Below, in pieces: positions 1 to 64,000 of a stretch of DNA of 64,000 bases. Origin of the DNA: Cycloclasticus sp. Lineage in GTDB: Bacteria; Pseudomonadota; Gammaproteobacteria; Methylococcales; Cycloclasticaceae. Position 1 is the first letter of the stretch; every line of letters begins with the position of its first letter. The DNA is taken from the NCBI GenBank assembly GCA_040743155.1, contig JBFLJU010000001.1:124001-188000 (forward strand), written 5' to 3'. The translations under genes were made by a program, and so were the position numbers. The notes under the pieces were generated by a model. That model saw nothing but the letters and a program-made list of their open reading frames with translations. It was not told the origin of the DNA and ran no database searches.

Positions 1-999
1 TCTTTGATGTTGAAACTGCGGCATGTTCTGAGTGAGAAATTCATTGTACAAGGAGAGTCGTATCATTTGACGGCGAGCGTGGGCATTACGACGTTTCCGA
101 GTATGGCACATAATTCAGCAGAGTTAATGAAACAGGCTGATACGGCTATGTATTGTGCAAAAGAGGCCGGACGAGATGGTTATCGTTTTTATCAGCAAGA
201 AATGCAGGTCGTAGCGGATGCCAGGTTGCAAATGGAAACAGATTTGCGGTTTGCTTTAAGTGAAGGTGAGCTTGAGTTGTTTTACCAACCACAAGTGGAT
301 GAGTTTGGCAGGATACTTGGTGCAGAAGCGTTATTACGCTGGTTCAAGAAGGGCGGCGGCATGGTTTCTCCCGCCGAGTTTATACCTGTTGCGGAGTCAA
401 CTGGCTTGATCTTGCCGATTGGTGAGTGGGTCATCAAAGAAAGCTTTATGCAGTTAAAAAACTGGGGGGAAGCAGGCGTTGACTCAGGTTTTAGGTTGTC
501 AATTAATATAAGTCCGTTTCAATTTCATCAAGATAATTTTGTTGGAAATATCAAAGAGTTGCTTACAGAGACGGGGGTGTTGGCAAGTAACGTGACGTTA
601 GAGGTTACGGAAGGTATTACGATTGCGGATATACAATCAACGATTGATAAAATGAAAGTGTTAACTGCCTTGGGTTTCAAAATTTCAATGGATGATTTTG
701 GTACGGGGTATTCATCATTAACTTATTTGAAAAAATTGCCACTTAGTGAGCTGAAAGTTGACCAGTCATTTGTCCGTGACTTGCACGTGGATCAGTCAGA
801 TGCGGAAATTGCTGCGACGATAATTGCGATGGCAAAGAATTTAAATTTAGAGGTGGTGGCAGAAGGGGTTGAGAAAGAGAGTCAACTGGTGTTTTTAAGC
901 CGTCATGGTTGTTTGGTGTTCCAAGGATACTATTTTCATAAGCCGATGCGCGCAGCTAATTTGACTGAATTATTGTTTGGACACTTAGTTATTTTGTGA
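1..999 (+). CDS. GGDEF-EAL cyclic-di-GMP signalling protein (3' part)
   Basis: The gene enters from before the window: the frame is open from base 1, so the N-terminus is missing and any start codon seen here is artificial. About the first 70 residues are the tail of a GGDEF (diguanylate cyclase-like) domain, with the characteristic SVGI strand and the helix containing QADTAMYCAKEAGRD. From about residue 75 there is a full EAL phosphodiesterase-type domain: ELFYQPQV, the signature EALLRW, NISPFQF, the EVTEG glutamate, the DDFGTGYSSL metal-binding loop, LKVDQSFVRD and the EGVE near the end. These residues predict an EAL domain able to hydrolyse c-di-GMP. Whether the GGDEF half is active cannot be judged because its active site lies upstream. 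The last 15 bases overlap the 3' end of the convergent dedA-family gene. Confidence 0.93.
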   Translation, partial: SLMLKLRHVLSEKFIVQGESYHLTASVGITTFPSMAHNSAELMKQADTAMYCAKEAGRDGYRFYQQEMQVVADARLQMETDLRFALSEGELELFYQPQVDEFGRILGAEALLRWFKKGGGMVSPAEFIPVAESTGLILPIGEWVIKESFMQLKNWGEAGVDSGFRLSINISPFQFHQDNFVGNIKELLTETGVLASNVTLEVTEGITIADIQSTIDKMKVLTALGFKISMDDFGTGYSSLTYLKKLPLSELKVDQSFVRDLHVDQSDAEIAATIIAMAKNLNLEVVAEGVEKESQLVFLSRHGCLVFQGYYFHKPMRAANLTELLFGHLVIL

Positions 1000-1614
1000 G
1001 GACTTTTCACGACTCTTCTTTAGTAGCTTAACTAGCAGAATAATAGCGACAAGAATAGCAAGCCCAATTGGCCATTGTTCTAACAGAGAGACGGGTACGA
1101 TTGAGATGGCGCTGCCAAATAATATACCAGGGAATAAATAGGCGGGCGCCCATAACATTGAGGCGATTAAATTAATGGGGATGTACTGTTTGAGCGGCAT
1201 GTCCAAAATGCCGGCAACCAACGGGATTACTGCTCGAATGGGACCTATAAAGCGTCCGATTAAAATACTGAAAATACCGTATTTTTCAAAAAAAAGATGC
1301 CCCTTAGTGAGTACTTCGGGATGCTTTTTAAACCACCCAACAGTATATATTTTTTCTTTGTAATGCCGACCTAAGAAAAAGCTCAAGCCATCACCAAGCG
1401 AGGCTCCTGCGGCAGCCCATATGATGCTGCTAGACATATCGAGCGTACCATTGCTGATCAGCGTGCCGATGGCGAACATGATGGCAACGCCGGGAACAAC
1501 AACGCCAATAATAGCGAGCGACTCGATCATTGCGACCAAGAAAATAATCGCGCCGGACCAAAGCGGGTAGTCAACGACCCATTGGGTAATTAAGTTGAGG
1601 AAGTCAGCAAACAT
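985..1614 (-). CDS. DedA family inner-membrane protein
   Basis: A 209-residue, strongly hydrophobic protein with the DedA/SNARE-associated (VTT) layout: an N-terminal hydrophobic segment, an amphipathic loop with G-x-x-x-G-D and FFLGRHYKEK, then the conserved stretch GRFIGPIRAVIPLVAGI with its essential arginine, and further C-terminal membrane helices ending in a basic tail. DedA proteins belong to a flippase-like family; members recycle undecaprenyl phosphate or other lipids and support membrane-potential homeostasis. The exact substrate cannot be assigned from sequence. It lies 11 bp downstream of the truncated haemoglobin gene on the same strand and is probably the last gene of the hemL transcript. 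Its 3' end overlaps the convergent GGDEF-EAL gene. Confidence 0.9.
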   Translation of the reverse strand: MFADFLNLITQWVVDYPLWSGAIIFLVAMIESLAIIGVVVPGVAIMFAIGTLISNGTLDMSSSIIWAAAGASLGDGLSFFLGRHYKEKIYTVGWFKKHPEVLTKGHLFFEKYGIFSILIGRFIGPIRAVIPLVAGILDMPLKQYIPINLIASMLWAPAYLFPGILFGSAISIVPVSLLEQWPIGLAILVAIILLVKLLKKSREKSSQNN

Positions 1615-1625
1615 TAACGTTGGTG

Positions 1626-2039
1626 TTATTTATTTTGATTGCGCATAAAATCTGCGGTATTGAAAAAGGCCTGCATTAATTCATCGTGCATGGGTTTTTC
1701 AATGTTCATTTTATTCAATGCGGTATCCATGCAGTGTAACCACTGATCGCGCTCTTTTGTGCCAACAGAAAAGGGTAAGTGACGTGCGCGTAAACGTGGG
1801 TGGCCGAATTTCTCAATATATAAAGAAGGGCCTCCAAGCCAGCCGCTTAAAAAGAGATAGAGTTTGTCTTCGGCTTCGCTAAGGTCTGGTGCATGCATGT
1901 CGCGTATTGTTTTTACCTCAGTAGTGCTGTCCATCGCTTCGTAAAAATAGTTAACCAGTTGGCGCACACCGACTTCACCGCCTAGCTTCTCATATTGGGT
2001 GAGTTTGTATGTTTGCCCCGGTTTGATGGTTTCGATCAT
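1626..2039 (-). CDS. group II truncated haemoglobin (trHbO type)
   Basis: A 137-residue globin of the 2-on-2 group II family (YjbI/GlbO). Visible marks are the N-terminal [18 protein letters not shown] helix, SGWLGGP, the segment [12 protein letters not shown] that carries the proximal haem histidine, and the tryptophan in [10 protein letters not shown] that is typical of group II. Such proteins bind O2 or NO and are linked to oxidative or nitrosative defence or to O2 delivery. Its start codon overlaps the stop of hemL in an ATGA junction, so translation is probably coupled to haem-precursor synthesis. Confidence 0.92.
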
Positions 2040-3316
2040 GCTAAGTTATCAAACGCTACTTTAGCGGCAGCGAGTGTGTCGTTAATGTCTTGTTCGGTAT
2101 GAGCGGCGGATACAAAGCCGGCCTCAAAGGCAGACGGTGCGAGGTAAATGCCCTGCTCAAGCATCAGGTGGAAGAACTTCTTGAAACGCTCTTGATCACA
2201 CTGCATGACTTGTTCAAACCGGCTGACGTTGCTGTCATTTGAGAAAAACAGGCCGAACATAGCGCCTACCTGATTGGTGGAAAATGGAATACCCGCTTCT
2301 TTAGCGAGTTCTGTTAGGCCGTCGAGTAATTGGCTTGTGCGCGCTGTGAGTTTTTCATAAAACCCTGGCTCACTAACCAGCTCTAATGTTTTTAAACCGG
2401 CGGACATGGCGAGCGGATTGCCAGAAAGGGTGCCAGCTTGATAGACAGCGCCATTGGGTGCTAGATGAGCCATGATATCTTCGCGACCGCCAAAAGCGCC
2501 GACAGGCATGCCGCCGCCAATGACTTTTCCTAGAGTGGTCAAATCTGGCTTAACGCCGTAGACTTGCTGTGCACCACCAAGCGCGACCCGAAAACCACTC
2601 ATGACTTCGTCAAAAATTAAGACGATGCCATATTGGTCGCATAGTTCTCTTAAGCACTCGAGGAACCCTGCTTCAGGAGGAATGCAGTTCATATTCCCAG
2701 CAACAGGTTCAACGATAATGCAGGCAATACCATCACCTTTTTCTTTTAAGGCTTTCGTTATTGCATCGGCATCGTTAAAGGGTAGGGTGAGCGTATGGTC
2801 AGCCAGTGCGGCGGGCACGCCAGGGGAGCTTGGAACACCAAATGTCAGTGCGCCTGAGCCTGCTTTGACGAGTAATGAGTCGGAGTGGCCGTGATAGCAG
2901 CCTTCAAACTTAATGATGTTGTCACGGCCGGTAAAGCCGCGTGCTAAGCGAATGGCACTCATAGTGGCTTCGGTGCCTGAGCTAACCATACGCACTTTTT
3001 CAATAGACGGTACTAGCTGACAAACCATTTCGGCCATGCTGGTTTCGATTAACGTGGGTGCGCCAAAGCTAAGACCTTTTTCGGCGGCTTCTTTAACAGC
3101 GTTAACAACGTCTGGGTGGGTATGCCCTAGGACCATTGGGCCCCATGAGCCTACATAGTCAATATATCGCTTATTATTGGTGTCTACAATGTATGCGCCA
3201 TGTGCGTGGTCAATAAAAATAGGATCGCCACCAACACCATTAAAAGCGCGAACGGGTGAGTTAACACCGCCTGGAATGAATTTTTGTGCTTGGCTGAAAA
3301 GTGAAGAATTGCTCAT
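2036..3316 (-). CDS. hemL: glutamate-1-semialdehyde 2,1-aminomutase
   Basis: A 426-residue PLP enzyme converting glutamate-1-semialdehyde to 5-aminolevulinate in the C5 tetrapyrrole pathway. The protein begins with [21 protein letters not shown], typical of HemL, and has [16 protein letters not shown], the cofactor-side [11 protein letters not shown] and [10 protein letters not shown] motifs, and the Schiff-base lysine in [18 protein letters not shown]. Length matches the family. It is the first gene of a reverse-strand group with the truncated haemoglobin (4 bp overlap) and dedA. A -10-like hexamer lies about 33 bp upstream of the start. Confidence 0.97.
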
Positions 3317-3348
3317 AATAATATTAAGGTTGTCTGGAATTGAGGAAC

Positions 3349-3354
3349 ATTATA
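3349..3354 (-). promoter_or_regulatory. possible -10 element of the hemL transcript
   Basis: On the reverse strand this hexamer reads TATAAT, a perfect sigma70 -10 sequence, about 33 bp upstream of the hemL ATG. No good -35 hexamer is seen 16-18 bp further upstream, so it is only a candidate. Confidence 0.35.
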
Positions 3355-3426
3355 AGCAATAAAGCCTAATAGCCTATAAAAAGCGATGTTTAGCCCACGA
3401 ACTCGCTGCCATAGGCGGCGTTAAAT

Positions 3427-4194
3427 TTAGCTAGCAGAAATGACAATCCCACGACTGATAAAGTCATTGAGAATGGTTAAGCCGCCGTCAATAATCACAC
3501 TGGGGTCGGGGTGCTGCAGGTCGTCAGCTAGTTTAGACAGTATTAGCTCAGTCGTTCGCTCCGTGTTGTCTGTTAAAGCGACAAGTAATGCATGGGTGAT
3601 TGGCGTGATTTCTAGAAAAGAGGCTCTATTATCGGCATTTCGGTAAACAACGAGATAGGTCGGTTGTTTAGGTGCCTCAGTAGGCAAATTCTCTGGAGAT
3701 ATAGTATGCACCGGGTAGCTATAGGCCAGTGCTAATGCTGTGGAGCTAACCGTTAGAGCTTGAGTTAAAGGGGTTGTGATGGGCGTGGTTTGCTTCTCAT
3801 CTTCAGCGATTGAAACGACTAGCTCAACCCATTCATAGTGGGCCAGTTCAAGGAGAAATGGGAAGTCACTACTGGCGTTAGGGTTGTTTAAGCGTTCGGT
3901 CTGTAAATATTGGATAAACTCTTGTGGAATCTCGGAGAAATACGGGCTGTGGCTCGAATGCTGAGAATAAAAATCTCGACACATTTCTTCCCAGCGTTGT
4001 TCAGAAGAAATTTCTTTTAATACAGGAAATCCATCACTCAGTACATTTGAAATATTAGTGAAGAGAAGGTCGCGGTATATATTTATACGCCGTTCTTCTA
4101 TATCCGTTGGTCTTGGCGATTTTTTAGGATCGCGAATGTACTGGGTGAATTCGTGCTGGGTTTGGATAAAAGAAGGGAGCTTATCCTGTTGCAT
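3427..4194 (-). CDS. bufC: DUF2063 (BufC-type) partner protein of MNIO enzyme
   Basis: A DUF2063 protein, the usual partner of DUF692 enzymes. It probably recognises and presents the precursor peptide to the oxidase. The family N-terminus is seen in LPSFIQTQHEFTQYIRDP, followed by the RINIYRDLLFTNISNVLSDGFPVLKEI helix pair, the FPFLLELAHYEWVEL segment and a C-terminal winged-helix-like domain (HALLVALTDN). The start at 4194 fits the short N-terminus of the family and overlaps the end of bufB by 14 bp. In-frame ATGs at 4212 and 4284 are alternatives, and none has a clear Shine-Dalgarno sequence. It is the third gene of a three-gene operon, bufA-bufB-bufC. Confidence 0.88.
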   Translation of the reverse strand: MQQDKLPSFIQTQHEFTQYIRDPKKSPRPTDIEERRINIYRDLLFTNISNVLSDGFPVLKEISSEQRWEEMCRDFYSQHSSHSPYFSEIPQEFIQYLQTERLNNPNASSDFPFLLELAHYEWVELVVSIAEDEKQTTPITTPLTQALTVSSTALALAYSYPVHTISPENLPTEAPKQPTYLVVYRNADNRASFLEITPITHALLVALTDNTERTTELILSKLADDLQHPDPSVIIDGGLTILNDFISRGIVISAS

Positions 4195-5029
4195 GTTTTT
4201 GCGTAGAGGCATGATGTGATTGAGCTTGATGAATAAGGTCAACCTCTTCGAGTAGGTCGGCCAGAGGTGGAATATTAAAATCACGTTCTAATAATGTAGG
4301 GAGTACACCGAAATGTTCGTAGGCTGTGTCCAGTAACTGCCATACGGGGTCAATGACCTTAGCGCCATGAGAATCAATAATAATGTCTTCAGCTTCGTTA
4401 TAGTGCCCGGCGATATGTGCATAGCTTATGCGGTCACCAGGGAGTTGCTTTAAAAATTCTTCGGCGTTGTACTTATGGTTCACGCTGTTCACGTAAATAT
4501 TGTTAATGTCGAGGAGGAGTTTGCAATCCGCTTTTTTGATAACGGCATTAATGAAATCTATTTCTTCCATTTCTTTGCCCGGCGCGGCGTAGTACGAAGC
4601 GTTTTCTATTGCGATCTGCTCACCCATAATATCTTGTACTTGGATGATTCTATTGGCCACGTAATCAACGGCTTCTTCGGTAAACGGGATGGGCATTAGG
4701 TCATACATATGGCCTCCATCACTGCAGTACGTTAGGTGTTCAGTATAAATTTTGAGTTGGTGGCGTTTTTGAAACGCGCTGACCTCACGTATAAACTCGA
4801 TATCTAATGGGTCTGGGCTACCAATACTGAGGGATAAGCCGTGCGAGACAAAGGGGAATTGTTCTGTTAATGCACGTAATTTTTTGCCGTAGCTGCCGCC
4901 AATACGAATCCAGTTTTCTGGCACGATTTCATAGAAATCAACACTGCTGGGTGGCCGCTCAGATAGCGGGCCAATAAAGGCCCGCCTTAATCCGAGACCG
5001 GCACCATGAACGGGAAAGGTGCTAGTCAT
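4181..5029 (-). CDS. bufB: DUF692 multinuclear non-haem iron oxidase (MNIO), bufferin-modifying
   Basis: A 282-residue TIM-barrel protein of the DUF692/MNIO family. These iron enzymes oxidise cysteine residues of a partner peptide, installing thiooxazole-type heterocycles in bufferins. Expected metal-ligand and active-site segments are all visible: FVSHGLSLSIGS, YTEHLTYCSDGG, AIENASYY, LLLDINNIYVN, YAHIAGHYN, IDSHGAKVIDPVW and LLERDFNIP. The order bufA, bufB, bufC, with a 13 bp gap to the EGKCG-repeat precursor and an overlap with the DUF2063 gene, matches known bufferin operons. The catalytic chemistry is taken from the family and not shown by the sequence itself. Confidence 0.93.
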   Translation of the reverse strand: MTSTFPVHGAGLGLRRAFIGPLSERPPSSVDFYEIVPENWIRIGGSYGKKLRALTEQFPFVSHGLSLSIGSPDPLDIEFIREVSAFQKRHQLKIYTEHLTYCSDGGHMYDLMPIPFTEEAVDYVANRIIQVQDIMGEQIAIENASYYAAPGKEMEEIDFINAVIKKADCKLLLDINNIYVNSVNHKYNAEEFLKQLPGDRISYAHIAGHYNEAEDIIIDSHGAKVIDPVWQLLDTAYEHFGVLPTLLERDFNIPPLADLLEEVDLIHQAQSHHASTQKHATG

Positions 5030-5042
5030 TTTTTATACCGGG

Positions 5043-5420
5043 TTACTTGGCTTCGCCACACTTGCCTTCACCACATTTACCTTCACCGCATTTGCCTTCT
5101 TTAGCTTTTTCAGCTTTAGCTGCAGCTTTTTCAGCGCCACACTTGCCTTCACCGCACTTGCCTTCTTTAGCTTTTTTCGCTGCTTTGTTTGCGCCACATT
5201 TGCCTTCACCGCATTTGCCTTCTTTGGCTTTTGCCGCTGCTTTATTTGCGCCACACTTACCTTCGCCGCATTTGCCTTCAGCAAGAACCATATAACCCGT
5301 TTCAAGCTCAGTTGCGCCAAATGGGCTAACCTCTGCACTTACTGCTGGCGCAAAAGCCATTGAGGTTACAAATGCTGCGCCTAAAGCGGCAACTAATGGT
5401 TTTTTTGTAGAGTTTTTCAT
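5043..5420 (-). CDS. bufA: bufferin-type RiPP precursor with nine EGKCG motifs
   Basis: A 125-residue precursor. Residues 1-29 form a Sec signal peptide (basic start, AALGAAFVTSMAFAPAV core, cleavage after AVSA). A short linker follows (about residues 30-47), then a low-complexity region holding nine EGKCG motifs in groups of 2, 2, 2 and 3, separated by Ala/Lys-rich spacers. The nine cysteines (51, 56, 70, 75, 89, 94, 111, 116, 121) are the only ones in the protein, and every one is within a motif. Family knowledge: bufferins are exported RiPPs whose EGKCG cysteines are converted by the MNIO enzyme into copper-binding heterocycles that protect the periplasm. The ATG is preceded by an AAAGGA ribosome-binding site at good spacing. 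bufB begins 13 bp downstream. The metal bound here is not known. Confidence 0.92.
   Translation of the reverse strand: MKNSTKKPLVAALGAAFVTSMAFAPAVSAEVSPFGATELETGYMVLAEGKCGEGKCGANKAAAKAKEGKCGEGKCGANKAAKKAKEGKCGEGKCGAEKAAAKAEKAKEGKCGEGKCGEGKCGEAK
5055..5279 (-). repeat. tandem repeat inside bufA (EGKCG units)
   Basis: Coding tandem repeat made of two 19-residue units (paired EGKCG plus an Ala/Lys spacer), one 22-residue unit and a terminal triplet of EGKCG. At DNA level the units are about 57 bp and very similar, which suggests recent internal duplication and possible copy-number variation between strains. Confidence 0.9.
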
Positions 5421-5470
5421 AAGAGAATCCTTTTATTTTTAATAGTAGTTAAACTGTAAATCCAGTGCAT

Positions 5471-5573
5471 CTTGCACAAAGTTCCGACAAGAGGCGACCG
5501 GTTCACTATATGCGATTTAATAGACCATGCAAAGTTAAAAAAACTTACAAGTCGGTTAAGGTTTTTGTGCAAG
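5471..5573. promoter_or_regulatory. perfect 10-bp inverted repeat flanking the bufA promoter region
   Basis: CTTGCACAAA at 5471-5480 and its exact reverse complement TTTGTGCAAG at 5564-5573 lie 51-60 and 144-153 bp upstream of the bufA ATG, in the 188-bp gap after nth. The proximal copy overlaps a 13-bp palindrome, GTGCA-TCT-TGCAC, at 5465-5477. Two inverted copies around a promoter suggest a pair of operator sites for a dimeric regulator, possibly metal-responsive. The regulator is unknown. Confidence 0.45.
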
Positions 5574-5608
5574 GTTAGTCTAAAGCGGCAGGGTGAACCT
5601 AATATGAA

Positions 5609-6244
5609 TTAATCACTGGTTTTTTTATTAAACTCACACAAGTCTTCAATCACGCATGAGCCACAGCGCGGTTTGCGAGCAATACAGGTGTATCGGCCAT
5701 GTAGAATTAATAGATGGTGTGCATCAAGTTTGAACGAGGTCGGTACGTGTTTCTCTAGCTGGCGCTCAACCTCTAATACGTTTTTTCCACGGGCAATTTT
5801 GGTGCGATTACTCACTCTGAAAATATGTGTGTCGACAGCGATGGTAGGTACACCGAAAGCTGTATTTAAAACGACATTTGCCGTTTTTCGCCCAACGCCA
5901 GGTAATGCTTCGAGTTCTTCGCGTGTTTTGGGAACGACACTAGCGTGCTTTTCCATCAAAATTTTACAGGTCTTGATGATGTTGCTACCTTTGGTGTTAA
6001 ACAGTCCAATAGTCTTTATATACGCTTTGAGGCCAGCTTCACCAAGGTTAAAAATGGCCTCGGGTGTGTTCGCTACTGGATAAAGTTTGTCGGTCGCTTT
6101 ATTGACGCCTTTATCGGTTGCTTGTGCGGATAGAATGACGGCAATTAGAAGTTCAAAAGGTGACGAGTAATTGAGCTCTGTTTCTGGTTCTGGGATGGCT
6201 TTATTGAGTCGTTCAAAGATTTCAAGGCGTTTGACTTTATTCAT
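5609..6244 (-). CDS. nth: endonuclease III, DNA glycosylase/AP lyase
   Basis: A 211-residue base-excision-repair enzyme that removes oxidised pyrimidines. It has the helix-hairpin-helix LPGVGRKTANVVL with the catalytic lysine, the AVDTHIFRVSNR segment with the catalytic aspartate, and a C-terminal 4Fe-4S cluster motif C-x6-C-x2-C-x5-C (from CIARKPRCGSC onward). Length equals that of E. coli Nth (211). It lies 188 bp upstream of bufA on the same strand. Confidence 0.97.
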   Translation of the reverse strand: MNKVKRLEIFERLNKAIPEPETELNYSSPFELLIAVILSAQATDKGVNKATDKLYPVANTPEAIFNLGEAGLKAYIKTIGLFNTKGSNIIKTCKILMEKHASVVPKTREELEALPGVGRKTANVVLNTAFGVPTIAVDTHIFRVSNRTKIARGKNVLEVERQLEKHVPTSFKLDAHHLLILHGRYTCIARKPRCGSCVIEDLCEFNKKTSD

Positions 6245-6256
6245 GTGTAAATAGGG

Positions 6257-6814
6257 TTAGTTCTCTATGGTCCACTCTTTATTGTTCAAGACAGCGCTAA
6301 CTTGGCCTACTTGCTGAACATTAAGAGTAATGGTTTTTTTCAATTGTTCATTTGAAAAAGGAGTGTGTTGGTCATATGCCCATGTGTAATTGATGATGGC
6401 ATGTGATGGGTCAATCATTTCAATAGATTGGATTTCTTGAATGCTTTGAGTGACAGCAATGACTCTTGCGTTACGTAATACTTCGTCGCCCCAAGGGCTG
6501 CCGACTAAGAGCTGTTTTCCTTGGCTGGTGAATGTCAGATAGCTTCCTGAGCGGCCTGATTTTTTACAAGTCACAACGCCTAACTCGACAAGGTTTTTTT
6601 TATCAGCGCAATCCCACCCGTTGGCATTTTTGCCGCGTGCATTTGGGTTGTTGGTGACGAGGCTAATGGTATATCCCGAGGTTTGGCTGGGCGTTAGTAA
6701 CTCTAGAGCAAGTTTATTATCAAGCACGGGAGCTTTGTGACAAGCAACAAGCATTAAAACACCGATTAAAACAAGCGATGCTTTAGAGAGATGGTTTAAC
6801 ATGTCCATGTTCAT
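6257..6814 (-). CDS. putative lipoprotein of unknown function
   Basis: A 185-residue protein with a lipoprotein signal: a hydrophobic stretch followed by the lipobox LVAC at about residues 22-25, predicting acylation at Cys25 and periplasmic or outer-membrane anchoring. The mature part contains only two further cysteines (in GWDCADK and VVTCKK), which may form a disulfide, and no domain I recognise. It is mixed polar and beta-rich in character. It lies 12 bp upstream of nth on the same strand and starts close to the divergent yrfG gene, so the promoters must lie in or near the coding ends. Starts at the second or third methionine are possible. Confidence 0.75.
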   Translation of the reverse strand: MNMDMLNHLSKASLVLIGVLMLVACHKAPVLDNKLALELLTPSQTSGYTISLVTNNPNARGKNANGWDCADKKNLVELGVVTCKKSGRSGSYLTFTSQGKQLLVGSPWGDEVLRNARVIAVTQSIQEIQSIEMIDPSHAIINYTWAYDQHTPFSNEQLKKTITLNVQQVGQVSAVLNNKEWTIEN

Positions 6815-6862
6815 TGGGCGCTACCTTGAGTAGGTTTGATTGTTAAGTTATTAGGTTACCAG

Positions 6863-7513
6863 ATGATTGATTGGTCGGAAATAGAAACTGTACTATTGGA
6901 TATGGATGGCACGCTGTTGGATTTGAGGTTCGATAACCATTTCTGGCAACGTGTTGTGCCTGAATATTTTGCGAGCAGGGAAAATATTTCATTTGACGAT
7001 GCAGTAAAGCACTTAGAGCCTATTTTTAAAGCGCAAGAAGGCTTGTTGAATTGGTATTGTTTAGACTATTGGAGTGAGGAATTAGGGCTTGATATTGCCC
7101 AGTTGAAAGTCGAAACGCAGGAGTTTATAAAAGAGCTGCCGCATACACGTGATTTCTTAAAAGCGCTAAAAGTGTCTGGCAAGCGGTGTGTGTTAGTGAC
7201 GAATGCACACGCCGATAGTTTGAGCATAAAAATGCAGAAGACGGGCTTAGTGGAATTCTTTGACGCGATAGTATCGGCACATGACTTTGGATACCCCAAG
7301 GAGCAACAAAGTTTTTGGCAGGCGTTTCATCAACTGGAACAATTTGATAAATCCAAGACGGTGATGGTGGATGATAGTTTAAGTGTTCTTAAAGCCGCTG
7401 ATATTTTCGGTATTAAATATATAGTGGCGATAACAAAACCTGACAGCAGCGAACCACCGCGTATAGTGCATGACTTTACGGCGGTTGAACACTTAGGTGA
7501 AATTAAGCCCTAG
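6863..7513 (+). CDS. yrfG: HAD-family GMP/IMP nucleotidase
   Basis: A 216-residue HAD hydrolase closely resembling YrfG, which dephosphorylates GMP and IMP. HAD motif I is DMDGTLLDL (nucleophile and acid aspartates), motif II is LVTNAH, the motif III lysine is in DFGYPKEQQSFW and motif IV is VDDSLSVL. The opening DWSEIETVLLDMDG aligns with the E. coli protein, which supports the ATG at 6863 rather than the in-frame TTG at 6836. It ends 8 bp before the convergent rhlB stop. Confidence 0.88.
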   Translation: MIDWSEIETVLLDMDGTLLDLRFDNHFWQRVVPEYFASRENISFDDAVKHLEPIFKAQEGLLNWYCLDYWSEELGLDIAQLKVETQEFIKELPHTRDFLKALKVSGKRCVLVTNAHADSLSIKMQKTGLVEFFDAIVSAHDFGYPKEQQSFWQAFHQLEQFDKSKTVMVDDSLSVLKAADIFGIKYIVAITKPDSSEPPRIVHDFTAVEHLGEIKP

Positions 7514-7521
7514 TAGCGGCA

Positions 7522-8787
7522 TTATTTTCGTTTATGTGAGTGAGGCTTTTGGTTTGCTCGCGGTTTTGAGTTGCGTTTATTAGTAGCCGGTTTGTAGGCC
7601 CTTTTTATGGCCGGTTTTATGTCAGGCAGTGATGCGCCATCAATATTTTCGAAAGGGATTTTATGTGAGATATAGGCTTCAATATCAGGTAATGAATAGG
7701 CGTATGTTTCACAAGCAAAACTAATGGCTTTACCACTTGCGCCGGAACGCGCTGTTCTACCAATTCGATGTACATAATCTTCAGCGTCTTGAGGCAAATC
7801 AAAATTAAACACATGGCTAACGGCAGGAATATGTAAGCCGCGCGCCGCTACATCGGTGGCGATTAATAAGGGCAGTTTGCCCTCTTGAAAGCGATTAAGA
7901 ATCGCTTGGCGTTTCTTTTGAGGTACGTCCCCTGACAAAACAGCGTTATCAAAATCATTGCCTTCTAAATAACGGTTCAATCGGTCTGCATTGTGCTTTG
8001 TGTTGATGAAAATGATTCCCCTTTCAGGCTTTTCATTGGTAAGTATTTGAATAAGCAGAGGGATTTTTTCATCATCAGCTGGGTAATAAATGGATTCGAC
8101 AACTTGCTTAGCGGTGATTTGTTCTGGCTCGATACGCACCATTTCGGGATTGTTCATGTGCTCATAAGCCAGCTCAGTGACTTTGAAGGAGAGTGTTGCG
8201 GAAAAGAGCAGGTTAAGGCGTTTCTCAGGCTGGGGGAGTCTGCGCAATAAGTACCTAATATCATTTATAAAACCGAGGTCAAACATCCTGTCGGCTTCAT
8301 CCAGTACGAGCACGTCTGCGTTTCTTAAGTTAAAAACTTTCTGTTTAAAAAAATCGATCGTTCTTCCTGGAGTGCCTATTAAAATATCAACGCCGTCTTC
8401 AATAGTCTTACGCTGCTTTTCATAATCGGTGCCACCGTATGCTAGGCCAACTTTAATGTCGGTGTGCTTGCCGATGATTTTTGCATCATTAGCAATTTGG
8501 ATGGCCAGCTCTCGTGTTGGGGCAAGAATCAGTGCGCGCACGCCTGATTTATTATCCGCGGCCTTTTTACTTAAGAGCGTATGGTAAGTGGCCAGTAAAA
8601 AAGCAATGGTTTTCCCTGTGCCCGTTTGAGCTTGGCCTGCTACGTCTTTACCCGTCAAACTAATCGGTAACGTTTGTTCTTGAATTGGCGTACATTTTAT
8701 AAAGTTAGCTTCATCTAATCCTTTTATAAGGGATGCGGCTAAGCCAAGTGATGAAAATTTGGTGTCGGTTAAATGAGTTTCAGACAT
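7522..8787 (-). CDS. rhlB: DEAD-box ATP-dependent RNA helicase RhlB
   Basis: A 421-residue DEAD-box helicase. The N-terminus SETHLTDTKFSSLGL and the Q motif CTPIQEQTLP are those of RhlB. Motif I AQTGTGKT, Ia PTRELAIQ, II DEAD, III SAT, IV IIFINTKHNADR, V ATDVAARGLHIP and VI HRIGRTARSG are all present. The basic C-terminal tail (about 45 residues rich in Lys/Arg/Asn/Pro) is suited to RNA or RNase E binding. RhlB unwinds RNA in the degradosome. Its placement divergent from trxA and rho is the same as in E. coli and supports the specific name. Confidence 0.95.
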   Translation of the reverse strand: MSETHLTDTKFSSLGLAASLIKGLDEANFIKCTPIQEQTLPISLTGKDVAGQAQTGTGKTIAFLLATYHTLLSKKAADNKSGVRALILAPTRELAIQIANDAKIIGKHTDIKVGLAYGGTDYEKQRKTIEDGVDILIGTPGRTIDFFKQKVFNLRNADVLVLDEADRMFDLGFINDIRYLLRRLPQPEKRLNLLFSATLSFKVTELAYEHMNNPEMVRIEPEQITAKQVVESIYYPADDEKIPLLIQILTNEKPERGIIFINTKHNADRLNRYLEGNDFDNAVLSGDVPQKKRQAILNRFQEGKLPLLIATDVAARGLHIPAVSHVFNFDLPQDAEDYVHRIGRTARSGASGKAISFACETYAYSLPDIEAYISHKIPFENIDGASLPDIKPAIKRAYKPATNKRNSKPRANQKPHSHKRK

Positions 8788-8927
8788 GGGTTTAGTAGTT
8801 TTGAATGCGCTAAGGCAAATGAAAGGGAAGTTAGTTAGGGCTCAATTATTCATGATAAGCTATGCAGCTGATATCGTACTCTATTATGATGTAACGATGC
8901 GTAGTATTAACCGAACGGAGATAAATA

Positions 8928-9254
8928 GTGAGTGAAAATGTAGTTCATACCACCGACGATAGTTTCGAACAGGACGTATTAGCGTCTGATCAACCAGTTT
9001 TAGTCGATTTTTGGGCTGAATGGTGTGGTCCTTGTAAAATGGTGGCACCCATTCTTGATGAAATTGCGGATGAATATGCCGGCAAGCTGAAAGTGGTAAA
9101 GTTGGATATCGATTCAAACCCAGCCATGCCAAGACGTTTTGGTGTCCGAGGAATCCCAACATTGATGGTATACAAAGCGGGTGAAGTTGAAGCTACTAAA
9201 GTAGGTGCAGTGACTAAATCACAATTAGCAGCGTTTATAGATAGCAACATATAA
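8928..9254 (+). CDS. trxA: thioredoxin 1
   Basis: A 108-residue classical thioredoxin with the redox motif WAEWCGPCK (WCGPC), the buried aspartate in VLVDFWAEW, the cis-proline in [10 protein letters not shown], and family length. It is a general cytoplasmic disulfide reductase, reduced by thioredoxin reductase. The start is GTG, supported by a GGAG ribosome-binding site 8 bp upstream. It lies between divergent rhlB and rho, the classical gene order. Confidence 0.97.
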
Positions 9255-9262
9255 AACATATC

Positions 9263-9353
9263 GCCTTCGTTGTAACGTTAAATGAACCAAAAAAGCCTTT
9301 GGTTTGACGAAGCTCACCCTCTGAGTGGATAAAGGTGGACGAAGGCATTTTTT
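9263..9353 (+). terminator. terminator/attenuator-like structure in the trxA-rho interval
   Basis: GCCTTCGT at 9263-9270 is perfectly complementary to ACGAAGGC at 9339-9346, which is followed by A and six T residues. GCCTT at 9295-9299 can also pair with AAGGC at 9342-9346, and ACGAAG at 9307-9312 can pair with CTTCGT at 9265-9270. The result is a set of mutually exclusive stems, one of them terminator-like, between trxA and rho. It could end trxA transcripts and/or attenuate rho, whose E. coli homologue is autoregulated by attenuation in its leader. Confidence 0.45.
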
Positions 9354-9485
9354 AATGCTACCTTTGCGATCAAGTAATAATTCCTGAGCACGCGTGTTGC
9401 CGTGCAAAAGACCAATAAATCTATTTAAAATATTCTCTGTGCTAATTGTGCACGTTTATACCTTCTTTTATTCCAACAAAAACAT

Positions 9486-10742
9486 ATGAACCTAACTGAA
9501 CTGAAGCGCAAACCCGCAGCTGAAATCCTTGAAATTGCGAAAGAACTCGGCGTTGATAACACCGGGCGATCATTAAAACAAACCACTGTATTCCAAATCC
9601 TTAAAAAAGTAGCTAAAAGAGGCGATGACGTTTATGGCGATGGAGTTCTTGAAGTGTTGTCGGATGGGTTTGGTTTCTTACGTTCTGCAGACGGCTCGTA
9701 TTTAGCGGGGCCCGATGATATATATGTCTCACCGAGTCAGATCCGTCGATTTGGCTTAAGGACTGGCGATAACATTTCAGGCAAAATTCGCCCCCCTAAA
9801 GACAGTGAGCGTTATTTTGCATTATTAAAAGTCGATAAGCTTAATTACGAAAAGCCCGAGCACGTAAAAAATAAAATTGCGTTTAAGGATTTAACACCTA
9901 TTTTTCCAAATCAGCGTTTAACTCTTGAAATAGGGAATGGTACGACCGAAGATTTAACGTCTCGCGTGATTGATTTGGTGTCGCCGATTGGTAAAGGCCA
10001 GCGTGGCCTAATTGTGTCGCCACCTAAAGCGGGTAAAACAATGATTCTGCAAAATTTGGCGCATTCTATTGCGGCCAATAACCCAGATAGTCATTTGATT
10101 GTTTTGTTGATTGATGAGCGGCCTGAAGAGGTGACAGAAATGTCGCGCACGGTTAAGGGTGAAGTGATTTCAAGTACCTTTGATGAGCCAGCGTCTCGAC
10201 ACGTCCAAGTGGCTGAAATGGTGATCGAAAAAGCTAAACGAATGGTTGAGCACAAAATGGATGTCATCATCTTGCTCGATTCTATTACTCGTTTGGGTCG
10301 TGCTTATAATACGGTTGCGCCGTCCTCCGGTAAGATTTTAACGGGTGGTGTGGATGCCAATGCGCTTGAACGCCCAAAACGTTTCTTTGGCGCAGCGCGT
10401 AATATTGAAGAAGGCGGCAGTTTAACCATTATCGCAACAGCACTGGTTGAAACGGGCTCTCGAATGGATGATGTGATTTACGAAGAGTTTAAAGGCACGG
10501 GTAATATGGAGCTGCATCTAGAGCGTAAAATTGCCGAGAAGCGCGTTTACCCAGCGATCAATGTCAACCGTTCTGGCACTCGTCGTGAAGAATATATTGT
10601 GGACGCGGATATCTTGCAAAAAACATGGATATTGCGAAAAATTCTTAACCCAATGGATGAAATGGGCGCGATTGAATTCTTATTAGAACGCTTTAAGAAA
10701 ACGAAAACTAATGGTGAATTCTTTGATTCGATGAAACGCTAG
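9486..10742 (+). CDS. rho: transcription termination factor Rho
   Basis: A 418-residue hexameric RNA-dependent ATPase. The N-terminal domain [20 protein letters not shown] and the RNA-binding cold-shock fold ([17 protein letters not shown]) are followed by the ATPase core: Walker [23 protein letters not shown], Walker [17 protein letters not shown], the Q loop and R loop region with [20 protein letters not shown], and the arginine finger region SGTRREE. Length is very close to E. coli Rho (419). It is preceded by a 231-bp leader with potential regulatory hairpins and followed by a strong hairpin terminator. Confidence 0.98.
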
Positions 10743-10763
10743 TAACAGCGTTAACTAGAACAT

Positions 10764-10798
10764 AAAAAAAGAGCTTCTATATAGAAGCTCTTTTTTTT
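10764..10798. terminator. bidirectional intrinsic terminator between rho and purD
   Basis: GAGCTTCTAT at 10771-10780 and ATAGAAGCTC at 10781-10790 form a perfect inverted repeat, with an A-tract before it and eight T residues after it. It therefore acts as an intrinsic terminator in both directions for the convergent rho and purD transcripts. Confidence 0.9.
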
Positions 10799-10838
10799 GC
10801 AGCGGTGTTTTATTATTTACAGCGATGGGGCATGAGCT

Positions 10839-12125
10839 TCATGCTTCGTTTTCACGTGAAATGGCACGGTGGCCAATATCGGTGCGAAAATATACATTAT
10901 CCCAATAAATAGCGCCGACAGTTTCATAGGCTTTTATCTGCGCGTCTTCTACGCTATTGCCTAATGCGCAAGCGCACAATACACGACCGCCATTGGTGGT
11001 GGTATTGCCATCTTGTGCTTTAGTGCCAGCATGGAATGTTTTTGCATCGGCTGTTTCAGCTGGAATGCCGCTAATGATATCGCCTTTGTTGTAGTCGAAA
11101 GGGTAACCACCTGCGGCTAATACAACACCTACGGCAGTACGAGAATCCCACTGTGCATTAATGCTATCGAGTTTGTTATCAATCGCGGCGTTGCATAATT
11201 CCGTTAAGTCGCTGTTTAAGCGCATCATGATGGGCTGTGTTTCTGGGTCACCAAAACGGCAATTATATTCCAGCACTTTAGGGATGCCTTGTGAGTCAAT
11301 CATCACGCCGGCATATAAAAAACCTGAGTAGGGGATGCCGTCCTTAATCATGCCATCCAAAGTCGGCTGAATGATGGTATCCATAATGGTTTGGTGCATT
11401 TGAGCAGTGACAACAGGCGCTGGAGAATAAGCACCCATACCGCCGGTATTAGGGCCGGTGTCGCCATTGTCACGTGCTTTATGGTCTTGCGATGAGGCCA
11501 TTGGCAAGGCTTGACTGCCGTTAGCAATGACAATAAAGCTGGCTTCTTCACCAACTAAAAATTCTTCAATAACAACACGGTGTCCCGCTTCGCCAAAGGC
11601 ATTTCCTGCCAACATATCTTGTACGGAGTCGATAGCTTCTTGTTCTGTTTGAGCAAGAATAACGCCTTTGCCAGCAGCTAAACCATCCGCTTTTACAACA
11701 ATAGGCGCGCCTTTTAAACGAATGTAATCGCAAGCTGCTTCGATCTCAGTGAAGCTTTGGTATTCAGCCGTAGGAATGTTATGACGAGCTAAAAAGTCTT
11801 TGCAATACGCTTTTGAGCCTTCAAGTTGAGCGGCCAATTGTGTGGGGCCAAAGCAGCGTAAGTTATTTGCGTTAAATTGGTCAACAATGCCGGCAACCAA
11901 TGGCGCTTCAGGGCCAATGATAGTGAGCTCAATATTTTTCTTTTTAGCAAACGCCAATAAGCCTTCGATATCTTCGGCAGAGATGTCGATGTTTTCGATG
12001 CCGAGTTCTTGTTCTGTTCCAGCATTGCCTGGGGCAACGTAAACAAGATCAACCTGTGCTGATTGTTTGGCTTTCCAAGCAAGCGCGTGTTCGCGTCCGC
12101 CACCACCTACAATTAATACTTTCAT
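10839..12125 (-). CDS. purD: phosphoribosylamine-glycine ligase
   Basis: A 428-residue ATP-grasp enzyme catalysing the second step of de novo purine synthesis (phosphoribosylamine + glycine + ATP to GAR). Visible: MKVLIVGGGGREHALAWK, the family signature in the GPEAPLVAGIVD region, ATP-grasp residues in VVKADGLAAGKGV, EASFIVIANG, RDNGDTGPNTGGMGAYSPAPV and LEYNCRFGDPETQ. It lies 12 bp downstream of purH and is probably co-transcribed with it. It is convergent with rho across the shared terminator. Confidence 0.98.
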   Translation of the reverse strand: MKVLIVGGGGREHALAWKAKQSAQVDLVYVAPGNAGTEQELGIENIDISAEDIEGLLAFAKKKNIELTIIGPEAPLVAGIVDQFNANNLRCFGPTQLAAQLEGSKAYCKDFLARHNIPTAEYQSFTEIEAACDYIRLKGAPIVVKADGLAAGKGVILAQTEQEAIDSVQDMLAGNAFGEAGHRVVIEEFLVGEEASFIVIANGSQALPMASSQDHKARDNGDTGPNTGGMGAYSPAPVVTAQMHQTIMDTIIQPTLDGMIKDGIPYSGFLYAGVMIDSQGIPKVLEYNCRFGDPETQPIMMRLNSDLTELCNAAIDNKLDSINAQWDSRTAVGVVLAAGGYPFDYNKGDIISGIPAETADAKTFHAGTKAQDGNTTTNGGRVLCACALGNSVEDAQIKAYETVGAIYWDNVYFRTDIGHRAISRENEA

Positions 12126-12137
12126 TACGTTGTCCTT

Positions 12138-13700
12138 TTAGTGTCTAAAGTGACGCATGGCGGTAAAGACCATGGCAATGTCGTGTTCATCGGCGGCCTG
12201 AATCACTTCTTCATCACGCATGGAGCCGCCCGGTTGGATAACGGCGCGAATACCGGCTGCGGCGGCATTATCTAGCCCGTCCCTGAATGGGAAGAAAGCG
12301 TCGGATGCCATCACAGAACCGGTCACTTCAAGGCCTGCTTGCTCGGCTTTAATGCCGGCGATTCTTGCTGAATTAACGCGGCTCATTTGGCCAGCGCCAA
12401 CGCCAATGGTCATGTTATTTTTACCGTAAATAATGGCGTTAGATTTAACAAATTTAGCGACTTGCCATGTGAACAGCAAATCTTGCATTTCTTGTTCGGT
12501 CGGTTGGCGTTTAGTAACAACCGTTAAATCAGAATAAATTTCGTTATCAATGGTTTGTACGAGTAAGCCGCCGTTAACGCGTTTAAAGTCATGACGAGCA
12601 GGCGTGCTGTTTTCCCATGTGCCGCTATCGAGTAGGCGAAGGTTCTTTTTATTGGCAATAACGGCAAGGGCGTCGTCGTTGATGCCTGGTGCGATAATCA
12701 CTTCAACGAACTGGCGTTCGGTAATCGCTTCGGCTGTTTCGAGGTCTAATGGGCGGTTAAAGGCGATAATACCGCCAAATGCAGACTCAGGGTCTGTTTG
12801 ATAGGCGCGGTTATAGGCCTCTAAAATATTGTCGCCTAAGGCAACGCCACAAGGGTTTGCGTGTTTAACAATCACGCAAGCAGGTGCGTGATCAAACTGT
12901 TTAACGCATTCTAAAGCGGCATCCGTATCAGCAATGTTGTTGTAGGACAGCTCTTTACCTTGGTGTTGAACAGCAGAAGAAATTGTGCCTGATGGCGTTG
13001 ACTCTTCGGTGAAAAAAGCGGCTTGTTGATGTGGGTTCTCACCGTAACGCATGACTTGCTTCTGTTTAAATTGCAGGTTGATGGTACGGGAGAAAGCGGC
13101 TTTTTCACCATTTTCTTGGATGCTACCTAGGTAGTTGGCAATAGCGCCGTCATATTGAGCTGTATGCTCAAAGGTTTTAACGGCAAAGTTAAAGCGTTTT
13201 GCGTCATCAACACCGCCTGTTGCCTTTATAGCGTCGATCGTTTGTTGGTAATCATTTGGGTCAACAATAATGGTGACGTCCTTGTGATTTTTTGCTGCGG
13301 CTCTAATCATTGTTGGACCGCCAATATCAATATTTTCAATGGCCGTGGCAAGGTCGCAATCAGGGTTGGCGACGGTTTGTTGGAACGGGTATAAATTAAC
13401 AACAACCAAGTCGATGGGGTTGATGTCGTTGTCTTGCATAACAGCTTGGTCAATATCGCGACGACCTAAAATGCCGCCGTGTACCTTAGGGTGTAATGTC
13501 TTGACGCGACCGTCCATCATCTCTGGGAAGCCGGTGTAATCGCTAATCTCAATCACAGGTATGTTGTTCTCTTGCAGTAACTTGGCAGTACCACCGGTTG
13601 AAATAATTTCAACGTCTAACTCGTTAAGTTGCTGGCAAAACTCAATAATGCCGGATTTATCGGAAACGCTGACGAGGGCGCGGGTGATTTTGTTGCTCAT
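12138..13700 (-). CDS. purH: bifunctional AICAR transformylase / IMP cyclohydrolase
   Basis: A 520-residue enzyme for the last two steps of IMP synthesis. The N-terminal MGS-like IMP cyclohydrolase domain shows [44 protein letters not shown] and [11 protein letters not shown]. The C-terminal AICAR transformylase domain shows LRYGENPHQ-type [14 protein letters not shown], the KHANPCGVA catalytic Lys-His, and the C-terminal DAFFPFRDG and [15 protein letters not shown] segments. It is followed directly by purD. The 121-bp gap upstream separates it from fis. Confidence 0.98.
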
Positions 13701-13821
13701 GTGTTGACCTGTTTCTAAGATTTGCTGAGGCCAAATTGGCCTGCTGGGAAACAGGGTATTCTATAGAAAATCGCGTTTTTTTGCTGAGATTTTTGGCGGC
13801 GTAAATTATTAAGACGCAGAG

Positions 13822-14070
13822 TTAAATATCGAGTTCGTAACCGGCTAGTTTTTTTCTGAGTGTGCCACGGCTTAAACCAAGCATTTTGGCCGCTTTGGAT
13901 TGGTTGGATTTTGTATGGTTAAGAACCGCCTCAAGTAAGGGCTTTTCAACTTCACTGATGACTAAAGCGTGTAGGTTTACTACGTCCTGTCCGTCAAGTT
14001 GAGCGAAGTAGTTCTCTAAGGCCTGAGTTACTTGCTGACATAGCGGTTGTTTTTGGTTATCTAAACTCAT
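13822..14070 (-). CDS. fis: Fis nucleoid-associated DNA-binding protein
   Basis: An 82-residue protein with the Fis C-terminal helix-turn-helix: VLNHTKSNQSKAAKMLGLSR then GTLRKKL. It is shorter than E. coli Fis (98 residues) at the N-terminus, as is common in non-enteric gammaproteobacteria. Fis bends DNA and controls rRNA operons and nucleoid structure. The start overlaps the dusB stop in an ATGA junction, the classic dusB-fis operon. Confidence 0.95.
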   Translation of the reverse strand: MSLDNQKQPLCQQVTQALENYFAQLDGQDVVNLHALVISEVEKPLLEAVLNHTKSNQSKAAKMLGLSRGTLRKKLAGYELDI

Positions 14071-15056
14071 GCTGCCCGGTGTGTTGTTTTTGTAAGTGCA
14101 TGAAAAATTTTATCCATAAAAGCTAATTGTTGTTGAGGTTCTTGCAACGAAAAACTTTCTTTAACAAGAGGCAATAGCGATGCGTCCAACTGTTTAAAGT
14201 ACCAAGCAATGTGTTTTCTAGCAATTCTGACACCCATAATATCACCATAAAACTGATGAAGCTGAATAATATGTTGGGTAATAATGTGTTTTACTTCATC
14301 AGTGCTCGGTGCGGCTAAGGTTTCGCCGGTCTTGAGAAAGTGGTCGATTTCTCTAAAAATCCACGGGCGCCCCTGAGCCCCTCGGCCAATTAATAGTCCG
14401 TCGGCATTGGTGTGATTCAAGACCTCTAGCGCCCTTTGAGGTGTGGTAATGTCGCCATTGGCAAACACAGGGATGCCAATAGATTTTTTGACGAGCTTAA
14501 TGGTATCGAACTCGGCGTTTCCGTTGTATTTACAGGCTCGGGTTCGGCCATGAATGGCGAGAGCTTGGATGCCGGCTTGTTCGGCGATTTTAGCAATCGT
14601 TGGCGCATTTCTGCTGAGTGGGTCCCAGCCGGTTCTTATTTTTAGCGTTACAGGGATATTGACCGCACGCACCACGGCTTCCAAAATTTCTTTAACCAGT
14701 GGCTCATCTCTCAGTAGAGCGGACCCCGCCGCGACGTTGCATACTTTTTTGGCCGGGCAACCCATATTGATATCAATAATTTGGGCGCCGTTGGCTTGAT
14801 TGAATGCTGCGGCCTCGGCCATTTGTTCAGGGCTTGTGCCAACTATTTGTACTGAACGAGGTTCGTCTTCACCGGTGTGGTCTAGCTTTAATAATGTGCG
14901 TCTGTGTTTCCGTAATGCGGGGTTAGAAGCCGTCATTTCGGAAACAGCTAGGCCAGCCCCTAATTCACGACAGATTTGACGAAAAGGACGGTCGGTAATG
15001 CCTGCCATGGGAGACAAAATCAAATTATTGCTTAATGTGTAAGGGCCGATTTTCAT
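14067..15056 (-). CDS. dusB: tRNA-dihydrouridine synthase B
   Basis: A 329-residue flavoenzyme reducing uridine to dihydrouridine in the tRNA D-loop. It starts MKIGPYTLSNNLILSPMAGITDRPFR and contains SEMTASNPALR, the catalytic cysteine segment IDINMGCPAKKVC, VTLKIRTGWDP, LAIHGRTRACKYNG, VFANGDI and LIGRGAQGRPWIF. The coupling with fis supports DusB rather than DusA or DusC. Confidence 0.97.
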   Translation of the reverse strand: MKIGPYTLSNNLILSPMAGITDRPFRQICRELGAGLAVSEMTASNPALRKHRRTLLKLDHTGEDEPRSVQIVGTSPEQMAEAAAFNQANGAQIIDINMGCPAKKVCNVAAGSALLRDEPLVKEILEAVVRAVNIPVTLKIRTGWDPLSRNAPTIAKIAEQAGIQALAIHGRTRACKYNGNAEFDTIKLVKKSIGIPVFANGDITTPQRALEVLNHTNADGLLIGRGAQGRPWIFREIDHFLKTGETLAAPSTDEVKHIITQHIIQLHQFYGDIMGVRIARKHIAWYFKQLDASLLPLVKESFSLQEPQQQLAFMDKIFHALTKTTHRAA

Positions 15057-15143
15057 AGTGGTTGGGATAGTTTAGATAACCAGTGTCTCTGTTGTGCCAC
15101 GGTGAGTCAACATATAGAGGTGGTTCTTAAGGTGGGATAGCGT

Positions 15144-15884
15144 CTAATATTGGAACGAAATTTCGAAGCCAGATGCCGATTTTTTTGGGTTTTGGAATAA
15201 AAGATTTACTTGTTGTAGGGCTTGCGCTGCAAAGTAATCATTTGTCTCATTTGACGCTAGATAATCATACTTTGTAAACATGCCGTGAGCGATTTGTTCG
15301 CCCGAATTGGATGTTAATACCACGTTGATCGTTGGGAAGTGCTGTTCGGCTAGGGCGGTATTTTTTATCGTTAGTTGAAGGGAGAGGGTGTCGATTAACT
15401 CTGGGTGTGGCGCTAGTTGGCGCTCAACTATTTGAATTTCTTCAAGGTTTTTATAACTTGGTATGTGTAAATTAAAGGCGCTATTTAGCTTTTTGAAGAT
15501 CGGTTGTAACTGCACGTTTTGCGTTAGCATTTCAGATTCGATATAGAGAAACTGGACGCCAAAGGTGATGGCGAAGATAAATGAAAGGAAGCCGAAAGGG
15601 TGCGTATAAGAAGGCTTTGTTTTTGCTACTTCCCAGATAGCGATGGTAGGAGGGGCGTCGCTTTCAACGCCTATAGCTTGGTCTTGAAGAGGAGGTTCGG
15701 CATGCTGGGTTTGTTCTGTTTCTTCAGTTGCCAGTGCTTGGCTTGTTGCAGGCGTTAATTGGTTTTTATTGGCATCAAAAACATCATTGCAATGACCGCA
15801 ACGAACTAGCCCTGATTTGAGTGCTAGTTGCGCTGAGGTGATTTGCAGTGTGGTTAAGCAAAACGGGCAAAGTGCGTATTGCAT
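15144..15884 (-). CDS. zinc-ribbon membrane protein, DUF3426 family
   Basis: A 246-residue protein. The N-terminal MJ0042-type zinc ribbon has two CxxC pairs (CPFC at 6-9 and CGHC at about 29-32, within VRCGHCNDVFDA). An acidic, Gln/Thr-rich linker follows, then a single transmembrane helix (FLSFIFAITFGVQFLYI) near residue 105 and a periplasmic C-terminal DUF3426 domain with an FxVxA-like beta pattern. The function is unknown. The gene's place directly behind prmA (3 bp gap) is common in gammaproteobacteria. Confidence 0.85.
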   Translation of the reverse strand: MQYALCPFCLTTLQITSAQLALKSGLVRCGHCNDVFDANKNQLTPATSQALATEETEQTQHAEPPLQDQAIGVESDAPPTIAIWEVAKTKPSYTHPFGFLSFIFAITFGVQFLYIESEMLTQNVQLQPIFKKLNSAFNLHIPSYKNLEEIQIVERQLAPHPELIDTLSLQLTIKNTALAEQHFPTINVVLTSNSGEQIAHGMFTKYDYLASNETNDYFAAQALQQVNLLFQNPKKSASGFEISFQY

Positions 15885-15887
15885 TGC

Positions 15888-16769
15888 TCAAGTTTTTTTA
15901 ACGGCGTGGAGGCATGCCCAATTATCTCGGATGACTGGCAGACAGAATATAAAGTCGTCTAAATACGCTTGCATGACGTGTTCAGCCTGTTCGCTAAGAA
16001 TGCCGGATAATAATAAATGCCCGCCAGGCTTAACTAAAGCTGAAATCTCGTCAGACAGTGATACCAAAGGCTCGGCGAGAATATTAGCAATAACAATGGC
16101 TTGTGGTTTGCTGGGGTATTGCTGCGCATCGTAGACTTGAATTTTATCCAGTACGTTGTTCTGCTCGGCATTGCTCAGGGTCGCGGTGAGTGCTTGCGGG
16201 TCAATGTCGATGCCGACGGCACTTTTTGCGCCGAGTAATAAGCCAGCGATGGCGAGTATGCCTGAGCCACAACCAAAATCAATGATGTTGAGGTCTTTCA
16301 GCTGGTGGCTGGCTAACCAATCGAGGCAAAGCGCCGTAGTTGGATGCGTACCTGTGCCGAAAGCAAGCCCGGGGTCTAGCCTTAACAATGTTGCATTGGG
16401 TTCAGGGATGTCGTGCTCGGTTGAGCAAACCCAGAAGTTGTCACCAAATTTAATGGGTTGAAAGTTCTCAAGCCAAACGCGTTCCCAAACTTGGTCCTCT
16501 AATCGCTCTACTCTTAATTGCCACGAACCGTGGTCGCTGATGTGCTGCTTAAAATAGTCTTCTGCGCCGCTTAGGTCGTGCTGTTCTTCGAATAGCCCCG
16601 TTACGGATACGTGCTGCCATAGAGGGGTGCTGTTTAATGGGGGTTCGTAGATCGGCTGGTCGGCACCGTCCGTCATGGTGACGGACAGTGACCCCAAGTT
16701 TTCTAACAGTGTCTCAAATAGTGTTGCGAGTTCTTGGTTTGTTGCGATGGTCAGTTGTTGCCATGCCAT
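15888..16769 (-). CDS. prmA: ribosomal protein L11 methyltransferase
   Basis: A 293-residue SAM-dependent methyltransferase that trimethylates L11. The opening MAWQQLTIATNQ and the WERVWLENFQPIKFGDNFWVC segment are PrmA-specific. The SAM site shows LDPGLAFGTGTHPTT and DFGCGSGILAIAGLLLGA, then GIDIDPQAL and IVIANILAEPL. It lies 5 bp downstream of accC and 3 bp upstream of the zinc-ribbon gene, in one operon. Confidence 0.97.
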   Translation of the reverse strand: MAWQQLTIATNQELATLFETLLENLGSLSVTMTDGADQPIYEPPLNSTPLWQHVSVTGLFEEQHDLSGAEDYFKQHISDHGSWQLRVERLEDQVWERVWLENFQPIKFGDNFWVCSTEHDIPEPNATLLRLDPGLAFGTGTHPTTALCLDWLASHQLKDLNIIDFGCGSGILAIAGLLLGAKSAVGIDIDPQALTATLSNAEQNNVLDKIQVYDAQQYPSKPQAIVIANILAEPLVSLSDEISALVKPGGHLLLSGILSEQAEHVMQAYLDDFIFCLPVIRDNWACLHAVKKT

Positions 16770-16774
16770 ACGCG

Positions 16775-18115
16775 TTACATTCCCAATTTCTTTTCGAGAT
16801 AGTGAATATTGTAGACACCTGAAGCGAAATCCTTGTCGATGACGATGTCTTTCAACAGAGGGATATTGGTGTGAATGCCATCAATGACGGTCTCGTTAAG
16901 TGCCGTTTTTGTGCGGGCGAGTGCCGATTCACGTGAATTGCCAGAGGCAATAAGTTTGCCAATCATGGAGTCATAGTATTGTGGCACGGTATAGCCGTTG
17001 TAAATATGGCTATCAAAACGTATCCCGGGTCCTCCTGGGATATGTAATTGAGTGATTTTGCCGGGTGACGGCATAAATGTTTCAGAATGCTCGGCATTGA
17101 GTCGACACTCAATGGCGTGGCCCGAAATTTTAATATCATCCTGCGTATAACCGAGTGGTTCGCCAGCGGCAATTTTAAGCTGTTCGGCAACAATATCGAC
17201 CCCCGTAATGATTTCTGTAATAGGGTGCTCCACTTGAACCCGCGTGTTCATTTCAATGAAATAAAACTCGCCATTCTCGTATAAGAATTCAAAGGTACCA
17301 GCACCGTAGTAACCGATTTCTGAACATGCTTTGGCGCAACGCGTACCAATTTCTTGACGCACTTCTTCGGTGATGCCGATAGCAGGGGCTTCTTCAATAA
17401 CTTTTTGATGCTTGCGCTGAGTTGAGCAATCTCGTTCACCGAGGTGAATGGCATTGCCGTGCTTATCAGCAAGAATTTGGAACTCAATATGACGCGGTGT
17501 TTCAAGGAATTTTTCCATGTAGACCATGTCGTTACCAAAGAAATTATTGGCTTCGGTTTTGGTCAATGAAATCGCATTCAAAAGAGCGGCCTCGGTGTGT
17601 ACAACGCGCATGCCACGGCCACCACCGCCGCCAGCGGCTTTGATGATGATGGGGTAACCAATCTCGCGAGCTAACCTGATGTTACGTTCTTTATCTTCAT
17701 TTAAAGGGCCGTCTGAACCGGGGACGCAAGGAACGCCCGCTTTAATCATGGCTTCGATCGCAGAAACTTTGTCGCCCATAAGGCGAATGGTTTCGGAGCG
17801 AGGACCGATGAAGGTAAAACCGCTTTGTTCTACACGCTCGGCAAAATCGGCATTTTCGGATAAGAAGCCATAACCTGGGTGTATGGCCTCAGCGTCAGTA
17901 ATTTCTGCAGCGCTGATAATCGCGGGTACGTTGAGGTAACTTTCAGTTGAAGAAGCGCCACCAATGCAAACGGACTCATCGGCTAGTCGAACGTGTTTTA
18001 AGTCACGGTCGGCTGTGGAGTGAACGGCAACAGTTTGAATGCCCAGCTCGCGGCAAGCGCGCAAAATGCGTAAAGCAATTTCGCCGCGGTTAGCAATAAG
18101 AATTTTATCGAACAT
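16775..18115 (-). CDS. accC: acetyl-CoA carboxylase, biotin carboxylase subunit
   Basis: A 446-residue ATP-grasp enzyme that carboxylates the biotin on AccB at the start of fatty-acid synthesis. Visible: [17 protein letters not shown], the [15 protein letters not shown] segment, the glycine-rich ATP loop [46 protein letters not shown] and [11 protein letters not shown]. It lies 36 bp after accB and just before prmA. Confidence 0.98.
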
Positions 18116-18151
18116 ATTTTTCTCGTCGATGTGTTAAAAGTAAGGAGGCGA

Positions 18152-18589
18152 TTATTCGATAATGAATAAAGGTTGATCAAATTCGACAGCGTGGCCATTG
18201 TCGGCCAAGATCGATGCAATAACGCCCGACTTGTCGGCTTCAATTTGATTAAGAATCTTCATCGCTTCAATAATACATAATGTGTCACCTTTTTGAACAG
18301 CCTGCCCAAGTTTTACAAAGCTAGGTGCGCCAGGGGCTGGTGCGTCATAATAGGTGCCCACCATGGGCGATGTTATAACGTGGCCCGAAAGCTCTTCCAC
18401 GTTACTTGCTGCTTGAGGGGCGGCGCTTGCAGGGACAGGAGCTTGTGCGGGAACCTGAGTAACAGCAACAGGTTGTGTCGATGAGTAACGATTAATGCGA
18501 ACCGACTCTTCACCTTCGTGAATTTCGATTTCTGCAATATCGGATTCTTCAATGAGTTCGATAAGTTTTTTAACTTTTCTGATATCCAT
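18152..18589 (-). CDS. accB: acetyl-CoA carboxylase biotin carboxyl carrier protein
   Basis: A 145-residue protein. The N-terminal dimerisation part is [20 protein letters not shown] flexible Ala/Pro/Gln-rich linker covers about residues 38-62, and a biotinyl domain carries the motif EAMKIL, with Lys111 as the biotinylation site. The thumb region typical of AccB is present ([19 protein letters not shown]). It is part of the aroQ-accB-accC-prmA operon. Confidence 0.97.
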
Positions 18590-18591
18590 AA

Positions 18592-19044
18592 TTAATCTCT
18601 TGATGGTTGTTCTATTAAGGGGATAGCGGCAAGAAGCGCTAGTTCATAACTTTTTGGGCCGAAGCCACAGATAACGCCTTTTGCGATATCTGAAAAATAA
18701 GAGTGCTGACGAAAGGATTCGCGTGCATGAACATTTGATAGGTGAAGCTCAATAAAAGGCGTGCCGCTGGCCAATAAGGCATCGCGCAAAGAAACGCTTG
18801 TATGGGTGAAAGCGGCGGGGTTTAACAAGATAAAAGCAACGCCATCTTGTTTACTTTGTTGAACTTTATTGACTAAATCATGTTCGGCGTTACTTTGATA
18901 AAAAAGCAGCTCGTGTCCTTGTTCTGTTGCAAGTTGGGTTAATGAGGCCTCAATGTCAGCGAGCGTTTGAGCACCGTAAATACCGGGCTCTCGAGTGCCA
19001 AGCATGTTTAAGTTTGGGCCATTGATCACTGAAATAACTGCCAT
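18592..19044 (-). CDS. aroQ: 3-dehydroquinate dehydratase, type II
   Basis: A 150-residue type II dehydroquinase of the shikimate pathway. It has the nucleotide-like start [19 protein letters not shown], with the catalytic Tyr and Arg loop, [30 protein letters not shown] and EVHLSN-type [14 protein letters not shown] with HSYFSD. The stop of aroQ is 2 bp from the accB start, as in many gammaproteobacteria. Confidence 0.97.
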
Positions 19045-19190
19045 AAGCTACTAAACTCAAATAATGTAAAATTAATTCTGGATAAAACTCCAGCTTGCAA
19101 TGTGGGGATTTTGCCAAAGCTTGCGGTTAAAGTCTATATAAATCGTTACTTAGCGAAAGATGAAGACAAATATCAGCAAGTTAGCAGGAG

Positions 19191-19733
19191 TTACTCCTTT
19201 GAAAGTTGAGTGATACCAAGAATTTTTGAGCGCTCCAATAGCCCTACTTGACGGGCAACTATTTGACCTTCAGGGTTAATAATGACCGAAAAGGGCAGAG
19301 CACCCATGCTATTACCGTATTGCTGCGCTAGCTCGATACCTTGCATTTCGGCAATTAAGTTGGGGTAATTAATGTCCATTTCTAAGGCAAATTGATTAAC
19401 CGACACTTCGTTATCAATGGCGACGCCAATGAATTGCAGGTTTGAGGTGCTGTATTCATCTTGTAGTGCTATAAATTCAGGGATTTCTTTGCGGCAAGGG
19501 GGGCACCACGTTGCCCAAAAATTCAGGACGATATATTTGCCATCCCATTCGTTGATATTTCGCAGCTTTCCCTGAAGGTCGGGTAAAGAAAACTCGGGTC
19601 GGATTGAGCCTGCTTGTTTGCTTGCTGTCGCTGCTGTTGTGTTTACAGCGCGACTGTCGATGCCAAGAAAGGTAATAGCCATTAGAGTCAAGACAGAGGC
19701 GAGACTAACGGCAAATAGAACTTTCTTAGGCAT
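19191..19733 (-). CDS. TlpA/ResA-like periplasmic thioredoxin
   Basis: A 180-residue protein with an N-terminal membrane anchor or signal (about residues 5-25) and an AhpC/TSA-redoxin fold: EFSLPDLQGKLRNINEWDGK, the redox motif NFWATWCPPCRKEIPEF (WCPPC) and a cis-proline region MGALPFSVIINPEGQI. It probably reduces disulfides in apocytochromes or other periplasmic proteins, with electrons from DsbD. Its start follows directly after the dsbD stop, which supports that pairing. Confidence 0.9.
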   Translation of the reverse strand: MPKKVLFAVSLASVLTLMAITFLGIDSRAVNTTAATASKQAGSIRPEFSLPDLQGKLRNINEWDGKYIVLNFWATWCPPCRKEIPEFIALQDEYSTSNLQFIGVAIDNEVSVNQFALEMDINYPNLIAEMQGIELAQQYGNSMGALPFSVIINPEGQIVARQVGLLERSKILGITQLSKE

Positions 19734-21605
19734 TTATTGAAGTGTCTGAAGTTGATTTAAGAAGTCAGCGGCTTTCATATAGCCGACCACTCGGTTTTGT
19801 TTTAACTCCACCGAGTTAAGGTCAAAAAATAATATAGCAGGGGGGCCAATGAGCGAGAAAGTATTGAGTAACACCCTATCATCGTCATTATTTTGTGTAA
19901 CATCGGCCTGCAACAATAGCGTATTTTTAAGTGCATTTTGCACGGCCGGGTCAGTAAAGGTAAATGCCTCCATCTCTTTGCATGAAATGCACCAGTCCGC
20001 ATAAAAATCTAGCATAACGAATTGTTTGTTTTGAGCGGCTATTAGCAAGGCGGAATTTAACTCAGTAATGCTTGTTATTTTTTGAAAAGCTAGCGAGTGC
20101 TGCTGTGGGCCACTCTTCTGGTTTATAGTAAAGTTCGCCAAAGGGTTTAACGGGTTGCTTCCGCCTGATGCGGCCCCGACCATTAAAATGATGCCGTAAA
20201 TTAAAAAGAGTGCCCCCAGTCCTTTAGACAGCTTTTGCCAGCCGCTTGCGTTGTCAGGGAGGCGGTCAACGGCTTTAAGGTAAATGGCGCAAATAACAAA
20301 CAAGCCAGCCCATAAAATAAGCGTGATGCCCGGCGGTAAGATGCGTTCCATCAACCAAATAGCGACGGCGAGCAATAAGACCCCAAAGAAGTATTTGATG
20401 GGGTCCATCCAGTGGCCAGCTTTAGGTAATAGTTTACCGGCCGATACGCCAATAATGAGTAATGGAATTCCCATGCCAAGGCCTAATGAGAATAGAGCAA
20501 GGCCGCCCAGCACCGCGTCCCCTGTTTGACCAATATAAATGAGCACGCCTGCCAGTGGTGCGGCGACACAGGGCCCAACAATCAGGGTCGATAAGATACC
20601 CATAATCGCACTACCCCACAATGACCCGTGTTTTTGATGTTGCGAAAGCTCAGAAAGTTTGCTTTGGATAAAGGCGGGGAGTTGAATTTGAAAGAGGCCA
20701 AACATAGACAAAGCGAGCAGCACAAAAATGCCGCTAAAGAAGCTGAGTATCCAAGGGTTTTGAAAAGTAGCCTGTAAATTACTGCCAAATAGCCCGGCCA
20801 GAATGCCGAATCCTGCATAGGTGAGAGCAGAAGCAAACACGTAGCTGGATGATAAATAGAAGGCTTTGCGGGTGGTGAGATCCTTGCCGTGTCCGATGAT
20901 AATGCCTGATAGTATTGGAACCATTGGAAATACGCAGGGTGTAAACGAAAGCAAGATGCCAAAGCCCAAGAACGTTAAACAGGTTAGCCAGATGGCGTTA
21001 CCAACGAGTGAGCTGGCGATTTGATCCTGCTCAGAAATGTTTGTGGTGCTGACTGTTGTTGAGCGTTGAGTGACGTCGGTTGGTGCAGCAAGCAGCGATA
21101 ATGTCACTTCCTTGCTCATCGGTGGGTAACAGACACCGATATCAGCGCAACCTTGGAAGGCAACGTTGATAGTGATATCAGTGGCTTGGGTCAGTTGCGT
21201 TGATAAAGCTTGGGTTAGTGTTAAATCACCATAATAAACAATCGTGTCGCCAAATATTTCATCTTTGTGTTGTTTTCCTTCGGGGAAGTTAATGTCTTGT
21301 AATGTAAGTCCCTGCGGTTGTATCAGCGTTACGCCAAATTTTTCTTGGTATAAGTAGTAGCCAGCCGCGATCCGCCAATTTAATGTTATTTGTTGTTGAT
21401 CATCAACGTCAGCGAAGAAGCTAAAGGCATCATCAGGGTCGAGTAATTGGTCCGATGATGATTGCTGAAAACCACCAAATAAATCGCTTAATGTGTCAGC
21501 GGCGTTGTTATTTGTAGATTGACTGTTGGCCAATGCAAGGCTCGCAGGGGTAAGCAACAAAGCGCAAAGGAAAATGAAGAATGAGGCTAAAAGAGTTTTA
21601 TACAT
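19734..21605 (-). CDS. dsbD: thiol:disulfide interchange protein DsbD
   Basis: A 623-residue three-part electron carrier. It has a signal peptide at residues 1-26 and a periplasmic alpha domain with the Cys pair in FQGCADIGVCYPP. A membrane beta domain of about eight helices carries the cysteines in LSFTPCVFPMVPILSG and LIVGPCVAAPLAG. The periplasmic gamma thioredoxin domain has DFYADWCISCKEME. DsbD moves electrons from cytoplasmic thioredoxin to periplasmic partners such as DsbC and TlpA-like proteins. The adjacent TlpA-like gene is a likely client. Confidence 0.96.
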   Translation of the reverse strand: MYKTLLASFFIFLCALLLTPASLALANSQSTNNNAADTLSDLFGGFQQSSSDQLLDPDDAFSFFADVDDQQQITLNWRIAAGYYLYQEKFGVTLIQPQGLTLQDINFPEGKQHKDEIFGDTIVYYGDLTLTQALSTQLTQATDITINVAFQGCADIGVCYPPMSKEVTLSLLAAPTDVTQRSTTVSTTNISEQDQIASSLVGNAIWLTCLTFLGFGILLSFTPCVFPMVPILSGIIIGHGKDLTTRKAFYLSSSYVFASALTYAGFGILAGLFGSNLQATFQNPWILSFFSGIFVLLALSMFGLFQIQLPAFIQSKLSELSQHQKHGSLWGSAIMGILSTLIVGPCVAAPLAGVLIYIGQTGDAVLGGLALFSLGLGMGIPLLIIGVSAGKLLPKAGHWMDPIKYFFGVLLLAVAIWLMERILPPGITLILWAGLFVICAIYLKAVDRLPDNASGWQKLSKGLGALFLIYGIILMVGAASGGSNPLNPLANFTINQKSGPQQHSLAFQKITSITELNSALLIAAQNKQFVMLDFYADWCISCKEMEAFTFTDPAVQNALKNTLLLQADVTQNNDDDRVLLNTFSLIGPPAILFFDLNSVELKQNRVVGYMKAADFLNQLQTLQ

Positions 21606-21855
21606 AGGTGGTCAGTTAAATAGTCAAGCTAACTATAGACTTATAGAGACTGTCATTAGTTCGCGCCGTTGATCGTATGTCATTGATATTATAGCGTGCA
21701 GTGTTGGGTCAGACGCATTCATTTTATTTTGCTGGTTACTAAGACCCTAACAGCTGATTAAATCTTTCTCAGTGATTTATTGTTAGGAGGGACTGAAGGA
21801 CTGAGGTCGTTAGCACTTTTTACAAAGCCATCGTTCCTGTGTAAGCTGTTTCATT

Positions 21856-22344
21856 ATGAACCCTTTTTCTATTTTCTTGTTGCTATTAATTGTTGTTCCT
21901 GTCGTTGAAATATATTTTCTAATACAGGTTGGTAGTGTAATAGGTGCTTTTTCGACCGTCGTGTTAATTCTAGTGACGGCTGTATTAGGTGCTTATCTGT
22001 TTAGGCTGCAAGGCTTAATAACTGTGCAGCGTATACAGGCAAGCTTATCACGCGGCGAGATACCGGCCATCGAGATGCTTGAAGGTGCGATGCTGTTGGT
22101 GAGCGGGGCTTTATTGTTAACCCCAGGTTTTGTAACAGATGTTATAGGCTTCCTTTGTCTAGTTCCTGGTTTGAGGCGTAGATTTGCTTTGTCGGTTATC
22201 GAAAGCCGGTTTATTAACCAGTCGTCTTTTTCTAGTGGTGGTCCGTTTCAAAAAAATGATCATGAATCTGCTTCAAATGACAATATTATTGAAGGCGAGT
22301 TCAAGCGTGAAGATGAGTCAGAAATATCTAAAAAAGACGACTAG
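21856..22344 (+). CDS. fxsA: FxsA family membrane protein
   Basis: A 162-residue membrane protein with the FxsA pattern: an N-terminal helix PFSIFLLLLIVVPVVEIYFL, a second helix containing ILVTAVLGAYLFRLQG, then GEIPAIEMLEGAMLLVSGALLLTPGFVTD and a polar acidic C-terminal tail. E. coli FxsA (suppressor of F exclusion) has the same membrane part, and its biochemical role is unknown. The gene is divergent from dsbD across 250 bp. No clear promoter or structure was recognised in that gap. Confidence 0.9.
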   Translation: MNPFSIFLLLLIVVPVVEIYFLIQVGSVIGAFSTVVLILVTAVLGAYLFRLQGLITVQRIQASLSRGEIPAIEMLEGAMLLVSGALLLTPGFVTDVIGFLCLVPGLRRRFALSVIESRFINQSSFSSGGPFQKNDHESASNDNIIEGEFKREDESEISKKDD

Positions 22345-22353
22345 CTTTATTGT

Positions 22354-22656
22354 TTAAAGAACGACCTCAAAGCCTTCAAAGTTTGGGTGCCCCAAGTATA
22401 AACCTTTAGTTTGGCCGGCCTGAGCGTGAACTTGCTTAAAAGCATCAGAATGCGTCCACGCGTCAAATGTTGCCTTGTCTTGCCATGTTGTATGTGAGGC
22501 AAATAAGGTATGGTCATCAAGCTCAGGGCCGCGTAAAAGGTGAAATGACTTGAAGCCGGGCACCTCGTTTAGTCGAGATTCGCGTTTGCGCCAAACCTCT
22601 TCAAAATCACTTTCTTTGCCAAGGGTTACTTTAAAACGGTTCATTGCGATAAACAT
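22354..22656 (-). CDS. antibiotic biosynthesis monooxygenase (ABM) domain protein, HmoA-like
   Basis: A 100-residue single ferredoxin-like ABM domain. Its features are MFIAMNRFKVTLGKESDFEEVWRKRES, the PGFKSFHLLRGP strand, SHTTWQDKATFDAWTHSDAF and a short tail. The family includes haem-degrading IsdG/HmoA enzymes and quinone-type monooxygenases. The sequence alone does not decide between them, though the start and W/F pattern lean towards the HmoA group. It lies 10 bp after the MFS gene on the same strand. Confidence 0.8.
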   Translation of the reverse strand: MFIAMNRFKVTLGKESDFEEVWRKRESRLNEVPGFKSFHLLRGPELDDHTLFASHTTWQDKATFDAWTHSDAFKQVHAQAGQTKGLYLGHPNFEGFEVVL

Positions 22657-22666
22657 AAAAAATCCT

Positions 22667-23845
22667 TTAGTTAAATAACGGGTTCTTTACTTTTAATGGG
22701 TGTAAAGCAAAGAGGCCATAGAGTGGGCCAAGAGCCATTAATGATACTGCAATTCCGAGACTGAAATTTGTCATTAACAAATTAAATACTTGCAAGCTTA
22801 GTATGGTTAATCCAAAGCCAAGGCATATAACTAATGTAATTGCCGAGCCGACGATATCGACGGGGGCTGTTTTCGCGTTGAGTGTCGAAAATTGAGGGGA
22901 GTCACCGGCGATGGTAATGCCCCAGATGATTAGGTAAGCCAGAAAAAAACCGGTCGTGCTGAACAACATAACAGGGAAAATTAAGCAGCAAATACAGGAC
23001 GTTGATAATTGATAAAAAGCGATTCGCGCACTGCCCAGCTTTAAAGATAGTAGTCCGCCAATGGAGCAGCCAATACCGCCTGAGGCAATAATCAAAAAAC
23101 TCCACAATGGAATATTTAAGCTGATAGCCATTTGTCCACTATACACAGTGAGTATGGTGGGTACGAAAGCCCAAAAAGTGTATAGCTCCCACATATGACC
23201 AAAATAACCGGATGACGAAGCGCGAAAATCTGTTGCGTTAAAAATGCTTAAAAGCCCCTTGCCTTCAAGATGCGGGGTTCGTTTTGGCGTCGACCTTTCC
23301 GGAATAATAAAGCCGACAAGCAGGCCGCCTAGGATAGCGATAAAAGAGGAGCTAATAATCACCCATTGCCAGTTTAACGAAAGCTCAAGGCTCTTTATTA
23401 AATGAGAGAACGCGGTGCCAATGACCAATGCGCCAACAATGTAGCCAAGAGCGCGCCCAAGTTTATTTGGGTACCATAGTGCGGCGATCTTAACGCCGAC
23501 TGGGTAAATACCAGCTAGAAAAAAGCCCGTTAAACAACGAGAAATGATTAAGGTTTGGCTATCAAGGGGCGTGATGACGATAAGGGCATTGGATAAGCTG
23601 CCAAGGATGCTTGAGATGAGGAAGACGCGGCCAGCGGGGAAACGATCGGCAATGTTAAGCAATGAAAAAATTAAGGTGCCAATAATAAAGCCAAATTGGA
23701 CGGCAGATGTAATGTCAGATACATCAAAACTTGTATCGGGAATGGCGAGGCTTAATTCATCTAGAATGGCATTGCTGGAAAACCACAACGAAGAGCCAGA
23801 AAAAACCGCAAAAACCAGAATCGATTAGGCAGCTGATGGTCGCAT
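22667..23845 (-). pseudogene. MFS transporter gene with in-frame TAA at codon 7
   Basis: The main open frame (373 residues from a TTG at 23788) encodes a major facilitator protein with about 11 hydrophobic segments. It has the loop motif ADRFPAGRVFLISS after TM2 and the conserved RCLTGFFLAGIYPVGVKIAA. Reading further upstream in the same frame gives the missing half of TM1 (ILVFAVFSGSSLWF), then a TAA stop at 23825-23827, then MRPSAA from an ATG at 23845. The likely ancestral gene thus starts at 23845 or further upstream and is interrupted by one nonsense codon. The rest of the gene is intact, so the stop is recent, a base error, or bypassed by an internal start such as TTG 23788, which lacks a ribosome-binding site. 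The substrate is unknown. It lies between a nitroreductase gene and an ABM gene. Confidence 0.65.
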
Positions 23846-23878
23846 TGTTAAGCTGTCGGCTTCTTTAATGAGGTGAAA

Positions 23879-24466
23879 CTAAAGAATGCCTGCCTGCCAG
23901 ACTTCATTGAGGGGCTTTCTTGCGGACGGTTTTTCTTTTTCCTTTAAGGTGTCGGGTAATGAATCTGGCTGGTCGGCCTCACCTAAGGCAAATCCACAGA
24001 TGATGTCGAAGTCATCAGGCGATACATTAAGTGTTTGGTGCACATGGGCATAGTCGATGCCGCCAATGCCATGAGTATGCAAACCCACTAAGTTTGCCTG
24101 TAGCGTTAAGTTCATCCAAGCGGCACCACAGTCAAACTTTGCTTTATTGTTCTGGTTGCCGTTATGGGTAAACGTTTTTTTCGCAAAGATGAAACCAAGT
24201 AATCCGGCGTTTTTTGCCCAAATTTGATTTGATTCATTCAATAAGCTTAAAAAGGTGTTGAAGTCTTTTTCCCCTGAAGAGGTAACAAATAGCCATGGTT
24301 GCTCATTAAAGCAAGAGGGTGCCCAACGGGAGGCATCAAAGATGCTAAGAAGAGTGTCTTGCTCAAGGACAGTTTTTTTAAAGGCTCGAGGCGACCAGCG
24401 TTGATGAAATATTTCGTTCACTGTTGGTAATGGGTCGCGGTTACTAAAGTCGATAGCGTTGCTCAT
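23879..24466 (-). CDS. nitroreductase family FMN-dependent oxidoreductase
   Basis: A nitroreductase-fold protein of about 195 residues. The FMN-binding start is RWSPRAFKKT, followed by FDASRWAPSCFNEQPWLFV, WAKNAGLLGFIFAKK, GAAWMNLTLQANLVGLHTHGIGG and GFALGEADQPDSLPD. Family members reduce nitro, quinone or enoate compounds with NAD(P)H. The substrate here is unknown. The ATG at 24466 (MSNAIDFSNRD) is preferred over upstream in-frame starts because the extra 39 residues look unlike the family. It lies just upstream of the interrupted MFS gene. Confidence 0.88.
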   Translation of the reverse strand: MSNAIDFSNRDPLPTVNEIFHQRWSPRAFKKTVLEQDTLLSIFDASRWAPSCFNEQPWLFVTSSGEKDFNTFLSLLNESNQIWAKNAGLLGFIFAKKTFTHNGNQNNKAKFDCGAAWMNLTLQANLVGLHTHGIGGIDYAHVHQTLNVSPDDFDIICGFALGEADQPDSLPDTLKEKEKPSARKPLNEVWQAGIL

Positions 24467-24572
24467 GGACTGGTCTCGGTTAGATGAAATGAATACTAGG
24501 GTACGGCTGGCCCACCGAGATAGCAAGATGGGCATTTTAGGAAGCAGTAGGAGCGGACTTATTGAGAAAGTG

Positions 24573-24600
24573 TTGCGTTGCAATAAAATCTCCGTATAAT
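24573..24600 (+). promoter_or_regulatory. sigma70 promoter of the phasin gene
   Basis: TTGCGT at 24573-24578 and a perfect TATAAT at 24595-24600 are separated by 16 bp, and lie 47 bp upstream of the phasin ATG. This is one of the best promoter matches in the window and fits an abundant protein. Confidence 0.7.
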
Positions 24601-24647
24601 GCGCTGCAACAAATCGTAATTTATTAACTTAAACCAAAGGATATGAC

Positions 24648-25010
24648 ATGTTAAACAATCTAGAAACTTTATTAGCTCCTGCTAAAAAATTAGCTGAATT
24701 AAACAAAGCTGCTTTCGAAAAAGCTGCTGCTGTACAACAAGCTGCTGCTAAAGAATATGTTGCTTTAACTGAAGCACGTATTAAAGCGGCTACTGCAATT
24801 AAAGACGTTGCTGGCTTAAACGCTTTCGTTAAAGATCAAGTTGCGTTAGCTCAAAGCAGCTTCGAAAAAGTTCAAGCTGACAGCAAAGTATTAATTCAAG
24901 ATGCTAAAGCTTACAACGAAGAAGTTATTAAACTTGTTCAAGAAGGCAACGCTGTAGTAACTAAAGAAGTTAAAGAAACAGTTAAAAAAGCAGCTAAAAA
25001 AGCAGCTTAA
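24648..25010 (+). CDS. phasin family protein
   Basis: A 120-residue, almost entirely helical, Ala/Lys/Glu-rich protein of the phasin (PhaP) type. It has LETLLAPAKKLAELNKAAFEK, repeated AA/KE heptad-like segments, the central EARIKAATAIKDVAGLNAFV and a basic C-terminus of repeated KKAAKKAA. It contains no Cys, Trp, His or Met after residue 1. Phasins coat polyhydroxyalkanoate granules and stabilise them; some also act as chaperones. No PHA synthase lies in the window. An AAAGG ribosome-binding site, a consensus promoter, a strongly biased codon choice and a strong terminator all point to high expression. Confidence 0.85.
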   Translation: MLNNLETLLAPAKKLAELNKAAFEKAAAVQQAAAKEYVALTEARIKAATAIKDVAGLNAFVKDQVALAQSSFEKVQADSKVLIQDAKAYNEEVIKLVQEGNAVVTKEVKETVKKAAKKAA

Positions 25011-25084
25011 GGTCAAGCCAAATAGCGCTAGCGCTTGGGTGAGACTTACCCTCTTTTGAGGGTGATTTAACCGTAGTACAAAAA

Positions 25085-25114
25085 GCCGCTACCTTTTCGG
25101 GTAGCGGCTTTTTT
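25085..25114 (+). terminator. intrinsic terminator after the phasin gene
   Basis: GCCGCTACC at 25085-25093, a six-base loop, GGTAGCGGC at 25100-25108, then six T residues. The upstream A-tract makes it partly bidirectional. Two more inverted repeats precede it: AGCGCTAGCGCT at 25024-25035 and ACCCTC-tttt-GAGGGT at 25048-25063. Confidence 0.9.
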
Positions 25115-25147
25115 ATGTGCGTTGCTTAAAGGGGCCTTTTGACTGAT

Positions 25148-25885
25148 TTATATGAGGTGTCGAATGTTCGGGTTGGTCGCTTTTAGTTGATCTGTAAATG
25201 CGTTGATACTGCTAGCGGTTCGCTCTGATCGAGGGATGTCGATTTTAATATTAGCAACGATACTGGCGGGCGACTCGGATAAAAATAAAACCCTATCCGC
25301 TAATTCGATTGCTTCGTTCAAATCATGGGTAACAAACAAGACGTTTCTTGGTTGCTCGGTCCATAGCGTTAATAAAAGTTTTCTAGCTTTTCTGGCGGTG
25401 GGTTGATCTAGCGATACAAAGGGTTCATCCATCAATAGAAGGTTGCTTTGTGCGCAAAATGCGCGAGCGAGAGCGACTCGCCGTTGCATGCCTAACGATA
25501 AATGATGCGGGTAGCTATCTAAATGATTACCTAGGCCTAAACGCTGAAGAGTGTTTTCGATGATGGGGCGTGAGCCTTCCTCGTTAATGGCTAATTGAAT
25601 ATTCTCTAACACGGTTCGCCACGGTAATAATCGAGGTGTTTGAAAAACGTAACTCGGGCGAATACCGGTGTTTTCACTATCCATATAGATATTGCCCTCA
25701 AAATCATCGTCGAGTGCTGCGACGGTGTTGAGTAAGGTAGTTTTTCCACAGCCAGATGGCCCTACAATGCAGACAAACTCATTGTTTGATAATTCAAACT
25801 TGAGGTTTTTTATTGCGATAAATTGTTCATGTTCCCCATCTAGGGTGAAGCTTTTTCTTTTTATGTCAACGACGAGGCGGTTCAT
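25148..25885 (-). CDS. ABC transporter ATPase, NitT/TauT (SsuB-like) family
   Basis: A 245-residue ATPase with Walker A GPSGCGKTTLL, Q-loop YVFQTPRLLPWRTV (the LLPW sequence is typical of nitrate/sulfonate/taurine importers), signature LSLGMQRRVALARAF, Walker B LLLMDEPF and the H-loop FVTHDLNEAI. It powers the import system formed with the permease (6 bp upstream) and the binding protein. The substrate cannot be named from sequence. Confidence 0.93.
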   Translation of the reverse strand: MNRLVVDIKRKSFTLDGEHEQFIAIKNLKFELSNNEFVCIVGPSGCGKTTLLNTVAALDDDFEGNIYMDSENTGIRPSYVFQTPRLLPWRTVLENIQLAINEEGSRPIIENTLQRLGLGNHLDSYPHHLSLGMQRRVALARAFCAQSNLLLMDEPFVSLDQPTARKARKLLLTLWTEQPRNVLFVTHDLNEAIELADRVLFLSESPASIVANIKIDIPRSERTASSINAFTDQLKATNPNIRHLI

Positions 25886-25891
25886 ATTGAG

Positions 25892-26635
25892 TTACCTCCA
25901 ACGTTGAGATTTTTTGTCTAGGGGTAGCAATATAGTGGTCTCGATTATTTGAATAATAATGATAAAAGAAACGGTATAAGCAAGGATGCTAGTGATATCA
26001 AATAGTTGAAAAAACAAATGGATTTGATATCCCATACCGTTACTTCTGCCCAGCATTTCCACCACCAGAACGATTTTCCAGATAAGGGCAAGTCCGGTTC
26101 TAGCAGACGCCATAATGTAAGGGTATAGCTGCGGAAGAATGACGTGAATTAATGTTTTGTATCGCCCAAACTGATACGCGGTTGCCATTTCTATGAGTTC
26201 GTCGTCGAGGTTTCTAGCGCCCTCTCTAATCGTCACAATAACATTAGGAAGTTTGTTGATAACTACTGCAAAAATGGCGGCTGTTTCAACCAAGCCAAAC
26301 CAAATGTAACAAAGAATAATGGTCACCAACGCGGGAATATTAAGCAGGATAACTAGCCAGCTATCGAAAAATTTATTTAGCTCCTGACGGCGCCCAAGAA
26401 TGAGCCCAATAGCGACGCCTAAAAACATAGCGAGGAAAAAGCTAATGGATAACCGATACAGGGTGATGCCGAGATGGTGGGGTAATTCACCCGTTTGCGT
26501 GGCATGGATTAGCGTATTAAATACAAGCACGGGTGATGGTAAAACGGGGCTATCCAGCATAACAGCAGTTAACTGCCAAATTAACGCCAGTAGCGCTAGC
26601 GATAGTGTTGAGTTTAGTAATGAAGAGCGAGGCAT
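25892..26635 (-). CDS. ABC transporter permease, NitT/TauT family
   Basis: A 247-residue inner-membrane permease with about six hydrophobic segments and the coupling (EAA) loop ELIEMATAYQFGRYKTLIHVILPQ with the conserved Gly. The FFLAMFLGVAIGLILGRRQELNKFF segment is typical of SsuC/TauC-like permeases. It is flanked by its ATPase and substrate-binding genes. The homodimer would form the channel. Confidence 0.92.
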   Translation of the reverse strand: MPRSSLLNSTLSLALLALIWQLTAVMLDSPVLPSPVLVFNTLIHATQTGELPHHLGITLYRLSISFFLAMFLGVAIGLILGRRQELNKFFDSWLVILLNIPALVTIILCYIWFGLVETAAIFAVVINKLPNVIVTIREGARNLDDELIEMATAYQFGRYKTLIHVILPQLYPYIMASARTGLALIWKIVLVVEMLGRSNGMGYQIHLFFQLFDITSILAYTVSFIIIIQIIETTILLPLDKKSQRWR

Positions 26636-26652
26636 TTAAATTGGATTTAACA

Positions 26653-27642
26653 TTAATGACGGCTATTGACCCAAAATATTTCGGGGTCTAATTGCTTTAC
26701 GGAGCCGACAAGTTTTTCGCCGCCTGTGTCGGCAAGAATGGAATAAATATCGGCAATAGCTCGTTTTTCCTTCTCTGTAAGAATAGCCACGCGCCCGTTG
26801 CAATAATTGCTGCGTAATAACTGATGAGTTGATTTATCGTCTGTTCGAGTCAGCGGTAAAATTGCATTCCAGTGTGTGTCGGATGTGCATAAAAGGTTCG
26901 CCGCTTCACGGCTAGCCGCCAAAAAATTTTCCAAATTGCTTGAGTTCTTATGAGCCCATTGCTCCCTAAACACATAACCGAGTATCGGTACGGTTGTATC
27001 AATGCCTAGGCGTTGGATGATTTGGTGTGTGTTGATAAGTTCCCGGTACCCTTCGGCTTTTAAGCGAACACTGTAATGCCAATAATTTATAAGCGCGTCG
27101 AGTTCGCCTTGTTTAATCAGGCTGTTAAGTAAAGGAGGTGCCCCAAAAACCTTGTCGACTTTTACTTCAAGGTCGATATTGTTTTTTAAGGCCAAGGCGC
27201 GTAACAGTAGCCAGTTTTTATCAAGTCCACCGCCCGCGATGCCTAGTTTTTTACCCGCTAAGTCTTCAATTGAGCGGATCGTTGATGAGCCTGGAACCAT
27301 AATTGACCCCGCAGAGCTTGAGTAAGGTGCAAACAAGTAATTGGATGAAAAGCCACGTTGACGTGCCACCCAAGTCCAGTCAGAAACAATGATATCAGCG
27401 GCATTGGCTTGCAATGCTATTTTGCCTGCTCCACTGCTCGCTAAGGGTTGGATGATAAGCTCAAAGCCATATTGCTTATCCAGTTGGTTTTGCTTAATTG
27501 TCTCAAGCGTCCAGTTAACGGTGCCAAATTTAAGCGCCGAGATTTTTATAGCAGCACCTGCTTTAGCAGTGCTATAACAAGAAAAAATAGCAGTGAGGAT
27601 CAGTAGCGTCAGCGTGATGAGTTTTTTTAAGGGTGCTTGCAT
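26653..27642 (-). CDS. ABC transporter periplasmic substrate-binding protein, NitT/TauT type
   Basis: A 329-residue secreted binding protein with a signal peptide (basic start, LITLTLLILTAIFSC, cleavage near STAKA). The fold is that of NMT1/SsuA-like proteins: LKFGTVNWTLETIKQNQLDKQ, ADIIVSDWTWVARQR, SIEDLAGKKLGIAGGG, GELDALINYWHYS. The cysteine at the end of the hydrophobic core is not in a convincing lipobox. It is the first gene of the three-gene transporter operon and is divergent from moaA. The ligand is unknown; a small anion such as an oxyanion or sulfonate is possible. Confidence 0.88.
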   Translation of the reverse strand: MQAPLKKLITLTLLILTAIFSCYSTAKAGAAIKISALKFGTVNWTLETIKQNQLDKQYGFELIIQPLASSGAGKIALQANAADIIVSDWTWVARQRGFSSNYLFAPYSSSAGSIMVPGSSTIRSIEDLAGKKLGIAGGGLDKNWLLLRALALKNNIDLEVKVDKVFGAPPLLNSLIKQGELDALINYWHYSVRLKAEGYRELINTHQIIQRLGIDTTVPILGYVFREQWAHKNSSNLENFLAASREAANLLCTSDTHWNAILPLTRTDDKSTHQLLRSNYCNGRVAILTEKEKRAIADIYSILADTGGEKLVGSVKQLDPEIFWVNSRH

Positions 27643-27946
27643 TTATAAAGTGGTGCTATTTTCAATAAAGTTAATTCTTGTTGGTAGCTTATCTTAAATG
27701 AAATGAAGGTAAGGTGAATGAAAAACTGAGCCCTAACAGTAGTTGAGGCAGCAGCTTGAAAAAAGCGGTTTATCAACTAATCGTTGACCTATAAATTTAA
27801 ATTGCGGTAAGGTGTGTAAAGAAGTGAAAAACGCCGTAAGTCATTAATACTAATGATAATTATTTGCATTTGATAATGAATGTTAAATGTCGGCTAACCT
27901 CATGAAAAATTAGACTTTATAAAAGTAGGAGCTGCTGTCTAGCTGT
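27643..27946. other. 304-bp divergent intergenic region (transporter / moaA)
   Basis: AT-rich region serving as the promoter for both the ABC transporter operon and the moaA-AOR operon. It holds a Fur-box-like sequence (27849-27867) with a second GATAAT at 27872-27877. No ORF or RNA gene was recognised. Confidence 0.6.
27849..27867. promoter_or_regulatory. Fur-box-like operator upstream of moaA
   Basis: This 19-bp stretch matches the classic Fur consensus GATAATGATAATCATTATC at 14 of 19 positions, including 12 of the 13 central ones. A further GATAAT lies 5 bp to the right. It ends about 80 bp upstream of the moaA ATG, where it could repress that operon. The divergent transporter start is more than 200 bp away. 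Confidence 0.5.
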
Positions 27947-28963
27947 ATGAGTGCTATACCATCACCAATAAATACAAATAAACTGATTGATAAGTTCGGT
28001 CGGCAAGTGACGTACGTGAGAATCTCGGTCACCGACCGTTGTGATTTTCGATGTGTCTATTGCATGAGTGAAGAGATGGAGTTTTTGCCGCGTGAACAAG
28101 TTCTAACGCTAGAGGAAATTACCCGTTTATCTCAAGCTTTTGTCGAAATGGGTGTTACCAAAATCCGTATGACGGGCGGGGAGCCGCTGGTACGCAAAGG
28201 TGTTGTCGGCATGTTGGCTGATGTCGCCAAGTTAGATGGTTTAGATGAACTTGTCATTACCACCAATGGTTCTCAACTAGTGAAGTTGGCGCAACCACTG
28301 AAAGATGCAGGCGTAAAGCGCATCAACATTAGTTTAGATAGCCTAGACGCTGAAAAATTTAAAAAAGTAACGCGTGTGGGTGAGCTGAACACGGTGCTCG
28401 CGGGTATTCAAGCTGCAAAAAAAGTAGGTTTCGATAAAATTAAATTAAACGCTGTGATTCTAAAAAACAGGAATCATGATGAAGTCATTAGTCTAGTTCG
28501 CTACGCCATGCACGAGGGGTTAGACATCAGTTTTATTGAAGAAATGCCATTAGGAGCGATTGATAGTCATTCGCGAGAAGAGGCTTATTATTCCAGTGAT
28601 GAAATCAAGCGTGATATTGAACAACAGTTTGAACTGATACACAGTACAAAAAATACCGGTGGTCCGGCTCGTTACTACAGTGTAAATGGCTACGATAATT
28701 TGGTCGGCTTTATCTCGCCGCATAGTCATAATTTTTGCGATACCTGTAATCGTGTACGAGTCACGGCGTCAGGTTTATTATTGCTGTGTTTAGGCCAAGA
28801 GCATTCAATGGATTTGAAAAGAGTATTAAGAGCGAATCCTACGGATTTGAATAAAGTGAAACAGGCTCTAATAGAGTCAATGGAGATCAAGCCCAAGGGG
28901 CATGATTTTGATCTTACCGAACAGCCCGTCATCTTTCGTCATATGAGTGTCACGGGCGGTTAA
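27947..28963 (+). CDS. moaA: GTP 3',8-cyclase MoaA (pterin cofactor synthesis)
   Basis: A 338-residue radical SAM enzyme for the first step of molybdopterin synthesis. The radical SAM cluster is in DRCDFRCVYC (C-x3-C-x2-C), with TGGEPLVRKG, TTNGSQL and NISLDSLD. The C-terminal substrate-side 4Fe-4S motif is C-x2-C-x13-C, beginning CDTCNRVRVTASG, and the protein ends in the functional Gly-Gly tail. No other moa gene is in the window, so this copy probably supplies pterin for the AOR genes that follow 50 bp downstream. The predicted start has AGGAG upstream but at a long spacing (about 15 bp). Confidence 0.95.
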   Translation: MSAIPSPINTNKLIDKFGRQVTYVRISVTDRCDFRCVYCMSEEMEFLPREQVLTLEEITRLSQAFVEMGVTKIRMTGGEPLVRKGVVGMLADVAKLDGLDELVITTNGSQLVKLAQPLKDAGVKRINISLDSLDAEKFKKVTRVGELNTVLAGIQAAKKVGFDKIKLNAVILKNRNHDEVISLVRYAMHEGLDISFIEEMPLGAIDSHSREEAYYSSDEIKRDIEQQFELIHSTKNTGGPARYYSVNGYDNLVGFISPHSHNFCDTCNRVRVTASGLLLLCLGQEHSMDLKRVLRANPTDLNKVKQALIESMEIKPKGHDFDLTEQPVIFRHMSVTGG

Positions 28964-29013
28964 GTTTTTTTGTTAACATTAATTAAAATAAATAGAACCC
29001 ACAGGAGGGTGTT

Positions 29014-29481
29014 ATGCAGATGTCACTAGTTATAGATGCGAATAAATGTACAGGTTGTTTGCAGTGCGAAATGGCTTGTTCTTACGAGGGTGAAGGAGTT
29101 TTTAACCCAACTAAATCAAGAATTAAAATATTCCCATTCCACGAAGAAGGTATTTTTGTACCTTATACATGTACTCAATGTGATGAAGCATGGTGTATGC
29201 ACGCCTGTCCTGTTGAAGCTATTCAGTTGAATAAGACAACAGGTGCGAAAGAGATTGTGAATGACCTATGTGTCGGTTGCAAAGTTTGTACGATTGCTTG
29301 CCCATTTGGCACGGTTAACTATAACGCCGATAGTGGAAAAGTGATCAAATGTGATCTTTGTGGCGGCGACCCAGAATGTGCAAAAGCGTGCCCAACAGCT
29401 GCTATTACCTACCAGGATGCAAACTGGACGGGTTACGACAAAATGAAAGATTATGCTGCGAAGGCTATGCCTGCTAAATAG
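29014..29481 (+). CDS. aorA: four-cluster ferredoxin-like subunit of AOR (AorA-type)
   Basis: A 155-residue iron-sulfur protein with sixteen cysteines in four groups: CTGCLQCEMAC, CTQCDEAWCMHACP, CVGCKVCTIACP and CDLCGGDPECAKACP. This predicts four 4Fe-4S clusters in the DMSO-reductase/HycB-like fold. Size and gene order match the small electron-transfer subunit of the AorABC-type tungsten aldehyde oxidoreductase of Aromatoleum. It would pass electrons between the tungsten subunit and the FAD subunit. The ATG has a strong GGAGG site upstream. Confidence 0.87.
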   Translation: MQMSLVIDANKCTGCLQCEMACSYEGEGVFNPTKSRIKIFPFHEEGIFVPYTCTQCDEAWCMHACPVEAIQLNKTTGAKEIVNDLCVGCKVCTIACPFGTVNYNADSGKVIKCDLCGGDPECAKACPTAAITYQDANWTGYDKMKDYAAKAMPAK

Positions 29482-29525
29482 GCGCCTTGTGCACATAGAA
29501 AAATAAAAAAGTGAGGAGATAGACT

Positions 29526-31385
29526 ATGTCTTGGACAAAAAAAGTATTAAGGATTAATTTAACCGAGGGAACTTGTACTCCCGAACCATTAAATATGGAA
29601 TGGGTTGAGCAGTTCCTTGGACAACGTGGGTTAGCTACAAAATACCTAACGGAAGAAGTGCCGCCAACAACAGACCCGCTCTCACCAGAGAATACGATGT
29701 ATATGATCACTGGGCCGTTAACAGGCACGATGGCATCGACAGCAGGCCGTTATTCAGTGGTAACGAAAAGCCCATTAACGAATGCGGTAGCGTGTTCTAA
29801 CTCTGGTGGCTTCTTCGGTAACGAAATGAAATGCGCTGGCTGGGATATGGTTATTCTGGAAGGTAAGTCACCAACGCCGGTTTATATCAGTATTAATGAT
29901 GATAAGGCTGAAATTTTACCAGCGGATGAAATTTGGGGTAAATCAGTATGGGAAGCCGATGAATGGTTACATGCTAAGCATCAAGACCCTCAATTGCGTA
30001 TTGCCGCAATTGGTGTTTCCGGTGAGAAAGGTGTGCTTTATTCAGCTATTATCAATGATTTGCACCGTGCGGCTGGCCGCTCAGGTGTGGGTACGGTGAT
30101 GGGATCTAAAAATGTTAAAGCTGTTGCTATTCGTGGTAGCAAAGGTGTTCAGGTTAATGACCCTAAGGCATTTTTTGAGGCGACTAATGCAGCCAAAGCA
30201 GTGCTTGCTGGCAACCCGGTAACGGGTGAAGGTCTTCCTGCATTGGGTACGCAAGTATTAATGAATGTGATTAACGAAATGGGTGCGCAACCAACTCGTA
30301 ACTATAAAGAAAGTGTATTCGCCGGTGCGTCAAAAATATCTGGTGAAGCAATGCTGGAACCTCGCGAAAGCGACGGCAAACCAAACTTAACAAGAAATGC
30401 CGGTTGTTTTGCTTGTACGATTGCATGTGGCCGTATTTCTACTATTGACCCACAACACTTTACTATTCAAAACAAAGAAGATTTGCATGAACACTACCAC
30501 GGCAATTCTGGTGGTTTAGAGTATGAAGCAGCTTGGGCTTTGGGTAGTGATACGTGTATTGATGATATTGATGCCTTAACGTATGCAAACTTTGTATGCA
30601 ACGAGCAAGGGCTCGACCCCATATCTCTCGGTTCAACAATCGCTGCTGCCATGGAGCTATTTGAGATGGGTGTATTGACGACGGAAAATACAGGTGGTAT
30701 TGAACTGAACTTTGGTAATGTCGAGGCGATGACAAAATGTACAGAGCTTGTGGCAAAAGGTGAAGGCTTCGGTTTAGAGTTAGGCCAAGGTTCTGCACGT
30801 TTGTGTGAAAAATACGGTCATCCAGAGTTATCTATGACGGTTCGTGGGCAAGAATTTCCCGCTTATGATCCTCGTGGTATTCAAGGCATGGGTTTAGGTT
30901 ATGCAACGTCTAACCGTGGTGCGTGTCATTTGCGTGGCTATACAGTAGCGTCAGAAGTATTGGGTATTCCCATCAAAACAGATCCATTAGAAACTGAAGG
31001 TAAAGCAGGTCTTCAAATAGCATTCCAAAACGCTACGGCAGTATTTGATTCAGTTGGTATTTGTGTTTTCACATCGTTTGCTTGGTCTTTAGAAGATGTG
31101 GCGCCTCAATTAAATGCTGCCTGTGAAGGTGAGTGGACAGTTGAACGTTTGGAGGAAATAGGCGAGCGCGTGTGGAACTTAGAGCGTCTCTACAACGAAG
31201 CTGCGGGTCAGGGCGCTTCTGCAGATAAGTTGCCACCTAGAATGGTCTCTGAGCCTGCAACATCTGGCCCTGCGGAAGGTAAAGTTAATGGTTTAGCGAC
31301 CATGTTGCCTGATTACTATGCGGAACGTGGTTGGTCTCCAGAAGGCGAGGTGACCACTGAAACTAAAACGCGTTTAGGGCTGTAA
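29526..31385 (+). CDS. aorB: tungsten-containing aldehyde ferredoxin oxidoreductase, catalytic subunit
   Basis: A 619-residue protein of the AOR family, which oxidises aldehydes to carboxylates (or the reverse with low-potential donors) at a tungsten bis-pterin centre. The N-terminal AOR domain shows KVLRINLTEGT, LGQRGLATKYL, GPLTGTMASTAGRYSVVTKSP and NSGGFFGNEMKCAGWD. The single 4Fe-4S cluster ligands are in AGCFACTIACGR (C-x2-C-x3-C), with the fourth Cys in DSVGICVFTSF. The pterin region LRGYTVASEV is also visible. Choice of tungsten over molybdenum follows from the family. The gene is followed by a strong intrinsic terminator before the FAD subunit gene. Confidence 0.95.
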   Translation: MSWTKKVLRINLTEGTCTPEPLNMEWVEQFLGQRGLATKYLTEEVPPTTDPLSPENTMYMITGPLTGTMASTAGRYSVVTKSPLTNAVACSNSGGFFGNEMKCAGWDMVILEGKSPTPVYISINDDKAEILPADEIWGKSVWEADEWLHAKHQDPQLRIAAIGVSGEKGVLYSAIINDLHRAAGRSGVGTVMGSKNVKAVAIRGSKGVQVNDPKAFFEATNAAKAVLAGNPVTGEGLPALGTQVLMNVINEMGAQPTRNYKESVFAGASKISGEAMLEPRESDGKPNLTRNAGCFACTIACGRISTIDPQHFTIQNKEDLHEHYHGNSGGLEYEAAWALGSDTCIDDIDALTYANFVCNEQGLDPISLGSTIAAAMELFEMGVLTTENTGGIELNFGNVEAMTKCTELVAKGEGFGLELGQGSARLCEKYGHPELSMTVRGQEFPAYDPRGIQGMGLGYATSNRGACHLRGYTVASEVLGIPIKTDPLETEGKAGLQIAFQNATAVFDSVGICVFTSFAWSLEDVAPQLNAACEGEWTVERLEEIGERVWNLERLYNEAAGQGASADKLPPRMVSEPATSGPAEGKVNGLATMLPDYYAERGWSPEGEVTTETKTRLGL

Positions 31386-31412
31386 TGTAAGCACGCTTTA
31401 ATACAGTGTAAT

Positions 31413-31445
31413 AAAAAGGCGAATCTATTTGGATTCGCCTTTTTT
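31413..31445 (+). terminator. intrinsic terminator between the aorB and aorC genes
   Basis: GGCGAATC at 31418-31425, loop TATTTG, GATTCGCC at 31432-31439, then TTTTTT, preceded by an A-tract that can extend the stem. It lies inside what is otherwise one functional operon, so it should reduce transcription of the FAD-subunit, MoaD-like and unknown genes. Confidence 0.88.
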
Positions 31446-31480
31446 AATGGTTTAATAATAAGAAATATTGAGGTAATGAG

Positions 31481-32749
31481 ATGAAACATTTAATTATTGG
31501 TGCCGGCCCATCGGGCGTTGTTGCAGCAGAGCATATTAGGAAGTTTGATAAAACGGCATCAATAACAATTATTGGCGATGAACCTGAAGCGCCATACTCA
31601 AGAATGGCCATTCCTTATCACCTGATAGGTAATATTGAAGAAGAAGGTACCCATCTTCGCCATAAGGCAGGGCATTTTGATGATTTAGGGATTGAATTGA
31701 TAAACGCACGGGTTGAAAAAATAGACTCCGTAAATAAAACAGTTCAATTGAGCACAGGTCAAACAGAATCGTACGATAAGTTATTAATAGCATCGGGTTC
31801 AAGACCGGTTTCCCCTCCTATTCCAGGTATTGGTGAGCCAGGCGTTCACTCTTGTTGGACGCTTGAAGATGCTCGTTCTATTGCTGCATTAGCAAAACCT
31901 GGGGCAAAGGTCATTCAAATTGGCGCGGGTTTTATTGCTTGTATTATTCTTGAGGCACTAGCACGAAGAAAGGTAGATCTAACCGTCGTAGAGATGGAAG
32001 ATCGGATGGTGCCTCGTATGATGGATAGTATTGCAGGTAACATGATCAAAGACTGGTGCATACATAAAAAGATAGACGTATTCACTAATGGGCAAGTCAC
32101 CGAAATTAAGAAAGTAGATGGCGCACATACCTTTGAGGTGAGTGTTAAAACACCTGCTGGTGTTACCGTGCTGGATGCTGATTTGGTGATTACGGCAACA
32201 GGTGTGCGCCCTTGTGCTGACTTTTTGGAAGGTTCTGGCATAGAGGTAGATGATGGTATTTTTGTTGATAAAAATATGCAAACCAATGTTGCTGATATTT
32301 ATGCATCAGGTGATGTGGCGCAAGGTAAAGATTTTTGTACAGGGGAGTATGCCGTTCAGGCGATTCAGCCCACGGCAACGGAACATGGGCTCATTGCGGC
32401 GCAAAATATGGTGGGTTTAGATAACGCAGAATGTGGCGGTACGATCAATATGAACGTGCTAGACACCATGGGCCTGATTTCATGCTCGTTCGGCATGTGG
32501 CAAGGTATTGAGGGAGGCGAGAGTTGTCAATTGGTTGAGAAAGATAAGTGGCGCTATATTAATTTGCAATTTGATGAGGATGTGTTGATTGGTGCAACGG
32601 GCATAGGGCATACGCAACACGTTGGGATTATGCGCGGATTAATTCAAGCCGAGATTCCACTGGGTGAATGGAAAAACAAATTACTGGAGAATCCGCTACA
32701 GCTAATGGCGGCTTATTTAGCCTGTACACAATCTGCAGTGATTAACTAA
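31481..32749 (+). CDS. aorC: FAD/NAD(P)-dependent oxidoreductase subunit of AOR (AorC-type)
   Basis: A 422-residue pyridine-nucleotide disulfide oxidoreductase-like flavoprotein. Its FAD-binding GxGxxG is at the N-terminus (IIGAGPSGVVAAEH). It also has YSRMAIPYHL, LIASGSRPVSPP, the NAD-binding site VIQIGAGFIACIILEALARR, the conserved TATGVRP and IYASGDVAQGKDF, and a C-terminal dimer-type domain. In AorABC-type enzymes this subunit exchanges electrons with NAD. Its distance from aorB (95 bp with a terminator) and 1-bp overlap with the MoaD-like gene are notable. Confidence 0.87.
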   Translation: MKHLIIGAGPSGVVAAEHIRKFDKTASITIIGDEPEAPYSRMAIPYHLIGNIEEEGTHLRHKAGHFDDLGIELINARVEKIDSVNKTVQLSTGQTESYDKLLIASGSRPVSPPIPGIGEPGVHSCWTLEDARSIAALAKPGAKVIQIGAGFIACIILEALARRKVDLTVVEMEDRMVPRMMDSIAGNMIKDWCIHKKIDVFTNGQVTEIKKVDGAHTFEVSVKTPAGVTVLDADLVITATGVRPCADFLEGSGIEVDDGIFVDKNMQTNVADIYASGDVAQGKDFCTGEYAVQAIQPTATEHGLIAAQNMVGLDNAECGGTINMNVLDTMGLISCSFGMWQGIEGGESCQLVEKDKWRYINLQFDEDVLIGATGIGHTQHVGIMRGLIQAEIPLGEWKNKLLENPLQLMAAYLACTQSAVIN

Positions 32750-33006
32750 TGAGTAAAGTGACGGTAAAGCTATTCGCGAGTTTGATGGATTACTTGCCGG
32801 TGAAAAGTACTAAATCACATGGGTTTGAGTATCAGATAACGGCTAACACGACCGTTGGTTATTTAATTGATGATTTAAAGCTGCCGCGTAACGTCATTCA
32901 TATTGTGCTATTAAATGGCGTGTATTTAGATGCTGAAACGCGTGATGAAACAGTACTGACGGAAGGAGATGTTCTTGGCTTTTGGCCACCAGTTGCTGGT
33001 GGCTAA
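32749..33006 (+). CDS. MoaD/ThiS-family sulfur carrier protein
   Basis: An 85-residue beta-grasp protein of the MoaD/ThiS superfamily. It opens with SKVTVKLFASLMDYLP, contains TTVGYLIDDLKLP and VLLNGVYLDAETRDETVL, and ends in FWPPVAGG with the Gly-Gly tail needed for adenylation and thiocarboxylate formation. It likely delivers sulfur to the pterin of the AOR cofactor. It overlaps the stop of the flavoprotein gene and, by one base, the next start. Dedicated MoaD-like genes in AOR operons are known from other bacteria. Confidence 0.9.
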   Translation: MSKVTVKLFASLMDYLPVKSTKSHGFEYQITANTTVGYLIDDLKLPRNVIHIVLLNGVYLDAETRDETVLTEGDVLGFWPPVAGG

Positions 33007-33302
33007 TGAAGTTGTTTAAAGAAAAAGTCTTTTCGTTGGAAATGGGCTTCTCACGCAAAGAGTTTATTACCTTGCTTGAGGGTCAAAACAAACTCATGTA
33101 TCAGCGCGATGAGAATATCATTGATTTTACAATGAATGATCAACAAGCTTTAGTAACGCTGGGTGAAGAGGGTGTGCGCCGAATAGCATCGGCTCAGATA
33201 CCCTTGTTGTTTGTAAACTTTGACTTTTCTAATATGGGGGATGATGAGCAAGCGGCGTTTATGAAAATATTCTTGCTCAAATTTCAGCGTGGTGGCGGCT
33301 AA
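33006..33302 (+). CDS. unknown small protein of the AOR operon, Gly-Gly-Gly tail
   Basis: I do not recognise this 98-residue protein. The likely start is the ATG at 33006, which shares one base with the moaD-like stop. An ORF start at 32982 would lie inside that gene. The protein opens [19 protein letters not shown], has mixed alpha/beta character, contains no cysteine, and ends [10 protein letters not shown]. The glycine tail resembles the C-termini of MoaD/ubiquitin-like carriers, though no beta-grasp pattern is obvious. Its position makes a role in AOR assembly or cofactor insertion likely. It overlaps the convergent pyrE end by 4 bp. Confidence 0.75.
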
Positions 33303-33940
33303 TCCGTACCGTATTGCTTTCGGTATTTAAGAATAGCAGCCAAATGCTCGTCATTATCGGCTGTTTCAAGGTAAGTGATAATATCTTTTAGGCAAATAAT
33401 CGATGCTACTTTAAAGCCATAGGATTTTTCTACGTCATCAATGGCAGAGGTCTCACCGAGACCTTTTTCTTGTCTATTCAATGAAATTAATACACCCGCT
33501 GGTTTAGCGTTTGCTTGGCGAATAATGTCAACAGACTCGCGCACAGATGTGCCTGCGCTGATGACGTCATCAATAATAAGTGCTTTGCCGTGCAATTCGG
33601 CACCGACCAGCAAACCACCTTCACCGTGATCTTTTGCTTCTTTGCGATTAAAAACGTAAGGCACATCGACATTAGATATTTCAGATAGGCCTATGCCAAG
33701 GGCGCAAACAAGAGGGATTCCTTTATAAGCGGGGCCATACAGCATATCGTATTTAATGCCTGAATCAATCAAAGCGTGAGCGTAGAACTGGCCCAGCTTG
33801 CGAAGCCGCTCGCCGGTATTAAATAGGCCGGTGTTAAAAAAGTACGGGCTGATACGGCCAGACTTTAAAGTGAATTCGCCGAATCGTAGTACCTCGCATT
33901 CGAGGGCGAATTCAATAAACTGCTGTTGGTATGCTTTCAT
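33299..33940 (-). CDS. pyrE: orotate phosphoribosyltransferase
   Basis: A 213-residue PRTase that makes OMP from orotate and PRPP in pyrimidine synthesis. Visible: [52 protein letters not shown] (the flexible loop with catalytic Lys) and the PRPP-binding motif [16 protein letters not shown]. Length equals E. coli PyrE. Its 3' end overlaps the last gene of the AOR operon by 4 bp tail to tail. Confidence 0.97.
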
Positions 33941-34022
33941 GATAGTAATGCCAAAGAATAAAGCGGTATTTTATACTTAAAGGACGTCAATTCACACAAA
34001 CGATAGAGTGTTTAGTTTGGTT

Positions 34023-34220
34023 TTACTCGGAGTCGGATTTGGCGAAAACTGTTATCTGTTGATCCGCTTCGTTAATATTGATTTCCAGCTCGATCGGGCG
34101 GCAACAAACGCGACAGTCTTCTATAGTGTGTTGGTTTCCCTGAGAGGTATCAACTAAGGTGTCAATTAGCTCGCCACAATAAGGACAGTGGTATGAATGC
34201 GGAACAATGAGTGGATTCAT
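34023..34220 (-). CDS. CPXCG motif cysteine-rich protein
   Basis: A 65-residue protein with a zinc-finger-like arrangement: YHCPYCGELIDTLVD (the CPxCG motif) and EDCRVCCRPIELEI, giving two Cys pairs, followed by a short acidic C-terminus. Function is unknown; zinc binding is likely. The ATG at 34220 overlaps the hemW stop (ATGA), and the longer upstream reading frame is rejected because it would be hemW sequence in another frame. Confidence 0.85.
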   Translation of the reverse strand: MNPLIVPHSYHCPYCGELIDTLVDTSQGNQHTIEDCRVCCRPIELEININEADQQITVFAKSDSE

Positions 34221-35368
34221 TTGCTGGGCAGAAAGTGTTCTAGGGTGTTGTTTAAAAAGTTCCAGCCTTGTTCGGTGCAACTAAAGGTTGAGTCGTTTAG
34301 TTGTAGCAGCTTCTTATCAAGCAATGTATCTAAGGTGGGTTGAATAATAGAAGCGGCTTGTTGGGTACGCTGGGTAAATTGCTCCAGCGTAAAGCCAGCT
34401 TTTAGGCGTAGTGCATTCATCATAAACTCAAAGGGTAACTCGCTTATAGCGACGATGTTCTTTCCACCGATTGATGTTGGAGAACCCGCATTTTTCATAT
34501 AGTCGCGTGGCTGTTTATTTTTCCAGTAACGCGTAATCTGTCCGCTTTCACCGGTAAATTTGCCATGTGCGCCAGCACCAATGCCGAGATAATCGCCAAA
34601 TTGCCAATAATTAACATTGTGCTGTGATTGTTGTTGCTGAGCGGCATACGCCGACACTTCATATTGCGTTAACTGCTGGGAAATCTGCTGTTGACAAGCG
34701 GTTTGCATATCCCAAATTAATTCATCATGTGGAAGAACCGGTGGGTATTTATGAAATAAGGTGTTTTTTTCAAGCGTCAGTTGGTAATGCGATAAGTGCC
34801 CTGTTTGGTAGCTTAAAGCGGTATTAATATCACTAGTAGCCTGTTCAATAGTTTGTTCAGGTAAGCCGAACATTAAATCAAGGTTGATGCGTTCAAAGCT
34901 AGCATCTTGTGCCATTATGATGGCACGGTGTGCCTGCTCGCTATCGTGGATGCGGCCTAGTTTCTGTAAATGCGTATCATTAAAACTTTGCACGCCAATA
35001 GACAAACGGTTAATGCCAATTTTCCTAAAAGCGGCAAATTTATCCGCTTCAGCAGTGCCAGGGTTGGCTTCTAGGGTGATTTCAATGTCGTCTGCTATAC
35101 CGAGCTGTTGATCGGTGGCGCTCAAAATGCGCTCGAGACTGGCTGCTGAAAACAAACTGGGTGTGCCGCCGCCAATAAAGATACTTTTTAAAGTTTGCTC
35201 GCGAACCTTAGGTGCCTCAACGGATAAGTCTTTAATTAGCGCCTCAACATAGGCGTCTTCGTTGTAATCATCACGTTTTTCATGCGAATTAAAGTCGCAA
35301 TAAGGACACTTTTTTACGCACCAGGGGATATGAATGTAGAGGCTGTAACCCGGTTTACTGGACGTCAT
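34217..35368 (-). CDS. hemW: radical SAM haem chaperone HemW
   Basis: A 383-residue HemN-like radical SAM protein. It opens SLYIHIPWCVKKCPYCDFNSH with C-x3-C-x2-C cluster ligands, then FIGGGTPSLFS, LEANPGTAE, RLSIGVQSFND and INLDLMFGLPEQT. It lacks the extra N-terminal residues of true HemN and has the HemW-type C-terminal winged-helix region. HemW binds haem and delivers it to proteins; older annotations call it coproporphyrinogen III oxidase-like. It follows rdgB with a 4-bp overlap. Confidence 0.94.
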   Translation of the reverse strand: MTSSKPGYSLYIHIPWCVKKCPYCDFNSHEKRDDYNEDAYVEALIKDLSVEAPKVREQTLKSIFIGGGTPSLFSAASLERILSATDQQLGIADDIEITLEANPGTAEADKFAAFRKIGINRLSIGVQSFNDTHLQKLGRIHDSEQAHRAIIMAQDASFERINLDLMFGLPEQTIEQATSDINTALSYQTGHLSHYQLTLEKNTLFHKYPPVLPHDELIWDMQTACQQQISQQLTQYEVSAYAAQQQQSQHNVNYWQFGDYLGIGAGAHGKFTGESGQITRYWKNKQPRDYMKNAGSPTSIGGKNIVAISELPFEFMMNALRLKAGFTLEQFTQRTQQAASIIQPTLDTLLDKKLLQLNDSTFSCTEQGWNFLNNTLEHFLPSK

Positions 35369-35976
35369 TTTTTATTCGTAAGGAGGTCGGAAATTTGTGG
35401 CATAAGTGCTTGTAAAGCTTGGGCGCGATGGCTCAAGGTGTTTTTAACACGCGGGTCGAGCTGTGCTGATGTGCATTGCTGTTCGGGAATATAAAAAACA
35501 GGGTCGTAACCGAAACCATTATTGCCAGATGCTTCGGTCGTTATTCTTCCTTCCCATACGCCGTGTCCAATTAACGGTGACGGGTCGTTCTTATGCGCCA
35601 TAAACACCATCACGCAATGAAAGCGAGCGCTACGCTGCTCAGGCGGAATATCGACCAAGGCGCGTAGTAGTTTGTTGGTGTTGTTTTGATCATTCGACGG
35701 TAAACCGGCATAACGAGCAGAATAAACGCCGGGTTCGCCGTTGATCGCGTCCACCTCTAAACCGGAATCATCAGCAATAGCAGGCAACCCTGAAATAGCA
35801 GCGGCGTGCCTGGCTTTAATGATCGCGTTCTCTATAAATGTCGTACCCGTTTCTTCTACACCAGGCACATTGAAGTGTGATTGAGAAACAACCTCAATGG
35901 CCTGTTGTTTGAGAATGGCTTGGATTTCAGCTATTTTTCCTTTATTGCCACTGGCTAGGACGACTTGTTGGGTCAT
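35365..35976 (-). CDS. rdgB: XTP/dITP diphosphatase (house-cleaning NTPase)
   Basis: A 203-residue HAM1/RdgB family pyrophosphatase that removes non-canonical purine triphosphates. Motifs are [14 protein letters not shown] (substrate binding), [44 protein letters not shown] and the C-terminal [12 protein letters not shown] with SHRAQAL. It overlaps rph upstream and hemW downstream by 4 bp each, so all are probably translated in a coupled way. Confidence 0.97.
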
Positions 35977-36689
35977 TTTGCTAATGCGTCGCGTTGCTGC
36001 TGCATCAATTCTGAAATACCAGATGCGGCAAGATTCAGCATTTGATCTAATTCTTCACGGCGGAATGCGTGCCCTTCTGCGGTGCCTTGTACTTCAATAA
36101 ACGCACCAGCTTCATTCATGATGACGTTCATATCTGTTTCAGCTTCAGAGTCTTCAGGGTAGTCTAAATCTAACACCGGTACGCCGTTGTAGATACCAAC
36201 GGACACGGCAGCTACTTGCCCGTGAATAGGGTTCTTCTTGATTTTTTTGTCGGCTAATAGCTTCTCAACGGCGATAGACAGTGCAACAAAACCACCGGTA
36301 ATAGCTGCTGTACGTGTGCCACCATCGGCTTGTAGAACATCGCAATCAATGGTGATGGTGTGGCCGTCGAGGGCATTAAGGTCTACGGCAGCACGTAAAG
36401 AACGACCGATAAGGCGTTGAATTTCTTGTGTGCGACCACTTTGTTTGCCGCGTGCGGCTTCACGGCCCATGCGACTGTGTGTTGAACGAGGCAGCATGCC
36501 GTATTCAGCGGTCACCCAGCCTTGGCCTTTGTCTTTTAGAAAACGCGGGACACGGCTTTCAACCGATGCGGTGCAAAGCACTTGTGTATCGCCACAGGCA
36601 ATCAACACAGAGCCTTCGGCGTGAATGGTGAAATTGGTGGTTATTTTGATGTCGCGTAGTTCGTCAGCATTGCGTCCGCTTGGTCTCAT
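35973..36689 (-). CDS. rph: ribonuclease PH
   Basis: A 238-residue phosphorolytic 3'-5' exoribonuclease trimming tRNA 3' ends. Visible: [79 protein letters not shown] with the phosphate-binding arginines, and [21 protein letters not shown]. Length is the family norm. It is the first gene of the rph-rdgB-hemW-CPXCG operon. Confidence 0.98.
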
Positions 36690-36803
36690 GTTTGTTCCTG
36701 AATTGGTGGAGTTGAATAAAATACAGTTCGGCGTATTTGATATTAATTAATACGCGCATTATAGGGCAAGATATAAGTCTTTATCTGCCTAGCATAAGGA
36801 ATT

Positions 36804-37706
36804 CTAGCGATAGTTGGTGGCGTTAAGTAAGTCGTCGATGGTTCGAGGTCTTTGTGACGATGAAATTTGCATGGCCCAATCAATAGCGTAAAGAACCTTT
36901 TCATCGATTTTATTTTTATAAAGCATGTGCGCAGGTTGCCAATCTTGAATAGCTCTTTTATCGCAGGAGGCGGCTGGAGTGGTTCTGTCTAAACAAGCTC
37001 GCATGCTAGCACCTATAGCATAACAATCACTCCAAGGACCCAATGCGCCATCCCTCATATGTTGTTCTGGTGCGGCATAGCCTTTTGTCATGCTGTGTGC
37101 AGTTTGGTTTTGTTGTTCTTTGTATGAAAGGGCGGAACCAAAGTCGAGAATCAACGGGTTATTAGAGGGCCTCAATAGAATGTTGTCTGGTTTGATGTCT
37201 AGGTGTAACAAACCTCGGTGGTGCATGTTTTTAATGCACCTCATCACCGGCTGAAAAACATTCAGTAGAAACTCAGTGGTGACAGTATTGTCTACACTCT
37301 TTAGCCAATGCCCAAGGGTTTTGCCATATTCAAAATTCATGACAAGGTAAGCGGTATCGTTAGCGAGAAAGAAGTTGAGTACGCTCACAATATTTGGGTG
37401 TTTTATCGTCGCTAATAAAGTGGCTTCTTTCATAAACAAATAACGCCCACGCTGAAATAATGCAGCGCAAGTATGATCAATGGGTTTTACCGTGAAGCCA
37501 TCGCGTTTAGTAAGCTGTTCTGGCTTGTATTCTTTGATAGCGACTTGTTGCTGGTCTTTGGTTTGACGTGCAAGGTAGACGGTACTGAAGCCGCCTTGGG
37601 CTAGCACGCGCTCAATAATATAGTCATCAACGATGGTGCCGGATGGTAGCGCTTGACCGTTTAATGTTGATGCTGGCACAGCGAGCGAAGGGGGATTTCT
37701 TGTCAT
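36804..37706 (-). CDS. Hanks-type serine/threonine protein kinase
   Basis: A 300-residue protein kinase without membrane or extra domains. Kinase motifs in order: Gly loop LAQGGFSTVYLAR, ATP-binding lysine in VAIKEYKPEQL, alpha-C glutamate in FMKEATLLATIKHPNIV, catalytic loop HLDIKPDNILL, metal site ILDFGSALS, and APEQ in the activation segment (TKGYAAPEQH). The HLD replaces the usual HRD, so regulation by activation-loop phosphorylation may differ. The kinase domain fills the protein. No partner phosphatase is next to it. It is divergent from yicC and separated from rph by about 110 bp. Targets are unknown. Confidence 0.9.
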   Translation of the reverse strand: MTRNPPSLAVPASTLNGQALPSGTIVDDYIIERVLAQGGFSTVYLARQTKDQQQVAIKEYKPEQLTKRDGFTVKPIDHTCAALFQRGRYLFMKEATLLATIKHPNIVSVLNFFLANDTAYLVMNFEYGKTLGHWLKSVDNTVTTEFLLNVFQPVMRCIKNMHHRGLLHLDIKPDNILLRPSNNPLILDFGSALSYKEQQNQTAHSMTKGYAAPEQHMRDGALGPWSDCYAIGASMRACLDRTTPAASCDKRAIQDWQPAHMLYKNKIDEKVLYAIDWAMQISSSQRPRTIDDLLNATNYR

Positions 37707-37770
37707 CAGGGTATTAATCCGTTCAAAAACAGCCTAGTATTCATCGTTTAAGGTAAGTATAGGCGACAAA

Positions 37771-38637
37771 ATGATAAGAAGTATGACTGCTTTCGCAAGT
37801 AGTGAGGTAGATGTTGAAGGGTATACGTTGATTTGGGAGATTCGATCGGTCAATCATCGTTATTTAGACGTTTCGCCACGCTTGCCTGAAATTTTCCGTT
37901 CCATTGAGCCGATGGTGCGTGAGGCAGTAGGTAAACACCTGAAGCGAGGAAAAATTGACTGCAATCTTTTTTATAGAAAAGATAAAGGCGGCGAAGAAAG
38001 TATTGAGATTAATGAGGCGCGTTTAAATCAAGTATTGAACGCGGCGACTAAAGTTGAAGCGGCGATGAATCAGTTTCAAGCCCTTTCACCATTAGATATT
38101 TTGCGTTGGCCTGGCGTTCAATCTGAAGTGAGGGAAGATTTAGAGCCTGTCCATGAGGCCGCTATTTCACTACTTAATGATGTGCTTTCGCAACTCATTG
38201 AGTCGCGTGAGCGAGAAGGGCATGATATATCCAATATGGTTGATTCGCGTTGTGAGCTTATCCAAGAACAAATGCTCATTGCCAAAACGCGCTTGCCGGA
38301 AGTTCAAGCATTGCTGCGCGAAAAGCTGGAAAAGAAAATCAGTGACTTATTAGAAGAACCAGAACAGGCAAGGCTGGAGCAAGAGCTAGTATATTTTCTG
38401 CAAAAAATGGACGTAGAAGAAGAACTGGACAGACTGGAGTCTCATGTCAAAGAGGTGCGTAGGATCTTGCGACAAGATGAACCTGTTGGTAGAAGGTTGG
38501 ATTTTTTAATGCAAGAGCTTAATCGAGAAGCGAATACCTTGGGCTCAAAATCAGCGGATATACAAACAACGAATGTTTCAGTTGAATTAAAAGTGCTCAT
38601 TGAGCAGATGCGTGAGCAAATTCAGAATATAGAGTAA
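37771..38637 (+). CDS. yicC: YicC family endoribonuclease
   Basis: A 288-residue protein with the YicC N-terminal pattern SMTAFASSEVDVEGYTLIWEIRSVNHRYLDVSPRLPE and the conserved DUF1732 C-terminus containing EELDRLESHVKEVRRIL, PVGRRLDFLMQELNREANTLGSKS and VELKVLIEQMREQIQNIE. E. coli YicC is an endoribonuclease acting on selected RNAs. In many genomes it lies next to gmk; no gmk follows here, and a 529-bp non-coding stretch comes next. Confidence 0.95.
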   Translation: MIRSMTAFASSEVDVEGYTLIWEIRSVNHRYLDVSPRLPEIFRSIEPMVREAVGKHLKRGKIDCNLFYRKDKGGEESIEINEARLNQVLNAATKVEAAMNQFQALSPLDILRWPGVQSEVREDLEPVHEAAISLLNDVLSQLIESREREGHDISNMVDSRCELIQEQMLIAKTRLPEVQALLREKLEKKISDLLEEPEQARLEQELVYFLQKMDVEEELDRLESHVKEVRRILRQDEPVGRRLDFLMQELNREANTLGSKSADIQTTNVSVELKVLIEQMREQIQNIE

Positions 38638-39166
38638 ATATAGACTTTATTCTAAAGTGTTATTAATCTGTGAGTACGCCTTCATTAGGCAATTTTGCTT
38701 ATGTTTTAATTGCATAAGAGTAAGCTTAATAGCGCAACTATAGGTAAGTTATGAGTTTGCTTTCACTCACACATTTATCGGTTTTAGTTGTTTGACTAAC
38801 GGTCTTAGTAAAATTATTTTGTGTTAAAGGGGTTTATGGAAACAAAGGCCTAGTCAAGACACTGAGTAGTTTCAATAATTATATGGTTGATTTTGTAGGT
38901 GGTAATTTTATGAATGGTTTTTTTATTTGCGACTAGAGTCAGTTTGAATAATTTTATGGTCGTGTATAGGTGTGAATTTACTTCATTAAGGTTTCATGCG
39001 CTAACGAGTTGATATCAGCTAAATTGGTCTTTGGTAAAGGTGGCATGTGAAAATCAGGAGCGTGGGATAAGCAAAACTGATTGTCAGAAAATGTTGTGTG
39101 TGACGACACCTTTACTTTGATAGGTGTGGGGCTTTCTAGTTGTTATTTGGTCAGGTGAAGGGTTGG
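38638..39166. other. long AT-rich non-coding stretch before the surface-polysaccharide cluster
   Basis: About 530 bp without a convincing gene between yicC and the O-antigen ligase gene. It contains only small local inverted repeats (for example CTTATG/CATAAG around 38700-38720) and many T-rich runs. I saw no JUMPstart/ops element, terminator or RNA gene. It may hold promoters and a long leader for the polysaccharide operon, or be the remains of a lost gene. Confidence 0.5.
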
Positions 39167-40360
39167 ATGTATAAAAAAATATGGATAGTGACTCAAGAGA
39201 AAGCATTGCTTGTGCTTCCTTATGGTTTTTTGTTTTTTTTGTTTTTAATGTTTGCAGCGCCAACGTCAAAGATTGCAAATCAAGCTTTTTATTTGTTCGT
39301 CTTACTGCCATCAGTTCTTTCAACCAGGCTGCTAAAAGGAGAGGCACTTTATACAACGTTAAAACCCATTGTATATTTGGTTGTTTTTTGGGCGCTATTT
39401 TCTTTTGTTGGTTTTGATTCTGGTGGTTGGGAAAATGTTGCAAAGCGCTTTAGACACGCGTTTTATGTGGCTGCTTTTATTGGTACTGCTTATTACCTGT
39501 TATCAGTGGGCTTTATTTCAGTTGAAAAATTAATGATCGCTCTTTTTTGTTTGGCGGCAGCTTATAGCCTATTGTCATTTGTTGATTTCTACTGGCTACA
39601 TGAGAGAAGTTTAGGAGCTCGATTATTTCCAGTTTTAAGGCTGAATTCGCCCATCTTTATGGGTATTATTTTGACCGTTTATGGTGTGGTGATCATGAAA
39701 TGGTTTTTAGGGAAAGGTGAGTCTCTTAATGTGTTGGTGATATTTCTAATCATTATCTTCTTTTTATACTTCTACAATTCAAGATCAGCTGTTGTTGGAT
39801 TATTTGTTGGTGTTTTAGGAATGACCATTTATAAGCAAAAAGAGGGTCAGAAGCTGTTTTCTATTGGGATCTTGATTTTGTTTATAGCGTTTTTGGTGGG
39901 CGGTTATTATTTTGGGAATATATTAAACCGAGGAGTCTCTTACCGATTTGATATATGGATTAGCAGTTTAATGAAAATAGTTGATTGTGGTTTGTTTTTA
40001 GGATGCGGCTTTGGTGGCAATAGTGAGATTACGATTGAAAGTGGGCAGACGTTTCAGCACTCCCATAATGTTTTCCTATCACATTTTGTAAATACAGGTT
40101 TGTTCGGCTTGCTGAGTTTGTTGTGTGTCGTTGGCTATATCACTTATCAGGGTTTCAAACATAACGCTATAATGGTTTTGGGTTTGCTTGTGGGGATGGC
40201 TGCGTTGATGTTTGACGGAAACGCTTTACTGACAAACCCGGATGATATATGGCTCATTTTTTGGTTGCCATTGATTATGACGTATTGGGAAATTAATCAA
40301 AAAAAGCATCAGGATATTGTTGCGATTCGTGACAGTGTTAAAAAAGAATTTAAAAGCTAG
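39167..40360 (+). CDS. O-antigen ligase/polymerase-like membrane protein (Wzy_C family)
   Basis: About 397 residues, with roughly eleven to twelve hydrophobic segments and a large periplasmic loop. The family features are YNSRSAVVGLFVGV, a periplasmic loop with FRFDIWI-like SYRFDIWISSLMK, and the conserved HSHNVFLSHFVNTG with the histidine typical of O-antigen ligases, followed by GLFGLLSLL. It would transfer or polymerise undecaprenyl-linked sugars in the periplasm. Ligase (WaaL) and polymerase (Wzy) cannot be separated by eye. The ATG at 39167 has a GAAGGG site; an in-frame TTG lies at 39140. Base composition is more AT-rich than in housekeeping genes. It stands 9 bp before pseB. Confidence 0.82.
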   Translation: MYKKIWIVTQEKALLVLPYGFLFFLFLMFAAPTSKIANQAFYLFVLLPSVLSTRLLKGEALYTTLKPIVYLVVFWALFSFVGFDSGGWENVAKRFRHAFYVAAFIGTAYYLLSVGFISVEKLMIALFCLAAAYSLLSFVDFYWLHERSLGARLFPVLRLNSPIFMGIILTVYGVVIMKWFLGKGESLNVLVIFLIIIFFLYFYNSRSAVVGLFVGVLGMTIYKQKEGQKLFSIGILILFIAFLVGGYYFGNILNRGVSYRFDIWISSLMKIVDCGLFLGCGFGGNSEITIESGQTFQHSHNVFLSHFVNTGLFGLLSLLCVVGYITYQGFKHNAIMVLGLLVGMAALMFDGNALLTNPDDIWLIFWLPLIMTYWEINQKKHQDIVAIRDSVKKEFKS

Positions 40361-40369
40361 GGATTTAAT

Positions 40370-41368
40370 ATGTTTAATAACCAAACCATTCTTATTACGG
40401 GAGGCACCGGCTCCTTTGGTAATACTTTTGTGCCAATGACCCTTGATAAATATAACCCCAAGAAAATCATCATTTACTCACGTGATGAGATGAAGCAGTG
40501 GGAAATGGCAAAGAAGTTTGAAGGGGATTCTCGTGTTCGTTTTTTTATCGGTGATGTACGAGATAAAGAGCGTTTGTATCGAGCCTTAGATGGGGTCGAT
40601 TATGTGGTACATGCAGCTGCAACAAAAATTGTTCCCACTGCTGAATACAATCCATTTGAATGTGTGAAAACAAATATTAACGGCGCGATGAACCTGATCG
40701 ATGCCTGTATTGATAAAGGTATTAAAGGTGTAGTGGCTCTTTCTACCGATAAAGCCAGCAGCCCCGTTAACCTTTATGGAGCAACAAAACTCGTTTCAGA
40801 TAAATTATTTGTAGCGGGTAACTCATACTCTGGCGAACACGGTACGCGTTTCTCTGTTGTGCGTTATGGAAATGTGATGGGCTCTCGTGGCTCAGTGATT
40901 CCTTTCTTCATGTCCATTAAAGATAAAGGTGTGTTACCGATTACGGATGAGCGTATGACACGCTTTATGATTTCATTAGAAGATGGTGTTGATTTGGTTT
41001 GGCATGCTTTTCAAGACATGGAAGGTGGCGAAGTCTATGTTAAAAAAATCCCTTCAATGAAAGTAACTGATCTAGCGAGTGTCATTGCCCCGCAAGCAAA
41101 GCAAGAAATAATCGGTATTCGCCCGGGTGAAAAGCTCCATGAAGAAATGATCAGTACCGAAGATGCTGCCTATACCTATGAATACCCAGAGCACTTTAAA
41201 ATTCTACCGACTATTAATAATTGGGGCTCAGATTCAGCACGTATTAAAGACGGGGTAAAAGTTAAAGAAGGTTTTGTTTATGCCAGTGATAGCAACCCAG
41301 AGTGGATGGATAACGCAAGTCTTCAAGATTGGCTTGAAATAAATAAAGACAAGATTGGTAATATCTAA
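40370..41368 (+). CDS. pseB: UDP-GlcNAc 4,6-dehydratase (5-inverting), PseB
   Basis: A 332-residue SDR-type dehydratase of the FlaA1/PseB family. It has the NAD site ITGGTGSFGNTF, the arginine-rich IIIYSRDEMKQWEMAKKF, GDVRDKERLYRAL, the active-site segment HAAATKIVPTAEYNPFECVKTN, the VALSTDKASSPVNLYGATK SxxYxxxK region, and RYGNVMGSRGSVIPFF. It makes UDP-2-acetamido-2,6-dideoxy-beta-L-arabino-hexos-4-ulose, the first step to pseudaminic acid. It begins a tight operon (pse genes) with very small gaps. Confidence 0.96.
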   Translation: MFNNQTILITGGTGSFGNTFVPMTLDKYNPKKIIIYSRDEMKQWEMAKKFEGDSRVRFFIGDVRDKERLYRALDGVDYVVHAAATKIVPTAEYNPFECVKTNINGAMNLIDACIDKGIKGVVALSTDKASSPVNLYGATKLVSDKLFVAGNSYSGEHGTRFSVVRYGNVMGSRGSVIPFFMSIKDKGVLPITDERMTRFMISLEDGVDLVWHAFQDMEGGEVYVKKIPSMKVTDLASVIAPQAKQEIIGIRPGEKLHEEMISTEDAAYTYEYPEHFKILPTINNWGSDSARIKDGVKVKEGFVYASDSNPEWMDNASLQDWLEINKDKIGNI

Positions 41369-41371
41369 TTG

Positions 41372-42529
41372 ATGATTCCCTATGGCCGCCAAGATATAAA
41401 CCAAGCAGATGTTGATGCGGTTATCGAGGTATTGCAATCAGATTTTCTGACCCAAGGTCCGAAAATCCCTCAGTTTGAATCAGTCGTCAGCAAAAAGGTT
41501 AACGCAGGTTATGCGGTAGCAACCAATAGTGCGACTTCGGCACTTCATCTTGCCTGCCTGGCACTTGGTTTAGGCAAAGGCGATAGCTTATGGACAAGCC
41601 CAATCACGTTTGTTGCCTCAGCAAATTGTGGGCTTTATTGTGGGGCTGAGGTTAGTTTTGTCGATATTGACCCTCAAACCTATAACCTCTGCCCTGACGC
41701 GCTCGAACAAAAACTAATAGGGGCTAAAGAGCAAGGCAAGCTACCTAAAGTTGTTATCCCTGTACATTTTGCAGGCCAGTCTTGTGATATGGCGAGAATT
41801 CATAAGCTAAGTGAAGAGTATGGTTTTAGTATTATTGAAGACGCTAGTCATGCGATTGGTGCTCAATATTTAGATCAGCCAGTGGGAAGCTGTAAATACT
41901 CAGATATAACTATTTTTAGTTTCCACCCAGTAAAAATCATCACAACGGCAGAAGGTGGCTTAGCCACTACCAACCAGCCCGCATTAGCAGAAAAAATGCA
42001 ATTATTGCGAAGCCATGGCATTACGCGTGATCCTGCATTAATGACAAAACAAGCTGATGGCGGTTGGTATTACCAACAAGTTGATCTGGGCTTTAATTAC
42101 CGGATGACCGAACTACAAGCGGCACTCGGCGTTAGCCAAATGCAGCGCTTGGATAAGTTTGTTGAAAAGCGGCATGTTCTGCAACAACGCTACCATGAGC
42201 GGCTAAAAGACTTGCCTATTAAACTGCCTTACCAATCAAGTGAGAGCTATTCGGCGCTACACCTTTACCCAATACAGCTTGAGCTTGAAAAGCTTGGTAA
42301 AACGCACCAGCAAGTTTTTGATGAACTGCGAAGCAGTGGCTTAGGTGTGAACTTACACTATATTCCTGTGCATACACAGCCCTACTATCAAGCAATGGGC
42401 TTTCAGCAAGGTGATTACCCTAACGCCGAGCATTATTATAACCGTGCGATCAGTATTCCTTTGTATCAAGGGCTTACGTTTGATGAGCAGAGCCGAGTGA
42501 TTGAGGTGCTGGGTAAGGTACTGGCTTGA
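41372..42529 (+). CDS. pseC: UDP-4-amino-4,6-dideoxy-AltNAc transaminase, PseC
   Basis: A 385-residue PLP aminotransferase (DegT/DnrJ/EryC1 family) for the second pseudaminic-acid step. Motifs are the IPYGRQDINQADVDAV start, SDFLTQGPKIPQFE, NSATSALHLACLALGLGKGD, VIPVHFAGQSCDM, IIEDASHAIGA and the Schiff-base lysine in FSFHPVKIITTAEGG, with LGFNYRMTELQAALG. The ATG at 41372 is preceded immediately by an in-frame TTG at 41369. It overlaps the next gene by 4 bp. Confidence 0.95.
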   Translation: MIPYGRQDINQADVDAVIEVLQSDFLTQGPKIPQFESVVSKKVNAGYAVATNSATSALHLACLALGLGKGDSLWTSPITFVASANCGLYCGAEVSFVDIDPQTYNLCPDALEQKLIGAKEQGKLPKVVIPVHFAGQSCDMARIHKLSEEYGFSIIEDASHAIGAQYLDQPVGSCKYSDITIFSFHPVKIITTAEGGLATTNQPALAEKMQLLRSHGITRDPALMTKQADGGWYYQQVDLGFNYRMTELQAALGVSQMQRLDKFVEKRHVLQQRYHERLKDLPIKLPYQSSESYSALHLYPIQLELEKLGKTHQQVFDELRSSGLGVNLHYIPVHTQPYYQAMGFQQGDYPNAEHYYNRAISIPLYQGLTFDEQSRVIEVLGKVLA

Positions 42530-44154
42530 AATCTGTAGTCGTAATACAGGCTAGGACAAGTTCGAGTCGATTGCCAGCAAAAGTTCTTTTGCCAATCAAA
42601 GGGGTTCCACTGGTGGTGCTTGCGGCAAGGAGAGCTAGTAATACCGGTAAAAAGGTTTTAGTCGTAACATCAAGGGAAAGCAGTGACGATGGCTTATGTG
42701 CAGAGTTAAATCGAAATGGAATTGGTTTTTATAGAGGAAGTCTCGATAATACTTTAGAAAGATTTGTTCGAGCTTTAGATGGTTATGAGGATAAGACGGT
42801 TGTATTAAGATTAACTGCTGATAATGTCATACCAGATGGTGGTTTACTTGATGAGGTGGAAGACTGCTTTCGTTCAAATGATCTTGATTATTTGGTATGC
42901 AATGGAGAAAGATCTGGCTTGCCTTATGGAGTTAGTATAGAAGTTATGAGGTTGAGCTCATTAAGAGATGCGAATGAAAGATCGGTTGAGATGTCGGACC
43001 TAGAGCATGTGACACCTTTCATTAGACGGCGTTTTGGTGAGCGATACTTTGATAAGTATCGTGGGTTAAAAATGGGGGCGTACCGTAGTACCGTCGATAG
43101 TATTGATGATTATTATGATATTCATGAGTTGTTTGAAAAATTTGAATGTCCGGAGGAAGTTAGTTGGCTAGAATTAGTTCAAGAGTTAAAGGTGCAGTCA
43201 AAATATGTATTAGTAACATCGCCGATAAAAAAAATGGTGTTAGGTGGTGCGCAAATAGGACTAAATTACGGAATTAATAATAGTCACGGCAAACCTAGTT
43301 TTAAATCAGCATCTAATCTTGTAATAAAGGCGATTTGCAATGGTGTTGAGTACATTGATACGGCGAGTGCATATGGTGATAGTGAGTCTATACTAGGCAA
43401 GATACTTACCAAGGGCTGGACCTCACGAGTTACAACAATAACAAAACTAACTCCTCTTAATGACTGCCATGAGGGGATGGATGGAGAGCTGGTAAGCACT
43501 TTTGTTAAGGCTAGTGTATATCAGTCATGTTTTCATTTGGGTGTACAAACATTAAGTTGTTTAATGCTTCATCGAGCATCGCATTTAACAAATTGGGGCG
43601 GGATTGTTTGGAAGACACTATTGGAATTACAAGAGGAAGGTGTAGTTAACGCTCTAGGTGTATCAGTGCAAACCCCTGATGAAGTAGAGCTTGTATTAGC
43701 GAATAAAGCAGTCGGCTTTATTCAAATGCCATTTAACCTTTTGGATGACAGGTGGGTAGAAGCGATCAAAAGAATCCAACATAGGAAAAAAGAAAGGAAG
43801 ATAGTAGTACATGTTCGTAGCTCTTTATTGCAGGGGTTATTGGTATCTGAGGATCATAAGTTATGGGAAAGAGCCAATGTTGAGAAACCAAGTCTAGTTA
43901 TCGATTACTTGAAACGCCTAACAGAAGAAACAAAATGCAACTCAATTTTAGAACTGTGTTTAACCTATGTTAGATCGCTGAATTGGGTTGATGGAGTGGT
44001 GGTTGGAATGGAAACAGTTCAACAACTTGAGGAAAATTTAGACTTGTTTTCTAAAAAAGAATTCTCACCTAGGGCAATGGAATTGTTTCAGAAAGAGACG
44101 GTAAGCTTATCGGAAATGACGCTAGATCCTTCCAATTGGAGTCAAAGTGACTGA
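42526..44154 (+). CDS. fusion: SpsF-like cytidylyltransferase (PseF role) + aldo/keto reductase
   Basis: A 542-residue two-domain protein. Residues 1-225 are a nucleotidyltransferase of the SpsF/CMP-sugar synthetase type: VVVIQARTSSSRLPAKVLLPI, YRGSLDNTLERFVRAL, LRLTADNVIPDGGLLDE, SDLEHVTPFIRRRF and TVDSIDDY. This most likely activates pseudaminic-type acid with CTP (PseF role). Residues from about 236 are an aldo/keto reductase with LGGAQIGLNYGI and all four expected catalytic positions visible: Asp in EYIDTASAYG, Tyr in the same motif, Lys in TTITKL and His in LMLHRAS. The start is TTG and overlaps pseC by 4 bp. Frequent AGA/AGG arginine codons set it apart from pseB, pseC and pseI. Confidence 0.9.
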   Translation: MKSVVVIQARTSSSRLPAKVLLPIKGVPLVVLAARRASNTGKKVLVVTSRESSDDGLCAELNRNGIGFYRGSLDNTLERFVRALDGYEDKTVVLRLTADNVIPDGGLLDEVEDCFRSNDLDYLVCNGERSGLPYGVSIEVMRLSSLRDANERSVEMSDLEHVTPFIRRRFGERYFDKYRGLKMGAYRSTVDSIDDYYDIHELFEKFECPEEVSWLELVQELKVQSKYVLVTSPIKKMVLGGAQIGLNYGINNSHGKPSFKSASNLVIKAICNGVEYIDTASAYGDSESILGKILTKGWTSRVTTITKLTPLNDCHEGMDGELVSTFVKASVYQSCFHLGVQTLSCLMLHRASHLTNWGGIVWKTLLELQEEGVVNALGVSVQTPDEVELVLANKAVGFIQMPFNLLDDRWVEAIKRIQHRKKERKIVVHVRSSLLQGLLVSEDHKLWERANVEKPSLVIDYLKRLTEETKCNSILELCLTYVRSLNWVDGVVVGMETVQQLEENLDLFSKKEFSPRAMELFQKETVSLSEMTLDPSNWSQSD

Positions 44155-44938
44155 TATGTTTTCTTTAAGTGGAAAAACTGCATTGATAACTGGCGCATCT
44201 GGGTATTTAGGAAGTGTCATGGCTGAGGGGATGGCTAAAGCTGGAGCCACGGTCTATCTGAACGGTCGGAACAATGAAAATATAAGTGCAATGGTCTCTA
44301 AACTAGTTGAAAAGGGGCTTGATGTTAAATCAGCAGTTTTTGATGTGACTAAGCGAGATGAAATAGAGTTTTTTTTTGATGGTTTTGAAAGTGAATATCT
44401 AGATATAGTTGTTAATAATGCTTACGCAGGAGCGGCGGGCACGGTTGAAACCATATCGGCGGAAGACTATTTATTAAGCTATGACGTTGCAATGATTGCT
44501 ACGCATAACCTTGTTCAAATAGCCTTACCTTATTTGCGATCGGCACAGAAGAAAAATGGTGATGCAAGCGTTATTACAATCGCATCAATGTATGGAGTTG
44601 TCAGCCCAGACTTGAGAATCTACGCTTCAAAGGAAGGGGCAAACCCCCCGATGTATGGAGCGGCAAAGGCAGCTCTAATTCAGTGGACAAAATATGCTGC
44701 CTGTGAGTTTGCAGAGGAAGGGATACGCTTTAACTGTATTTCTCCCGGCGCCTTTCCATCAGAGGGCGTACAAGAGGCAAATAAGCCTTTAGTTTCAAAA
44801 ATTATTAATAAAATCCCTATGGCAAGAGTAGGAGTGCCCAAAGATATTGTTGGCCCTTTAATTTTTTTGGCATCTTCTAGTTCAAGCTATGTCACAGCTA
44901 CTAATTTAATGGTTGATGGTGGCTGGACCGCATGGTGA
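44147..44938 (+). CDS. short-chain dehydrogenase/reductase within the pse cluster
   Basis: A 263-residue classical SDR. It has the cofactor loop ALITGASGYLGSVMAEGMAKAGA, NNAYAG, the catalytic serine in VITIASMYGVV, the YxxxK pair in MYGAAKAALIQW, and the C-terminal VTATNLMVDGGWTAW typical of FabG-like SDRs. The start is GTG with a GGAG site 5 bp upstream, overlapping the fusion gene by 8 bp; an ATG at 44156 is an alternative. It is not part of the standard six-enzyme pseudaminic pathway, so it probably reduces or oxidises a related sugar intermediate together with the AKR domain upstream. Confidence 0.9.
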   Translation: MTDMFSLSGKTALITGASGYLGSVMAEGMAKAGATVYLNGRNNENISAMVSKLVEKGLDVKSAVFDVTKRDEIEFFFDGFESEYLDIVVNNAYAGAAGTVETISAEDYLLSYDVAMIATHNLVQIALPYLRSAQKKNGDASVITIASMYGVVSPDLRIYASKEGANPPMYGAAKAALIQWTKYAACEFAEEGIRFNCISPGAFPSEGVQEANKPLVSKIINKIPMARVGVPKDIVGPLIFLASSSSSYVTATNLMVDGGWTAW

Positions 44939-46017
44939 AGAGCGTTATTATTCGTGCAGATGCCTCCCTTCAAATGGGCACAGGGCATATTATGCGCTGT
45001 CTCACACTGGCTGAGGCATTAAAAAAGCAAGCTGTAGAGATTGAGTTTATATGCCGAGCGCATGCTGGGAATTTGATTGAACGCATCAAACGGCAAGGTT
45101 TCAAAATACACGTTTTACCGCTAAGTCAGAATACTGTAATAGACGACGGTTTATATGGCTCGAAATGGTTGGGCAGTACTCAGCAAGAAGATGCGGAATT
45201 ATGCCTACCCATACTGAAAAAAATAAAACCTGACTGGTTGATAGTCGATCACTACTCATTGGATCAAACATGGCAAAACCTATTAGCAGAGTGCTTTTCT
45301 AAGCTGATGGTTATTGATGACCTTGCTAATAGAAAGCATCAATGTGATGTTTTGTTAGACCAAACCTATGGCAGAAAAGAAAGTGACTATGTTGGTCTGG
45401 TGCCTAAACGTTCACAACGGTTACTCGGTTCTGAATATGCTCTATTACGACCAGAGTTTGCCGAGTGGCGAGAGTACAGTTTACAACGACGCATAAAGCC
45501 AAGTTTCAAAAAGCTATTAATAACCATGGGTGGAGTTGATCTAAATAATGTGACGGGTGAATTACTTGAAGTGTTAAAAGACGGTTCCCTTTCTAAAGAA
45601 TTAGAAATTAATATCGTGATGGGTGCAACTGCGCCACACCTTAAGAGTGTGCAGCAGCAGGCAGGATTATTGGCTTATAAAACAAATGTGATGGTTAATG
45701 TTAGTAATATGGCTGAGATGATGGCAAATGCAGACTTAGCCATTGGCGCAGCCGGGGCAACGACTTGGGAAAGGTGTTGTTTGGGCTTGCCGACAATACA
45801 AATTATTTTGGCAGAAAACCAAAGAGTAGCGGCAGCTAATTTAGCTAGTCACGGAGCCGTTTTAACTTTAAATAAGGATGGCCTAGTTAATTTACAAAAT
45901 ATTTTTTTTGAAATAGAAATTAAAAAAATTAGACTAGAGACAGTAAGTAAAAATGCAGGAAAAATAACTTATGGAAATGGTAGTACCATTGTTGTTAGAA
46001 AACTTACCCAAAAGTAG
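44932..46017 (+). CDS. pseG: UDP-2,4-diacetamido-2,4,6-trideoxy-beta-L-altropyranose hydrolase, PseG
   Basis: A 361-residue GT-B-fold hydrolase that releases UDP from the fully acetylated sugar. The hallmark is the N-terminal IRADASLQMGTGHIMRCLTLAEALKK, with the glycine-rich loop and histidine used in catalysis. WLIVDHYSLD, VIDDLANRKHQCDVLLDQTYG and the GAAGATTWERCCLGLPTIQI donor-binding region follow. It overlaps the SDR gene by 7 bp and is followed by pseH. Confidence 0.95.
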   Translation: MVKSVIIRADASLQMGTGHIMRCLTLAEALKKQAVEIEFICRAHAGNLIERIKRQGFKIHVLPLSQNTVIDDGLYGSKWLGSTQQEDAELCLPILKKIKPDWLIVDHYSLDQTWQNLLAECFSKLMVIDDLANRKHQCDVLLDQTYGRKESDYVGLVPKRSQRLLGSEYALLRPEFAEWREYSLQRRIKPSFKKLLITMGGVDLNNVTGELLEVLKDGSLSKELEINIVMGATAPHLKSVQQQAGLLAYKTNVMVNVSNMAEMMANADLAIGAAGATTWERCCLGLPTIQIILAENQRVAAANLASHGAVLTLNKDGLVNLQNIFFEIEIKKIRLETVSKNAGKITYGNGSTIVVRKLTQK

Positions 46018-46026
46018 AATAAAATT

Positions 46027-46578
46027 ATGAAAAATATCGGCAAGTTGCGTGAGATTAAAATGGAAGAACTAAGCTTGATTCTTTCATGGAGGAATGCCCC
46101 AAGGGTTAGAGAGAATATGTATACGCGGCATGAAATCAGCTTAGATGAGCACCAAGCTTGGTGGGCATCAGTGAGTGAAAATAGTGAGCAAAAATATTTT
46201 ATGTATGAACTTGATGACGTGGCTCTAGGCGTGGTTGGGTTTAGTGGAATAGATTTAAAGAGCCAGAATGCCTCATGGGCTTTCTATGCTTCACCAGATG
46301 CACCGAAAGGGACCGGAAGCAAGATGGAGTTTCTTGCGTTAAATTATGCTTTTCATGAATTAGCTTTGCATAAACTCTGTTGTGAAGTGTTAGCTTTTAA
46401 TGAGGCTGTTATAAAGTTACATAAAAAATTTGGATTTCATGAGGAAGGTATTTTACGAGAGCACCATAAGGTTGATGAGGCATTTATTGATATTCATACA
46501 TTAGGGATCTTATCGACAGAATGGGATGAAAGAAGGAAGGTCATGAAAGATCAGTTGAATAAATTCTTACAAAAATAA
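46027..46578 (+). CDS. pseH: UDP-sugar N-acetyltransferase, PseH
   Basis: A 183-residue GNAT-fold acetyltransferase. It has LSLILSWRNAPRVRENMYTRHEIS, typical of PseH, then HQAWWASV, the acetyl-CoA binding stretch GTGSKMEFLALNYAFHEL, LHKLCCEVLAFNEAVIKLHKKFGF and a C-terminal region like other PseH proteins. It acetylates the 4-amino group of the PseC product using acetyl-CoA. It sits 9 bp after pseG and 3 bp before pseI. Confidence 0.93.
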   Translation: MKNIGKLREIKMEELSLILSWRNAPRVRENMYTRHEISLDEHQAWWASVSENSEQKYFMYELDDVALGVVGFSGIDLKSQNASWAFYASPDAPKGTGSKMEFLALNYAFHELALHKLCCEVLAFNEAVIKLHKKFGFHEEGILREHHKVDEAFIDIHTLGILSTEWDERRKVMKDQLNKFLQK

Positions 46579-46581
46579 AGG

Positions 46582-47634
46582 ATGAATGTGTCCATTAAAA
46601 TTTCTGGGCGGACAATCAGTAGTGATACGCCGCCTTATATCATTGCCGAAATGTCGGCTAACCATAATGGTGATATAAACAATGCCTTCAAAATAATTGA
46701 AATGGCGAAAAGCTCTGGCGCTGATGCTGTAAAGCTCCAGACCTATAAACCCGATACCATCACCTTCGATAGTCGTGAGCCAGAGTTTATGATTGAAGGG
46801 GGCTTGTGGGATGGGCAGAGCCTGTATGAATTATATCAGGGCGCCTATATGCCTTGGGACTGGCATAAGCCACTTTTTGACTATGCAGCAAAACTCGGCA
46901 TTACTATTTTTAGCTCACCTTTCGATAATACCGCGGTGGATTTACTTGAAGACTTGAATACACCCGCCTACAAAATAGCCTCTTTTGAAGCGGTAGATTT
47001 ACCACTAATAAAATATGTAGCCAGTACGGGTAAGCCAATGATTATTTCAACCGGCATGGCCGATGTAGAAGAAATAGCCGAAGCTATTCAGGCGGCTAAA
47101 GATGGCGGCTGTAAAGAGCTAGCTATTTTGCATTGTGTAAGTGGCTACCCGGCGCCAGCAGAAGATTACAATTTGAAAACCATGGCTGATATGCAACAAC
47201 GATTTGGACTGGTCACGGGCTTATCTGATCATACGCTAGATAATACAACGGCTATTACCAGCGTAGCGCTTGGCGCATCTATTATAGAAAAGCATGTGAC
47301 ATTGGATCGAAGTGCTGGTGGGCCAGATGATAGTTTTTCCTTGGAAGCTTCTGAATTAACCGCTTTATGCAACGGCGCTAAAACAGCTTGGCAGGCATTA
47401 GGAAAGATTGATTACGGTCGAAAATCCAGTGAAGAAGGTAATGTTAAGTTTCGTCGGTCGTTGTATTTTGTTAAAGATATGAAGGCTGGTGAGGTGATTA
47501 CAAAAGAACATGTGAAAAGTATTCGGCCTGGTTTCGGTTTAGCTCCAAAGTTTTATGAATCACTGCTTGGTCAAACGGTTAACGAAAATATCCAACAAGG
47601 TACGGCTGTTAGTTGGAAGCTTTTGAGAAAATAA
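46582..47634 (+). CDS. pseI: pseudaminic acid synthase, PseI (NeuB family)
   Basis: A 350-residue NeuB-family enzyme that condenses the altrose derivative with phosphoenolpyruvate. The TIM barrel shows YIIAEMSANHNGDINNAFKIIE, GADAVKLQTYKPDTITFD, FSSPFDNTAVDLLEDL, YKIASFEAVDLPLIKYVA, ISTGMAD and HCVSGYPAP. A C-terminal SAF (antifreeze-like) domain runs from about residue 290 (FRRSLYFVKDMKAGEVITKE). The metal-binding HVTLDRSAGGPDDSFS is present and favours PseI over sialic-acid synthase. Confidence 0.96.
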   Translation: MNVSIKISGRTISSDTPPYIIAEMSANHNGDINNAFKIIEMAKSSGADAVKLQTYKPDTITFDSREPEFMIEGGLWDGQSLYELYQGAYMPWDWHKPLFDYAAKLGITIFSSPFDNTAVDLLEDLNTPAYKIASFEAVDLPLIKYVASTGKPMIISTGMADVEEIAEAIQAAKDGGCKELAILHCVSGYPAPAEDYNLKTMADMQQRFGLVTGLSDHTLDNTTAITSVALGASIIEKHVTLDRSAGGPDDSFSLEASELTALCNGAKTAWQALGKIDYGRKSSEEGNVKFRRSLYFVKDMKAGEVITKEHVKSIRPGFGLAPKFYESLLGQTVNENIQQGTAVSWKLLRK

Positions 47635-47638
47635 GCTG

Positions 47639-48736
47639 ATGACAAAGAATAAAATCTGTTTTTTCTCTCAGATGTATCAAGCGATTCCTTCACTAGTGGC
47701 CATTCAGCGTGAGCTAGGTGGGACGTTTGTTTGTGGAAGAGGAAGTACGAAACGTTATTTCAGAAAAGAATATCCAGAACTAGGCTTTGCGCGTTTTAGT
47801 AAACGCTTGAAGCGATTTAGTGCCGGTCACAAAGCAATGTTAAGCGCAGATTGTATTGTGACAGGTTCACCTTATAAGTCACTGCTGTCCCCATACTCGG
47901 CAAGAAAAATGATGGTTTTTCATGGGACGTATGCCGGCTTGACGGCACAAGCATTACAAGGGCTAAAGCATTTTGATCACCTTTTCTTAATTGGTGACAG
48001 AATGGAAAGAATGCTATTAAGGCTGTTAAAAGGAGAAGAGATTAACTACTCAAAGACAGGCTTTATTCCTTTCTGCCATTTTCCTGAAAAGACGGTACAA
48101 AACCGTCAGGCGATAGTAGAAGAAATGGGCTTGGATCCATCACTAAAGACAATTGTTTATTGTCCTAGCCGTCGAGGGGTTGGCTCTTGGGATTTGTGTG
48201 CGGAACAGTTGATACGAGAAATTTCGGGTGAGTATAATTTAGTTTTAAGACCACACCCAAGCCAATCTATGAACTTGAGGTGGCATGAGAAATCGTCCAT
48301 GAGAGCCATACAGCTTGCTGCAAAGCAGAGAGGGAATGCTCTGGTAGATTTGGTTGATATTGCATTGCCAAACCTGTTAATGGTGGCAGATTTATTTATT
48401 TCAGACTCAAATTCACCCAGTGAAGAGGCGCTTTTTTATAATACACCTCAGTTATTAACGGGGTTGGGTAATAGCGCATATGAAAAAATTGAAGTTAGCC
48501 TTGTTCAGCGGGGTATGCCTGAAGAAGATATTATGGAAGTACTACAAGTTTTTGATTGTGGGACGGTTTATAGCCAAGCAGGGTATGCAAATTGGCAGGA
48601 GGCAGTGAGCGATGCTTTCTTGAATGAAGCTAACTATACAGAAAATCGTGAAGCTTGTTTTTCTTCCATTTTTGGTCAGCGAGACAGAAATGCAGGGCAT
48701 CGAGTTGCTGAGATTCTGAGCTCAGAGTATTTGTGA
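47639..48736 (+). CDS. GT-B-like (TagB/SpsB type) transferase, possible pseudaminyltransferase
   Basis: A 365-residue soluble protein. The second half resembles CDP-glycerol glycerophosphotransferases and epimerase-fold transferases: VYCPSRRG, YNLVLRPHPSQSMNL, LMVADLFISDSNSPSEEALFYNTPQLL. The conserved D-S-x(3)-E-E motif should bind the nucleotide-sugar or its phosphates. The first half has VTGSPYKSLLSPYSARKMMVFHGTYAG. Its place immediately after pseI (4 bp) makes a transferase for CMP-pseudaminic-type sugar plausible. That function is inferred from context only. Confidence 0.7.
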   Translation: MTKNKICFFSQMYQAIPSLVAIQRELGGTFVCGRGSTKRYFRKEYPELGFARFSKRLKRFSAGHKAMLSADCIVTGSPYKSLLSPYSARKMMVFHGTYAGLTAQALQGLKHFDHLFLIGDRMERMLLRLLKGEEINYSKTGFIPFCHFPEKTVQNRQAIVEEMGLDPSLKTIVYCPSRRGVGSWDLCAEQLIREISGEYNLVLRPHPSQSMNLRWHEKSSMRAIQLAAKQRGNALVDLVDIALPNLLMVADLFISDSNSPSEEALFYNTPQLLTGLGNSAYEKIEVSLVQRGMPEEDIMEVLQVFDCGTVYSQAGYANWQEAVSDAFLNEANYTENREACFSSIFGQRDRNAGHRVAEILSSEYL

Positions 48737-48739
48737 CAT

Positions 48740-49843
48740 TTAATGTAGCTTCTCTTTAATAAGTGTCAGCCACTTTTCTTTATAAATAGGCTCATCAAAT
48801 TGTTTGATCAATCGTTTGTAGAGCGCATTGCCTTTTTGTTGTCTTTCCTCAAGCGTTAATTTGGCGTGCTCAAGCATTGCATTGGAGAGTGCCTGAGGGT
48901 AGCCCTTAGGTGGAAGTAACTCACCAAGCCCCCCTAGTACGTAAGGTATCCCCCCAGTATGGGATGCGATAATGGGAAGCTTTGCTCCCATCGCCTCAAG
49001 AAGAACCATGCCAAAGCCTTCTTTTAATGATGGTAAAACAAAAACATCAAATGCTTTTATATATTGTGATGCATTAACTATCGCTCCAGTTAATGTAATG
49101 CTTTTTTGAATATCTCGGTTAGCTAAATAAGCTTCAATTTCTTGGCGAGAGCGGCCTTCCCCAATAATAACTAGATGAGTATTGGGGTGTTTTTGATGAA
49201 CTATTTCAAAGGCTTTAATTAGGTGAAGATGACCTTTTAATGGGCTAAGGCGGCCAATGGTTCCAAATATAAATGCTTGTTGACTAAGTTTGAGAGAATC
49301 GCGGCTTTGCTGTTTTGTTTTTAGAGTTTGGGTTAAGGCATTAACGTTAATGGCGTTATTAATGGTAATAACGTGATCATTTGCTAAATTTGGCTTTACT
49401 CGAAGAAGGTAGTTTGCCACAGAGTCGGAGATAGCAACAAATCGCCAATCCTTAGACCAAAATAAGCTCAATAATAAACGCCTATAATATCGAGAGAAGT
49501 CATCAAAACCATGTATGACAGAAAAACACTTGGGCACTTTTAAAAAAAGATTAAGAATTAATAGTAGGTATAACGGTTTGAAACGGTGGGTAATGATGAC
49601 ATCAAACTGCTCATCACGGCAGTACTTGAATATCTGCCAAAGTACTTTTAGTCTGATCTTTTTGGTTGCTTTTCTATCGAAGTTGAACAGTTTGGTTTTA
49701 GAAGAGGCCTGCCTGTTATCGGTGGGATTTAGGTAAGCTGTGATGACCTCAAAGTCCTCATTTGGAAAGCTACTCTCTATTGATTCGGCAAGCTGCTGTA
49801 CGCCAAGAGCGTCCGATGGGAGTATTTGTAATATTTTTATCAT
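48740..49843 (-). CDS. family 4-like glycosyltransferase
   Basis: A GT-B glycosyltransferase of about 367 residues. Its N-terminus is IKILQILPSDALGVQQLA and it has CFSVIHGFDDFSR. The C-terminal GT4 domain shows IFGTIGRLSPLKGHLHLIKAFEIV, LVIIGEGRSRQEIE, ITLTGAI, and VLPSLKEGFGMVLLEAMGAKLPIIAS with the E-x7-E donor motif. The ATG at 49843 has a good AAGGA site; upstream starts would run into msbA. It probably adds a sugar to LPS core or O-chain. It is co-directional with msbA (40 bp gap) and convergent with the pse operon (3 bp gap). Confidence 0.88.
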   Translation of the reverse strand: MIKILQILPSDALGVQQLAESIESSFPNEDFEVITAYLNPTDNRQASSKTKLFNFDRKATKKIRLKVLWQIFKYCRDEQFDVIITHRFKPLYLLLILNLFLKVPKCFSVIHGFDDFSRYYRRLLLSLFWSKDWRFVAISDSVANYLLRVKPNLANDHVITINNAINVNALTQTLKTKQQSRDSLKLSQQAFIFGTIGRLSPLKGHLHLIKAFEIVHQKHPNTHLVIIGEGRSRQEIEAYLANRDIQKSITLTGAIVNASQYIKAFDVFVLPSLKEGFGMVLLEAMGAKLPIIASHTGGIPYVLGGLGELLPPKGYPQALSNAMLEHAKLTLEERQQKGNALYKRLIKQFDEPIYKEKWLTLIKEKLH

Positions 49844-49883
49844 GTCCTTATTGATTTTGCTTATTGCTTCGAAGTAAGTAGAG

Positions 49884-51635
49884 TTAGCTTCCTTTGAACT
49901 GCGTGTTATGTAAATTGGAGTAGAGCCCATTTTTTGATAATAAACTTTGGTGCGCTCCAGACTCCACTATTTCACCATTTTCCATAACAAGTATCGTGTC
50001 GGCATTTTCAATAGTCGATAGCCTGTGAGCAATGACTAAGGTGGTTCTATCCTTCATGGCTGTTTCTAGTGCTTTCTGTATTTTTCGTTCAGACTCGGTG
50101 TCCAAGGCAGATGTTGCTTCATCTAAAATAAGAATGGGGGCGTCTTTCAACAGTGCTCTTGCGATTGCCAGTCGCTGTCTTTGTCCGCCAGAAAGTTTTA
50201 AGCCATTTTCGCCAATCAGAGTGTCGAGCCCTTCTGGTAATTGCTCGATAAACTCCATTGCGTGCGCTTTAGTCGCGGCGTTAATAACGTCCTCTCTAGA
50301 GAAAATGCCGAGTGAGCCGTAGGCAATATTGTGTTCGATAGTGTCGTTAAATAGGGTGACGTGTTGTGTAACTAGAGCGATTTGAGTTCTTAAGTTAGAC
50401 AGCTCGTAATCGTTAATTTCAACATTGTCGAGTAAGATGTCGCCGCTTTGGTGGTCGTAAAAACGTGGAATAAGGTTGGCGAGCGTTGTTTTGCCGCTTC
50501 CTGAATGGCCAACTATAGCGACAGTTTTACCTGCTTCAAGTTTAAAAGAAATGTCATTAAGAACTTGCTTTTCATCACTCCCATAAGAGTAGTTCAGGTT
50601 TTTAAATTCAAGCTGGCCTTTAACTCGTTGAGATGTATGGGTGCCGGTGTTTTTTTCAATATTTTCGTCTAAAACGTTAAAAATGCTTTCTGCTGCTGCG
50701 ATGCCCTTTTGAATAGTGGAGTTGACTTCACTGAGTTGGCGAATAGGTTTGGGGATGAGACCCGCAGCCGTAATGTAAGCAATAAATTCGCCAGTGGTTG
50801 AATCAGCCATTAGTAGTAAGGAAAGAAAGATAAGTACACCAAGGGCAAGGCTAACGATTAGCTGTAATAAAGGTGTTTGGATGGCAGAAGTTTTCACCAT
50901 GCGCATGGATTGTTGAAAACTGTATTTGCTGGCGTTATGGAAGCGTTCTTGTTCATAAGGCTCGCCACCAAAACTTTTAACCACGCGGTTGCCAATAACC
51001 ATTTCAGAAGATACGTGGGTGAGGTCGCCCATTGAGGTTTGTATTTTCTTGCTAATGCTGCGGAACCGCTGTGTGGCGACTTTAACGACCATGCCAATAA
51101 GTGGGGCGATGGCAATAAAGATGAGTGACAATTTCCAGTTCATATAGAACAGGTAACCAAACAAGCCAATAACGGTTAACCCCTCGCGCGCAACGATTTT
51201 AACAGCATCAGTGGCCGCCCCTGTCACTTGTTGGACGTTATAGGTGATGCGAGATATTAGGTGCCCCGAGTTGTTGTTATCAAAGAAGTGGCTAGGTAAT
51301 AACGTGTAGCGATCAAATAGTTGGCAGCGTAAGGTATGGACAATTTTATTTGAGACAAGCGCGATAAAATAACTGCCAAGAAAAGACCCGATGCCGCGTA
51401 CAAAAACTATGGCAACTGACGCGATAGGAATCCAATAAATAGCATCGCGTTGTTCATCATTTAAAGCATCGACCATGTATTTCATCAAGGCAGCAAACAT
51501 GGGTTGGGTGGATGCGAAAATTAAAAACCCAACTAAGCTAAGGCTAAATATTTTCCAATGTGGCTTAACGTAGTCTAAAAGCCTGAAATATATGTTGATG
51601 CTAGACGGCGAGTCGTTTTTGTTTGGTTTTGACAA
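49884..51635 (-). CDS. msbA: lipid A export ABC transporter MsbA
   Basis: A 583-residue ABC exporter half-transporter. An N-terminal six-helix TMD spans about residues 20-310 (YFRLLDYVKPHWKIFSLSL, FDNNNSGHLISRITYNVQQVTGA). The C-terminal ATPase has Walker A VGHSGSGKTTLAN, signature LSGGQRQRLAIARALLKDAPILILDEATSALD, and H-loop VIAHRLSTIENAD. MsbA flips lipid A-core across the inner membrane, and its place among LPS core genes supports this over other exporters. It is divergent from waaG across 115 bp. Confidence 0.93.
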   Translation of the reverse strand: MSKPNKNDSPSSINIYFRLLDYVKPHWKIFSLSLVGFLIFASTQPMFAALMKYMVDALNDEQRDAIYWIPIASVAIVFVRGIGSFLGSYFIALVSNKIVHTLRCQLFDRYTLLPSHFFDNNNSGHLISRITYNVQQVTGAATDAVKIVAREGLTVIGLFGYLFYMNWKLSLIFIAIAPLIGMVVKVATQRFRSISKKIQTSMGDLTHVSSEMVIGNRVVKSFGGEPYEQERFHNASKYSFQQSMRMVKTSAIQTPLLQLIVSLALGVLIFLSLLLMADSTTGEFIAYITAAGLIPKPIRQLSEVNSTIQKGIAAAESIFNVLDENIEKNTGTHTSQRVKGQLEFKNLNYSYGSDEKQVLNDISFKLEAGKTVAIVGHSGSGKTTLANLIPRFYDHQSGDILLDNVEINDYELSNLRTQIALVTQHVTLFNDTIEHNIAYGSLGIFSREDVINAATKAHAMEFIEQLPEGLDTLIGENGLKLSGGQRQRLAIARALLKDAPILILDEATSALDTESERKIQKALETAMKDRTTLVIAHRLSTIENADTILVMENGEIVESGAHQSLLSKNGLYSNLHNTQFKGS

Positions 51636-51750
51636 GTTGCGTTATTCAAAATAAGGGACTTTTATTTTAACTTAAACTAGCGATATTAAGTGGGCAGAAT
51701 AGAGGTAAAATAATCAATAATTTACCTGTCTGATTAGTAGCTTTACGATT

Positions 51751-52881
51751 ATGCGCCTAGCTTTTGCTCTTTATAAGTATTTCCCTTTTGGCGGTTTGGC
51801 GCGTGATTTTGTGCGTATTGCTAATATTTGTGTTCAGAAAGGTTATGTTGTTGATGTTTACGTGATGGAATGGCAGGGCGATATTATTGCTGAATACAAC
51901 ACGTATATATTGGCCTGTGGGGGGTGGAGTAATCATGCGAAAGTGGCTGATTTTCATCGGCAATTAGATGATAAGTTACAGCATGAGCAATATGACGCTG
52001 TGATTGGTTTTAATAAAATTCCAAATATTGATGTGTACTATGCCGCGGACCCTTGTTATATAGAACGTTTCAAAGAAAAATCATTTTTGCAAACCTTAAA
52101 CCCTCGTTTTAGATTTTATTCGGGTGTGGAGCGTGCAGTTTTTGGTGGTGATAGCAAAACAGTTTGTTTAATGATTTCAGATGTGCAAACAGAGCTATTT
52201 AAACAACATTATGGGGTTGCTGATAACAAATTAGTGCCGCTACCGCCGGGTATCGATTTAAGTCGACGTAGGCCTGACAATGCAGCCGATATACGGGCTG
52301 AGTTTCGTAAGGAGCATCAGCTTAATGAACAAGATATTGTGATATTAATGGTCGGTACCGGCTTTAAAACCAAAGGTGTTGACCGAGCAATAGAGGCGTT
52401 GTCATCATTACCAGAGGTATTGCTGTCTAAAACACACTTAATGGTCGTTGGCGAAGATGATCTGCCGTCTTACGAGCGTTTAGCCGCTGAAAAAAAAGTG
52501 GGTGACAAGGTTCACTTTATGGGGGGGAGAAGCGATGTACCAACTTTCTTATTGGGTTGCGACGTTCTATTGCACGCTGCGCGTAAAGAAAATACGGGTA
52601 CGGTTATTTTAGAAGCGATGGCAGCAGGCTTGCCGATGTTAGTAACAGCTGTGTGTGGCTACGCGAAGCACGTAAAAAAGGCTCAATCGGGCGTGGTGCT
52701 GGTGTCGCCTTTTTCACAAGCTATATTAAATGAAACATTAGCGACTATGCTGACGAGTAATAAAGATAATTGGGTGAAAAATGCCTTGGACTATGCGAAT
52801 AAGGAAGACTTATACAGCATGCCAGAAAAGGCAGTAGAAGCCATTGAACGTGTTGCAGTGAGTTTAAATAATGCCGTTTGA
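51751..52881 (+). CDS. waaG: LPS core glucosyltransferase-like protein WaaG
   Basis: A 376-residue GT4 family glycosyltransferase. The N-terminus RLAFALYKYFPFGGLARDFVRIANIC is characteristic of WaaG (RfaG), the LPS core heptose glucosyltransferase. It continues with VIGFNKIPNIDVYYAADPCYIERF, LPPGIDLSRRRPD, LLMVGTGF-like ILMVGTGFKTKGVDRAIEAL, and LLHAARKENTGTVILEAMAAGLPMLVT with the E-x7-E motif. The 11-bp overlap with waaP is typical of the waaG-waaP pair. The sugar transferred in this organism may differ from E. coli glucose. Confidence 0.93.
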   Translation: MRLAFALYKYFPFGGLARDFVRIANICVQKGYVVDVYVMEWQGDIIAEYNTYILACGGWSNHAKVADFHRQLDDKLQHEQYDAVIGFNKIPNIDVYYAADPCYIERFKEKSFLQTLNPRFRFYSGVERAVFGGDSKTVCLMISDVQTELFKQHYGVADNKLVPLPPGIDLSRRRPDNAADIRAEFRKEHQLNEQDIVILMVGTGFKTKGVDRAIEALSSLPEVLLSKTHLMVVGEDDLPSYERLAAEKKVGDKVHFMGGRSDVPTFLLGCDVLLHAARKENTGTVILEAMAAGLPMLVTAVCGYAKHVKKAQSGVVLVSPFSQAILNETLATMLTSNKDNWVKNALDYANKEDLYSMPEKAVEAIERVAVSLNNAV

Positions 52882-53674
52882 AGTAGCAGAAAATTTCAAA
52901 AAAAACTGGGGCAGTAACCCTGGTTTTGATGAGGTAATGGCGCTTGACGGCGATATGTATCGACAGGTGGCGAGGCGTAAAACATTTAAATTCACGCTCA
53001 ACAACAAAGACTATTTTGCAAAAATCCATAAGGGTGTAGGTTGGGGCGAAATCGTTAAAAACCTCTTGCAAGGAAGATTGCCAATTTTAGGTGCAGTAAA
53101 CGAGTATGAGGCAATTAATGCATTAACGACACTAGGTATTAAAACGATGACGCTGGCAGCTTTTGGTCAGCGCGGGTTGAATGTTGCGGAATTGGAATCA
53201 TTTGTTATTACAGAATCTTTAGAGCCGGCTGTTAGCCTAGAAGATTTGTCGATGGATTGGGCGAAGAATAAGCCGGATTTAAAGCTTAAAAGGGCGTTGA
53301 TAAAACACGTTGCAACGATAACGCGTCACTTGCACGACAACGGCATTAATCATCGAGATTTGTATATATGCCACTTTTTATTGAAAGAGTCAGATATGAA
53401 ATCTATTCAGGTAGCAGAAGAACTGCCATTGTATTTAATAGATTTACACCGTGTACAGATGCGCGATAGCGTACCTGAAAGGTGGCGAATTAAAGACCTC
53501 GCTGCATTATATTTTTCTAGCATGCAGATCGGCTTTACGCGTCGAGACTTTTATCGCTTTATCCAAACCTATTCGGATAAAAGCTTAAGCGCAGAGTTTA
53601 AGCTTCATGCGGATCGTTGGGCTAGCGTTTCTGCTAAAGGGCAAAAACTTAATTCAAAACCGATAAAGGACTAG
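52871..53674 (+). CDS. waaP: LPS core heptose I kinase WaaP
   Basis: A 267-residue eukaryotic-like kinase that phosphorylates heptose I of the core. It has an N-terminal ATP lobe with the lysine in NNKDYFAKIHKGVGWGEI, GAVNEYEAINAL, the catalytic loop GINHRDLYICHFLL, and the LIDLHRVQMR metal-binding motif. It is all standard for WaaP and probably essential for outer-membrane integrity, as in Pseudomonas. It overlaps waaG by 11 bp and the convergent downstream kinase gene by 4 bp. Confidence 0.95.
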   Translation: MPFEVAENFKKNWGSNPGFDEVMALDGDMYRQVARRKTFKFTLNNKDYFAKIHKGVGWGEIVKNLLQGRLPILGAVNEYEAINALTTLGIKTMTLAAFGQRGLNVAELESFVITESLEPAVSLEDLSMDWAKNKPDLKLKRALIKHVATITRHLHDNGINHRDLYICHFLLKESDMKSIQVAEELPLYLIDLHRVQMRDSVPERWRIKDLAALYFSSMQIGFTRRDFYRFIQTYSDKSLSAEFKLHADRWASVSAKGQKLNSKPIKD

Positions 53675-54486
53675 TTTCCCCAAAATTTTGGTGGCCGTCT
53701 TGCCAAGTGTTTTTGAATGTCAAAGAACAGCTTTCGGGCTTCTTTTTTTGTCGCTGATTTTCCAAGGTACAAATACACCATTCGATAAAGTTGTTGAGTT
53801 GAAAAGAAGCTGAGTGCTTTGCGCGTTAGGCCGCTTAAGTCAGCAACTCTAAGTCGGTAGTTTAGAAAACGTCGTTTAATTCCACGTGGGCAATCTATCC
53901 AAATAGGCGTGTATTGCTTACCTTCTCGCTGAATTAAAATGTTTCGCCACTTTAAGTCCAAGTGAAAAATGCCTGCATTATGCGCTAGTCTTATTTGTTG
54001 AAATAATTTTACTTTGATATCGTCGGAAACTAGTTGCCGCTCACCTTTTGGCATTTTCGAAAGCACACCGGTAAAAAAGTCATCAAGCTGAACAGTGTTT
54101 TTTAACTCTTTGGTGATAATGCAGGCGAGGTTTAAAAAGCCAAATGAGCGTTGTTCGTATAAAGCGATAACGTCTAATGTTGGAATGCCGATTTTCTTAA
54201 AGCGCTGGTAGTTGATAAATTCGTTTGCTGCTTTACTTCGTCTAAGAAAAAAATCCCAAGGTTTTTTTGTATATTGGTACCGTTTGAAATAAATAACAGA
54301 TTTATGGGGTAGTGTGACTTTTAGGCAGGTGGTAGATCCTTTAGATAAAGTTTCTCCTTCATTAAATGAAGACCAAGCGTTGCTATGCTCTAGTCCAAGT
54401 GACACCATAGTATTTCGCTCCTCTGGCGAAACATTTAAACGAATGCCATGAAATACATATCGATATAATGAACTATTAGATGACAT
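53671..54486 (-). CDS. LPS-kinase/InaA family protein (HLDLKWRN type)
   Basis: A 271-residue member of the InaA/Kdo-kinase-like protein family. The ATP-lobe lysine may be in SVIYFKRYQYTKKPWDFF. The catalytic loop AGIFHLDLKWRNILIQ keeps the aspartate and asparagine, and the metal motif appears as WIDCPRGIKRRF. This resembles the fourth kinase in the Pseudomonas core region more than WaaP itself. It likely phosphorylates a core sugar. It is on the opposite strand from its neighbours, convergent with waaP (4-bp overlap) and divergent from the next kinase-like gene by under 30 bp. Confidence 0.82.
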   Translation of the reverse strand: MSSNSSLYRYVFHGIRLNVSPEERNTMVSLGLEHSNAWSSFNEGETLSKGSTTCLKVTLPHKSVIYFKRYQYTKKPWDFFLRRSKAANEFINYQRFKKIGIPTLDVIALYEQRSFGFLNLACIITKELKNTVQLDDFFTGVLSKMPKGERQLVSDDIKVKLFQQIRLAHNAGIFHLDLKWRNILIQREGKQYTPIWIDCPRGIKRRFLNYRLRVADLSGLTRKALSFFSTQQLYRMVYLYLGKSATKKEARKLFFDIQKHLARRPPKFWGN

Positions 54487-54513
54487 TCAATGCATGAGAT
54501 GAGTAAATAAGTG

Positions 54514-55293
54514 ATGCATTATATATCTGAAAAATGGCGAGACATACTGGTTTTTAACCACTTAGATACGTATGAGAAAATATGGGACCTCGAAGCAGAA
54601 TGGTTTGAAGAGCCTAACCATCGACGGGGAGGCTGGAGTGGTGTCTCACGAATTGAGTTGAATTTACCGCTAGGCGGAAAGGTCGGGGTTTTTCTTAAGC
54701 GCCAAGAAAATCATGTGTCGAAGTCTTTACGGCACCCGATAAGTGGTTTTTCAACCTTTGTCCGAGAATATGAGCATATCAATGCCTTTCATGATAATGG
54801 TATTCCGTCACTTGATCTGGTTTTTTTTGAAGATTGGAAAGACGATGGCCAACGAAGGGCAATTGTCATGACGGAGGAATTAGCGGGTTATATCCCACTA
54901 TCATCAGATGAATATCAGCCGGGTGGGGTTTTTGTTTCGACGAAAACTCAAAAGGCCAATCTTTTTAAAAAATTAGCCAGCTTAATGCAAGTAATGCATG
55001 AAAATGGTTTTCAGCACAACTGCTTTTACCTTAAACATATTTTTGCAAGGCCATTGCAAGATGGCGATGTGGAATTACGGATTATTGATTTAGAGAAAGT
55101 AAAGAAACCATTAGTAAAAAATCGAGCTCGCTTTCGGGACTTATACACCTTGTTTCGACATTCTGATAGGTGGGGTGTTAAAGATAAAATCAGATTTTAT
55201 AGGCAGTATCAGCAGGAAGAAAAGCTTAGCAAAAAATCTAAAAAGTTATGGCTTAAAATAGCAGATAAAATTGCTAGGAAAAGTAAGATATAA
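54514..55293 (+). CDS. WapP/WapQ-like LPS kinase family protein with altered catalytic loop
   Basis: A protein of about 259 residues, homologous to WaaP over its length: WSGVSRIELNLPLGGKVGVFLKRQENH, FVREYEHINAFHDNGIPSLDLVFFED, VMTEELAGYIPL, a degenerate catalytic loop in GFQHNCFYLKHIF (HN in place of HRD), then LRIIDLEKVKKP retaining the metal aspartate. The overall pattern matches the second or third kinase gene of the Pseudomonas core cluster. Activity is uncertain because the catalytic aspartate is replaced. A GTG directly before the ATG is an alternative start. Confidence 0.83.
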   Translation: MHYISEKWRDILVFNHLDTYEKIWDLEAEWFEEPNHRRGGWSGVSRIELNLPLGGKVGVFLKRQENHVSKSLRHPISGFSTFVREYEHINAFHDNGIPSLDLVFFEDWKDDGQRRAIVMTEELAGYIPLSSDEYQPGGVFVSTKTQKANLFKKLASLMQVMHENGFQHNCFYLKHIFARPLQDGDVELRIIDLEKVKKPLVKNRARFRDLYTLFRHSDRWGVKDKIRFYRQYQQEEKLSKKSKKLWLKIADKIARKSKI

Positions 55294-55422
55294 TTAGCCT
55301 GAATTGATAGTTGCAAGGCGTTTGGGTCGAGTAATTATCATTAACGTATATCCAAATATTTCCCAACCTTAAAAAAACCGTCAAGGTATGGTTGGTTAAC
55401 GTTTATATTTAACAGGTTTATT

Positions 55423-57147
55423 ATGATTGTTTTAGGCTTATCAGGGGCAGTGAGTCACGACGCATCTGCCGCGTTGTACATCGATGGGAAATTAGTTGCG
55501 GCGGTAGAAGAAGAACGCTTCTTGCGCGATAAACACGCAAAAGGTAAATTCCCTTACGAGTCCACAAAATTTTGTTTAGAGTACGCAGGCATTAAGCCGA
55601 GCGATGTTGACGTGGTGGCCTTTCCGTACGCAAAAATAGGTCTATCTAGTCCAGCGCGTTGGCATTATGCTAAAAGGCATTGGTACGCACCGGATCGTGC
55701 GCTAATGGCCTTGTTCAACGGCAATCGTCGCTATGAGCGAAACTTCCAAAGCGTGATGAAGATGTTGGATGATTTAGGTATTGACTCACAGCGAGTTAAA
55801 TTTGTACCGGTTGAACATCATTTGGCGCACGCGAGCAGCGCATATCACCTCAGTGGGTTTAAAGAAAAAACCGCTATTCTTGGTATTGACGGTAAAGGAG
55901 AGTACGCGACGACCTTTTTTGGTTATGGCGAAAACGGCAAAATTCACAAGATTAAGGAATTCTACGACCCGGACTCTTTAGGCGGCGTTTATGGCGCAGT
56001 TACCGAGTTTCTCGGCTTTGAGATGCTTGATGGTGAGTTTAAAGTGATGGGTATGGCGCCGTATGGCGACCCAAAACGCTTTGATTTTTCACGACTTATC
56101 GAAACAGATGGCAAAGATTTTCGGGTCAATACAAAACTCGTTAACTGCTTAGGTTTGCGGCGTTATAAAGAAAATGGCAAAGGCTATTTCTTCAGCCCTA
56201 AATTAATTGATTGGCTTGGCCCAAAACGCGAAGGCGATGAAATTGATGACCCTTACATAGATTATGCAGCGAGTATTCAGGCTTTGCTGGAGAAGGTGGC
56301 GCTTGGCTTAATTGACACCTATTTAGGTGATACGCTTAAAGAAACAGGCAAACTTTGTTATGCCGGTGGTGTAGCGCTAAACGTAAAGCTTAATCAACGT
56401 ATTATTGCGCGGCCCGACGTTAAAGAATTATTTGTTCAACCCGCTGCCAGTGATGCGGGTACTGCGATTGGTGCGGCGAGCTATGCGGCGCAAGAATTAG
56501 GCGATAGCGTAGAGAAAATGCAGCACGCCTACCTTGGCCCAGAATATACTAATGAAGAATGCATTCAAGCCTGTTTAGATCATCCTAACAAGCCTGAATA
56601 CGAGGTGTTGGAAAATACAACGCAATACACGGCGAAGTTATTAGCGGATGGTAATCCTATATCGTGGTTCCAAGGACGCATGGAATTTGGTCCGCGTGCT
56701 TTGGGAAATCGAAGTATTATCGGCAACCCGAGCAGTAAGGGCGTAGCGGATAGAATTAATGCACAGATCAAATACCGTGAGCGCTGGCGTCCATTTTGCC
56801 CGAGTATTTTGGACACGGTTGCGGAAGATATTTTGCAAACAGACCACCCCAGCCCGTATATGACGTTTACCTTTGACGTGGCAGACAGTTGGAAGAAAAG
56901 AATTCCAGAGGTAGTGCATGAAGATGGTACGGCTAGAGCGCAGATTGTAACGGCAGAAACCAACCCGCGTTATCATGAGCTACTGACGGAAGTTGAAAAG
57001 CTAACAGGCAATGGAGTGGTGTTGAATACATCACTTAATCGTCGTGGCGAGCCGATGGTTTGTTCGCCGACCGATGCACTGAATATGTTTTATGGCTCCG
57101 ACTTAGAATATCTAGTAATGGAAGATATTTTGGTGAAGAAAGTTTAA
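55423..57147 (+). CDS. NodU/CmcH-family carbamoyltransferase
   Basis: A 574-residue carbamoyltransferase. The N-terminal Kae1-like domain has GLSGAVSHDASAALYIDGKLVAAVEEERF, the metal-binding VEHHLAHASSAYHLSGF and ILGIDGKGEYATTFFGYG. The C-terminal YrdC-like part has the NodU signature GRMEFGPRALGNRSIIGNP, then INAQIKYRERWRPFCPSI. Such proteins use carbamoyl phosphate to carbamoylate a sugar. In Pseudomonas a related gene next to the core kinases carbamoylates a core heptose, and the same role is inferred here. It is preceded by 129 bp of AT-rich sequence. Confidence 0.9.
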   Translation: MIVLGLSGAVSHDASAALYIDGKLVAAVEEERFLRDKHAKGKFPYESTKFCLEYAGIKPSDVDVVAFPYAKIGLSSPARWHYAKRHWYAPDRALMALFNGNRRYERNFQSVMKMLDDLGIDSQRVKFVPVEHHLAHASSAYHLSGFKEKTAILGIDGKGEYATTFFGYGENGKIHKIKEFYDPDSLGGVYGAVTEFLGFEMLDGEFKVMGMAPYGDPKRFDFSRLIETDGKDFRVNTKLVNCLGLRRYKENGKGYFFSPKLIDWLGPKREGDEIDDPYIDYAASIQALLEKVALGLIDTYLGDTLKETGKLCYAGGVALNVKLNQRIIARPDVKELFVQPAASDAGTAIGAASYAAQELGDSVEKMQHAYLGPEYTNEECIQACLDHPNKPEYEVLENTTQYTAKLLADGNPISWFQGRMEFGPRALGNRSIIGNPSSKGVADRINAQIKYRERWRPFCPSILDTVAEDILQTDHPSPYMTFTFDVADSWKKRIPEVVHEDGTARAQIVTAETNPRYHELLTEVEKLTGNGVVLNTSLNRRGEPMVCSPTDALNMFYGSDLEYLVMEDILVKKV

Positions 57148-57199
57148 GCCAAGTTAACAGGACACTAGGCCCGTTCAACGAAATTGATGGCCTATGACT

Positions 57200-57856
57200 C
57201 TAAGCCAGAATGCTTTGAATGGTTTGTTTTATTTTGTTGCTGTTGCTTTCGTCGAGCTGGCTGGCGACAGTGTAACTCGATACAAATGAGTCGAAGTACT
57301 GTTGGGCTAGCGCCTTATCTTCTTGATAACGCAAGATGTGTTCAAAATTTCTTTGGCGTAAACTCATGTTTAGTGAGGAACGTTTGATTTGCATATCGGA
57401 AATATCAATCAGCCCAAAACCGCCATTGGGTAGCACGAGAATATTTTTTAAATGGGCCGACCTGAAATAAACCCCTTTTTGATGTAATTGAGCGACAAAG
57501 GCGCCAAATTGGCGGAATATATCCTCAGTGTCTTTAGCAGGGTCATTTAATACATCTCGCAATAACTCACCTTCTAGCCTTTGATAGACAACGATATGGC
57601 GCTTAATGCTTCGACACCAAAGGAGTTGGTTAATGGTTATTGTGGTGATGCCGAGAGTGTTGAGTTGTTCGGCATTTCTTACAAAACGAACAGCGTATGG
57701 GTTTAAAAGGGCGCTTGAAAGAAATCGTTTCAGGCGGAATAGCTTAATCATTTCACCTTTTTTGGTGTCTAGTACCTTTACTCCAAAGCTATCTTCTTCA
57801 ATAACATCGGCGCCTGCGATTAGTTGTTGGTATTGTTCGTTACTGATGTTTTCCAT
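57200..57856 (-). CDS. LPS-kinase-like protein, probable pseudokinase
   Basis: A 218-residue shortened member of the LPS kinase/RIO-like fold. It has EMIKLFRLKRFLSSALLNPYAVRF, LLWCRSIKRHIVVYQRLEGELL, the region of the catalytic loop as VYFRSAHLKNIL (no HRD), and GLIDISDMQIKR with the second aspartate. The missing catalytic Asp/His suggests a weak or inactive kinase, although similar proteins occur next to core-modifying genes in other gammaproteobacteria. Its start overlaps the YdcH-like gene stop by one base. It is convergent with the carbamoyltransferase. Confidence 0.75.
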   Translation of the reverse strand: MENISNEQYQQLIAGADVIEEDSFGVKVLDTKKGEMIKLFRLKRFLSSALLNPYAVRFVRNAEQLNTLGITTITINQLLWCRSIKRHIVVYQRLEGELLRDVLNDPAKDTEDIFRQFGAFVAQLHQKGVYFRSAHLKNILVLPNGGFGLIDISDMQIKRSSLNMSLRQRNFEHILRYQEDKALAQQYFDSFVSSYTVASQLDESNSNKIKQTIQSILA

Positions 57857-58062
57857 TAGGCGTCAATGTCAGGAATTAAGGTGCTTTTTAAGTGTTCAAT
57901 TTGATCTTTCACGAATAATCGACGTTTCTTAAGTCTGCGTATTCTAAGTTGGTCGGGCTGAAGCTCTTCTATTAGGTGATCAATTATATAGTGCAAATCT
58001 TGATGCTCTTGTTTGAGCTCAATAATTCTGAGTTCAATTTGATTGTTTTCGCTTAATATCAT
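57856..58062 (-). CDS. YdcH-like (DUF465) small protein
   Basis: A 68-residue coiled-coil type protein with the DUF465 pattern: LKQEHQDLHYIIDHLIEE, then IRRLKKRRLFVKDQIEHLKS. Function is unknown; this family is widespread in proteobacteria. It is the first gene of a two-gene unit with the LPS-kinase-like gene. Confidence 0.88.
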   Translation of the reverse strand: MILSENNQIELRIIELKQEHQDLHYIIDHLIEELQPDQLRIRRLKKRRLFVKDQIEHLKSTLIPDIDA

Positions 58063-58117
58063 CTAGATTTACTTAAAGCAGATTGAATAAGCTGTCATGG
58101 TACAGCATACTTGAGAG

Positions 58118-58654
58118 ATGAATAATGATTTTAAAACACTGCTAAGAATATTTGTTGACCTCTGTTTAATTAAAAGAGGGCCCAAAGATGTACCCGACTC
58201 TACGGTGTTGTTGAAAATAGTTTTTTTCATTTATTTTCTATCGGGTACGATGCTTCTTTCTAGCTCGATTGAATTAAGTGAAGCGATTATTCAATCCTTT
58301 ATAGAGACAGTTTTAGTCGGCTTATTTATATATCTATTAGTGAGTTTCTTTCAGGTGAAAAACCGCTTTAATCAGGCAATAACGGCTGTTTACGGAAGCG
58401 GTGCTTTAATGACACTGTTGAGTGTGCCCTACGTTTTTTGGATGGATGGCCTAGTGAAAAATCAAGGCTCTATAGGTGTGGTAGGCCTGATTGTTTTCTT
58501 TATTGTTGTATGGGGTTTTATTGTGATGGCAAACATCATCCGAGAAACAATCCAGAAAAGTTTTAGTGTCAGCTTGTTGTTAACCTTCTGTTATTTGTAT
58601 TTATCATATCAAGTGATAAATATCGTGTACCCAGTCGAGGCCGTGGCCGTTTGA
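58118..58654 (+). CDS. uncharacterised membrane protein (Yip1-like)
   Basis: A 178-residue protein with about five hydrophobic segments (near residues 30-48, 55-78, 92-108, 120-140 and 150-172). It starts MNNDFKTLLRIFVDLCLIKRGPKDVP, an N-terminal segment often seen in Yip1-domain proteins. There is no catalytic motif. The function is unknown. It is divergent from the DUF465 gene and convergent with rsmA. Confidence 0.7.
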   Translation: MNNDFKTLLRIFVDLCLIKRGPKDVPDSTVLLKIVFFIYFLSGTMLLSSSIELSEAIIQSFIETVLVGLFIYLLVSFFQVKNRFNQAITAVYGSGALMTLLSVPYVFWMDGLVKNQGSIGVVGLIVFFIVVWGFIVMANIIRETIQKSFSVSLLLTFCYLYLSYQVINIVYPVEAVAV

Positions 58655-58674
58655 AACATCTATGGCGTGAGCGT

Positions 58675-59460
58675 TTAGATACGATTAAGCTGGTTGCTAA
58701 GATTAACAAAGTCATTAATTTCTAGGCTCTCTGCTCGTGCATTTGGGTCTATATGGGCCGCTTCAAGAGATGCTTCATTACAAATATTTTTGAGTGTATT
58801 TCTAATGGTTTTACGGCGCTGAGAAAAAGCGGCTTTCACTATCTTTTCAAATAGTTCTAAGTCATCAATGGCATATTTTTGTTTTGTGTGAGGTGTTAAA
58901 CGAACTATGCTCGACATGACTTTGGGTTTTGGGTGGAAGCACTCTGGGTCGACATCGAACAGAGCCTCAACGTCGCAATGAAGTTGAATCATAATGCTGA
59001 GGCGTCCAAATTGTTTGCTGCCCGGTTGGGCTTGGAGCCGGTTGACAATTTCTTTTTGCAACATGAAGTGCATATCTTTGATATGCGATGCCTGCGTAAG
59101 CAAATGAAATAATAAAGGTGTCGAAATATTGTAGGGCAAATTGCCAATAACCCTTAGAGGTTTGTCGCTATCTAAGGCGGCGAAATTAAATGCCAGTGCG
59201 TCTGCGCTATGCAGTGTAAATCGATCTATATGGCCAAAACGAGTGTTGAGTCGTTCAACAAGGTCTCGGTCAAGTTCAACGACATCGAGTTGACAGTGAG
59301 AATCTAAAAGCGGTTCGGTAATGGCACCTTGCCCCGGTCCAATTTCAACGACGTGGTCGCTTGCTAGTGGGTCGATGGCCATAATTATTTGATGGATGAT
59401 CCGACTATCCTGCAGGAAATTCTGACCGAAACGTTTGCGAGCTTTGTGTGGTTTATTCAA
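58675..59460 (-). CDS. rsmA: 16S rRNA dimethyladenosine transferase
   Basis: A 261-residue RNA methyltransferase that dimethylates A1518 and A1519 in helix 45. Motifs: KRFGQNFLQDSRIIHQII, VEIGPGQGAITEPLLD (SAM binding), DVVELDRDLVERLN, HSADALAFNF, the catalytic NLPYNISTPLLFHLL and the C-terminal FSQRRKTIRNTLK. It lies 4 bp after pdxA, the conserved order lptD-surA-pdxA-rsmA. Confidence 0.97.
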   Translation of the reverse strand: MNKPHKARKRFGQNFLQDSRIIHQIIMAIDPLASDHVVEIGPGQGAITEPLLDSHCQLDVVELDRDLVERLNTRFGHIDRFTLHSADALAFNFAALDSDKPLRVIGNLPYNISTPLLFHLLTQASHIKDMHFMLQKEIVNRLQAQPGSKQFGRLSIMIQLHCDVEALFDVDPECFHPKPKVMSSIVRLTPHTKQKYAIDDLELFEKIVKAAFSQRRKTIRNTLKNICNEASLEAAHIDPNARAESLEINDFVNLSNQLNRI

Positions 59461-59464
59461 GGTA

Positions 59465-60442
59465 TTATTTGGATGAAAGTTGTATGGCCATTTCTAGCGC
59501 CGATTCTAAACTACTTGAACTCGCGTTTCCCGTGCCGGCAAGTTCAAGAGCTGTCCCGTGGTCGACCGATGTGCGAATGATAGGTAGACCGAGTGTAATA
59601 TTAACAGCTTCACCGAACCCAGCGAATTTTAGTGTCGGTAATCCTTGGTCGTGATACATCGCCAAAACCACGTCGTGTTTGGCTAAAATGGGTGGTGTGA
59701 ATGCGGTGTCTGCAGGTAAGGGGCCAGTTAAGTTGATACCCTTTTGACGTAAACGATCAAGAGCAGGAATTATTGTTGTGATCTCTTCATCACCTAAGTG
59801 ACCATCTTCACCGGCGTGTGGGTTGAGGCCACATACGGCGATACGTGGTTTAGTGATGGCGAATTTTTTTTGTAAGTCGGTATGTAAAATGCTGATGACT
59901 TTTTCAAGGAGTAACACGGTTATTGCCGAACTAACATCTTTGAGTGCTAAGTGAGTGGTTGCCAAGGCAACCCGTAACTCCTTTGTTGCTAACATCATCA
60001 CGGGGTAGCCGCCGCAATAATGGGCAAAAAATTCAGTATGGCCAGAAAAAGGGATGCCTGCATTGTTAATAATGCTTTTTTGTACGGGCCCTGTAACGAG
60101 CGATTGGCAGGTGTTATCAAGGCATAATTGAGCAGCTGACTGAAGCGTTTCAATTACATATTTAGCATTATTAGTGTTGAGTAGACCACAAACTTCTTCT
60201 TCAGGTAATTGAACTGGAAGGACGTTCATAGTACCTGGTATATGCGGGCTAGTGGGTTTACTCAGGTCGGCTAGTTTAATATCGATTGATAAGTTAAGAG
60301 CCACCGCCCTACGTTGTAATAGTTCAATGTCAGCGACAAAAATCAGTTCGCATGGCCAACTTTTATGGCAGACCTGTAAGCATATATCGGGGCCAATACC
60401 GGCGGGTTCACCGGGGGTAATAACAATTCGAGGTAAAGGCAT
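59465..60442 (-). CDS. pdxA: 4-hydroxythreonine-4-phosphate dehydrogenase
   Basis: A 325-residue metal- and NAD-dependent dehydrogenase of vitamin B6 synthesis. Visible: RIVITPGEPAGIGPDI, SLVTGPVQKSIINNAGIPFSGHTEFFA with metal-ligand histidine, RVALATTHLALKDV, RIAVCGLNPHAGEDGHLGDEE, GPLPADTAF and VVLAMYHDQGLPTLK. It follows surA and precedes rsmA. Confidence 0.97.
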   Translation of the reverse strand: MPLPRIVITPGEPAGIGPDICLQVCHKSWPCELIFVADIELLQRRAVALNLSIDIKLADLSKPTSPHIPGTMNVLPVQLPEEEVCGLLNTNNAKYVIETLQSAAQLCLDNTCQSLVTGPVQKSIINNAGIPFSGHTEFFAHYCGGYPVMMLATKELRVALATTHLALKDVSSAITVLLLEKVISILHTDLQKKFAITKPRIAVCGLNPHAGEDGHLGDEEITTIIPALDRLRQKGINLTGPLPADTAFTPPILAKHDVVLAMYHDQGLPTLKFAGFGEAVNITLGLPIIRTSVDHGTALELAGTGNASSSSLESALEMAIQLSSK

Positions 60443-60473
60443 TATTTTGCGTAAAAAGTAACCAATACGCTGC

Positions 60474-61772
60474 TTATTTAGCTAAACGGTATTCAATGTA
60501 GGCGTCATCTCTTAGTTTTACCAACCATGATTCAATCGCGGCATCGGCCTTACGTTTTTGTAATTGAGAACGTGCTTGCGCTTCGCGCATGAGTTGTGTG
60601 TTGTCTTGTTGTTCACGGCCCAATACTTGGATTAAATGCCAGCCAAATTGGGTTTGAACAGGTAAGCTAATGTCATTGATAGCCAGTTCGTTCATGGCTG
60701 ATTCAAAGGCAGGAACAAGTGCGCCAGGCTGGACCCAGTTGAGATCGCCGCCACTGATGGCAGAGCCCCTGTCCTCAGAGTTAGCCCTTGCTAGCATGGT
60801 GAAATCTTCACCGTTTTCGATGCGCTGTTTAAGGTTAAGTAAGCGTTCTTGCGCTATTTTGTCGCTAACAAGTGCATTAATTTTAATCAGGATATGACGT
60901 ACGTGGGTCTTAGTAACCATGACTTTTTGTTGGCCACGAGTTGCAAAGAGTTTAATGATATGAAAACCACTGGGGCTTTCTATCGGCGCTGAAAATTCAT
61001 TTGCCTGCATTTTTTGCACATAAGGCGTTAGCATTGAGGGCATTTGCGCTAGTTTCATCCAACCAAGGTCTCCGCCTTCAAGCGCGTTGCTAGCATCTGA
61101 GTGGGCGATAGACAGAGTGGAAAACTTTTTGCCTAGATTCAAACCTGCAATTATACTAGCTGCTTTTTTACGCGCCTTAGCTATTTGTTGCGGTGATGCA
61201 TTTTCTGGTGTCGCAATAAGGATATGCCCTAATTGATACTCTGTCGATTGATCGCCATTGCTTTGCTCTAGCAGTTGCAAAAAGCTCTTTACTTCTTGTT
61301 CTGATATTTTTACTTCATGGTGAACATAGCTGGATTGTACTCGTCTGACCAGCATCTGGTCTTTAATTGAGCGTTTGAAAGATTTAAGTGTGACGCCATC
61401 ATTCTGCAATACCTCTAGAAACTTTTCTGCTGATAGTTTGTTCGCACTGGCGATACGTTTAATTGATGCATTAATTTCAGCATCTGAAATTTGTATAGCG
61501 CTACGTCGGGCAATTTGCAGTTGCAGCTCTGTTATAACCATTCGATCAAGAACACGCTTTTCAATGTCGGACCTTGCTATAGAAGCGCGTTGCTCAGCAG
61601 GTAAGCGCTGATAGGTTTGTTTAACCTGTTCATCTAACTGGCTTTGTAAAATAACACCTTTGTCGACTATTGCAATAATTCGATTAATAGAGTTTTGAGC
61701 TAGTGCGCCAAATGACAAAAGGCTACACAGAACGATTGTATTAACGAATATGGATTGTTTGAAGCTTTTCAT
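60474..61772 (-). CDS. surA: periplasmic chaperone / peptidyl-prolyl isomerase SurA
   Basis: A 432-residue periplasmic chaperone for outer-membrane proteins. It has a signal peptide at residues 1-25 (ending SFGALAQ). The chaperone N-domain shows INRIIAIVDKGVILQSQLDEQVKQ, and two parvulin domains follow: about residues 180-280 (YQLGHILIATPENAS, GGDLGWMKLAQMPSML) and 290-390 (THVRHILIKINALVSDK, GGDLNWVQPGALVP). The neighbour lptD is a known SurA client. Confidence 0.96.
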   Translation of the reverse strand: MKSFKQSIFVNTIVLCSLLSFGALAQNSINRIIAIVDKGVILQSQLDEQVKQTYQRLPAEQRASIARSDIEKRVLDRMVITELQLQIARRSAIQISDAEINASIKRIASANKLSAEKFLEVLQNDGVTLKSFKRSIKDQMLVRRVQSSYVHHEVKISEQEVKSFLQLLEQSNGDQSTEYQLGHILIATPENASPQQIAKARKKAASIIAGLNLGKKFSTLSIAHSDASNALEGGDLGWMKLAQMPSMLTPYVQKMQANEFSAPIESPSGFHIIKLFATRGQQKVMVTKTHVRHILIKINALVSDKIAQERLLNLKQRIENGEDFTMLARANSEDRGSAISGGDLNWVQPGALVPAFESAMNELAINDISLPVQTQFGWHLIQVLGREQQDNTQLMREAQARSQLQKRKADAAIESWLVKLRDDAYIEYRLAK

Positions 61773-61877
61773 GTTGGGTGGGTTCAGCGTTAAATGGATG
61801 GTAAGTCAAAGGCCCAAAATAACACTCGGCGTGCCATTTTGAAACCATAGTTTTGACCTTGGGGTTGATTTATTGAG

Positions 61878-64000
61878 TTAGTGTTGAGGTATCTGGTAAC
61901 CTAAAATTCCTTCTTCCAAGAATGAGTCAAGCTTTTCACCAAAGCTTGTGAGGCCTTTCAGCTCAAACTGGAAGAAAATGCCTTCTTTAGGTTCTTCATC
62001 AAATGCGTCATTAACGTATCGTCTGGCAATGACCCGTAAACGCCAACAGCAAGTGTCTTTCTCAAGGCCTAAGAATGTGTCAAGCGCTAAGTTTTGTTCT
62101 TCCGAATAATTCCAGCGACCGACGGTGCTCCATTCTTTGCTGATGGGCCACTTAAATGATAGGTCTGTTTGCTCGATATCATTGGAATTTCCGTTGCTAT
62201 CAAAGGTTCCTTCGTAACGAGAGCGGTAAGTTGCATTGAAGATACGGTTTGCTCCGTCACGATAATGAAACCCAAGCGTTGCTTTTTGGGTTTTACCCGC
62301 GTGAGGATTGTATTGCAGCGCGGTGCGGGCTGACCATGTGTCGGTTAACTTTGCCGATACTTCTGTGACTAAGTCGGAGGTGTTTTTTGTAATGGGCGTG
62401 CTAGTGGGCTTTAAGCCTACATCAAGATCATCGAAGTAGACAATAGTGCCAATACTCGCTCTTAGGCGCTCGCTACCGGTGTTAGACTCAATAAGTCGTG
62501 AGGTGAGTGCTAACGTTAACTGGTTTGCATCGGCCACTCGGTCAGCACCTGAATAACGGTTCTCTCTAAATAGCTGGTTAAAGCTGAAGTCGTATTCTGA
62601 GGTGTCAAACAATGGAATATCATCTTGGTTCTCGTGCGGAACGTATAAATAATAGGCGCGTGGCTCGAGGGTTTGGATCATGCCTCCAGCAAAGTTCAGG
62701 TCTCTTTCAAAGAATAACCCAGAGTCAACGGATAAGATGGGTAGCGTTCTACTTTGCTGGCTGTCCACTCCCGCGGCTTGATCCTGTAAGCGGTACTCGG
62801 TATGTCTTAAGCTTAGCCTAGGGGTAATGAATCCAGCAGGTGTTCGGAATGGGACGCTAATGCCAGGGTGCAAATCAACTCGTTTAGCATCAACATCGGC
62901 GCTGTGCTGAAAGTATACAAACTCATTGCGCATGCTGACTTTCGCAATACCAAAGGCTTCGGTTTCACGCAGGTTAAAAAGAACTTGTGGTAGACGACGA
63001 TGCGGCCTATTAGCACTAGAAATAGACTCATCAATAGAATCGTAATTGTCTATTTTAGTGAGTAAGCTCCAGCTATCGGCTCGGTAGTTTAAACTGGCTT
63101 GGCTTCTTAAATAGCGGTTACTGGAAATACTAAGGTTGTTGCCAAAATCTTCTAAATAATCATCATCCGACATGTAATTCAGGTCTAGCTCTGAGCTTAG
63201 GCGGGAACTGATGGTTGATTTGTTTTGCAATGAGAATTGGCCACGTAAATCATCGGTGTCGGTATCACTAAGAATTTCGGCCGCTACTTGGCCTTCGCTG
63301 CTGTCGGTTAGGTATCGAAACTCGCCACCTAGCATCAAACCACGATCGCTCATGATTCGCGGTGTAATAGTGGCGTCATAGTTTTCAGCAATATTCCAAT
63401 AGTAAGGAATTGCGAAGTCTAAGCCGGTTGTGTCGGAGTTACCAAACGTTGGTGTTAAAACACCGGACTGGCGTCGATCATCAATTGGGAAACTGATGTA
63501 CGGTGTGTATAACAATGGAATATCAAACACTTCAACCCAAACGTCACGTCCAGTTCCGCGGCCTGTTTCTTTGTTGAGTTCCAGCGTTCTAGCTTGGAGT
63601 TCCCAATCGCTAACGCTGGGTGCGCAGGTGGTATAAGTAATATTTGTTGATTGGCTGATATCACGGTTAATGAGACGAGTCGACTGGGTTGTGCCTCGTG
63701 CATGAGTCCCTTCAATAATAAACCGACTGTTTTTGAACTCGCCGGTATCGTTGCTAAGCTGAAGCGTTGCTTGATCACTGTGCAGGGCGAATCCATTTTC
63801 TTGGTAGAAAACATCACCAGATGCTGCTGCAATTTCTTTATTGTTGTTGAAAGTAACGCGGTCGGCGGTAATAGATTGGTCGGCGCGTTTTACTAAAACA
63901 TCACCACTAAATTGAGCATCATTCTGGTCGAGAATTTCGGCGTAATCAGATTGGATGCTCACTTCTGCATTTAAACGACTTTGCTGGATAGCATTTCTAC
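61878..64000 (-). CDS. lptD: LPS-assembly outer-membrane protein LptD (C-terminal part)
   Basis: The gene runs off the right edge: the frame is open to base 64000, so the true N-terminus is missing and the GTG at 63962 is not the start. About 707 residues are present. The N-terminal part is the OstA/LptA-like beta-jellyroll (SIQSDYAEILDQNDAQFSGDV, ITADRVTFNNNKEIAAASGDVFY). It is followed by the large C-terminal beta-barrel (from around residue 160) with TYTTCAPSVSDWELQARTLEL, PYISFPIDDRRQSGVLTPTFG, FRENRYSGADRVADANQLTLAL and a final ELKGLTSFGEKLDSFLEEGI. Cysteines in TTCAPS and the pair in KDTCCWRLRV match those that form the disulfides needed for function. It inserts LPS in the outer membrane with LptE. 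Confidence 0.95.
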   Translation of the reverse strand, partial: RNAIQQSRLNAEVSIQSDYAEILDQNDAQFSGDVLVKRADQSITADRVTFNNNKEIAAASGDVFYQENGFALHSDQATLQLSNDTGEFKNSRFIIEGTHARGTTQSTRLINRDISQSTNITYTTCAPSVSDWELQARTLELNKETGRGTGRDVWVEVFDIPLLYTPYISFPIDDRRQSGVLTPTFGNSDTTGLDFAIPYYWNIAENYDATITPRIMSDRGLMLGGEFRYLTDSSEGQVAAEILSDTDTDDLRGQFSLQNKSTISSRLSSELDLNYMSDDDYLEDFGNNLSISSNRYLRSQASLNYRADSWSLLTKIDNYDSIDESISSANRPHRRLPQVLFNLRETEAFGIAKVSMRNEFVYFQHSADVDAKRVDLHPGISVPFRTPAGFITPRLSLRHTEYRLQDQAAGVDSQQSRTLPILSVDSGLFFERDLNFAGGMIQTLEPRAYYLYVPHENQDDIPLFDTSEYDFSFNQLFRENRYSGADRVADANQLTLALTSRLIESNTGSERLRASIGTIVYFDDLDVGLKPTSTPITKNTSDLVTEVSAKLTDTWSARTALQYNPHAGKTQKATLGFHYRDGANRIFNATYRSRYEGTFDSNGNSNDIEQTDLSFKWPISKEWSTVGRWNYSEEQNLALDTFLGLEKDTCCWRLRVIARRYVNDAFDEEPKEGIFFQFELKGLTSFGEKLDSFLEEGILGYQIPQH

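Follow-up and report, generated by a model that had tools for sequence, protein, structure and literature searches.

A small operon in Cycloclasticus sp., a marine bacterium whose group degrades oil, raises two questions: what kind of peptide does it make, and what tells the cell to make it? The stretch of DNA that was analysed (the window, 64,000 nucleotides long) carries the operon on its minus strand. bufA (5043..5420) is an open reading frame for an HvfA-type RiPP precursor of 125 aa (NF050137, 5.8e-26; NF050188, 3.2e-19). bufB, or hvfB (4181..5029), encodes an MNIO maturase of 282 aa (PF05114, 1.3e-102; NF003818 HvfB, 5.5e-129; PDB 3bww, 1.2e-68), and bufC, or hvfC (3427..4212, with a start that may be at 4194), encodes its DUF2063 partner, which includes an NGO1945_C (RRE) domain (PF09836, 7.3e-26; PF22106, 2.1e-24; NF050145, 3e-85; PDB 3dee, 2.9e-9). 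The preliminary description put the operon at 4181-5420, a range that leaves bufC outside, and gave its genes overlapping ends. That is true of bufB and bufC, which share 32 nt if bufC begins at the ATG at 4212 and 14 nt if it begins at the one at 4194, but bufA and bufB do not overlap: the stop codon of bufA and the start codon of bufB are 13 nt apart. On the same strand lie genes that resemble nth (upstream) and hemL (downstream).

The operon had been called bufferin-type. Homology does identify the set of precursor, MNIO, and DUF2063 protein, but the models that match are those for HvfA and HvfB. BufA passes the cut-off of NF050137, the HvfA family (89.9 bits against 19.5), and fails that of NF050188, the HvfA equivalog (69.4 against 95), which places it in the wider family but not among the equivalogs. 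The maturase passes NF003818 HvfB (429.4 bits, cut-off 360) and misses the MNIO_BufB model (265.2, cut-off 310), BufC passes NF050145, or HvfC (285.9, cut-off 142), and no NCBIfam or Pfam model for BufA2 or DUF2282 matches the precursor. Repeated EGKCG motifs in a predicted Sec precursor, with an HvfB-type MNIO and a DUF2063-RRE partner adjacent, are the marks of the published HvfA/oxazolin/fontiphorin ("Buf_EGKCG"), captophorin family, and by homology the operon is a member of it. It is not one of the bufferins proper (BufA1/BufA2), from which it is set apart by the type of its precursor and by the lack of a BufB-type MNIO. As a peptide, the product is ordinary: one more member of a family ("Buf_EGKCG/oxazolin") that PMC12452194 puts at about 2,000 proteins, of 31-506 residues and with up to 58 cysteines.

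The precursor itself is much as it had been described, exported (as predicted) and carrying nine EGKCG motifs in the order 2-2-2-3, with each of its nine cysteines inside an exact motif. Its signal peptide, judged by sequence alone, is of the Sec type and is predicted to span residues 1-29 (5334..5420, minus strand), with positive charge at the start and then, by hydropathy, a hydrophobic core at residues 9-27. Beyond an AVSA/EV junction lies a short segment that is conserved, SPFGATELETGYMVLA, and after it comes the array (5055..5279, minus strand): EGKCG twice, twice, twice again, and finally three times, with linkers of Ala and Lys in between and periods of 19, 19, and 22 aa. In the DNA, TRF finds the array as a repeat with a period of 57 bp, 3.1 copies, and 83% matches, and this repeat, together with the match to NF050137, argues that the array is no product of chance. 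The nine motifs are identical as protein, and their codons differ by a mean of 2.06 nucleotides in 15, only 2 of the 36 pairs of motifs being identical as DNA, a pattern more in keeping with selection on the motif than with very recent copying.

Is nine a special number? Precursors were found in 66 of 80 loci in one set and, counting the window's own copy, in 27 of 30 loci in a second set. The remaining loci (14 and 3, respectively) yielded none under the filter used, which asks for at least two KCG and an NPF/SPF: the precursor is missing, truncated, or short of these features. With two copies of the window excluded from the counts of relatives and the window itself counted once, there are 93 precursors, 80 of them distinct from the NPF/SPF point onward. 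The 80 have from 2 to 15 cysteines apiece, and their 370 runs of cysteines spaced five residues apart consist of 142 singles, 204 pairs, 21 triples, one run of four, and two of six. The 16 precursors from the genus (the window's included, and one cut by the end of a contig) have from 4 to 14 cysteines, in 49 pairs, 13 triples, and 6 singles (68 runs), and one other shares the 2-2-2-3 layout. These ranges rule out nine as a special number, and they show the variation in copy number that a homology search had been expected to reveal. Precursors of the HvfA type occur in 16 of the 18 genomes of the genus, and the two genomes in which none was found are 89% and 58% complete.

The same counts lend partial support to the suggestion of one domain per motif pair, since pairs outnumber every other kind of run, over all distinct precursors and within the genus, but AlphaFold2, given 28 sequences, returned no strands and no confident fold for BufA (pLDDT 42.8, pTM 0.15). 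It gave nothing reliable for one fold per pair, nor for the beta-helix with inward cysteines that PMC12452194 predicts for members with repeats of 17 residues, a period that BufA does not share. The doublet was also considered as the unit of duplication, from the pattern in bufA of TGC in the first motif and TGT in the second, and this idea was dropped: over the 16 genus precursors, the cysteine codon of the first motif is TGC 25 times and TGT 43 times, and that of the second TGT 33 times and TGC 29 times.

What the maturase would do to these cysteines can be judged from relatives. Ten residues of BufB (H63, H98, E142, N176, N177, H205, H209, D219, H221, and E248) are identical in 80 of 80 relatives. 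PMC13419390 gives the residues of site 3 in HvfB as N175, D242, and H244, and pairing by motif makes N176 or N177, D219, and H221 their likely counterparts in BufB. The twelve nearest BufB loci, at 79-86% identity, come from records titled Cycloclasticus (9), Piscirickettsiaceae (2), and Methylococcaceae (1). In fontiphorin and oxazolin, the EGKCG cysteines are reported to become 5-thiooxazoles, at seven sites in FonA and in HvfA too, and fontiphorin and gonophorin (the gonococcal peptide) to bind Cu (PMC12668002). The title of the NCBIfam model speaks instead of oxazolone/thioamide, as against the 5-thiooxazole of PMC12668002 and PMC13419390. HvfBC modifies full-length HvfA and hardly touches HvfA without its signal, so that the signal peptide behaves like a leader (PMC13419390). 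By analogy, the signal peptide of BufA is likely also to be the part recognised by the maturase.

The nearest likenesses are to HvfABC(D)/oxazolin of Haemophilus influenzae (an EGKCG precursor with a Sec signal, an HvfB-type MNIO, and a DUF2063-RRE partner; PMC13419390), and to FonABC of Fontimonas thermophila and bulbicupramide MmrABC of Microbulbifer, which have EGKCG cassettes, an MNIO, and a DUF2063 partner (PMC12668002, PMC12538549). They differ in number. Oxazolin has six 5-thiooxazoles against nine candidate cysteines in BufA; FonA has seven sites, with one peptide carrying three, and MmrA has five to eight cysteines, each losing 4 H (PMC12668002, PMC12538549). The spacers of FonABC and MmrABC differ as well, and their accounts, so far as they go, assign them no regulator. 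The bufferins BufA1 and BufA2 of Caulobacter and others are also Sec-exported, MNIO-modified, copper-binding peptides, traits predicted for the Cycloclasticus product, and are unlike it in the precursor and maturase, as noted above. The earlier reading of oxidised cysteines that bind copper has homology behind it. Copper protection is another matter: according to PMC12538549, adding copper did not bring the Microbulbifer peptides to detection, and the protection that they gave E. coli was slight; it is therefore not established for every member of the family.

What, then, orders production of the peptide? When the 220 nt upstream of bufA are aligned over the 16 genus sequences, one strongly conserved block appears, and it holds TGTAAG-N17-GGTCTA (5521..5549, minus strand), a predicted ECF promoter 100 nt before the start codon and the only match of at least 11/12 in the window. 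A structured RNA in the leader was looked for, but Rfam gave no match in the window at gathering thresholds. The host genome, a single contig of 2.56 Mb, contains exactly three instances of TGTAAG-N17-GGTCTW and none of the reversed pattern. One is that of bufA, the second lies 65 nt before the precursor gene of the host's other MNIO cluster, a BufA2 operon (NF050166, 84.7 bits, cut-off 60; MNIO_BufB, 391.1, cut-off 310), and the third stops 3 nt short of the start codon of a gene for an ECF sigma factor.

The pattern does not bear much loosening. If spacings of 15-19 are allowed and A is required at the final position, there are 2 sites in the host genome versus 1 reversed, and with one mismatch allowed there are 11 (including the 3 exact) versus 21 reversed. 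Near-matches as a set are therefore not enriched, and a wider regulon of such sites was rejected. Of the eight one-mismatch sites only one was kept, TGAAAG-N17-GGTCTA, 32 nt upstream of msrP and the msrQ gene that comes after it (NCBIfam: MsrP, 474.4 bits, cut-off 207; MsrQ, 196.7, cut-off 130), and it was kept because other genomes of the genus have the motif before msrP as well. With that mismatch, one motif is common to the RiPP operons, a periplasmic methionine-sulfoxide reductase, and the sigma gene. Two other candidates for the same promoter were tried: the DoxX genes, rejected because the best score is 9 at each of the two host loci, and the host's other PF00174 gene, not supported, with a best score of 10 across a 3-kb locus.

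The 18 genomes that the analysis grouped as the genus tell the same story. They contain 24 exact sites versus 4 reversed, of which 11 stand before the ECF gene, 9 before bufA, 1 before BufA2, 1 before msrP, and 2 elsewhere. Scores of at least 11/12 are found at all 16 bufA loci, all 17 ECF loci, and 8 of the 14 msrP loci (14 of the 18 genomes having msrP); the other six fall below 11, one of them scoring 10 with another start. A second MNIO cluster was found in 4 of the 18, with motif scores of 12, 11, 10, and 8. In the DNA flanking twelve genus loci, no position out of 183,252 and no segment out of 4,488 reaches 11/12. This control supersedes an earlier pool that contained the sites themselves, 1.5% of whose segments reached 11.

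The ECF protein matches PF04542 and PF08281, and its best NCBIfam model is PRK12517, at 191.5 bits just below the cut-off of 197. Its gene is found in 17 of the 18 genus genomes, in two of them with one stop codon inside the matched stretch, and in 2 of the 43 other genomes of the set. In the host, the next open reading frame encodes a protein of 233 aa (DUF3379, 5.1e-20) with one hydrophobic segment and the motif C-x20-H-x3-C-x2-C. At all 17 genus loci, the open reading frame after the ECF gene contains the pattern C-x-H-x3-C-x2-C, the scan for DUF3379 having covered the host protein. The DUF3379 protein is a candidate anti-sigma of the ECF factor, and the position of the motif directly before the sigma gene suggests that this factor is what reads TGTAAG-N17-GGTCTW. 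DUF3379 was not found in the literature searched nor in the main text of two surveys of MNIOs, though the link could still be published, and the titles of papers on Cycloclasticus sigma factors point to nothing on such regulation.

Outside the genus, the link between motif and bufA is patchy. The set comprised Gammaproteobacteria, 64 of 82 listed loci being usable, and scoring allowed T or G at position 6, a choice made after the class-wide ECF sites had been seen. On this basis, 8 of 64 regions upstream of bufA score at least 11/12, versus 6 of 1,280 random segments from the same loci (binomial about 8e-10, uncorrected for relatedness, and with two of the sites identical and so not all independent). 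The bearers include Pseudoalteromonas (3 of 8 loci), Algicola, and Alteromonadaceae. The motif is missing from 56 of the 64 regions, including 5 of the 8 of Pseudoalteromonas, so other regulators must serve there. Of 369 genomes in the class, 34 yielded a relative of the ECF factor (E <= 1e-40). Thirty loci were examined and 22 could be anchored; of these, 13 have a motif score of at least 10 (spacing 16-18) and 14 have H-x3-C-x2-C in the following open reading frame. On these uncontrolled counts, the class-wide association of ECF factor and motif is only suggestive.

I propose, with considerable confidence, that bufABC is an hvfABC-type operon that makes a peptide serving as a sink for Cu(I), and that it belongs to an ECF/DUF3379 regulon along with the BufA2 operon and msrPQ. 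The proposal builds on what was observed here: gene content, family membership, the motif array, and a shared two-box motif with its conservation. The Sec signal peptide of BufA would double as a recognition element. With the help of BufC, the DUF2063-RRE protein, the iron enzyme BufB would carry out a four-electron oxidation of every EGKCG cysteine, and if the characterised relatives are a guide the product is most likely a 5-thiooxazole. The modified peptide, once exported, would bind copper(I) in the periplasm at many sites, again as its relatives lead one to expect. Expression would be set by the unlinked ECF sigma factor and its membrane anti-sigma, the DUF3379 protein. Metal or oxidant stress in the periplasm, the presumed signal, would free the sigma factor, and this in turn would act at TGTAAG-N17-GGTCTW promoters to direct transcription of its own gene, bufABC, the BufA2 operon, and msrPQ.

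Stress of either sort would do, and one may ask whether the peptide is mainly a periplasmic defence against oxidants such as hypochlorite or peroxide, with copper binding secondary and MsrPQ co-regulated by oxidative damage. This is possible, if doubtful. msrP does carry the shared motif in Cycloclasticus. After HOCl, RpoE2 of H. influenzae governs msrAB and mtsZ as well as a homologous DoxX cluster (PMC7907618), SigE of Neisseria meningitidis its own DoxX cluster and msrAB (PMC3240639), and the Microbulbifer peptide is reported not to be induced by copper (PMC12538549). Yet the characterised EGKCG products bind Cu (PMC12668002), sigma-F of Caulobacter responds to chromium and cadmium (PMC3511200), and msrP does not discriminate, since MsrPQ of E. 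coli is also induced by copper, via CusSR (PMC9302797).

The conserved block upstream of bufA invites a plainer reading, because it also contains hexamers like those of sigma-70, TTTGCA-N17-TATAGT (5505..5533, minus strand; 9/12 to consensus), which overlap the ECF site and may form a second promoter. Could this be the whole promoter, and TGTAAG/GGTCTA a coincidence? TATAGT and bases near it are conserved at bufA across the genus too, and the region has 7 sites of this type versus 4.6 in shuffled sequence, a weak argument alone. But the ECF motif recurs before the ECF gene, BufA2, and msrP with no matching sigma-70 part visible by eye, and none of the 183,252 control positions reaches its score; an ordinary promoter and nothing else is improbable. 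Still less credible is that the operon survives only as a relic, decayed or silent, a thought prompted by the failure to detect mmr products in Microbulbifer under the conditions tried (PMC12538549). Against it stand the nine motifs, intact in protein despite their differing codons, the occurrence of bufB, bufC, and neighbouring nth at all 12 genus loci that were examined for them, and a promoter motif at every one of the 16 bufA loci.

The regulon proposed here is wired in a known way, with a different promoter sequence and a different family of anti-sigma. In Caulobacter, sigma-F controls two DUF692/DUF2063/DUF2282 operons and a gene for YedY, of the MsrP type (PMC3511200), as one ECF factor is predicted to control two MNIO operons and msrP in Cycloclasticus. 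The sequence bound by sigma-F is GTAACC-N16-CGAA and its negative regulator is NrsF, of six spans (PMC3511200), unlike TGTAAG-N17-GGTCTW and a DUF3379 partner. The cluster of H. influenzae is likewise under an ECF sigma factor along with methionine-sulfoxide reductases (PMC7907618), but it contains a DoxX gene, absent from the Cycloclasticus operon (the host has two DoxX genes, near 560 kb and 2,106 kb), and its anti-sigma is a cytoplasmic protein of 67 aa, not a DUF3379 candidate of 233.

It is probable, then, that the ECF factor and its membrane partner with a zinc motif, DUF3379, act in this lineage as a master switch for making copper RiPPs, and that they do so, if more patchily, in other Gammaproteobacteria, joining both classes of MNIO peptide to MsrPQ in a third wiring beside those of Caulobacter sigma-F and the ECF factors of Haemophilus and Neisseria. 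The shared promoter makes an otherwise ordinary peptide somewhat more interesting. The prediction of the regulon is more useful than the peptide, as it is compact and testable and would give a handle for inducing peptides when it is unclear under which natural conditions they are made. It would also mean that in several lineages, by means of different anti-sigma systems, the synthesis of copper RiPPs and the repair of periplasmic methionine are ordered together.

The gene for endonuclease III, nth (window 5609-6244; named by resemblance), lies near bufABC in at least 41 of 80 related loci (L003-L082), a count that is a lower bound because many of the loci are incomplete. Twenty-nine of the loci with nth in this position come from outside the genus; the arrangement may be no more than ancient synteny. 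Adjoining hemL is an open reading frame for 137 amino acids (window 1626-2039, minus strand) that presumably resembles a truncated haemoglobin; it has no NCBIfam match at 0.001.

The second MNIO operon of the genome (G000:C1:2496522-2500310, locus L002) encodes a BufA2-family precursor of 87 amino acids, a BufB-type MNIO and a DUF2063 partner. The precursor found in genome G015 has 112 amino acids, and in G012 there are two precursor ORFs in tandem.

Upstream of bufA, conservation judged by eye extends beyond the GGTCTA element of the predicted ECF promoter across CGCATATAGT (window 5500-5520, minus strand), and the same inspection did not find it at the other three promoters. This block is possibly a second, housekeeping start. 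Then there are the promoter spacers of the ECF gene and bufA, also compared by eye (L115-L147). At the ECF gene the 17-nt spacer often holds the inverted repeat GATAGC...GCTATC, and the bufA spacer holds a different dyad, AAGTT...AACTT, in which locus L004 carries a matching change. It is as if a second DNA-binding protein bound at these spacers.
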